Position numbers and translations under genes: made by a program. From positions 1 to 37,041 of the forward strand of contig JAIPDT010000009.1 of the NCBI GenBank assembly GCA_021737545.1: a DNA stretch of 37,041 nucleotides. Direction: 5' to 3'. Position 1 is the first letter of the stretch. Every line of letters starts with the position of its first letter. This stretch comes from Desulfobacteraceae bacterium. GTDB taxonomy: Bacteria > Desulfobacterota > Desulfobacteria > Desulfobacterales > Desulfosalsimonadaceae. Below, one piece after another: positions 1 through 37,041 of the stretch. The notes under the pieces are model-generated. The model was not told the DNA's origin and ran no database searches. It saw nothing but the letters and a program-made list of their open reading frames with translations.

Positions 1-698
1 GACTCAACACAATAACTTGTCAATTCATACAAATTAAATACAAAAAGGCCTTCCCACGGAAGTACGGTCCCGTCTACCACACCTCGTTCCATGGCGGTAT
101 ATGTCTCGGTAACAGGCATATTTACAGGAGTTGCCCCAAAAGTCTTAAGAGCTTTGGTTACACTGGGGCTTGCAGTTCTAATCTTCATGCCCTTGAAATC
201 CTCCAGGCTTTTAATCGGTTTATCAACTGTGTTGAAATTCCCCCCTGGATGGCAAAAAAGCGAGAGTACCTTAAAATCCTTGTATTCTTTTTGAAATTCC
301 GGAACCTCTTCAAACATCTTCCACATAGCCCAGGATGTCCTGGGGCCTGACGGGACCATAAAGGGAAGCTCAAATACGCTGGTTAAAGGAAATCGACCGG
401 GTGTGTAGTCATGCAGGGTATAGGTGATATCAGCTATACCGCTTTTTACCAGGTCAACCTGATCCCCTGCCTTACCAAGGGCGCCGCCAGGGAAAAAATT
501 AACCTTAACCTGGCCGTCGGTGAGTTCGTTGATTTTCTCGGCCCACGGTTCGAATACTTTTACCTGTTGTGTGTGCTTTGGCGAAAAAGAGGTCGAAAAC
601 TTGAGCTCTATTGTCTCGGCTGCCCCGGTACCTGCAAACAACAAAACAACCCCGGCCATTAACAGAAAAGAAATACTTGTAATAATGGTTCTTTTCAT
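1..698 (-). CDS. TRAP transporter substrate-binding protein, DctP family (C-terminus truncated by window edge)
   Basis: Open minus-strand frame from ATG at 696-698 running off the left edge (absent from the ORF track because it has no stop). Translation MKRTIITSISFLLMAGVVLLFAGTGAAETIELKFSTSFSPKHTQQVKVFEPWAEKINELTDGQVKVNFFPGGALGK...MPVTETYTAMERGVVDGTVLPWEG is typical DctP with a signal peptide. AGGAGGGGACG RBS. Confidence 0.9.
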   Translation of the reverse strand, partial: MKRTIITSISFLLMAGVVLLFAGTGAAETIELKFSTSFSPKHTQQVKVFEPWAEKINELTDGQVKVNFFPGGALGKAGDQVDLVKSGIADITYTLHDYTPGRFPLTSVFELPFMVPSGPRTSWAMWKMFEEVPEFQKEYKDFKVLSLFCHPGGNFNTVDKPIKSLEDFKGMKIRTASPSVTKALKTFGATPVNMPVTETYTAMERGVVDGTVLPWEGLFVFNLYELTSYCVE

Positions 699-759
699 CG
701 TCCCCTCCTTTTTTTGTTGGTTTTGTATTACTTCGGCAAACGACTCTCCCCGTGCTTGT

Positions 760-1650
760 TTATTCTGCCAGCGAGGCAAGCCGCTCCAGATTGGCATACT
801 CCGTATCTATCTGGGCCTGAATCTCAGCAGCACCCTCGTCTGTAACCCCTTTGAACCGTTTTTGCAGCACCAGGTAATCTTTTACCGGCGCGGGTTTTTT
901 GATCTGTTTGGTGATTTTAATCTCTTTGCCGTTGACCATTTCATAGAGGTTCCAACAGTGGGTGGTCACGGCCAGCTTGGCCACCTCGATTGTTTTGGCC
1001 GGTGCATATCCCCAGCCCGTGGGACAGGGGGCATGAACATGGAGAAAAGCCGGTCCGTCCGCATCTTTTGCTTTGGCAACTTTTTTGCGCAGGTCTTCAA
1101 TATACCCCACCGAGGCCGTTGCAGCATAGGGGATGCCGTGTGCCCCGACTATCTGCATCATGTTTTTGCGGTTAACAAGCTTGCCTGCAGGCGTGGTTGT
1201 CGTAGAGGCCATCAGGGGGGTGGAGCTGCTGGCCTGGATGCCGGTGTTCATATAGGCTTCATTGTCATAACAGACATAAAGGATTTTGTCGCCACGCTCA
1301 AAGGCTCCTGAAAGGGCCTGCAGGCCGATATCTACCGTGCCGCCGTCTCCGGCCATGCCCAGCACTGTGATATCGGTCATCCCCCGGTGGGCAAATCCGG
1401 CCCTTATACCCGCGGCCACGGCCGCGGTATTTTCCAGATTCCCCTGAATACCGGGTATACCCAAGGTGGTCTCGTTTCCGTATCCTGAAAAAAGCGCGGC
1501 ACAGCTCGGGGGAATAACGATTACAGTTTTCTCTCCTAAAATATCCAGAATTACCCGAATGGCCAGCTCCAAGCCACAGCCTGCGCAGGTGCTGACTCCA
1601 TGGCCCACAAGCCCTCTGGCTGGATCTTTAATTGTAAGCATATCAAGCAA
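760..1650 (-). CDS. 2-oxoacid:ferredoxin oxidoreductase, beta (TPP-binding) subunit
   Basis: GHGVSTCAGCGLELAIR near the N-terminus, VLGMAGDGGTVDIGLQALSGAFERGDKILYVCYDNEAYMNTGIQ (TPP-binding GDG...N motif); adjacent to alpha, delta and gamma subunits. Confidence 0.93.
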   Translation of the reverse strand: MLDMLTIKDPARGLVGHGVSTCAGCGLELAIRVILDILGEKTVIVIPPSCAALFSGYGNETTLGIPGIQGNLENTAAVAAGIRAGFAHRGMTDITVLGMAGDGGTVDIGLQALSGAFERGDKILYVCYDNEAYMNTGIQASSSTPLMASTTTTPAGKLVNRKNMMQIVGAHGIPYAATASVGYIEDLRKKVAKAKDADGPAFLHVHAPCPTGWGYAPAKTIEVAKLAVTTHCWNLYEMVNGKEIKITKQIKKPAPVKDYLVLQKRFKGVTDEGAAEIQAQIDTEYANLERLASLAE

Positions 1651-2845
1651 CCTCCGTATAACGCCGTATAGTCATGGCATTTTCATTCACATCCAGCCAC
1701 TGTGCGGCAGGATTAAACGTGCCTTCCAACATCTGATCAATAGCCGTGGTTACCGCAACCGGCCTTAAATCCCGTCCGCCAAGGCCTGCTACATAGGGCT
1801 GGACCCTGACATCCGGACGTCTTTCGGACAGAGCGGATCTAACCTCCATGCAGACCGGGCCGGCCTGGGCACCCAGGCTCATGCTGCGATCAAGGACTCC
1901 CACATGGGCATTTTCGGGCACTATCCGAAGCAGATCCTCTGTGGGAAACGGACGGAAACAAACGATTCTAATGCTTCCCACTTTTTTGCCTTTTTCGCGG
2001 TATTGGTCCACAATGTGTTTAACCGTGCCGGACATGGATCCCAGACTTATAATGACAGCCTCTGCGTCTTCACACCTGTAGGCTTCAACAGGTTGGTATC
2101 CGCGGCCGAACCGGTTCTTGAATTCAGCCATGGTTTCCTTTATTATCCCGGATGCATTGTTAAACCCTTCGAACTGCTGATAGCGCATTTCCATAAACTC
2201 GGTTGAAGGGGTCAGATTGTTTATAAACATGGGATCCGACGGATCAAGCTTTAGATTCTTTGCTTCATAGAAAGGCAGAAAAGCGTCCACATCCTCCTGA
2301 TCCGGCACCATAACCGCCTGGCTCATGTGCGACAGAAAAAATCCGTCCATGCATACCATAGTAGGCAATAAAACATCGGCATGCTCGGCGGCCTTGTATG
2401 CGATCAAAATCAAATCCAAAACCTCCTGACAGTCTTCGGCATAAAACTGCATCCAACCGCTGTCTCTTACACTCATGGAATCCTGGTGGTCACACCACAG
2501 GCTCCAGGGGCTTACCAGCGCTCGATTTACAACCGGCATGACAATGGGCAGCCGCAATCCGGCGGCCACGCCGAGCATCTCAAACATCAGGGCCAGCCCT
2601 ACCGAAGAGGTGGCAGTACCCGTTCGAACACCGGTTAGCTGAGCACCTATGGCCACGGACATTGCCGAATGTTCTGACTCCACACGTACATATTCTGCAT
2701 CCAGCCGCCCCTGACTAACGTAATCAGACAAGACTTCCGCAATGGGGCTCTGGGGCGTAACCGGGTAGGCCGAGACGACACCGATCCTTGCCAATCTCAT
2801 GGCCTCGGATGCGGCGCCGTTGCCTTCAAGCATAATTCTTTTCAC
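1643..2845 (-). CDS. 2-oxoacid:ferredoxin oxidoreductase, alpha subunit
   Basis: LEGNGAASEAMRLARIGVVSAYPVTPQSPIAEVLSDYV, GVRTGTATSSVGLALMFEMLGVAAGLRLPIVMPVVNRAL. ORF runs to 2863; GTG at 2845 with GGGAGGTG RBS preferred. Confidence 0.92.
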   Translation of the reverse strand: MKRIMLEGNGAASEAMRLARIGVVSAYPVTPQSPIAEVLSDYVSQGRLDAEYVRVESEHSAMSVAIGAQLTGVRTGTATSSVGLALMFEMLGVAAGLRLPIVMPVVNRALVSPWSLWCDHQDSMSVRDSGWMQFYAEDCQEVLDLILIAYKAAEHADVLLPTMVCMDGFFLSHMSQAVMVPDQEDVDAFLPFYEAKNLKLDPSDPMFINNLTPSTEFMEMRYQQFEGFNNASGIIKETMAEFKNRFGRGYQPVEAYRCEDAEAVIISLGSMSGTVKHIVDQYREKGKKVGSIRIVCFRPFPTEDLLRIVPENAHVGVLDRSMSLGAQAGPVCMEVRSALSERRPDVRVQPYVAGLGGRDLRPVAVTTAIDQMLEGTFNPAAQWLDVNENAMTIRRYTEVA

Positions 2846-3143
2846 CTGACACCTCCCTTTCATCGATCATTTCAATCGAATCCTGCGGGCACACTTCTGC
2901 GCAGATGCCGCAGCCTTTACAGTATTTAAAATCTATCTCAAGGCTGCCGTTCTCCTTTTTGTCCCCGGTTCTTATTACATCCACGGGACAATGTTTTTCA
3001 CATATACCGCACAGAATGCACTGTTCCTGGTCCACAACCGGCCTGACGTCTCTCCAGGTGCCTGTCTGCGCACTGGAAAATATAAGAGCGCAAGGCCCGA
3101 GCACGGTTTTCTCCCGACCGGACTCCGAATCTGTTATTGGCAT
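2826..3143 (-). CDS. 2-oxoacid:ferredoxin oxidoreductase, delta subunit (2x[4Fe-4S] ferredoxin)
   Basis: Two CxxCxxCxxxC clusters: CILCGICEKHCPVDV and CKGCGICAEVCPQDS. Confidence 0.92.
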   Translation of the reverse strand: MPITDSESGREKTVLGPCALIFSSAQTGTWRDVRPVVDQEQCILCGICEKHCPVDVIRTGDKKENGSLEIDFKYCKGCGICAEVCPQDSIEMIDEREVSGEKNYA

Positions 3144-3161
3144 GAAATTTCCCCCTTTCGG

Positions 3162-3704
3162 TCATGCATTGGAAGCAATCTGCTCACAAGCGGTCCGGGC
3201 TGCTTCCAAATTAACTGTACCCTTGTCTCCGAATTTATCTTTAATTGCCGCCCCAACCGCATCGATACCTACCAAATCAGCGCCTGCCATGGCTCCCAGC
3301 ATAGCTGTATTAGGGATATCGACTTTTAAGGTATTTAGCGCAATGCTATGGGCGTCCACCCAAAACAATTTATGCTTGATAAACGGATAGTCTTCCCTGG
3401 TTCTGTAAGTATTGACTATAAATACAGTTTGATCAGATGTGCCGGCCATTACATCTATGCCCTTGTCCATTACCGAATCATCAAAAATAACTACGTAATC
3501 GGGTTCATACACAAATCCCTTTTTTTTGATAGGTTCCCGGCTGATAATAGCGTCCGCATATACCGGAGCACCGCGTCTTTCATGTCCGTAGGCCGGTATG
3601 GCCTGGGCATATCCGTTCTCATGGATGGCCACAGCCTCACACAACACCTTGGCGGCTGTCACTACCCCCTGACCGCCGACACCATACATTTTGATCTGTT
3701 TCAT
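3162..3704 (-). CDS. 2-oxoacid:ferredoxin oxidoreductase, gamma subunit
   Basis: MKQIKMYGVGGQGVVTAAKVLCEA...HERRGAPVYADAIIS is the characteristic gamma-subunit N-terminus. Confidence 0.93.
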   Translation of the reverse strand: MKQIKMYGVGGQGVVTAAKVLCEAVAIHENGYAQAIPAYGHERRGAPVYADAIISREPIKKKGFVYEPDYVVIFDDSVMDKGIDVMAGTSDQTVFIVNTYRTREDYPFIKHKLFWVDAHSIALNTLKVDIPNTAMLGAMAGADLVGIDAVGAAIKDKFGDKGTVNLEAARTACEQIASNA

Positions 3705-3744
3705 ATTAACCCTTTCTTTTAAACTGCATTGAATGGGCGCCTGT

Positions 3745-5289
3745 TCAAGGCTGGTTTTGCCTCTTTAGTTCGCGCTTTAAAATTTTGCCCTGAGGAGTCC
3801 TGGGAAAGTCCTCAAGAAAATAAACCTTTTTAGGAGCCTTATATGATGCCATCCTTTCCTTGCAAAAATCTATGAGATCTTCTTCGGCTACTGAGTCCCG
3901 TCCTTTTCTCAAGCGTATAAAGGCGGTCACGGCCTCTCCGTATTCCGGGTGGGAAAGCCCCACCACGCTGCATTCCTCGACAGCTTCATGAGTGTATATG
4001 ACTTCTTCAACCTCTCTGGGATAAACGTTTAACCCGCCGCTGATAATAAGATCTTTTAGTCTGTCGACGATATAGAGATATCCGGATTCGTCAAAACGCC
4101 CCACGTCTCCGGAATGAAGCCACCCGTCAACAATTGTGTTGGCTGTTTCTTCAGGGTGATTAAGATATCCCTTCATTATATTGGGGCCTCGAACCACGAT
4201 CTCTCCTTCTTCCCCTCCCGGCACTTCTTTTCCATCCGCATCAACGAGCTTTACTTCAACCAATCCGGCCGGGCTCCCGACAGCCCCGACTTTGTGCTGA
4301 AAAATATGGTTATAGGTAACAAGAGAGGCGGTTTCAGTAAGGCCGTAGGCCTCGTAAATATTTAACCCGAATGTATTTTGCCACTGACGGACGATTTCGG
4401 TGGGCATGCTGGTGGCTGCTGAAAAAGAGTATTGCACGGACCTCAGATGAGAATGGCAGTCAGGGTTGTTTAAAATCCGGATGTATACGGTGGGGACCGC
4501 ATACATCCGGGTTACCTGATTGGAACTTATCGAGGAAACAATTTTATCCATGTCAAATCCTCTGTGCAGCACAATGGTTGCACAGGCATAAAAACCGGCA
4601 TTCATTATATGGTTGGAGGCAAATACATGATTTAAAGGCATAAAACAAAGGCTTCTATCACATGGGGCAAGCCGCTCGTGGAAACAAACATTTCCAGCGG
4701 TATACAACAAGTTCCGATGGGTGAGCATGGCGCCTTTTGGAACTCCGGTGGTCCCGCCGGTATAAAGAACCACGCATGTGTCGTCAGGCTCGCAATCCAC
4801 GGTCAAATCAGAATCCGGCTCCGTAGTTCCACCTACATTCAGGCCCGAAAAAACATTGTCTTTTTCTATAATCAGGGACCCTTTGAGATTTTGCATTTTT
4901 TCAGGCAAAGGCAGATTCGAAGAAAGGCTCTCGGATGTGACCACGTAAACTGCGCCGGAGTCATTGACTTGATGCTCCAGCTCCGCACCTTTATAAGATG
5001 CGCTGATACAGACAGCAATAGCACCGAGCCTTACGATGCCGTAATATGTCATGATCCATTCAGGTCTGTTTTCGGCATAAAGGGCTATTCTGTCGCCTTT
5101 TGAAACACCGAGTTCCTGCAAATAAGCGGCAATCGAGTTGATGCAGGCATTTAATTCTTTATAAGAAAAGGCAAGGCCTTCGAATATCAAAGCCCTGGAT
5201 TCTGGGAAAAAAACGGCTCCTCTCTTTATAATATCCGATAAATTCAATGAGCAGCCCTCCGGAGAGTTAAAAGAAGTGTCCGAATACAA
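3745..5289 (-). CDS. AMP-dependent acyl-CoA synthetase/ligase
   Basis: ANL-family motifs YTGGTTGVPKGAMLTH, YGLTE, SGGLNVYPREVEE, PRTPQGKILKREL. Confidence 0.92.
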   Translation of the reverse strand: MYSDTSFNSPEGCSLNLSDIIKRGAVFFPESRALIFEGLAFSYKELNACINSIAAYLQELGVSKGDRIALYAENRPEWIMTYYGIVRLGAIAVCISASYKGAELEHQVNDSGAVYVVTSESLSSNLPLPEKMQNLKGSLIIEKDNVFSGLNVGGTTEPDSDLTVDCEPDDTCVVLYTGGTTGVPKGAMLTHRNLLYTAGNVCFHERLAPCDRSLCFMPLNHVFASNHIMNAGFYACATIVLHRGFDMDKIVSSISSNQVTRMYAVPTVYIRILNNPDCHSHLRSVQYSFSAATSMPTEIVRQWQNTFGLNIYEAYGLTETASLVTYNHIFQHKVGAVGSPAGLVEVKLVDADGKEVPGGEEGEIVVRGPNIMKGYLNHPEETANTIVDGWLHSGDVGRFDESGYLYIVDRLKDLIISGGLNVYPREVEEVIYTHEAVEECSVVGLSHPEYGEAVTAFIRLRKGRDSVAEEDLIDFCKERMASYKAPKKVYFLEDFPRTPQGKILKRELKRQNQP

Positions 5290-5426
5290 CTTCTATCCGC
5301 CCCCATGACAGACCTGTTATTTTTAAGGCAAAAACTCAGAGGCGACAGCGAAGCACGGGCAAGATTGGTTTACAGTACCCTAGTTTTGGTAAAAATACTA
5401 ATTTTAAATAGAAACCTGTAATAACA

Positions 5427-5462
5427 TATTTATTATATGACAAAATTTTAGTTCGATGTCAA
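5427..5462 (-). promoter_or_regulatory. Candidate sigma70-type promoter for the minus-strand ligase/OFOR operon
   Basis: On the minus strand TTGACA-19 nt-TATAAT (ttgacatcgaactaaaattttgtcatataat), upstream of the ATG at 5289. Both hexamers match consensus; spacer is slightly long. Confidence 0.45.
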
Positions 5463-5483
5463 CAAAGAAAAAAAACTTGTTTT

Positions 5484-5512
5484 TTGACAAAACACCTGAA
5501 AAATAGTAGATA
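5484..5512 (+). promoter_or_regulatory. Weak candidate promoter for the plus-strand rhodanese gene
   Basis: TTGACA-17 nt-TAGATA on the plus strand; the -10 match is poor. Confidence 0.25.
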
Positions 5513-5685
5513 GATGTTACGAAATATGAACGTTGTTATATGATTTTTATCACACCACATCAGCCGTGCTTTATATTTTCATTCTCTGCCCGCTCCTGCG
5601 GACAGTAAAGGACTGAACTGCAGAAGCTATTGAAATTCATGGCAGTATATTTTATCCTTTAATCACTACAATAAGGAGGCTGAAA

Positions 5686-6654
5686 ATGAAAAAGGGGGGT
5701 ATTTTAATTCTATTTACTGTTATTTTTGCAGTATCTTTTATGACGAAAGGACTGGCCATGGAACATCAAAGATCCGAACAGGACAGAAAAATTGAACCGA
5801 TTGTATCAACGGAATGGCTTGCTTCCAACATGGGCAGCGAAGATCTTGTTATTGTTGATATCAGAACCGCTTCGGATTACGCCGAAGGTCATATCCCGGG
5901 TTCGATCAATGCGCCCTTTGAATTCCCTGTTTCGGCATGGATCACCCAGAAAAACGGTCTTTTCCTGGAATTGCCCGATAAAGCGGAACTGTTTGAAACC
6001 ATCGGCGGTCTGGGAATCAGTCCGGATTCAAAGGTGGTATTGGTTACAGCTCCCAATCCCAAGGATCCCGCCCCTTTCTACGGGTTGGCCAATGCAACCA
6101 GGGCAGCAGACACCCTTATTTATGCCGGAGTACCAAATGTGGCCATTCTCGACGGAGGATATCCCAAATGGACATCTGCTGACAACGAAATCAGCACCAA
6201 GCCTGCCAAACCAACTGCGGTTGAATACAAGGCAGATGTAAATGATGCCATGTTTGTCCCCATTGACGAGGTTCACGCCGGTTTGAATAAAACAGATATT
6301 ATTGATGCCAGGGATGCCAATGTCTACTTCGGAGCCGCTGTGGAGCCCTGGACCGATAAGCCCGGCCACATACCCGGGGCATCCTCGCTGCCGGCTCCCT
6401 GGATATGGGATATGAATAAGGACGGGACATATACCTATAAAGACAGCAGCACGCTGGGTGCCATGGCATCGGGTGTGCTGGGCAAAGAAAAGAGTAATTC
6501 CTCCATTATTGTTTACTGCGGCGTGGGAGGATATGCAAGCTCATGGTGGTTTGTTTTGAGCCAGGTGTTAGGCTATGAAAACGTAAAGTTTTATGACGGC
6601 GCCGCTCAGGAATGGGGAAAGCATTATGATATGCGTGCCTTTAAATGGGAATAA
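5686..6654 (+). CDS. Exported double-domain rhodanese (thiosulfate/3-mercaptopyruvate sulfurtransferase family)
   Basis: Signal peptide MKKGGILILFTVIFAVSFMTKGLA; DIRTASDYAEGHIPGSINAPF and DARDANVYFGA...KPGHIPGASSLP; active-site loop VYCGVGGYASSWWF. AAGGAGGCTGAAA RBS. Confidence 0.92.
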   Translation: MKKGGILILFTVIFAVSFMTKGLAMEHQRSEQDRKIEPIVSTEWLASNMGSEDLVIVDIRTASDYAEGHIPGSINAPFEFPVSAWITQKNGLFLELPDKAELFETIGGLGISPDSKVVLVTAPNPKDPAPFYGLANATRAADTLIYAGVPNVAILDGGYPKWTSADNEISTKPAKPTAVEYKADVNDAMFVPIDEVHAGLNKTDIIDARDANVYFGAAVEPWTDKPGHIPGASSLPAPWIWDMNKDGTYTYKDSSTLGAMASGVLGKEKSNSSIIVYCGVGGYASSWWFVLSQVLGYENVKFYDGAAQEWGKHYDMRAFKWE

Positions 6655-6691
6655 AGGATTTCATGAATTCCGACACGGCGTGAAATAAAAT

Positions 6692-6741
6692 AGGTTCTTC
6701 CTCCGGGGAAGTCCTTTGGGGCGAAACTGGAGGAAGAACCT
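6692..6741. repeat. 13-bp perfect inverted repeat (IS200-type left-end hairpin)
   Basis: AGGTTCTTCCTCC (6692-6704) pairs with GGAGGAAGAACCT (6729-6741), ending just before the transposase start. Confidence 0.75.
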
Positions 6742-6840
6742 GTGCATGATTGGATGAGCTTATCGCATGTCCGGTGGGATTGCAAATACCATGTGGTAAT
6801 TGTGCCCAAGTACCGGAAAAAGCAGTTATATGGCAAATTG
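6692..6840 (+). mobile_element. tnpA: IS200/IS605-family remnant: left end plus first ~34 codons of the Y1 transposase TnpA, truncated
   Basis: GTG at 6742: (M)HDWMSLSHVRWDCKYHVVIVPKYRKKQLYGKLR matches the conserved TnpA N-terminus (SLSH..WDCKYHVV..PKYR), then homology stops. No catalytic HUH or Tyr region. Confidence 0.8.
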
Positions 6841-8850
6841 CGGTTTCCGCTTCTGCAAGAACGCCCTTACACCCTCTTTGGAAGCGTCTATGCAGGAAAT
6901 TTCCCCGGAACCCTGGTAACTGATTTCAAGGGCCTCTTCCAAAGTATCGGCTGCAGCGGCTTCATTGACCACCCTGGCAATGATCTCGAGCGCCTCCCTG
7001 CTCAAGGGTAGATCCCCGGCTTTTGGCTGTTCGTGGACAGTGAAAGGCGGAATTGAAACCGGCCCTTCCGGGACTTCCGGCATATTATTCTGCAGCTTCG
7101 AGACCTCCTCAATAGCAGCATCAATAAGCTCCGGGTATTCGGAAACGATTTTCCTGGCTATGCCGATATCTCCGGCCTCCTTAACCGATAGCTTTTGCGC
7201 CTTGCCGATCATGTTATGAAAGGTTTCCGCAGCATGAGGCCATTTGCGATACGGAATAACCACGCCGCCCATGCCTGGCATAATGCCCAGTGTAATTTCA
7301 GGCAGCTGAAAAAAAGAGTTCTCAGTGGCAACCAGGCTGTGGCAGCGCAGGGCCATTTCAACCCCGCCGCCCATGGCCAGACCGTTGACTGCTGCAACCA
7401 CAGGTTTGCTCATCCGATCAATAAAGTGCAGCACCTGTGAATTGCCTTTTGCCAGCTCCACTCCTGCCGAATAGTTATCAAAGGTCTCTACAAACCCCTG
7501 GATATCGGCGCCGGCGCAGAAGGCCCTTGTACCGTACCCGGTGATTATAAATCCCTTGACCGTGGTGTCGGCCTCGCCCTTTTTAAGTTCTCCCAAAATT
7601 TCTTTGCATGTGCCGGCTCCAAGGGCGTTGGCAGCCTGGGGCCTTCGGATTGTTATAATTCTGACCCCGTCCTTGTTATCCACCAGAATGTCGCGGGGGA
7701 AATCAAGGTACTGTTCTATCTCACGTTTCGGCTGCGGGAAGCCGGGACGTTCGGCATTGAAATCAGAAGTGATCCTGGAGACCTGTCCCGGCCCGAGGTC
7801 GCTCATGATATCAAAAACGCCCTTTTTAAATCCAAGAGCAATTATGCTGCCAAAGTTAAGGTCCGCGCGAGTCCCGATCTCCCGATCCGTAATGTCGTAG
7901 CACTGGGAAAAGACCAATCCAAGCATCCGGGTTCTGATCCATTCAGCCAGATCAAGAGGTACATCAACCTTTGTACCCGGCCGCAGTGTATTCCACTTGT
8001 CTACGGACAAAAGTATCGGCGAAGGTTTATAACATTCCCTTTCAGCCATTCTTCGTTTCTGGGACTCGTATGTAATGGGATTGCCTCCCGCCATATTCAA
8101 TACGAAAAACGGGCCTGCACCCACGAATTCTTCGGTAACATGGTCAACCTGCATGGTTGTTGCCCGATCCACAAGATAAGCAGCCTCATTGGTCCAGTTT
8201 TCAAAAATCCGGTTTAACAGAAAAGAAAAAACATTGCGCGTAACAACCGGGGCCTTGCCTGTGTGTGCAAAAAACCAGAGTAGATAATTAAGAACCGCCC
8301 GGTCCGCACCTTCCCAGTTGATAACCTCGACCGCCATGCTCCTCCACGCAGGCGCAAAAAAATGTGTAATAGTGGTACGTTCCGGATGGGAAAGCTCGTT
8401 GAATATCTGATCTGCAGGAATTGAACTGGTGTTGGATGTAAGAATCGCCTCCGGGCTTACAAGGCCTTCAAGCTGTGCAAAAATCTTTTTCTTTAAATCC
8501 AGATTTTCAGTAGCCGCCTCTATTATAAGGCCGCAATCCTTTATTTTATTGTAATCCGTAGTGTATACAATATTGCTTAACACTGCTTCGGCCTGCTCAG
8601 GGGTAAGCTTTTTTTTGTCAATTCCTTTCTGGGCGTACCCCTTGAACCTTTCTTCAGCGTTTTTAAGAGGTTCCTCCACAGCGTCGACAAGATAGAGTTT
8701 TTTCTCAGGAAGACCGGTTCGCAGAAAATAAGCGATATCGGGACCTATATGACCTGCGCCTATCACTGCCATTTCTTTGGGCAGATCGCGGTCCGGCCTG
8801 ATCAAAAACGGATTATAAAAAGATGGATAAAGAGGCTCTTTTTCCTTCAT
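6826..8850 (-). CDS. Bifunctional 3-hydroxyacyl-CoA dehydrogenase / enoyl-CoA hydratase (HAD N-terminal, ECH C-terminal)
   Basis: N-terminal Rossmann MAVIGAGHIGPDIAYFL..., TSNTSSIPADQI, THFFAPAW; C-terminal crotonase NGLAMGGGVEMALRCHSLVATENSFFQLPEITLGIMPGMGG with both catalytic Glu positions. Confidence 0.92.
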   Translation of the reverse strand: MKEKEPLYPSFYNPFLIRPDRDLPKEMAVIGAGHIGPDIAYFLRTGLPEKKLYLVDAVEEPLKNAEERFKGYAQKGIDKKKLTPEQAEAVLSNIVYTTDYNKIKDCGLIIEAATENLDLKKKIFAQLEGLVSPEAILTSNTSSIPADQIFNELSHPERTTITHFFAPAWRSMAVEVINWEGADRAVLNYLLWFFAHTGKAPVVTRNVFSFLLNRIFENWTNEAAYLVDRATTMQVDHVTEEFVGAGPFFVLNMAGGNPITYESQKRRMAERECYKPSPILLSVDKWNTLRPGTKVDVPLDLAEWIRTRMLGLVFSQCYDITDREIGTRADLNFGSIIALGFKKGVFDIMSDLGPGQVSRITSDFNAERPGFPQPKREIEQYLDFPRDILVDNKDGVRIITIRRPQAANALGAGTCKEILGELKKGEADTTVKGFIITGYGTRAFCAGADIQGFVETFDNYSAGVELAKGNSQVLHFIDRMSKPVVAAVNGLAMGGGVEMALRCHSLVATENSFFQLPEITLGIMPGMGGVVIPYRKWPHAAETFHNMIGKAQKLSVKEAGDIGIARKIVSEYPELIDAAIEEVSKLQNNMPEVPEGPVSIPPFTVHEQPKAGDLPLSREALEIIARVVNEAAAADTLEEALEISYQGSGEISCIDASKEGVRAFLQKRKPQFAI

Positions 8851-8884
8851 CGTATTCCTCCTGTTTATGCCGGTATATTGTAAT

Positions 8885-10075
8885 TTAATTTACTTTTATT
8901 ACCAGGGAGGCGCCGGAATCACCTGCAGCGCAGCCTCCAAGAAGTCCGTATCCCCCGCCTTTTTCAACCAGCTCCTCAATCAATTCAACAAGCAGCCGCA
9001 TAGTGGTAGGCCCCTGGGGATGCCCATAAACTATTGAGCTTCCGTAGTTGTTGAAAATCTTCTCGTCAACGCCCAGTATTTTGCGCATGACGATATCATT
9101 TACAGTAAAGGGATTGTGGGTTTTGACCGCCGATAAATCGGAGACCTTTACATTGGCCCGCTCCATGGCGTTGCGGGCGGCCGGACTCGGCGCCTCCGCC
9201 ATATGCCCCTTTTCAGCACGGGCGAAACCGTATGATAAAATCTGGATATTTACAGCCTTGTCTGCAGACAGCTCATTAGCCTTCTCCCTGGTGGTAACTA
9301 TCATTCCCGCGTTTCCATCCGCCGGGTGGGTCTGAGCTCCAAAGGTCAGGGGCGAATCCTCGGATACAGGCTTTAGTTTGGCCAGTCCCTCTTCTGTGCA
9401 GGGCATTATTCCCTCGTCTTCCTCGACCATTATCGTCTTTTTCTTGGAAACCTTTACCTCGGCCGGAATCATGTAGCGCTTTTGAAATTCACGGTCATTT
9501 GCCAGAGCATCCGTGTATTTCTGGTATCTGCTAAGCGCCATGGCGTCAGACTCTTCGCGGGTTACGCCGTACTTTTTGGCCACATTATTGGCGGTTCCTG
9601 TAGGACTGGTTTCAGCGGTGGGATCCCAGCCGAAGCCGTCCATCATCCAGCTCTCATATTCCGGTTTTCCGCCCGGCCCGGCCGGATTTGGCCATATTAT
9701 ATTCGGACAGTTGGAGGTTCTGTCACAAGTTCCCACCAATATGTTTGAATTGGTGCCCATCTGGATGCATTGAGCGGCATAATTAACCGAGGTAGTGGAG
9801 GTCGCACACGCATGGGCGATGCAGGGTCCGCTTATATCCGGATTGCCTATCAAGGTCGCAAAATGCGGGGAATTGTAAAACCACCATCTCTGAGGAATGG
9901 TAGCGCCGAATACAATGCCGTCGAAAATTTCGGCGGTAACACCGCGCAATTCAAAAAAACGGCGCGCCAAATGGGCTGCAAGCTTCATGGAGTCCTCATT
10001 CTGGAACTGTCCCTGCCAGCGGCAAAACGGTGAGCTCCAATACCCTTTGTACGGAACATGGGCCTTGTCAAACAT
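8885..10075 (-). CDS. Thiolase-family acyl-CoA acyltransferase (divergent)
   Basis: IAHACATSTTSVNYAAQCIQMG (nucleophilic Cys), QTHPADGNAGMIVT, THNPFTVND, GHPQGPTTMR, GGCAAGDSGASLV. Confidence 0.88.
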   Translation of the reverse strand: MFDKAHVPYKGYWSSPFCRWQGQFQNEDSMKLAAHLARRFFELRGVTAEIFDGIVFGATIPQRWWFYNSPHFATLIGNPDISGPCIAHACATSTTSVNYAAQCIQMGTNSNILVGTCDRTSNCPNIIWPNPAGPGGKPEYESWMMDGFGWDPTAETSPTGTANNVAKKYGVTREESDAMALSRYQKYTDALANDREFQKRYMIPAEVKVSKKKTIMVEEDEGIMPCTEEGLAKLKPVSEDSPLTFGAQTHPADGNAGMIVTTREKANELSADKAVNIQILSYGFARAEKGHMAEAPSPAARNAMERANVKVSDLSAVKTHNPFTVNDIVMRKILGVDEKIFNNYGSSIVYGHPQGPTTMRLLVELIEELVEKGGGYGLLGGCAAGDSGASLVIKVN

Positions 10076-10187
10076 ACTTCTCTCCTTTTATTGCTGATTT
10101 ATACAATTTTTTGACATAACCGGCATTGCCGGTATTAAACCGGTTATATCGATAAAACTTATCCCAAGCTATAACCAAAAAACGTGT

Positions 10188-11345
10188 TTATTGACGACCA
10201 ATCAGTTTTCTGGCAATTATAACTTTCTCCACTTCCTTGCTGCCCTCGAAAATTTCCAGCACTTTGGCATTCCGCCAATAATGAGCAACACCGTATTCTT
10301 CCAGAATTCCATATCCACCGTGGAGTTGTATTGCCTCATCTGCGACTTTTACCGCTATTTCGGCGCAGTACCACTTCGCCATGGAACTGAGCGAAGGATC
10401 CGGCCTGCCAGAGTCAAGCTTGGATGCAGCACGATAATACATCGAGCGGCCGGCCTCTGTCATGGTAGCCATTTCCGCGACTTTTCCCTGGACCATTTCC
10501 TGATTTGAAAGCGGCTTTCCAAATTGTTCCCGCCTGCGAACATGGGCCAGGGTCTTATCCAAAGCGCCCTGAGCGGTTCCAACACCCAGCGCTGCTACCT
10601 GAACCCGGGTTCTGTTGAAAAATTCCATCAGATTGTAAAACCCCTTTCCCTCCTGGCCGAGAAGATTCTCCACAGGGACTTTAACATCTTTAAAAAACGC
10701 ATCACCTGTATTGGAGGCCCGCAGCGAGAGCTTGTCGTGATAGGTATTGGAAGAGTATCCGCTGCGATCGGTTTCCGAGATAATCGTGCTGAAACGCTTG
10801 TGTTTTTTGGGGTTGTCAGGATCGGTCAGGCAAAACACGATAAGAATATCAGCCAGGGAACAGTTGGTAATGAAAATCTTACTCCCGTTAATGATATAAT
10901 CGTCTCCCTGCTTAACTGCAGTGGTTTGAGCCGCGGTTACGTCGCTTCCGGCATCGGGCTCGGTTACGGCGACCCCCATCCGCATTTCACCGTCGCAAAT
11001 GGCCGGAAGATATTTTTTTTTCTGTTCTTCAGTACCTATCAGTTGGATCAACTGGGTTCCGAAAAAGGTTGATTCAATAGCATGGGCCATCCCCAGATCA
11101 ACCCTGGCGAATTCCTCGACTATCAAGCATTGATCCAGATATCCCATGCCCATGCCGCCGTATTCTTCTGCTACAAAAACTCCCAGAAACCCCAGTTCGG
11201 CTGCCTTTTTCCACAATCGATCATCAAACTTCCCCTGACTGTCCAGTTCCCGGGCAACAGGACCCAGCTCTTTGGTCGCAAACTCTCTGGCCGCTTTCTG
11301 GATATCAAGCTGCTCTTTTGTTAAGCTGAATTGCTCCATGTCCAC
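10188..11345 (-). CDS. Acyl-CoA dehydrogenase
   Basis: AVTEPDAGSDVTAAQTTA, GSKIFITN, QLHGGYGILEEYGVAHYWRNAKVLEIFEGSKEV. Confidence 0.95.
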   Translation of the reverse strand: MDMEQFSLTKEQLDIQKAAREFATKELGPVARELDSQGKFDDRLWKKAAELGFLGVFVAEEYGGMGMGYLDQCLIVEEFARVDLGMAHAIESTFFGTQLIQLIGTEEQKKKYLPAICDGEMRMGVAVTEPDAGSDVTAAQTTAVKQGDDYIINGSKIFITNCSLADILIVFCLTDPDNPKKHKRFSTIISETDRSGYSSNTYHDKLSLRASNTGDAFFKDVKVPVENLLGQEGKGFYNLMEFFNRTRVQVAALGVGTAQGALDKTLAHVRRREQFGKPLSNQEMVQGKVAEMATMTEAGRSMYYRAASKLDSGRPDPSLSSMAKWYCAEIAVKVADEAIQLHGGYGILEEYGVAHYWRNAKVLEIFEGSKEVEKVIIARKLIGRQ

Positions 11346-11373
11346 TCCTTAACACTGATTCTTATCGGAATAA

Positions 11374-12951
11374 TTAAGAACTTTCCGAATACTGTTTACG
11401 GAGCTCTCTTTTCAGCACCTTGCCCTGGGGACTTTTTGGAAGCTCCTCAATAAATTCAACGCTTTTTGGAGTCTTGAAACGAGCTATACGTTCTTTGCAG
11501 AAACTGATAATATCTGCTTCCGTTGCCTGCTTGCCTTCTCTTAAAACAACCATTGCGTGTACCCGCTCAACCCAATAAGAATCCGGAGCCCCTATTACAG
11601 CCGCCTCGTAGATAGAGGGATGTTGGTACAATATTTCCTCCACTTCCTTCGGGTAGACATTTTCGCCTCCGGTTACAATCATGTCATTCTTACGGTCTGC
11701 GATATAAATATAGCCGTGCTCGTCATAGTAGCCCACATCACCGGTATACAGCCATCCGTTCTTCAAGCCCTTGCCTGAATCCTCGTCGGACTGCCCCCAG
11801 TAACCGGACATTACACGACTGCTGTTAACTATAATCTCGCCCATTTCGCCGGGCGGAACATCGTGATCGTTAACGTCAACGACTTTCATGTGGACCCCTG
11901 AACAAGGCCGGCCGCAGGAGGCCAGCACCTTTTCGCCTTTCTCAAGATGCGCTTCTTTTGGAAGCCATGTGGTATGGGGGCCTGATTCACTTAATCCGTA
12001 GCCCTGCATGAAAATCGGGCCGAACATGTTTATTCCGCGTTTTAAGACTTCCGTCGGCATGGGAGATGCGGCATACCATATCCGCTTTAAACTGCTTAAG
12101 TCATATTGGTCAATTCTAGGATGATTGAGAAGCGCAACGAGCTGAGTCGGGACAATTTGAACGTCGGTAATCTTTTCGTCCTGAATGGTTTTTAACATCG
12201 AAGCCGGATCAAACGATGTTTTTTCCATTATAACATTGCAGCAGCCTCTTATAAAAAAAGGCCAGATATGGCTGTCGCCGCCTACATGAAACATCGGAAG
12301 AACAATAAAGTTACGGTCCCCGTTGTGAACGCCGATATCCAATGCCTTGCCTATTGAATTATCAATTTTCTTTCTATGGGAATATACCGCTCCTTTGGGA
12401 GTCCCTGTAGTTCCGCTGGTAAAAAATATGGTCACAGGATCCTCAGGGGTTAAATCGATATCTGTTTCCCCGGCGCTTTGGCCTTCAAGTAATTTTTGAT
12501 AGCTGCTGTCAGAATCCCCTTTGAATACAAAGCAGTGGTCAAGCCCCTGAATGCTTTGCTTAAAACGATCTGCATACTTTGCAAATTCAGGTCCGCAAAA
12601 AAGCACCCTGGCACCTGTATGGGCGATCAGCTCAAAAATCTCGTTCTCGGAAAGCCTGGGGCTTAAGTGAGCCAGAACAAATCCCCCTTTCATGGCCGCC
12701 CCCCAGACCTCCATATATTCAAGGCAATTCCAGGATAAAATACCGAGAACATCGCCTTTGACACACCCGGAATCATTAAGGCCGTGTATCAAGCGGTTTA
12801 CCCGGGCATTGAAACTGGAGAAAGTCTCTCGCCTGGAGCCGATAACAAAAGCTTCGTCGTCGGGCTGGAAGAGTGCGTTTCTGTAAATAATTTCTGCAAA
12901 AGTTCCTAATGGATAACGACAAAGCTCACTTAAAATAAATTTTTCGGCCAT
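11374..12951 (-). CDS. AMP-dependent acyl-CoA ligase (FadD/CaiC-like)
   Basis: FFTSGTTGTPKGAVYSH, QGYGLSESGPHT, TGGENVYPKEVEEILYQHP, PKSPQGKVLKRELR. ORF extends to 13014; ATG at 12951 with GAGGTG RBS preferred. Confidence 0.92.
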   Translation of the reverse strand: MAEKFILSELCRYPLGTFAEIIYRNALFQPDDEAFVIGSRRETFSSFNARVNRLIHGLNDSGCVKGDVLGILSWNCLEYMEVWGAAMKGGFVLAHLSPRLSENEIFELIAHTGARVLFCGPEFAKYADRFKQSIQGLDHCFVFKGDSDSSYQKLLEGQSAGETDIDLTPEDPVTIFFTSGTTGTPKGAVYSHRKKIDNSIGKALDIGVHNGDRNFIVLPMFHVGGDSHIWPFFIRGCCNVIMEKTSFDPASMLKTIQDEKITDVQIVPTQLVALLNHPRIDQYDLSSLKRIWYAASPMPTEVLKRGINMFGPIFMQGYGLSESGPHTTWLPKEAHLEKGEKVLASCGRPCSGVHMKVVDVNDHDVPPGEMGEIIVNSSRVMSGYWGQSDEDSGKGLKNGWLYTGDVGYYDEHGYIYIADRKNDMIVTGGENVYPKEVEEILYQHPSIYEAAVIGAPDSYWVERVHAMVVLREGKQATEADIISFCKERIARFKTPKSVEFIEELPKSPQGKVLKRELRKQYSESS

Positions 12952-12971
12952 ATGCAGCACCTCGCATCTGA

Positions 12972-13100
12972 ATAAGAAAAGTGTTGAAATTAAATGTATA
13001 AAATGTATAATCAAATACTTTTATAATTAGAACCCCCATTCTATTGTATACAGTATCCCACTTCCTTTTAATTCGTCAATATAAATTTTAACTCTGCCCC
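12972..13100. repeat. Dispersed direct repeat copy 1 (promoter/operator-containing), upstream of the acyl-CoA ligase
   Basis: Near-identical to 23413-23532 in the same orientation, with a small indel duplicating ATGTATAA. Contains minus-strand TTGACG (13074-13079) and TGTATACA (13045-13052). Confidence 0.85.
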
Positions 13101-13115
13101 GTAAAATTTATAAAA

Positions 13116-13129
13116 GCATTGAGTAATGC
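13116..13129 (-). terminator. Possible intrinsic terminator downstream of the PaaK-like gene
   Basis: On the minus strand GCATT-ACTC-AATGC followed by TTTTATAAATTTT. Only a 5-bp stem. Confidence 0.35.
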
Positions 13130-13211
13130 CGGGGCGAAGAAAAATGCCCCAAAGTCCAAGGGGAGGCAAATGAATGCCCGGGATATACAACTACCGGGAA
13201 AAAGTGAATCA

Positions 13212-14540
13212 CTACCTTTCTTCGTAAAGCTTTCTTATCAACTTTGACTTCATTTCGTAACGGGGCAGGCTCCCGGGTTCTACCAGTTGAACATCAGCGC
13301 GAAACACCAGCTTTTCTCTTAAAGTCTTTTCAATTTCCTGCTTCAGCAGGTCAAGGTCTTCCCCGGTGTTGGCGTGCTCCGCCTGGATTTTAACAGGAGG
13401 AACAGCCGCGGGGCCCGGTTCGTCCAGAAGAATTACCATCTCACCTGTGGTACGAGGAGAAAATGATGTTATAATATCTTTAACGGCCGCCGGAAACACA
13501 TTGACACCAAGCACTATCAACATGTCGTCAGTCCTGCCAAGACACCGCAGCCTGAAGCTTGTTCTTCCGCATTCACAAGGAGAAACCCATACTCTCACCC
13601 GATCGTGAGTCCTAAACCTCATCACCGGACATGCCTGCCTGTCAATCAATGTATATACAAGCTCGCCTTCCGCATCTTCTGTCATCTCAATCACGCTGCC
13701 CGTATCCGGGTCTATAAGCTCGCATATAATATATTCCTGTGCGCAGAAGTGCATGCCTTTTTGATACGGGCATTCGGAAAAAATCACAGGTGCAGCATCC
13801 GAATTTCCCAGGCCCTCTGTTACGACAGCGCCGAATTCGCTTTCTATTTTTTTCCTTATTGACGGCACGCTTCCGCCGGGTTCCGCTCCTACGGTAATCT
13901 TTTTAAAACCTAGTTCCGAAGGATCCATGCCGCGTTTGCGAACATATTCGGAAAAATATAATCCATATGAAGGGGTGCAGTGAAGCACATTAGGATGAAG
14001 CCTTTTTGCAGTGGCAACAACCCGATCGGACATCCCGGTTCCTATAGGAACAAATGCCGAGCCTATACTTTCTATGCCGTCCTTTACAGGGATGCCTCCG
14101 ACAAAAAAAGTAAGCCCCACCGCATGGATAACAATATCTGTATCCCTGATTCCCTGGGTAAAAAAGGAACGCGATGTGATATCATTCCAGACTTTCCGGT
14201 CATGCTTTGTAATGCCGACAAAGGTTGGAATTCCGGTGGTTCCGGATGAAGAATGTATTCTTATCAGGTCCCTGACCTGCGCTGCCAGATGATTTCCCAA
14301 AGGGAGGTGCTCCTCCTGGCTTTTTCTCAACTCGTCCTTTTCGGTAAAGGGCAGCTTTGCAAGGTCGTCTATGCTTTTTATGTCACCTCTTTCAAGCCCG
14401 CTTCTTCCAAATTTCTCCTGGTAGAACGGTGAATTCCGCCACACATAATCAAGCTGTTTTAAAAACTTCTCATTCTGGATGGCCCGCAGATTCTGCTGAG
14501 GCATGGTCTCTATGTATTCATTCAGGTATTCTCCCGGCAT
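13212..14540 (-). CDS. Phenylacetate-CoA ligase (PaaK)-family enzyme
   Basis: WRNSPFYQEKF, LPFTEKDELRKSQ, IHSSSGTTGIPTFVGIT, GAEPGG, LGRTDDMLIVLGVNVFPAAV. Confidence 0.9.
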   Translation of the reverse strand: MPGEYLNEYIETMPQQNLRAIQNEKFLKQLDYVWRNSPFYQEKFGRSGLERGDIKSIDDLAKLPFTEKDELRKSQEEHLPLGNHLAAQVRDLIRIHSSSGTTGIPTFVGITKHDRKVWNDITSRSFFTQGIRDTDIVIHAVGLTFFVGGIPVKDGIESIGSAFVPIGTGMSDRVVATAKRLHPNVLHCTPSYGLYFSEYVRKRGMDPSELGFKKITVGAEPGGSVPSIRKKIESEFGAVVTEGLGNSDAAPVIFSECPYQKGMHFCAQEYIICELIDPDTGSVIEMTEDAEGELVYTLIDRQACPVMRFRTHDRVRVWVSPCECGRTSFRLRCLGRTDDMLIVLGVNVFPAAVKDIITSFSPRTTGEMVILLDEPGPAAVPPVKIQAEHANTGEDLDLLKQEIEKTLREKLVFRADVQLVEPGSLPRYEMKSKLIRKLYEER

Positions 14541-14612
14541 CTATTGCCTCCTGGTAAAGATCAATAGTTACGTAAAAAAGCTCTCTATCCCGCGGCGGAG
14601 ATATTTTCGGGT

Positions 14613-14700
14613 AAGGAAGCCCTGCGGTCGGGGTCAATTTTTTTTGCTCCTGACCGTTTTCGGGATTCATCAAATGCAGACCCCGACCTTGGACTTCCTT
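14613..14700. repeat. Intergenic interrupted inverted repeat (AAGGAAG...GGTCGGGGTC / GACCCCGACC...CTTCCTT)
   Basis: GGTCGGGGTC (14626-14635) pairs with GACCCCGACC (14679-14688); AAGGAAG (14613-14619) pairs with CTTCCTT (14694-14700). Confidence 0.7.
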
Positions 14701-14711
14701 GGAAGTATTCC

Positions 14712-14728
14712 CCCGGGCCGCGCCCGGG
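14712..14728. repeat. GC-rich perfect hairpin CCCGGGC-CGC-GCCCGGG
   Basis: 7-bp perfect stem with 3-nt loop in the AOR-PaaK intergenic region. Confidence 0.65.
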
Positions 14729-14741
14729 ACCGAGCTATAAC

Positions 14742-14763
14742 AGTAACTTTTTCTGAAGTTACT
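14742..14763. repeat. Perfect hairpin AGTAACTT-TTTCTG-AAGTTACT just downstream of the AOR gene
   Basis: 8-bp perfect inverted repeat with 6-nt loop. Confidence 0.6.
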
Positions 14764-14781
14764 TAGAAGTCGGTTTCTTCT

Positions 14782-16509
14782 TTAAAGCTTTGCAAAGGTG
14801 CTGTCAATTTCCTGATCACTGAAAGGAAAAACAGTATTGTGAGGGGGCAAAGGCTCTTTATAGAAAAAATCAGGCAGCCTGTCATCTTTTTCAGTAAATC
14901 CCGCTTTGGCATTAAATTCCTTTTCCGCCTTTATAACCCGAATTCCCATGGCCGGGATGTCATCCGGGTTCAACTGTGTGCCCATTTTTGCATTAATGGC
15001 CTTTAAAAACGCATCGGCGCCATCTCCCTCCACCAGGGCGGCACTGGCCATAAAACACATTCCTGTACAGTCTACGGCCGCTATGCCGATTTGAAGGTTC
15101 CTGGAAGTCTCCACCTGTCCTTCTTTATTAAGGGGGTTCAGCTTCTTGTCCAAATATTCACCTACGAGATTCCCGGCCGTATGATCCGCACCCATAGGGC
15201 AGGTTGCGTACGTGACTCCGTTTCCCACCATTGCCCTTGGGTCATATGCCGCTATGCTCTGCCCCTTGACTACAGGAACCCGCGAATGGTTGAAATGCTT
15301 TCCCACAGCTAAAGGTCCGTTTCCGAGGATCTTTCCGAACCCGGTGTTCTGCCCTATTTCTTCCACCATTGAAATGACCGCCTCGGGATCTCCGAAAGGT
15401 TTGTGGCCTGCGTCCAGGGCCACCGCCACAGCTACACCCGTGCTCATGGTATCAACGCCGATATCATCGCACAGACGGTCCAATCGAGCTATGGTATCCA
15501 AATCCTCAACACCTGTCATACCTCCCAGTGACCATATGGTCTCGTATTCAAGAGAGCTTGTGACATATTTCCCATCTTTGTCCACAAACTCATTGGAACA
15601 GCGAACAATGCACTGGCTGCACCCAACATGGGTTGTCTTGCCCCCGCGTTTCTTTATGAGATCGGCCATAGCCTCGCCGCTGATTTTTTCCCAGCCTTCA
15701 AGAACACCCTTGCGGGCGTTGTAGGAGGGAAAAGCTCCCATGCTGTTAACAGGAGCAACAAGACCTGCTGTGCCCAGCGAAGGCATCATACCGCCGCTCA
15801 TAGGATGCTCCCTTACCGCCTTGGCCACAGCTCTAGAAGCTTCCTTGAAGGCTTCGGGGTCTGCTATGGCATCGGCACTCTTTCCGCCCTGATCCACTAT
15901 CAGTGCCTTTAATCCTTTAGCACCCATAACAGCACCCATACCTCCCCGCCCCGCCGCACGGCAGGGCCTTCCGTCGACGTCGGATGACTGAACGGAAGCC
16001 ACAGGCAGTCTTTGCTCTCCGGCCGGACCAATGCACATTACCGAGGTCTTTTTCCCGTAGACCCCGAGAATATTTTCCGTAAGTTCGTAGGTCCGAACGC
16101 CCTGATAAGTCTGCGCAGGAACAAGGGATGCCTGCCCGTTTTCATCTATACGCAAAAAGCTGAGCTCCCCTTGCGGCGCATGGCCTTCTATTACAATAGC
16201 GGTAATCCCCAGATGCCCCAGAGCGGCGGCGCAGGTTCCTCCGGCATTGCTTTCCTTTATTCCGCCGGTAAGAGGGCTTTTGGCGCCGACCGAAATCCTG
16301 CTCGTATTCACAAGGGATGTCCCGCTTAAAAAACCCGGAGCAAATATAAGCTTGTTTTCAGGACCAAGCGGATCACATGTAGGCGGAACCTCTGTATTGA
16401 TCATTATGGAGGTAAGCCCCCTGCCTCCAAGAGCCTGATAATCTTTTGGCACGTCCTCAACCACGACCTTTTTATCAGTCATATTCACCCGAATAATCTT
16501 CATATCCAT
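14782..16509 (-). CDS. Aldehyde:ferredoxin oxidoreductase (tungsten cofactor family)
   Basis: GGRGLTSIMINTEVPP, NTSRISVGAKSPLTGGIKESNAGG, RGGMGAVMGAKGLKALIV, CSQCIVRC cluster ligands, CPMGADHTAGN, DCTGMC. Confidence 0.95.
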   Translation of the reverse strand: MDMKIIRVNMTDKKVVVEDVPKDYQALGGRGLTSIMINTEVPPTCDPLGPENKLIFAPGFLSGTSLVNTSRISVGAKSPLTGGIKESNAGGTCAAALGHLGITAIVIEGHAPQGELSFLRIDENGQASLVPAQTYQGVRTYELTENILGVYGKKTSVMCIGPAGEQRLPVASVQSSDVDGRPCRAAGRGGMGAVMGAKGLKALIVDQGGKSADAIADPEAFKEASRAVAKAVREHPMSGGMMPSLGTAGLVAPVNSMGAFPSYNARKGVLEGWEKISGEAMADLIKKRGGKTTHVGCSQCIVRCSNEFVDKDGKYVTSSLEYETIWSLGGMTGVEDLDTIARLDRLCDDIGVDTMSTGVAVAVALDAGHKPFGDPEAVISMVEEIGQNTGFGKILGNGPLAVGKHFNHSRVPVVKGQSIAAYDPRAMVGNGVTYATCPMGADHTAGNLVGEYLDKKLNPLNKEGQVETSRNLQIGIAAVDCTGMCFMASAALVEGDGADAFLKAINAKMGTQLNPDDIPAMGIRVIKAEKEFNAKAGFTEKDDRLPDFFYKEPLPPHNTVFPFSDQEIDSTFAKL

Positions 16510-16578
16510 ATCTCCTTATCACACGTTCAAGGCCCCAAGGTTAAAGAAAGAACTGACTGCCGATCACTGACTACTGTC

Positions 16579-17673
16579 CTACGGCCGCAAGACCGGTTTT
16601 ATAACGCTTCCCTTTTCCATGTCCTCTACCGCCTTTTCTATTTCTTCGAACGGATAAAATTTAATAAGACGATCAAAGGGAAAACGCCCTTTTCTATACA
16701 GATCAATAAGCCGCGGTATAAACAGGTCGGGTATGGCATCGCCTTCTATCACGCCTTTGACAGTCCGGCCGTTCATAATCCGATCCATATCCAGGCCGAC
16801 CTCGGTTCCCGGCGCAACAACACCCAGCAGGGCACAAACACCGCATAGCGGAAGAGCATCTACGGCCTGGCGAAGCACTTTTGGATTGCCTACACACTCT
16901 ATTGTATAATTTGGCCCGCCACCTGTGATTGATTGCACGGCCTCCACAGGATCCGTCTCATCTGCATTTACCGTATGGGTGGCTCCCAGCTCCTTTGCTA
17001 GTTCAAGGCGCTCCGGATTACGATCAATACCGATAACAGTTGTACAGCCGCACACGTTTGCAGCCATAATAGCGCTCATGCCGACGGTTCCCGCGCCGAA
17101 TACCGCAACTGAATCTCCGGGGGATACATCAAGCGTATTCATGACGGCCCCGGCGCCGGTCTGCACCCCGCAGCCCAAAGGTCCCAGAATCTCCAAAGGA
17201 ACATCCTTGCCTACCTTGACCACATTTTTCTCGCTGGCCAAAGCAAAATCCGCAAAGGAAGACTGGCCGAAAAAGGAACCATGGATTTCCTGATCGCCTT
17301 TTCTTAAAGTGGTTGTTCCATCAGGCCGTGCCCCGCTGAAATTGTAAAGAAAAAAATTGTGGCAATAAGGAGCAAGACCTGCTTTACACGAGGGGCATTT
17401 ACCGCAGCACCCCCAACTCAATATTACGTGATCCCCGGGTTTAACCTTGCTGACCTTTGTGCCTGTCTTTTCAATCACTCCGGCGCCTTCATGTCCGAAA
17501 ACACTTGGCAGCGGGATGGGAAGATGCTGATCCCTTGCTGCCAGATCCGTATGACAAATACCCGAACCGATGATCCGCACTATCACCTCGTCTTCGTTTG
17601 GATCACTTAGTTTCAATTTCTCAATATTGAATTCATCGGACTTTTTGTAGACTACCGCAGCATTGATATCCAT
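16579..17673 (-). CDS. Zn-dependent alcohol dehydrogenase, aryl/benzyl-alcohol dehydrogenase-like
   Basis: GICHTDLAARDQHLPIPLPSVFGHEGAGVIEKTG; structural Zn CGKCPSCKAGLAPYC; GLGCGVQTGAGAVMN; AVFGAGTVGMSAIMAA. Confidence 0.92.
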   Translation of the reverse strand: MDINAAVVYKKSDEFNIEKLKLSDPNEDEVIVRIIGSGICHTDLAARDQHLPIPLPSVFGHEGAGVIEKTGTKVSKVKPGDHVILSWGCCGKCPSCKAGLAPYCHNFFLYNFSGARPDGTTTLRKGDQEIHGSFFGQSSFADFALASEKNVVKVGKDVPLEILGPLGCGVQTGAGAVMNTLDVSPGDSVAVFGAGTVGMSAIMAANVCGCTTVIGIDRNPERLELAKELGATHTVNADETDPVEAVQSITGGGPNYTIECVGNPKVLRQAVDALPLCGVCALLGVVAPGTEVGLDMDRIMNGRTVKGVIEGDAIPDLFIPRLIDLYRKGRFPFDRLIKFYPFEEIEKAVEDMEKGSVIKPVLRP

Positions 17674-17733
17674 TTCATGCTCCTTTTGTGATAATACCGT
17701 TTAGGAATAAAAACTTTTCCCGGCAAACACGGC

Positions 17734-18438
17734 CTACAGCCCCATATAAGCTTTGCGGATATGATCGCTTTCAAGAAGTTCTCCGGACGACCCCTCCAAT
17801 ACGACCCTGCCGTTTTCCAGGACATACGCCCTGTCTGCAATCTCTAAGGTCTGCTTTACGTTCTGCTCAATCAGCAGCACTGTTACCCCCTGATCCCTCA
17901 AAGAGGATATTATTTTAAACAACTCCAGTACTGCCATCGGCGCAAGACCGTTTGACGGCTCATCAATTGCACACAGCCTGGGCTTTGACATCAGCCCCCT
18001 CCCCATGGCCAGCATCTGCTGCTGTCCCCCGCTCAAAGTGCTTGCAAACTGGGCACTCCTTTCCTCCAGGATAGGAAACAGATTATAAATTTCCCTGAGC
18101 GTCTCTTCCCTTTTTTTCCAGGCACGTTTCGGATACGCGCCCATTTCAAGGTTTTCACGTACGGACATGCCGGAAAAAAGCTTTCGGCCCTCCGGAATAT
18201 GTGAAAACCCCATTTCAACTATTTGGGAAGGTAAAAGGTTATCTATACTTTTTTCAAGAAACTTAACGCTGCCTGATGCTTTAGGCATCAAACCCGATAT
18301 AGTATTGAGAAGGGTGGTTTTACCTGCCCCGTTGGCCCCCACCAAAGCCACAAGTTCTCCCTGGTTGATATCCAGGTTTACATCCCTCAACACCTGTATC
18401 TTTCCATAAAAGGCCTGTATGTTCTCAACCTTCAGCAT
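17734..18438 (-). CDS. livF: Branched-chain amino acid-type ABC transporter ATP-binding protein LivF
   Basis: GANGAGKTTLLNTISGL, LSGGQQQMLAMGRGLMSKPRLCAIDEPSNGLAP, IEQNVKQTLEIADRAYVLENGRVVLEG. Confidence 0.93.
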   Translation of the reverse strand: MLKVENIQAFYGKIQVLRDVNLDINQGELVALVGANGAGKTTLLNTISGLMPKASGSVKFLEKSIDNLLPSQIVEMGFSHIPEGRKLFSGMSVRENLEMGAYPKRAWKKREETLREIYNLFPILEERSAQFASTLSGGQQQMLAMGRGLMSKPRLCAIDEPSNGLAPMAVLELFKIISSLRDQGVTVLLIEQNVKQTLEIADRAYVLENGRVVLEGSSGELLESDHIRKAYMGL

Positions 18439-18442
18439 TTAG

Positions 18443-19162
18443 TTACTCTCCAAGGTATACTGCAATGACTTGTTCGTTTTTGGCGACTTGCTCAGGCGTA
18501 CCTTCCGCAATTTTTTCCCCGTGATGAAGCACCAGGATACGGTCACACAGGTTCATAATCGCTTTCATTACATGTTCGATCATTACAATGGTAATCCCCT
18601 GCTCACGAATTCGGTTAACCAATCTCATTGCCTCTGAGACTTCGGTCTGGGTCAGGCCGGCCATAACTTCGTCCAAAAGCAGAAGCTCGGGGTTGCCGGC
18701 CATTGCCCGAGCCACTTCAAGACGCTTCTGGCTCGAAAGAGTCAGGTCCTTTGCCGGAGTGGGTGCAGCTTCAGACAGTCCGACAAATTCCAGCAGCTCT
18801 TCGGAGCGTTTCCTGGCTTCGGATAAAGGCACGTATTTTGGGGACCCAAAGAAGGAACCCAGAAGAACATTTTCAAGAACCGACATGTTGGCGAAAATCT
18901 TCACAGTCTGAAAAGTCATCCCCAGACCGAGACGGCATACTTGATAAGGCTTTTTGCCAGTAATGTTTATACCGTTGAACTTTATTATCCCGGGCTTCGG
19001 CACAAGCGATGCGGCTATAAGATTAAACAGTGTTGTTTTCCCCGCTCCATTGGGGCCTATCAGGCCGTAAACCTCGCCTCTTTCCACGCTTAGATCCACA
19101 TTGGATACTGCGGCCAGCCCTCCGAAATACTTGGTTACACCAGATGCTTCAAGTATTGGCAT
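18443..19162 (-). CDS. livG: Branched-chain amino acid-type ABC transporter ATP-binding protein LivG
   Basis: GVTKYFGGLAAVSNVDLSVERGEVYGLIGPNGAGKTTLFNLIA, LLLDEVMAGLTQTE, IEHVMKAIMNLCDRILVLHHGEKIAEG. Confidence 0.93.
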   Translation of the reverse strand: MPILEASGVTKYFGGLAAVSNVDLSVERGEVYGLIGPNGAGKTTLFNLIAASLVPKPGIIKFNGINITGKKPYQVCRLGLGMTFQTVKIFANMSVLENVLLGSFFGSPKYVPLSEARKRSEELLEFVGLSEAAPTPAKDLTLSSQKRLEVARAMAGNPELLLLDEVMAGLTQTEVSEAMRLVNRIREQGITIVMIEHVMKAIMNLCDRILVLHHGEKIAEGTPEQVAKNEQVIAVYLGE

Positions 19163-20087
19163 GTCTCCTCCTCAGCCTTCCGCCCAGTTTCCGGATCAGT
19201 CCTGTAAGGCCAGTGGGCAGATAAACAATGGCAATCACTAGAATAACTCCAAAAATCAACATATAATAGTAAGGGAACTGGGTAGTCAGGAATTCCTCGA
19301 GGTAGGAGAAAATAACTGCGCCTATCACAGGCCCGAAAAGGTGAGCCACGCCACCAAAAATGGCCATCAAAACCGGCAGGAAGGAAAACAACGGGTTAAA
19401 AGCAATGCTTGGGTCGATATAGGTCCACCGCGTAGCCATAATTACGCCGCAAGCCCCCATGAACAAAGCACTTACAGCAAAGGAAACTATTTTTAAAGCC
19501 GTTACATTTACTCCTGTGTGGCCTGCGGCCTCCTCATATTCACCAATGCTCTGCAGGGCCAGGCCGTATCTGCTGTGTTTTATAATGTATGCTGTCAGCA
19601 TCAACACCACGGCAATACCCAGCATGGTATAATAGACAGTTGTATATTCCGTACCTGGTACAATACGGCCTGTAGTGCCTGTAACATTTACCTCCCACCA
19701 TTGGACAACTTCACCAAGAAGTTCAACCAGGCCGAAGGTAAAGATAGTAAAATAGATGCCTTGAAGCCTGAGGGTTACCATCCCGACTAAAAGCGCACAA
19801 CAAAATGCAGCGGCAGCACCTGTTGCCAAAATAACGGGAAGGGAGAATTGAGATCCCATAATGGCAGACGTATAAATCCCAATGCCGAAGAAAGCCGCCG
19901 GGGCCAGAGAAATATATCCCGTGGGTCCTGAAAAAATCGTCCAGCTTACTGTTAGCACAATATACATAAGGATATTGCTTACCAGAATCAAAAAGTAGTC
20001 CGAAGTATAAAGGGGGGATAACAGCATTATAAGCAAAAACAGGAGAAGACATAACAAATAGAAAAGACGCTTGGACTTAAGTATCAT
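19149..20087 (-). CDS. livM: Branched-chain amino acid-type ABC transporter permease LivM
   Basis: Polytopic; SWTIFSGPTGYISLAPAAFFGIGIYTSAI, LRLQGIYFTIFTFGLVELLGEV, GGVAHLFGPVIGAVIFSYLEEFL. Confidence 0.92.
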   Translation of the reverse strand: MILKSKRLFYLLCLLLFLLIMLLSPLYTSDYFLILVSNILMYIVLTVSWTIFSGPTGYISLAPAAFFGIGIYTSAIMGSQFSLPVILATGAAAAFCCALLVGMVTLRLQGIYFTIFTFGLVELLGEVVQWWEVNVTGTTGRIVPGTEYTTVYYTMLGIAVVLMLTAYIIKHSRYGLALQSIGEYEEAAGHTGVNVTALKIVSFAVSALFMGACGVIMATRWTYIDPSIAFNPLFSFLPVLMAIFGGVAHLFGPVIGAVIFSYLEEFLTTQFPYYYMLIFGVILVIAIVYLPTGLTGLIRKLGGRLRRRHANT

Positions 20088-20100
20088 AGGCTTTAATTCC

Positions 20101-20973
20101 CTATTTTCCGAAAATGCCAGTGGGTTTTACCAATAGTAGAATCATGAATATCAAATAGAAAGATGCCAGTGTTAATCCTGGTTCTATATGGCTTACCAGA
20201 CTGCCGATCAGGCCGAGCAGGATTCCGCCCAAAAAACTGCCCAGTATACTGCCCATCCCGCCCAGTACCACAACTATGATGGCTATGATGGTATATTCAA
20301 GCCCCATGGTAGGCTCAACTTTATAGCACATGCTAACCAGCGTACCGGCCAAACCGGCCATCAAAGCGCCGAAACCGAAACACAAAGCAAGCACCCTGTT
20401 AATATCTACGCCGACCAGCTGGGCCGTATCAGGATCCTGGGCAGCCGCGCGTATGCCTTTTCCCATATGGCTCCGGGATAGAAAAAGATAAAAAACTATA
20501 CAAATTATCACGGCAACCGCCAGAGTTGTTAAGCGATTGGCCGGAAACACCGCTCCCCCTCCGAAACTGACGGGGAAACCCAGATACGAATACCCCTTTA
20601 TTCCAGCTCCCCATATAAGGATGGCCACATTTTGGATAATAAACATCAGCCCGAAACAGGCCAGCATGGAATTGCCTTCAAAAGCGCCTTCGGTTTCCGA
20701 TGTCATGCGAATACGTTTGAACAAAGCGAGGTGCAAAACAAATCCCAGAACAAAGATAAGGGGGCCGCATATTGCAACGGAAAGAAGCGGGTTAATACCA
20801 AAAACCTTGTAACTGGTCCAGGTAATAAAGCCGCCGAGCATTATAAATTCTCCGTGCGCAATATTGAGAACCTTGGCCACCCCGTACTGCAGGCTAAGCC
20901 CGACGGCTATTAATGCATAGATACCCCCAATTAACAGGCCGTCTACCACAACATTTAATATCGTCTCGATCAT
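20101..20973 (-). CDS. livH: Branched-chain amino acid-type ABC transporter permease LivH
   Basis: MIETILNVVVDGLLIGGIYALIAVGLSLQYGVAKVLNIAHGEFIMLGGF. ORF extends to 21186 but GGAGG RBS upstream of the ATG at 20973 marks the likely start. Confidence 0.93.
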   Translation of the reverse strand: MIETILNVVVDGLLIGGIYALIAVGLSLQYGVAKVLNIAHGEFIMLGGFITWTSYKVFGINPLLSVAICGPLIFVLGFVLHLALFKRIRMTSETEGAFEGNSMLACFGLMFIIQNVAILIWGAGIKGYSYLGFPVSFGGGAVFPANRLTTLAVAVIICIVFYLFLSRSHMGKGIRAAAQDPDTAQLVGVDINRVLALCFGFGALMAGLAGTLVSMCYKVEPTMGLEYTIIAIIVVVLGGMGSILGSFLGGILLGLIGSLVSHIEPGLTLASFYLIFMILLLVKPTGIFGK

Positions 20974-21086
20974 AAAAACAGGTCCTTTCCTCCTCTCCTC
21001 CCCCAGGAATACCTTGTTCTTTGCCGAAGCAATAAAGGTCCTTAAAGAAGGAGAAGAGGAATAAGCAAAGTGAATAACCGGGTCGC

Positions 21087-22304
21087 CTATTTCTTCTTTT
21101 TGCCAGGCCACTTTGGTTTGGGATAAATCGGCTCGGCTGTACGTTTTTCCCCCGTATCTATGACCTCGAAAACCCCGTTTTGCCACTGGCCTATCTGGCC
21201 GGGATGATTGGTAAAAATTCTATCCTCATTGTACCAGAAATCGCCCAGATCTGTTTTATAGGTTTTGCTGGCCATTACATCCCTTATCTTCTCCTGATCA
21301 AGCGTGCCTGCCTCCTCAATAGCTTGTCTGAAGTGCTGCAACGAAGAGTAGTAAAACAGACCTCCCCAGTAATCGGGCATTTTCTGGTCCATGTTTTTAT
21401 TGAACCGGTCAATCAAATCCTGTGCGCCTGGAGTGCTTTTCCCGTTCCATGCACCGCAGCCGATAACTCCTTCCACCACCTCGCTACCAAAAGTATTCGG
21501 ATAAAAAGTAAAGCACGGGCCGACGTTAAAATGCAGGGCCTTGAAATTAATCCCCAACTCCATGGCCTGACTGGTACCAAGCATGGTGGCACCCGGATAA
21601 TCATGTACCACAAAAGCATCCACATTCTTAGACTTAGCTTTCTTCATCAGCGAAGACATGTCCTTGATCCCGGGCGAATAGCTTTGCTGCATTTTTACTT
21701 CAATACCCTTTTCCTTAAACTCGGGGATAGAAAACTCGGAATACTCTATGCCGTGAAGATCTCCCCTGTAGACAACGGCAGCGGATTTTACTCCGATATC
21801 AGCAAATATTTCAGCAAGTTCTGGCATCTGTGTTTCAGCGTCATTTAAAACCTGAAAAAAGTATGGCAAATCGAGATCTTTTAGCTTTACGGCCCCGCCC
21901 GCGCCTCCGATCAGTATATATCCGTGCTTGTTGCATATGGGAGCGGCGGCATAAAGCATGGCAGTGCTCCAGGGCGGAAAAATGAAATCAACCTCGTCTT
22001 CGAGAATCAATTTTTCCAGGAGCTTTGTCATTGTTCCAACATCGGATTTGTCATCGTAACGGATAAGCTCGACCGGCAGTTTCTTTCCGTATTCTTCAAC
22101 ATAGATTCCGCCATCTGCGTTAACTTGCTTTACCCACAATTTATAAAAAGGGCCGCTGGAAGACGCCGCACCAGAGGCCAGAGGACCTGACAGGGAAAAA
22201 GGCTGGCCGATAACAATCTTATCTTTTGCCAGACATGGACTACTTACAAACAAAACAGCGATCATGAAAAAGATAAGACCAAAGAAGAATTTTTTTCCAA
22301 ACAT
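21087..22304 (-). CDS. livK: ABC transporter periplasmic substrate-binding protein (LivK-like)
   Basis: Signal peptide MFGKKFFFGLIFFMIAVLFVSSPCLA; KIVIGQPFSLSGPLASGAASSSGPFYKLWVKQVNADGGIYVEEYGKKLPVELIRYDDKSD. Confidence 0.9.
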   Translation of the reverse strand: MFGKKFFFGLIFFMIAVLFVSSPCLAKDKIVIGQPFSLSGPLASGAASSSGPFYKLWVKQVNADGGIYVEEYGKKLPVELIRYDDKSDVGTMTKLLEKLILEDEVDFIFPPWSTAMLYAAAPICNKHGYILIGGAGGAVKLKDLDLPYFFQVLNDAETQMPELAEIFADIGVKSAAVVYRGDLHGIEYSEFSIPEFKEKGIEVKMQQSYSPGIKDMSSLMKKAKSKNVDAFVVHDYPGATMLGTSQAMELGINFKALHFNVGPCFTFYPNTFGSEVVEGVIGCGAWNGKSTPGAQDLIDRFNKNMDQKMPDYWGGLFYYSSLQHFRQAIEEAGTLDQEKIRDVMASKTYKTDLGDFWYNEDRIFTNHPGQIGQWQNGVFEVIDTGEKRTAEPIYPKPKWPGKKKK

Positions 22305-22547
22305 TGTTGTACCCTCCCCTTGACTTTAATGTTTATAGAAAATAGACGCGAAGCTCAAAGCTCAGCTTAAAAAACCACCTCCTTTTCTTTCCGTTAAAAG
22401 TTTTTTATCCGCACGCGCACTCTTCTTTTATTATAGCGTGCGATTTATAAACTTGCCACCTGATATGTTAGATACTTTATTGAAATCAAGAAGCCCGTGT
22501 CAATTATACGAAGGTATAGTTTTCGATAGGGGTTCAACCGGCAGGAT

Positions 22548-23327
22548 TCATGATGCGCTTTGTATTTCCATTATTTTATTCATCATCGAAGTTCTGTTCC
22601 TGACCCCTAGTTTGGTGTATATTTTTTGAATGTGTTTCTTTACCGTTACCTCTGAAACAAATAGTTTTTTGGCTATTTCGGAGTTTTTCAGGCCCTTAAA
22701 TACATGTTCAGCCACCTCGGTTTCCCTCCTGCTTAAATTGAAGTTCTGCAAAACATCACTTCGTTTACTCGAGATATCGTTTAAACATATTTTTCTTTGA
22801 AGCTCATTTAAATAAAGCGCATGGGCCAGGTAGGGAGTGACGGCCCGGGCCAATCTGATTTCGTTTTCCGAGAAGCACGGAGAACCTGCACCCCTTGTAA
22901 GCGCCACCTTGCCGAGTATCCCTTCCATGGTCCCCAGGTATGCCAACAATTTATAGTGAATTCGCTGTGGTCTTAAAAAATCATTGTAATATTCAGTGGA
23001 AACCATGCTGTCATAGGATATGCTCCGTGCCATTGAAGCCCGGCTCGTTCTTTGAGGCTTCCTGATAAGCTGCAGAGGGTCAAATTTACAATAATACTTT
23101 TTGAACCTTTGATTAAAAGTTTCATCAAGATTATTTATTATCGTATTTGAAAGGTTTCCGGCCTCATCCGGCAGAAAAAAAACCGCTCCCTCATGATCAA
23201 ATGTCTCCAAATATAAATTTAAGACTTTTTGCCTCACAAGATCGCGGTCTAAAGAGCTGTTGGCGGTATGAATAACATCCAGCACCTTGTCAAATATAGG
23301 CAAGTAAGATATTTTCATTATAACCAC
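22548..23327 (-). CDS. LuxR-family transcriptional regulator with N-terminal sensor-like region
   Basis: C-terminal HTH FNLSRRETEVAEHVFKGLKNSEIAKKLFVSEVTVKKHIQKIYTKLGVRNRTSMMNKI. Confidence 0.92.
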   Translation of the reverse strand: MVIMKISYLPIFDKVLDVIHTANSSLDRDLVRQKVLNLYLETFDHEGAVFFLPDEAGNLSNTIINNLDETFNQRFKKYYCKFDPLQLIRKPQRTSRASMARSISYDSMVSTEYYNDFLRPQRIHYKLLAYLGTMEGILGKVALTRGAGSPCFSENEIRLARAVTPYLAHALYLNELQRKICLNDISSKRSDVLQNFNLSRRETEVAEHVFKGLKNSEIAKKLFVSEVTVKKHIQKIYTKLGVRNRTSMMNKIMEIQSAS

Positions 23328-23412
23328 CCCCTAACACTTACATTTCGCATTGTTGACGATTAAAGTTTTTAATTATATCAACAAGTTATGCCGAATTACC
23401 CAACAAATCCCT

Positions 23413-23532
23413 ATAAGAAAAGTGTTAAAATTAAATGTATAATCAGAAACTTTTATAATTAGAATCCCCGTTTTATTGTATACAGTATCCCATTATCCTT
23501 TTACTTCGTCAATAAGTATTTTTATTTTGCCC
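23413..23532. repeat. Dispersed direct repeat copy 2 (promoter/operator-containing), upstream of the luxR-type gene
   Basis: Near-identical to 12972-13100; minus-strand TTGACG (23507-23512) and TGTATACA (23477-23484). Confidence 0.85.
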
Positions 23533-23533
23533 A

Positions 23534-23748
23534 CTAACCAGGATTTTTCTTACCCTGTTCGGGTTGATCACTCTCGTCCTCGGCCTGGGGATGGGCAACC
23601 TCAGATTTGACCATTCCATTGAAGCCTTTATGCCCAAAAGCGAGCCCGCATACATGGATTACGAGAAGGCCCGGGAGACTTTCGGCGACAACAGCCGCTA
23701 TCTCATAATGGCCGTAAGTCATGAAAATTTGTGGTCTCATGAGGCGTT
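23534..23748 (+). pseudogene. RND-superfamily (MMPL-like) exporter N-terminal fragment, truncated at both ends
   Basis: In-frame LTRIFLTLFGLITLVLGLGMGNLRFDHSIEAFMPKSEPAYMDYEKARETFGDNSRYLIMAVSHENLWS matches the TM1/periplasmic start of RND exporters (LRFD.SIEAF.P). No credible start; homology ends around 23745. Confidence 0.7.
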
Positions 23749-23801
23749 GTCCTGCGGCCCGAATAAGATGAGCTCTGATCGGGGGGAGGAGTTCAATGCT
23801 G

Positions 23802-24749
23802 TTATTTCTTGACAAAGTTTGAGAAAAGTACTGCGTAACCGCTGTCGAATTCATACAGGCTTTTTTCCGGGCGGCGGTAGCCGGAGATTTTTTTCGGCAG
23901 TTTCCCTTCGCCCGGATCACGGTCCGAGACAGCTTCGGTAAAGACGAGGGTAAAGCGACCGGGCCTGAAGATTTCCGTTATCTGCTCAATCCGGTCTTTG
24001 TAGTCGGCTTCGGGAGCATTGGTCTCAAAGCTGGCATAAGATCCTGATTCCTCGGGCGTGACATGGATGGTGACGTAATGTTCCCCGGAAATGCGGTTCA
24101 TGGAATAGCCGTAGGGCTTGAATACGAAGCTGTCATTTGTCATTTCCGGATAGAGCCGGTCAATGCCGGTTTGTGCCTCGATATCCGCGGAGCTTTCTTC
24201 TGCCCGGGGGATGAAAGCCTTGAGTACCGAAGGGTCAAGCTCGTGCATCAACAGCTCGAGTGTTTCGTCTTCGTCTTCTTCCGGGGCAGGCACGCCTTGT
24301 TTTTCAGGTGCGGATGCGTAAAAGATATGTACATGATCGTAGTTTGCAGGGCCGAGCCTATAGCTTTTGCCGGTAAAGTGTTTTGCAAGGCCCGCCACGT
24401 CCGCTTCAAAATCCGCATTCTGAGCGTTTGGGTACATCAGGCTTTTTCGTTCATAAAAGAAAAAACCGATTCTGTCCTGTTTCAGGGTGCGGATCAGTTC
24501 AGGCACGGCTTTTACCAGGGTGGTTTTGCCGCAGGTGATCATAAGAACCCGGTCATCCCAGACAAACAGGCTGGATTCTGAAAGCAGGTACGCGTCCATT
24601 TCCGGCGAAGAGATGCTGCTGACGATCTCCGCGCCGCTGGCATGCACAACGGCATCCCATCTGCCGTCCGCATTGGAGCGCAGTTCGGGATCCGGTTCCG
24701 ACAATATTAGCTCAAGCTTTTTTTCCGGGCCTTCAAATTCAATACCCAT
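23802..24749 (-). CDS. speD: S-adenosylmethionine decarboxylase, eukaryotic (AMD1/SPE2-like) pyruvoyl type
   Basis: MGIEFEGPEKKLELIL; AYLLSESSLFVWDDRVLMITCGKTTLVKAVPEL; FFYERKSLMYPNAQ; DETLELLMHELDPSVLKAF; FVFKPYGYSMNRISGEHYVTIHVTPEESGSYASFETN; aligns by eye over nearly its full length to eukaryotic AdoMetDC. ORF extends to 24791; start at 24749 preferred (AGGTG RBS). Confidence 0.92.
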   Translation of the reverse strand: MGIEFEGPEKKLELILSEPDPELRSNADGRWDAVVHASGAEIVSSISSPEMDAYLLSESSLFVWDDRVLMITCGKTTLVKAVPELIRTLKQDRIGFFFYERKSLMYPNAQNADFEADVAGLAKHFTGKSYRLGPANYDHVHIFYASAPEKQGVPAPEEDEDETLELLMHELDPSVLKAFIPRAEESSADIEAQTGIDRLYPEMTNDSFVFKPYGYSMNRISGEHYVTIHVTPEESGSYASFETNAPEADYKDRIEQITEIFRPGRFTLVFTEAVSDRDPGEGKLPKKISGYRRPEKSLYEFDSGYAVLFSNFVKK

Positions 24750-24769
24750 GTAATCACCTGCACAATATT

Positions 24770-24894
24770 GATGGCAAAGTAAAAAGTCCAATATCTGCGT
24801 TGCGCTGCATCCCTTCGGAATTTCACGTACGATTAAGTACGCTGCATTCCTCGGGATTTGCGCGCCTTGATCTTGAACTTTTTACTTTGCCATC
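24770..24894. repeat. 125-bp foldback element with 18-bp perfect terminal inverted repeats
   Basis: GATGGCAAAGTAAAAAGT (24770-24787) pairs with ACTTTTTACTTTGCCATC (24877-24894). The interior is also an imperfect palindrome with apex CGTAC-GATTAA-GTACG. Confidence 0.85.
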
Positions 24895-25025
24895 TAAAAA
24901 TTGACTTTTTACGAAACTGTCAATACTGAATTGATATTATATGAATTTTTACATATAACTTTCCCGCATGCAAGAATAAACGATAAACGATAAACGAGCA
25001 ATGCTGGATATGCCGGGCCAGTTTT

Positions 25026-25083
25026 ATCGGGATCGGGATCGGTATCGAAATCGATTCCTATCCCGATCCCGCCCCCGATTTCG
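25026..25083. repeat. CGAT-rich imperfect palindrome upstream of the MBL RNase gene
   Basis: ATCGGGATCGGGATCGGTATCGAAATCGATTCCTATCCCGATCCCGCCCCCGATTTCGG: GATCGGGAT units pair with inverted ATCCCGATC units around CGAAATCGATTCC. Confidence 0.7.
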
Positions 25084-25117
25084 GTAAAATCGCTATATGT
25101 AATTACAAGGAGGTTTC

Positions 25118-26671
25118 ATGCAGATTCGATTCTACGGTGCGGCAAGAGAGGTCACGGGTTCTATGCACATGCTGGAGACCGAGCAGGACCGTATACTTCT
25201 TGACTGCGGACTGTTTCAGGGAAGGCGCAGGGATGCGGACCGGAAAAACCGGGGGATGCCGTTTTCTCCGGATATTATAGCAAACGTTATTCTTTCGCAT
25301 GCCCATATCGATCATTCAGGCCGGATCCCGCTTTTGACGAGCAACGGCTTTACCGGTCAAGTGTTTTGCAACCGGGCCACGGCAGATGCCTGTGAATACC
25401 TTTTGCCCGACAGTGCTCATATCCAGGAATCCGATGCGGATTATTTGAATTACAAGAGGGTTCGCGAGTCGCTGGCGGAATTGACCGGCAAAAACCGTGA
25501 GGAGATAAAAAAAAAGCTCAAAAAAAACGGGCGCACCGATTCTGATGCGCTTGATCGTTATATGAGGTATTATGGTATAGAAAAAACAGAGCCATTATAT
25601 ACTTCAAGCGATGCTGAGCAGGCCCTTACCCATTTTGCAGGTCAGCCCTACCGCCATCCCGTAACCGCCGGGCGGGGCATGGAATGCGTGTTCTATGATG
25701 CAGGCCATATCCTGGGCTCTGCCATTACCATGATCCGGGCCCAGGAAAACGGCCGGGATTTCCGTGTTTGCTATACCGGGGATATCGGTCGGTTTGACAA
25801 GCCCATCATCCGGAATCCCGAGCTTGACTTCGAAGAGCAGGACCGAAAGGTCGACCTGATGCTAATGGAAAGCACCTACGGCAACCGGACCCATGAGCCG
25901 GTGGCGGACATGACCCCGCATTTAAAAAGGATAATCACTGAAACCGTGGAGCGGGGCGGCACGGTTCTGATCCCCGCCTTTGCCTTCGGCCGCACCCAGG
26001 AGCTGCTGTATGCCATCCACGAACTCTACAACAACAACGAGGTCCCAAAAGTGCCCATTTACGTGGACAGCCCGCTTGCCACGCGGATTACCCGGGTATA
26101 CGGCGAGCACCCCGAGGTATATGATCGTCAGACTCACCTGGATTTTCTCCGGGAAGGCATGAATCCCTTCATGTTCGATCATCTGCATTTCACGGAATCC
26201 GTGGAAGAGTCCATGGCCCTGATGCGGGAAGAAAAGCCCCACATTGTGCTGTCTGCCTCCGGCATGTGCGAAGGCGGCAGAATACTCCATCATTTGCGCT
26301 ACAAGATCCACAACGAGAAAAATACCATCCTGATCGTCGGTTACATGGCGGCCCACACCCTGGGCAGAAGGCTTCTGGAAAAGGGGCTGGAATACGAGGA
26401 CGGCGGCAGGCAGGGAGATCCCCCCATGATGAGGTTTATGAACAAGGAGTATCCCTTGAAGGCCAGGGTTGTAAGCCTGGAGGGCTTTTCCGCGCACGCG
26501 GACAGAGATGAAATCCTGCGGTTTTTGAATGAATCAAACCTGCAGGTAAAGCGCATAGCCCTGGTCCACGGCGAGGAGGACCAGATGGATTCGTTTGCCG
26601 GAACCCTGAAAAAACAGGGCTATGAAGTTTTCGTCCCCAGGCGGGGAGAAGGCCTGAGGATTCGCAAATAA
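25118..26671 (+). CDS. Metallo-beta-lactamase/beta-CASP RNase (CPSF/RNA exonuclease family)
   Basis: MQIRFYGAAREVTGSMHML, LSHAHIDHSGRIPLL, DAGHILGSA, YTGDIGR, LMESTYGNRTHEP, ASGMCEGGRILHHL, GFSAHADRDEI, VHGEEDQMDSF. AAGGAGG RBS. Confidence 0.94.
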   Translation: MQIRFYGAAREVTGSMHMLETEQDRILLDCGLFQGRRRDADRKNRGMPFSPDIIANVILSHAHIDHSGRIPLLTSNGFTGQVFCNRATADACEYLLPDSAHIQESDADYLNYKRVRESLAELTGKNREEIKKKLKKNGRTDSDALDRYMRYYGIEKTEPLYTSSDAEQALTHFAGQPYRHPVTAGRGMECVFYDAGHILGSAITMIRAQENGRDFRVCYTGDIGRFDKPIIRNPELDFEEQDRKVDLMLMESTYGNRTHEPVADMTPHLKRIITETVERGGTVLIPAFAFGRTQELLYAIHELYNNNEVPKVPIYVDSPLATRITRVYGEHPEVYDRQTHLDFLREGMNPFMFDHLHFTESVEESMALMREEKPHIVLSASGMCEGGRILHHLRYKIHNEKNTILIVGYMAAHTLGRRLLEKGLEYEDGGRQGDPPMMRFMNKEYPLKARVVSLEGFSAHADRDEILRFLNESNLQVKRIALVHGEEDQMDSFAGTLKKQGYEVFVPRRGEGLRIRK

Positions 26672-26699
26672 TAATTGTTCGTCCCCCGCTCAGTGATGC

Positions 26700-26748
26700 G
26701 AGCCTGTTCATGGAAGTACCACATGGTGAGTTGTCCATGAACGGGCTC
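26700..26748. terminator. Strong stem-loop after the MBL RNase gene (possible terminator)
   Basis: GAGCCTGTTCATGGA (26700-26714) pairs with TCCATGAACGGGCTC (26734-26748): 15-bp stem with one G-T wobble. No strong U-tract. Confidence 0.55.
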
Positions 26749-26838
26749 GTTTGATCTTACCACTTTTCCCCACTAAAAATTTTTTTTATTAGCTCCTAAA
26801 ATTACATATAAAATTTGTGAAGTATGGATGTTTTTTCC

Positions 26839-26866
26839 TTGACAAAGCATCTGAATGCTGTAATTT
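26839..26866 (+). promoter_or_regulatory. Candidate promoter of the dcw cluster
   Basis: TTGACA-16 nt-TAATTT upstream of mraZ. Confidence 0.55.
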
Positions 26867-26873
26867 TGAAGTC

Positions 26874-26900
26874 AAAGTGGTGCAAAGTGGTTGAAAAGGG
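26874..26900 (+). promoter_or_regulatory. MraZ-box operator: three direct repeats with 10-bp period
   Basis: AAAGTGG-TGC-AAAGTGG-TTG-AAAAGGG immediately upstream of mraZ; the third repeat overlaps the RBS. Confidence 0.8.
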
Positions 26901-26906
26901 AGGGGC

Positions 26907-27365
26907 ATGTTCAGAGGGAGTTCATTTCATACAATCGATGCCAAGGGCCGCATCAATATTCCCTCCCGGTTCAGGGAACTGATCCGGAACAACGGAGGAA
27001 ACGGGCTTGTAATTTCCGGCCCCGGTCTTGAGGAAAAGGGCCTGGTCGCCTATCCCTACAAGAGCTGGGAGGCGGTCGAGGAGAAAATCCTCCAGATGGC
27101 GGAAAAAAGTTCGGCCATGAGGCGTTTCAGGCGTATTTTTATCGGCGAATCCTCCGAGTGCCCCCTTGACAGGCAGGGCAGGATACTGATTCCTCAATCC
27201 CTCAGAAATTATGCAAATCTGGAAAAAGATATAGTGCTGGTAGGCGTGCTTGATCATTTTGAAATCTGGTCGCTGGAAAACTGGAATGAAGAAAAACGCA
27301 AGCTGCGCGAAGAGGATATGGAAAATGAGGAGGTCTCCAACGAAATTGCCAGACTAGGATTGTAG
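26907..27365 (+). CDS. mraZ: Transcriptional regulator MraZ
   Basis: MFRGSSFHTIDAKGRINIPSRFRE...ECPLDRQGRILIPQSLRNYANLEKDIVLVGVLDHFEIWS; first gene of the dcw cluster. Confidence 0.97.
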   Translation: MFRGSSFHTIDAKGRINIPSRFRELIRNNGGNGLVISGPGLEEKGLVAYPYKSWEAVEEKILQMAEKSSAMRRFRRIFIGESSECPLDRQGRILIPQSLRNYANLEKDIVLVGVLDHFEIWSLENWNEEKRKLREEDMENEEVSNEIARLGL

Positions 27366-27368
27366 GCC

Positions 27369-28310
27369 ATGGCTTATAAACATGTTCCCGTAATGCGCGA
27401 AGAAGCGGTCCATTACCTGAACTGCGCACCGGGGAAACGGGTGGTCGACTGCACCCTGGGCGGGGCGGGCCATGCCATGGCCATAGTGGAAAGGATTCTT
27501 CCCGACGGACTGTTAATAGGTATTGATCAGGACTACGCAGCGATAAAAAACGCAGAGCGCAGTCTTTTGCCCCGGGCGGAGAATATCCGTCTGATAAATG
27601 ACAATTTCGTGAATCTTTCCGATATCCTCTTTTCTCTTAAAGTCGATGAAGTTGATGGTATTCTGGTTGATTTGGGGCTTTCTTACGATCAGATTGAATC
27701 TTCGGGCAGAGGCTTTTCTTTTAGAAAAGACGAGCCGCTTGACATGCGAATGGATCCGCAGAATCCGCAAAAAGCAGCCGATATCGTCAATACTTTCGAG
27801 GTAAGGGGCCTGACCCGGATTTTCAGGGAGATGGGCGAGGAGCGTCAAGCCGGACGCATTGCCCGGAAAATCGTTCAGCGCCGCAAAACCGCCTCCATTG
27901 AAACCACCGGACATCTGGCCGAAATCGTGTGCCAGGCTCTCGGCCCCAAAGCGGCTGCCGGAAAAAAAATTCATCCTGCAACCAGAACGTTCATGGCGCT
28001 TCGCATAGCTGTCAACAGGGAGTTGGAGGTGCTCGACTCTTTTCTCAATGACGCGGTGGCGCATTTAAAGCCGGGGGGAAGGATATGCGTTATTTCGTTT
28101 CATTCCCTGGAAGACCGGATCGTAAAGCGTCGTTTCAACGATTTTGCCAAGGGATGTCAGTGCCCGCCCGATTTTCCGGTGTGCGCCTGCGGCAAACAAC
28201 CCGTGTTAAAGGTGTTGACCCGAAAAGTCAGGCGGCCTTCCGCGGCCGAAATCCGTGCAAATCCCATGTCAAGGAGCGCTAAGCTCAGGGCCGCCGAAAA
28301 ACTGCAATAA
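27369..28310 (+). CDS. rsmH: 16S rRNA (cytosine(1402)-N(4))-methyltransferase RsmH
   Basis: HVPVMREEAVHYL, DCTLGGAGHA, GIDQD, VDGILVDLGLSYDQIESSGRGFSF, LDMRMD, SFHSLEDRIVKRRF. Confidence 0.97.
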   Translation: MAYKHVPVMREEAVHYLNCAPGKRVVDCTLGGAGHAMAIVERILPDGLLIGIDQDYAAIKNAERSLLPRAENIRLINDNFVNLSDILFSLKVDEVDGILVDLGLSYDQIESSGRGFSFRKDEPLDMRMDPQNPQKAADIVNTFEVRGLTRIFREMGEERQAGRIARKIVQRRKTASIETTGHLAEIVCQALGPKAAAGKKIHPATRTFMALRIAVNRELEVLDSFLNDAVAHLKPGGRICVISFHSLEDRIVKRRFNDFAKGCQCPPDFPVCACGKQPVLKVLTRKVRRPSAAEIRANPMSRSAKLRAAEKLQ

Positions 28311-28344
28311 GAGGCTTCATGCCTCTGGTGTTGCGGAGAATGCA

Positions 28345-28647
28345 ATGAGCTCAAACAAAAAGCACACCAATCCGATATTTACGCCGCCCAGAATTATTGC
28401 GGCATCGATCCTGGTGCTGGTAATAGCCGCGGAAGTATTTTTCGATACCTGGTGTGCAGTACAGTGCAGACGGATCGGCTACGAGATTGTCCAGGCCGAA
28501 TCCAGGCGGGACAACCTCACGGAAACTCGCAAAAAACTGATGATCGAACAGGGGCGGCTGAAATCGCCTCATGTTCTGGGGAAAAAGGCAAGGGATGAAT
28601 ACGGGCTTATAACGCCCGAACCCGAACAGATTGTGGTTATCCCATGA
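28345..28647 (+). CDS. ftsL: Cell division protein FtsL
   Basis: Small bitopic protein with one N-terminal TM (IIAASILVLVIAAEVFFDTW) and a coiled-coil region between rsmH and ftsI. Likely ATG at 28345 (ORF track begins at 28255). Confidence 0.75.
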   Translation: MSSNKKHTNPIFTPPRIIAASILVLVIAAEVFFDTWCAVQCRRIGYEIVQAESRRDNLTETRKKLMIEQGRLKSPHVLGKKARDEYGLITPEPEQIVVIP

Positions 28648-30389
28648 GCGGCAATGAAAGGGAAGAAAAACGCATCGCCAGACGCAACCGGCGCATAATG
28701 CTCGTTTGCTGCGTCTTGGCGCTTTGTTACCTGGTGATCGCCTGCAGGGCTGTCTGCCTTCAGGTTTTTGAAGATGCACAGCTTTCACAGCGAGCCTCAG
28801 GGGAGTATAGCCGCTCGGTCAAGATGCGGGGAAAACGGGGCACTATATATGATTCGAGCTTAAGGGAGCTTGCGGTGAGTACGGCCGTGGTCTCAATCGG
28901 CGCCCATCCCAGCAGGATAGCCAATCCGGCAGAGGCGGCCGATGTCATGGCGGAAAACCTGGAATTGAGCAGAAGTCAGGCGATAAAAAAGCTGCGCTCC
29001 GAGAGCAAATTCGTATGGATCCAGCGTGATGCCTCCCCTGAACGCGCAGAGGCGGTAAACCGAAAGATTGATAAGGGGCTGGAGCTTATAAATACTTATT
29101 CCAGGGTTTATCCGCACAAGGACCTGGTAGCCCAGGTGCTCGGCTTTACAGGGGTAGACGGAAACGGATTGGAAGGAGTGGAATATTACTACGATGATTA
29201 TCTCAGAGGTGATGTGCGGCAGTGGAGGGTGCTCAAAGATGCCATGGGCAGGATTTTCCAGAAATCCGGCACTGAAACTTCGGTCCGGGAAAGCAAAAAT
29301 GTTGTCCTGACAATCGATTCCAATATTCAGTACACTGCGGAACAAGCCCTTAAGAATTCCGTGCTGAAGTTTAATGCCGAATCCGGCATGGCTATGGTGA
29401 TGGAGCCCAAGAGTGGTTATGTACGGGCTGTTGCCCATTACCCGACTTTCAATCCCAATGCTTTTGGTCAGTCTCACAGGACAACCTGGCGGAACAGGGC
29501 TATTACAGATTCGTTTGAGCCGGGCTCGGCGCTCAAGATTTTTCTGACCGCAGCCGCCCTTGAATCCGGGCTTTATACTCCGAACACCATGGTGGATTGT
29601 GAAAACGGAAGCTATGCAGTCGGAGGCATAACCATTAATGATACCCATCCGTATGAAGAATTAAGCCTCAGGGATACAATAAAATATTCAAGCAATATCG
29701 GTGCGGTCAAGGTCGCCCAGTCCATAGGACCCAAAACGCTTTATGACACTTTAAATGATTTCGGCTTTGGAGATAAGACCGGCATTGACTGCCCGGGTGA
29801 GACGGCGGGTCGGCTGAGACACTACAGGAACTGGCGGACTATAGATAATGCCACCATCGCTTTCGGCCAGGGTATTACGGTTTCGGCAATTCAGCTTATT
29901 ACTGCTGTTTCGGCCATCGCCAATAACGGAGTGCTTATGAAGCCCAGGATCGCAAAGGCGGTGACCAATCCGGACGGGAGTATACACAAAAGTTTTGAGC
30001 CGGAAAAGGTGCGGCGGGTCGTTTCGCCTCAGACCGCCAAACAAATAAAGGACATGATGTATGCGGTTACCGAGCCCGGCGGCACGGGCTCCCGGGCAGT
30101 GCCGGAGGGTTACCGGGTATGCGGCAAAACCGGCACCGCACAGATATTAAACAGCAGCGGCACCTACGAGAACAGTGAATTCAACGCGGTATTTGCCGGA
30201 TTTGCACCTGTAAAGTCCCCGGAACTCGCGGTGCTGGTCGTGGTCCGGGCGCCCAAGGTCAGTCATTACGGCGGGGAAGTGGCAGCCCCGGCATTTGCGG
30301 AGATTATCCGGGAATCTTTCAATTACATGGATATTAATCCGGTAGTTGCAGAAAAGGGCGATGCAGCCGAAGGAGGGGAGGGGGCATGA
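28644..30389 (+). CDS. ftsI: Peptidoglycan transpeptidase FtsI (PBP3)
   Basis: N-terminal TM; RGTIYDSSLRELA; SFEPGSALKIFLTAAALE; KYSSNIGAVK; GKTGTAQ. 4-bp ATGA overlap with ftsL. Confidence 0.96.
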   Translation: MSGNEREEKRIARRNRRIMLVCCVLALCYLVIACRAVCLQVFEDAQLSQRASGEYSRSVKMRGKRGTIYDSSLRELAVSTAVVSIGAHPSRIANPAEAADVMAENLELSRSQAIKKLRSESKFVWIQRDASPERAEAVNRKIDKGLELINTYSRVYPHKDLVAQVLGFTGVDGNGLEGVEYYYDDYLRGDVRQWRVLKDAMGRIFQKSGTETSVRESKNVVLTIDSNIQYTAEQALKNSVLKFNAESGMAMVMEPKSGYVRAVAHYPTFNPNAFGQSHRTTWRNRAITDSFEPGSALKIFLTAAALESGLYTPNTMVDCENGSYAVGGITINDTHPYEELSLRDTIKYSSNIGAVKVAQSIGPKTLYDTLNDFGFGDKTGIDCPGETAGRLRHYRNWRTIDNATIAFGQGITVSAIQLITAVSAIANNGVLMKPRIAKAVTNPDGSIHKSFEPEKVRRVVSPQTAKQIKDMMYAVTEPGGTGSRAVPEGYRVCGKTGTAQILNSSGTYENSEFNAVFAGFAPVKSPELAVLVVVRAPKVSHYGGEVAAPAFAEIIRESFNYMDINPVVAEKGDAAEGGEGA

Positions 30390-31933
30390 AGCTTTCAGAA
30401 CTCATAGCTGCGGTAGACGCGGAGAATCTTAAAAACATATCCACACATGGCGCCGACTCCGGGGATCCGGAAGTAAGCGGAATCTATTACCGTTCCGACA
30501 TGGTCAAGCCCGGGGGGGTGTTCGTGGCTCTTGCGGGCCAGAGGACCGACGGGCATGATTTTGTCGAAGATGCATTGGCCCGCGGGGCAGTCGCGGTGGT
30601 GGTACAACAAACCCTGACTGTCCGTACCCGCATAATAGAGGTAAACAATACGCGCCGGGCGCTCGCACAAATGGCCGCGGTTTTTTACGGAAATCCTTCA
30701 GAAAAGATGACCCTTATAGGGGTGACAGGTACCAACGGAAAAACGACCACCGCTTTTCTGTTGGAACATATTCTGGATGTAGCGGGATTTTCGACGGGTG
30801 TAATCGGCACCGTCAACTATCATTATGCCGGCAGAACCGTAAAAAGCGGGCTGACTACCCCGGAGGCACCGGATCTGCAGCGCCTGCTGGCTGAAATGGC
30901 GGAAGCCGGGGTTTCCCATGTTATACTGGAGGTCTCATCCCACGGCGTGAGCCTGGACCGGATTGCAGGGTGCAGATTTGCAGCGGGTGTTTTTACCAAC
31001 CTGAGCCAGGACCACCTTGATTTCCACAAAGATATGGATGATTACTGGGCTGCCAAAAAGCGGTTTTTTACCGATTACCTTCGGGGAGTTGGGGCTTTGG
31101 CTGTGATCAACGTGGATGACAAAAAAGGACGCGAACTGGCCTCGGTGTTAGAAGATCTCCGGCGGGTACCCGTGGGGCTGTCGGATGCCGCCAGGATCAG
31201 AGCTTCCGAGCTCCGGTTCGATCAGGCCGGCAACTCGGGCCGCCTGCATCTTAATGGAGAATCTTTTCCGTTTCATTCTTCCATGCCGGGGCGTTTTAAT
31301 CTTGAAAACATTCTGTGTTCAGCGGGTACGGCTTTTGCCATGGGTGTTTCTTCTGAACAAATACGCGAAGGGATCGAGACATTTGTATCGGTTCCGGGAC
31401 GCCTGGAACGCGTTCACAACACACTGGATCGGCACGTATTCGTGGATTTTTCACATACCCCGGCGGCTCTTGAAAACGTGTTATTGACTTTAAGGGAAAT
31501 CGTTGACGGCAGAGTAATCTGTATTTTCGGCTGCGGCGGGGACAGGGACCGGGGCAAGCGTCCCAGGATGGGAGAGATTGCCATGCGTTATGCCGATCTG
31601 GTGGTGGTTACTTCGGATAATCCGCGCACAGAACCTCCGGAGAAGATTATTGAAGATATTGTAAAAGGAATAACCGGACACCAAAGGATCGCCCCGGAAT
31701 CGTTGATCCGGGATTTGGAGTCGGGAGTCTTTACAGTAGAAGCAGACCGCAGACGGGCCATCAGGCTTGGAATCCGGGCTTCAAAACCCGGAGATGCGGT
31801 TTTAATTGCAGGCAAGGGGCATGAAACCTATCAGATTATCGGAGAAGGCACCGTGGCCTTTGACGACCGGCTGGAGGCCGAGCAGGTGCTTTCATGGGAT
31901 ATGAATGACGTTGCCGATACCGTGGACTATTGA
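30386..31933 (+). CDS. murE: UDP-N-acetylmuramoyl-L-alanyl-D-glutamate--2,6-diaminopimelate ligase MurE
   Basis: GVTGTNGKTTTAFLLEHIL; FGCGGDRDRGKRPRMGEIA; SDNPRTEPP (DNPR motif, meso-DAP specificity); AGKGHE. Confidence 0.97.
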   Translation: MKLSELIAAVDAENLKNISTHGADSGDPEVSGIYYRSDMVKPGGVFVALAGQRTDGHDFVEDALARGAVAVVVQQTLTVRTRIIEVNNTRRALAQMAAVFYGNPSEKMTLIGVTGTNGKTTTAFLLEHILDVAGFSTGVIGTVNYHYAGRTVKSGLTTPEAPDLQRLLAEMAEAGVSHVILEVSSHGVSLDRIAGCRFAAGVFTNLSQDHLDFHKDMDDYWAAKKRFFTDYLRGVGALAVINVDDKKGRELASVLEDLRRVPVGLSDAARIRASELRFDQAGNSGRLHLNGESFPFHSSMPGRFNLENILCSAGTAFAMGVSSEQIREGIETFVSVPGRLERVHNTLDRHVFVDFSHTPAALENVLLTLREIVDGRVICIFGCGGDRDRGKRPRMGEIAMRYADLVVVTSDNPRTEPPEKIIEDIVKGITGHQRIAPESLIRDLESGVFTVEADRRRAIRLGIRASKPGDAVLIAGKGHETYQIIGEGTVAFDDRLEAEQVLSWDMNDVADTVDY

Positions 31934-33356
31934 AGATATACTGGCCGCAACAGACGGAGAATTGGTCAGCGCCACCGATGTGGCGGTTTTTTCCGGTCTG
32001 GCCATTGATTCCCGCAGAATCCGGGAAAACGAGGCTTTTGTGGCAATACCCGGCCAGAGGCACGACGGGCATGATTTTCTTTCCGGGGTGGTGGCCTCGG
32101 GAGTGAAATGCGTAATTGTCCGGGATGACAAGGTAACTATGCTTCCGATTTCGCAATGGAGGGCTGAAAAAGTGGCATGTATAGCAGTTAAAGATACCAT
32201 AAAGGCGCTGGGGGCCATGGCGGCTTATCAGTGCCGACGTGCAGAGGTTTCAGTTGCCGCGGTGACCGGTTCAAACGGAAAGACCACCACAAAGGAGATG
32301 ATAGCTGCGGTGCTGGGGCGGTGCTACAACGTGCTTGCCACTCCGGGTAATTTCAACAACGAGATCGGACTCCCCCTGACTTTGCTGCAGCTTGCTCCTG
32401 AACACCAGGCTGCGGTCGTGGAGCTGGGCATGAATCATCCCGGAGAAATCGCCGGGCTTTCGGCTATCTGCAGGCCTGATATCGGCGTGATAACCAATAT
32501 CGCCCCGGCCCATCTTGCCGGGCTCGGCAGCATTAAAGCGGTGGCCGCGGCCAAGGCCGAGATCATGGAAAACGTAAAGCCCGATGGCGCTATGGTTTTA
32601 AACTCGGACGACGATTACGGAAGCTGGCTTGCATCGCAGACAGACCGCCGGGTCATGTTCTACGGCTGCGGGGATGACGCCGATATTCGGGCTGAAGATA
32701 TCGGGCAGGATGAAAACGGGCTGTGCTTCACCCTGGTACTGCCCGGGCAATCCGTGCGGGTTGAGCTTCGGGTAAGGTGGAGCTTTATGGTCCACAACGC
32801 CCTTGCCGCGGCCGCGGTCGGGCATTTGATGGGCGTTTCCGCAGAAGATATCGCTGCGGGTCTGGCGGGTTTCCGGCCGATTTCCGGCAGAATGGCCGTT
32901 TACAGGACCGAGTCGGGAGCTTACATCATCGATGATACATACAACTCCAATCCCGGTTCCATGGAAACGGCAATAAAATCTCTTGCCTCATTGGGCGATC
33001 GGAAACGCGGGATACTGGTGGCCGGCGACATGCTGGAGCTTGGAGAAGCCGCGGCCGGGCTTCATGAAGATATCGGCCGTCTGGCGGCTATTTCCGGTAT
33101 CAACCGCCTCTATCTTGCCGGAGAGTTCGCATCGAGGGTGGCCTATGGAGCCCGCTGTGAAGGGATGAAAGGCATGGACATTTTCGTGGGGAGCAGGGAC
33201 GACATCGTAAAAGATTTGCAACGCCGGCTGGAATCCGGAGACTGGATACTGGTAAAGGGTTCCAGGAGTACCGGGATGGACGAAATTGTCGCCCGTCTCA
33301 CTGCGAACGCCCGCATCCATGCTACAGATTCAGCCGGGCAGGAGGCGGAAAAATAA
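31905..33356 (+). CDS. murF: UDP-N-acetylmuramoyl-tripeptide--D-alanyl-D-alanine ligase MurF
   Basis: [66 protein letters not shown]; 29-bp overlap with murE. Confidence 0.96.
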
Positions 33357-34435
33357 TGATCTATAATCTGCTATATGCCCTGCATACCGAGATATCCGCG
33401 TTTAACGTGTTTCGCTACATCACGTTCCGCACTATTTATGCGGGGCTGACCGCTTTTCTGATCTGTTTTGTGCTTGGTCCGTGGTTGATACGTATACTCA
33501 AGGAAAAACAGATCGGACAATATGTCCGCAGAGTCGGGCCGGTTTCACACCGGGACAAGGCGGGAACCCCCACCATGGGCGGGGTGCTGATGCTGCCGGC
33601 AGTCCTGGTTTCCGTTTTGCTGTGGGCGGACTGGACCAACCTTTATGTGTGGATCGTGCTTTTTATTACAGTGAGTTTTTTTCTGATCGGATTTGCAGAC
33701 GATTACCTGAAGCAGACCCGGAAGCGCAACCGGGGGCTAAAGGCCTGGCAGAAGTTTTCGCTGCAGATACTTGTTGCAGCACTGGCGGGATTGGTCCTGT
33801 ACATGAGCCCGGATTTTTCCAGCAGTATCACGGTCCCGTTTTTCAAGACCATAACTCCGGAGCTGGGCCTCGGCTACATACCGTTTGCGGTACTGGTAAT
33901 CGTGGGAACCTCCAATGCTGTAAATCTTACGGACGGCCTGGACGGGCTTGCCGTCGGGCCGGTCATCATTGCCTCGGCCACCTACATGCTTTTTGCATAT
34001 GTTGCCGGCCATGTCCGTATCGCTGAGTACCTTCAAATAAACTACGTAGTAGGGTGCGGGGAGGTAACCATCCTGTGCGGGGCCCTGGCCGGAGCCGGGC
34101 TGGGGTTTTTGTGGTTTAATACATACCCGGCAGAGGTGTTTATGGGAGACGTGGGCTCTCTGCCCCTGGGCGCGGCACTGGGTACCGTGGCTGTGATTAC
34201 CAAGCAGGAAATTCTGATGGTGATTGTTGGAGGGGTATTCGTGGTGGAAGCGGTCTCGGTAATCCTGCAGGTGGGATATTTCAAGCTCACGGGAGGCAGA
34301 CGTATTTTTAGGATGGCGCCTCTGCATCACCATTTTGAGCTCAAGGGATGGGCCGAGCCGAAAGTGATAGTGCGTTTCTGGCTCATTGCCATCATGCTGG
34401 CACTGGTGGCCATAAGTACACTGAAATTGCGGTAA
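33356..34435 (+). CDS. mraY: Phospho-N-acetylmuramoyl-pentapeptide-transferase MraY
   Basis: [71 protein letters not shown]. Confidence 0.97.
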
Positions 34436-35830
34436 GTGACTAAATTAATGGAACTTGAGGGCAAAAAAATTACAGTGGTCGGCCTGGGCAAGACCGGACA
34501 AGCCCTGGCGCAATTTCTGCACCGGCGAAAAGCCATGGTCACTGTTACCGACAACGCCGCCGAGGCCCGGCTGGGTGATGCCCCCGCGGCACTGCGCAAA
34601 CTCGGAGTGCGCCTGGAACTCGGTTGCCACAAACCGGGTGCTTTTGATGAAGCGGATCTGATAGTTTTAAGCCCGGGCGTGCCCCATACTATTGATCCGG
34701 TTGAAAATGCACGCAGATCCGGGGTGCCGGTGATCGGAGAAATCGAGCTGGCCGCACGGTTTATAACCGCGCCCGTGGTGGCGGTAACAGGAACCAACGG
34801 CAAATCAACCGTGACGCGCCTGATCGGGGATATGCTTGAAAGATCGGGTCAGTCAGTGTTTGTGGGCGGCAACCTGGGCACGCCCCTTATATCTTATGCA
34901 GATTCAACACAGGCTGCAGACGCGGTTGTTGCTGAAATAAGCAGCTTCCAGCTCGACACTTCGGAGTCCTTTCATCCGGCCGTGGGCGTGCTGCTGAACA
35001 TAACTGCAGATCATCTGGACAGGTATCAGGATTTGCGCTCCTACGGCGCATCCAAGGCAAAAATTTTTTCACTGCAAACCTGCGATGACACTGCGGTGTT
35101 AAATGCCGCAGATCCGTTGGTAATGAAACTCACGAAAAATATCAGTTCCCGCAGGTGCCTGTTTAATTCGGATACTTCGGCGGACTGCTGTGCATGGACT
35201 GGCAAAGGCGGGATAAGTGTTTTCACCCCGGCAACGGGCCGGGCAGAGATTGTCTGCGGTGATAATTTTTTGCCGGGGCGGCACAATCTGGAAAACGCCG
35301 CCGCTGCTGCTCTTGCAGCTTTTGCCGCCGGCGCGGACCTCGAAGGGGTTCGTGACGGGCTAAGGGAATTCAAACCGGATCCGCACCGCATGCAGTGGGT
35401 GGTATCCGTTAACGGGGTTGATTATTACGACGATTCCAAGGCTACAAACGTGGATGCTGCGGCCAGGGCTGTTGAGTCTCTGGGCTCGAAGGTGATTTTG
35501 ATCCTGGGCGGCCGGGACAAGGGCGGCGGCTATGCAGGCCTTGTCATGCCCGTGAAAAAGCATACAAAAGGATTGGTGCTTTTTGGAGAAGCTGCGGATT
35601 CAATTGAGCGGGAACTGGGAGGAATTGTGGAAACCCGGCGTGCAACGTCCATGGATGAAGCCGTGGCGCAGGCAAGTAAACTGGCTGTGCCCGGAGAGGC
35701 GGTCCTGCTTTCTCCGGCGTGTGCGAGTTTTGACATGTATGAAAGTTATGCCGAAAGAGGCGCCGATTTCCAACAAGCGGTACACAGGCTTGGAAATGAC
35801 AAGGATGGAAAACAGCGAGGAAAAAAATAA
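34436..35830 (+). CDS. murD: UDP-N-acetylmuramoylalanine--D-glutamate ligase MurD
   Basis: VVGLGKTGQALAQFL, SPGVPH, VTGTNGKSTVTRLIGDML, ISSFQLD, NITADHLDRY, DDSKATNVDAA, LSPACASFDMYESYAERG. Confidence 0.96.
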   Translation: MTKLMELEGKKITVVGLGKTGQALAQFLHRRKAMVTVTDNAAEARLGDAPAALRKLGVRLELGCHKPGAFDEADLIVLSPGVPHTIDPVENARRSGVPVIGEIELAARFITAPVVAVTGTNGKSTVTRLIGDMLERSGQSVFVGGNLGTPLISYADSTQAADAVVAEISSFQLDTSESFHPAVGVLLNITADHLDRYQDLRSYGASKAKIFSLQTCDDTAVLNAADPLVMKLTKNISSRRCLFNSDTSADCCAWTGKGGISVFTPATGRAEIVCGDNFLPGRHNLENAAAAALAAFAAGADLEGVRDGLREFKPDPHRMQWVVSVNGVDYYDDSKATNVDAAARAVESLGSKVILILGGRDKGGGYAGLVMPVKKHTKGLVLFGEAADSIERELGGIVETRRATSMDEAVAQASKLAVPGEAVLLSPACASFDMYESYAERGADFQQAVHRLGNDKDGKQRGKK

Positions 35831-36926
35831 GCCGGGAGTCGGGGGACCCGATCCGGTGCTGCTATTTGCGACAATGACGCTTTTGGGCATCGGCGTGGCA
35901 ATGGTTTACAGTGCCAGCAGCGAGCTTGCCCTTCGGCATTACGGAAACGAGTATTATTTTTTTTCCAGGCAGCTGTTAAACGCGGCACTGGGGTTTTCCG
36001 GCATGCTGGCCCTGGCCTTTATTCCGTATAAGGTATTTAAGCATTTGAGTTATGTGCTGCTTTTCGCCGCAGTGGCGCTGCTTTCAGCAGTGCTGGTCTC
36101 GAACGCCGGCCATTCAGCCGGGGGGGCGACGCGTTGGCTGAAGCTTGCGGGGGTTTCTTTTCAGCCCGCGGAATTTGCCAGGCTGGCGCTGATAGTATTC
36201 ATGGCCTATTCGCTGACAAAAAAGCAGGGAAGGGTGGCGGATCCGTCGATAGGTTTTCTGCCCCATTTTCTGATCCTTTTCTTATTTACGGTTCTGATAC
36301 TGCTTCAGCCGGATTTCGGAACCGTGGCGCTGTTCTGGATGCTGGCGTGGACAATCATGTTCGCGGGCAGAGTTCCGCTGCTGCACCTGGCATCGGCCCT
36401 GATCCTTGTATTGCCTGCTGCGCTGTGGCTGCTGGTTTCCGCCGATTACAGGCTCAAGCGCTACATGACCTTTCTGGACCCATGGAAATACCCTTTAGAC
36501 GAGGGATACCAGATTATACACTCGCTTATGTCATTCGGCTCCGGAGGTATTTTCGGCAAGGGGTTCGGCGAGGGATATCAGAAGCTGTTCTATCTGCCGA
36601 CGCCTCATACCGACTTTATCTTTTCCGTGATCGGCGAAGAAGGCGGACTGATATGGGTGCTTTTGGTGGTGGGACTCTACATGGTGATTCTGGTGCGGGG
36701 GATGAGGATTGCCGCCACAGCCAGTGACTGTTTCGGGTCTCTTCTGGCATTCGGAATTACGGTATCCGTTGCTTTGCAGGCCATTGTCAATATGGGGGTG
36801 ACCCTGAGCCTGCTGCCGACCAAGGGGCTGACTTTGCCGTTTTTAAGCTACGGCGGCTCATCATTGGTCTTTAATCTTGGATGCATGGGCATCCTAATGA
36901 ACATCGGCACCGCGAGGCGGAAATGA
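35796..36926 (+). CDS. ftsW: Peptidoglycan glycosyltransferase FtsW (SEDS family)
   Basis: MVYSASSELA, polytopic SEDS pattern, GIFGKGFGEGYQKLFYLPTPHTDFIFSVIGEEGG, LTLPFLSYGGSSLVFNLGCMGILMNI. Likely ATG at 35796 (ORF track begins at 35583). Confidence 0.95.
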   Translation: MTRMENSEEKNKPGVGGPDPVLLFATMTLLGIGVAMVYSASSELALRHYGNEYYFFSRQLLNAALGFSGMLALAFIPYKVFKHLSYVLLFAAVALLSAVLVSNAGHSAGGATRWLKLAGVSFQPAEFARLALIVFMAYSLTKKQGRVADPSIGFLPHFLILFLFTVLILLQPDFGTVALFWMLAWTIMFAGRVPLLHLASALILVLPAALWLLVSADYRLKRYMTFLDPWKYPLDEGYQIIHSLMSFGSGGIFGKGFGEGYQKLFYLPTPHTDFIFSVIGEEGGLIWVLLVVGLYMVILVRGMRIAATASDCFGSLLAFGITVSVALQAIVNMGVTLSLLPTKGLTLPFLSYGGSSLVFNLGCMGILMNIGTARRK

Positions 36927-37041
36927 ATACTTTCGGCACCGAAGAGTCAGGGAAAACAGAAACAGCAGGCCGGATCGTCTTCCCGGATACTCCGCTTGAC
37001 TTGGTGATTGCCGGGGCCGGCACGGGCGGGCACCTGTTTCC
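36923..37041 (+). CDS. murG: UDP-GlcNAc--lipid I N-acetylglucosaminyltransferase MurG (truncated by window edge)
   Basis: MNTFGTEESGKTETAGRIVFPDTPLDLVIAGAGTGGHLF: MurG signature G-GTGGHLFP; ATGA overlap with ftsW. Confidence 0.9.
   Translation, partial: MNTFGTEESGKTETAGRIVFPDTPLDLVIAGAGTGGHLF

Follow-up and report, generated by a model that had tools for sequence, protein, structure and literature searches.

The S-adenosylmethionine decarboxylases (AdoMetDC) closest to the gene studied here belong to class 2, the eukaryotic type represented by human AMD1 (PF01536; PDB 1msv and 1jl0). Class 1a and 1b SpeD (PF02675), the bacterial type, catalyse the same reaction but are half as long as the protein described below and resemble it only remotely in fold, as in the T. 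maritima enzyme 1vr7. Two AdoMetDC-like domains in one chain, as in class 2, also occur in SpeD-SpeDC fusions (PMC10407285), which consist of two class 1b domains, are matched by PF02675 and not PF01536, and form a separate lineage. A candidate fusion of this kind, a 276-aa chain with two PF02675 stretches (L107:1036-1866), was seen in the order Desulfobacterales, to which the present genome belongs. For eukaryote-type enzymes in bacteria, as here, PMC10407285 cites Li et al. (Biochem J, 2019), and with reference to that study it states that class 2 appears to be a eukaryotic invention whose bacterial copies were acquired from eukaryotes. The same paper notes that this model fits an Asgard/alphaproteobacterial origin poorly.

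The window, a stretch of 37,041 nucleotides, is contig C136 of a 2.64-Mb draft genome, 93% complete, assembled from a metagenome (MAG) and assigned to Desulfobacterales (G000). Positions 23802-24749 are interrupted by stop codons when read on the plus strand and form a single open frame of 315 aa plus stop when read on the minus strand.

23802..24749, minus strand: class 2 AdoMetDC proenzyme, 315 aa, with ATG at 24749 and stop at 23802 (PF01536, human AMD1, AlphaFold model).
24754..24759, minus strand: AGGTGA, read in the sequence just 5' of the ATG and probably the ribosome-binding site for this gene.

By its sequence, the 315-aa ORF is a class 2 (eukaryotic-type) AdoMetDC, with a match far beyond chance. 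The Pfam search gave PF01536 at 6.6e-83 and 279 bits (gathering cut-off 22.2), spanning positions 3-342 of the 343 in the profile, and the bacterial-type PF02675 at 14.6 bits, under its cut-off of 25, so that the protein falls outside class 1a/1b SpeD. A phmmer search of the PDB matched human AMD1 at 3.2e-47 over ORF residues 5-315, and the homology is full-length at 34-36% identity. The first-pass annotation had proposed a eukaryote-type enzyme at these positions over nearly its full length and named a comparison of the two profile families as a check; both the assignment and the coordinates hold, on the minus strand. The ORF scored under the NCBI equivalog cut-off of TIGR00535 (208.2 vs 233.15 bits). 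The four further bacterial class 2 proteins scored against the model missed it too (134-194 bits), its tuning on eukaryotes being the presumed cause; the shortfall weakens the label of annotated equivalog, not membership of class 2. The gene has a GC content of 52% and a GC3 of 59%, similar to its neighbours. The AlphaFold model (pLDDT 89.3, pTM 0.90, from 39 sequences) predicts a single chain that joins two AdoMetDC domains and folds like the human enzyme, and its best PDB match in Foldseek was human AMD1 1msv (TM 0.89, 2.5 Å, 323 columns), 1vr7 being a remote match (E 4e-4).

The window protein was aligned with 79 other bacterial sequences and the human, potato and T. brucei enzymes. Its Glu6, Glu9, Glu58-Ser59, Cys73, Ser216, His229 and Glu233 correspond to human Glu8, Glu11, Glu67-Ser68, Cys82, Ser229, His243 and Glu247 and are all identical, in keeping with the motifs picked out by eye in the first-pass annotation. 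The roles in cleavage, processing and catalysis given below are those we take to be established for AMD1.

24573..24578, minus strand: codons Glu58-Ser59 (human Glu67-Ser68), predicted self-cleavage site with Ser59 becoming the pyruvoyl group, invariant in 80/80 bacterial sequences.
24531..24533, minus strand: codon Cys73 (human Cys82, catalytic proton donor), invariant in the alignment.
24102..24104, minus strand: codon Ser216 (human Ser229, processing), invariant in the alignment.
24063..24065, minus strand: codon His229 (human His243, processing), invariant in the alignment.

The position of human Glu247 is not a family invariant because more than half of the bacterial relatives have Gln there. 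In the window protein this ribose contact is retained, together with the substrate-stacking Phe7 and Phe223 (human numbering). The processing and catalytic residues are thus shared with AMD1, whereas Cys226 is replaced by Tyr and the positions that we take to form the putrescine site differ: Lys80 is Ile, Ser113 is Glu and Phe285 is Thr. The position of Lys80 is hydrophobic in 80/80 bacterial sequences (Ile, rarely Leu or Met) and is also Ile in T. brucei. Human-type activation of the window enzyme by putrescine is therefore doubtful.

The remaining steps of a spermidine route were found on another contig of the same genome, C143, all above curated cut-offs.

C143:31852-32733: the one strong spermidine synthase (speE) of the genome, above two equivalog cut-offs (TIGR00417, 305 vs 249.55 bits).
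C143:8411-9055: pyruvoyl-dependent arginine decarboxylase (121.9 vs cut-off 106.95 bits).
C143:9148-10086: agmatinase, directly after the arginine decarboxylase (203.6 vs cut-off 174.3 bits).

The only protein in the genome matching the PLP ornithine/arginine decarboxylase fold was lysA-like and no OKR decarboxylase was found there, so putrescine most likely comes through arginine decarboxylase and agmatinase. With speE and the window AdoMetDC, every step from arginine to spermidine is filled. The genome profile search found no PF02675 protein in this genome or the rest of the genus, and the window gene is the only source of decarboxylated S-adenosylmethionine found in the genome; PF01536 carriers among the relatives also lack PF02675, G030 excepted. 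The earlier observation that the gene has no polyamine neighbours is right for the window proteins tested against Pfam and NCBIfam (a set with a minority of the genes after 28.3 kb), among which no other polyamine gene was found, but it does not extend to the genome, as the genome-wide search for speE and speD that it had called for made clear. Among 40 related genomes, speE of at least 190 bits was present in 15 of the 18 with PF01536 vs 3/22 of those without it, and these three encode class 1b SpeD instead. Three PF01536 genomes lack a strong speE: two of them have a completeness of 62% and 83%, while in G006 two contigs carry speE-like fragments.

The analysis shows the sequence with its residues, the predicted fold, the co-occurrence of the genes and their synteny, and from these we infer cleavage, activity and pathway flow: the window gene very probably encodes a functional class 2 AdoMetDC that serves ordinary spermidine synthesis. 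Cleaving itself between Glu58 and Ser59, the proenzyme would yield two chains, of which beta is short and alpha longer, and the pyruvoyl group that caps the alpha chain would decarboxylate S-adenosylmethionine. The product would pass to the spermidine synthase encoded on C143, which would aminopropylate the putrescine that the arginine decarboxylase and agmatinase of that contig produce from arginine.

Linkage to speE was scored wherever the sequence continues for 900 bp or more downstream of the class 2 gene. In 52 of the 75 scorable loci, from both of the bacterial clans described below, speE lies downstream of the class 2 gene on the same strand within 600 bp, at spacings of up to about 300 bp, and in several families of the order the pair often adjoins mraZ/rsmH. 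The pair is intact in G001 (L025), a member of the window's own genus. In G008 the two genes share a contig at a distance of about 8.4 kb, and the gap holds an MMPL exporter that is convergent with AdoMetDC. This exporter also comes next after AdoMetDC in G004, with speE further along that contig. The window has speE on a separate contig (C143 vs C136) and keeps part of this exporter.

23522..23812, plus strand: N-terminal remnant of an MMPL-type exporter, about 96 residues, convergent with AdoMetDC, 74-77% identical to L026 and L028/L103.

The fragment alone had no Pfam match and was identified only through its relatives, whose intact exporters match PF03176 (MMPL) and adjoin AdoMetDC within the genus. 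Since it matches the exporter that splits the pair in relatives, it is best read as a scar of the splitting events. On these gene orders, the separation of AdoMetDC and speE is recent and within the genus, by exporter insertion; an ancestral class 2 speD-speE pair beside mraZ/rsmH would have received the exporter at genus level, and a later rearrangement would have split the pair. On the other hand, speE was not found beside the class 2 gene at L067, L069, L072, L076-L078, L085, L091 and L100 (Myxococcota, Ferrimonas). Since some clan A loci (most Myxococcota, and Ferrimonas) lack an adjacent speE, spermidine synthesis need not be the task of all bacterial class 2 genes, and the genes listed are candidates for another role or for an unlinked speE.

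The other neighbours of the gene are as follows.

22548..23327, minus strand: LuxR-type regulator downstream of the AdoMetDC gene (PF00196, 1.4e-16).
24770..24894, no strand assigned: foldback repeat of 125 bp, its terminal inverted repeats 26 bp long, placed 20 bp upstream of the AdoMetDC start codon.
25118..26671, plus strand: beta-CASP metallo-hydrolase, divergent from the AdoMetDC gene (PF10996, 2.1e-40), kept across genus and family by synteny.
26907..28310, plus strand: mraZ and rsmH (PF02381, TIGR00006), with which the dcw cluster begins; by synteny, they anchor the locus in several families.

The foldback repeat is MITE- or REP-like and probably breaks the assembly. At least 40 copies of 94-100% identity occur in this genome (among them C119:983-1107 and C29:18769-18893), several at contig ends, and the element is uninformative about the AdoMetDC gene because it is so widespread. 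Models of type VII Cas14 and archaeal aCPSF1 matched parts of the beta-CASP protein, both far under cut-off.

The class 2 gene is carried by 9/9 genomes of the genus, 18/40 relatives and 41/293 genomes drawn from the order, the nearest named relatives being Desulfobacteraceae and Desulfobacterales MAGs at 74-79% protein identity. Its place, divergent from the beta-CASP gene and near mraZ/rsmH, is the same throughout the genus wherever contigs reach, and the beta-CASP and mraZ/rsmH context recurs in another genus of the family (L030-L032). Elsewhere in the order mraZ/rsmH lie nearby without the beta-CASP gene (L047, L048, L057, L058, L060, L061, L064). Independent MAGs have the gene at this position, in synteny with mraZ/rsmH, which places it in a real bacterial genome, as had been supposed. 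A long-held location with many losses is more likely than several insertions at the same site, and local lateral acquisition is thus not supported. The first-pass annotation had read such acquisition from the exporter fragment and the foldback element, which turn out to be the MMPL remnant and a genome-wide repeat, while close relatives keep speE directly downstream. Inheritance through the group with speE adjacent, which it had set against its own reading, largely describes what was found, but the gene is patchy in the order, a pattern that loss or exchange of the AdoMetDC-speE pair may account for. Two class 2 genes were seen in G004 (L006/L021 and L019/L026), which lie on different contigs and branch apart within the genus clade; a duplication, a transfer or a mixed bin would account for them.

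The origin of class 2 bears on the history of the gene and is compatible with a spermidine function. A scan of 85,462 species genomes returned 263 stretches encoding relatives, and the best 80 of the 263, examined by title, carry eight phylum names: Desulfobacterales, Spirochaetota, Myxococcota, Bdellovibrionota, Elusimicrobiota, Acidobacteriota, Planctomycetota and Ferrimonas. The family found here under these eight names is mostly paired with speE. A scan of viral contigs found no relative, in agreement with the published absence of class 2 AdoMetDC from viruses (PMC9992855). Potato and T. brucei sequences for the tree came from the PDB and the human sequence from two PDB mutant entries with the wild-type residue restored at the mutated sites, other Arabidopsis and T. 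brucei sequences serving as search queries only. The phylogeny that had been proposed as a check yielded two deep bacterial clans, with human, potato and T. brucei as a third clan joining between them in the best tree (98/81). With a single eukaryote in the tree, however, human fell in clan B, potato in clan A and T. brucei between, and AU tests rejected none of the alternative placements (p 0.30-0.41). In view of the three discordant placements and the AU results no direction of transfer is claimed; the eukaryotes are only three and their branches very long, so the tree does not separate eukaryote-to-bacteria from bacteria-to-eukaryote transfer. Within the Desulfobacterales clan, the tree nests the AdoMetDC-speE pair of Spirochaetaceae MAGs (L034-L036, L038). 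Transfer between bacterial phyla is the probable explanation, with mis-binned contigs as the other, and such exchange between bacteria probably occurs.

A transfer between domains, possible for class 2 genes, is already the published view (PMC10407285, where it cites the 2019 study). We consider it somewhat probable that the gene passed anciently from a eukaryote to bacteria and then spread among them with speE, as the patchy presence in the order and the scattered phyla suggest; against it stand the two deep bacterial clans in place of a single shallow one, and the position of the eukaryotes as one clan between them, the latter tempered by the conflicting single-eukaryote trees and AU tests. 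We rank this above the reverse, the rather unlikely reading that class 2 arose in bacteria within a speD-speE pair and that eukaryotes inherited it from a bacterial partner. Desulfobacterales, the order in which a candidate SpeD-SpeDC tandem fusion was also seen, would then fall within the source clans.

Other roles for the gene are far less probable than ordinary spermidine synthesis. A repurposed homologue decarboxylating ornithine or arginine, which the first-pass annotation had raised, has precedent in the substrate shifts of class 1b SpeD documented in many phyla, and speE is not adjacent in the window; yet the published screen for neofunctionalised SpeDA/SpeDC looks for homologues whose genome lacks speE or encodes a second SpeD (PMC10407285), and here speE is present and a second SpeD absent. 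With the full arginine-to-spermidine pathway in the genome, no class 1 SpeD making the gene redundant, an arginine decarboxylase already in place and the contacts at Phe7, Phe223 and Glu247 kept, such repurposing is very improbable. Going by its title, a Biochem J paper of 2019 reportedly deals with a polyamine-independent role of an AdoMetDC gene cluster. Linkage of AdoMetDC with PspA/CesT-Tir and ATP-grasp glutathionylspermidine-synthetase-like genes has been described (PMC11237479), but no such partner was found among the window proteins tested against Pfam and NCBIfam, and the spermidine-pathway partners in the genome and the linked speE of relatives make a role of this kind just as improbable. 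Recent lateral gain by this strain or eukaryotic contamination, suggested by a family otherwise typical of eukaryotes and by the flanking repeat and broken exporter, is scarcely credible given the bacterial kin, typical GC and one uninterrupted frame, and is ruled out for the genus, all nine genomes of which carry the gene, by synteny wherever the contigs reach.

Bacterial class 2 AdoMetDC is already known (PMC10407285), and the window gene adds a member whose expected function is ordinary. Its value is evolutionary and concerns whether eukaryotes were the source of such bacterial genes or received them; a bacterial class 2 family that is deep, linked to speE and placed beside the dcw cluster in Desulfobacterales is material for testing the claim of a eukaryotic invention.
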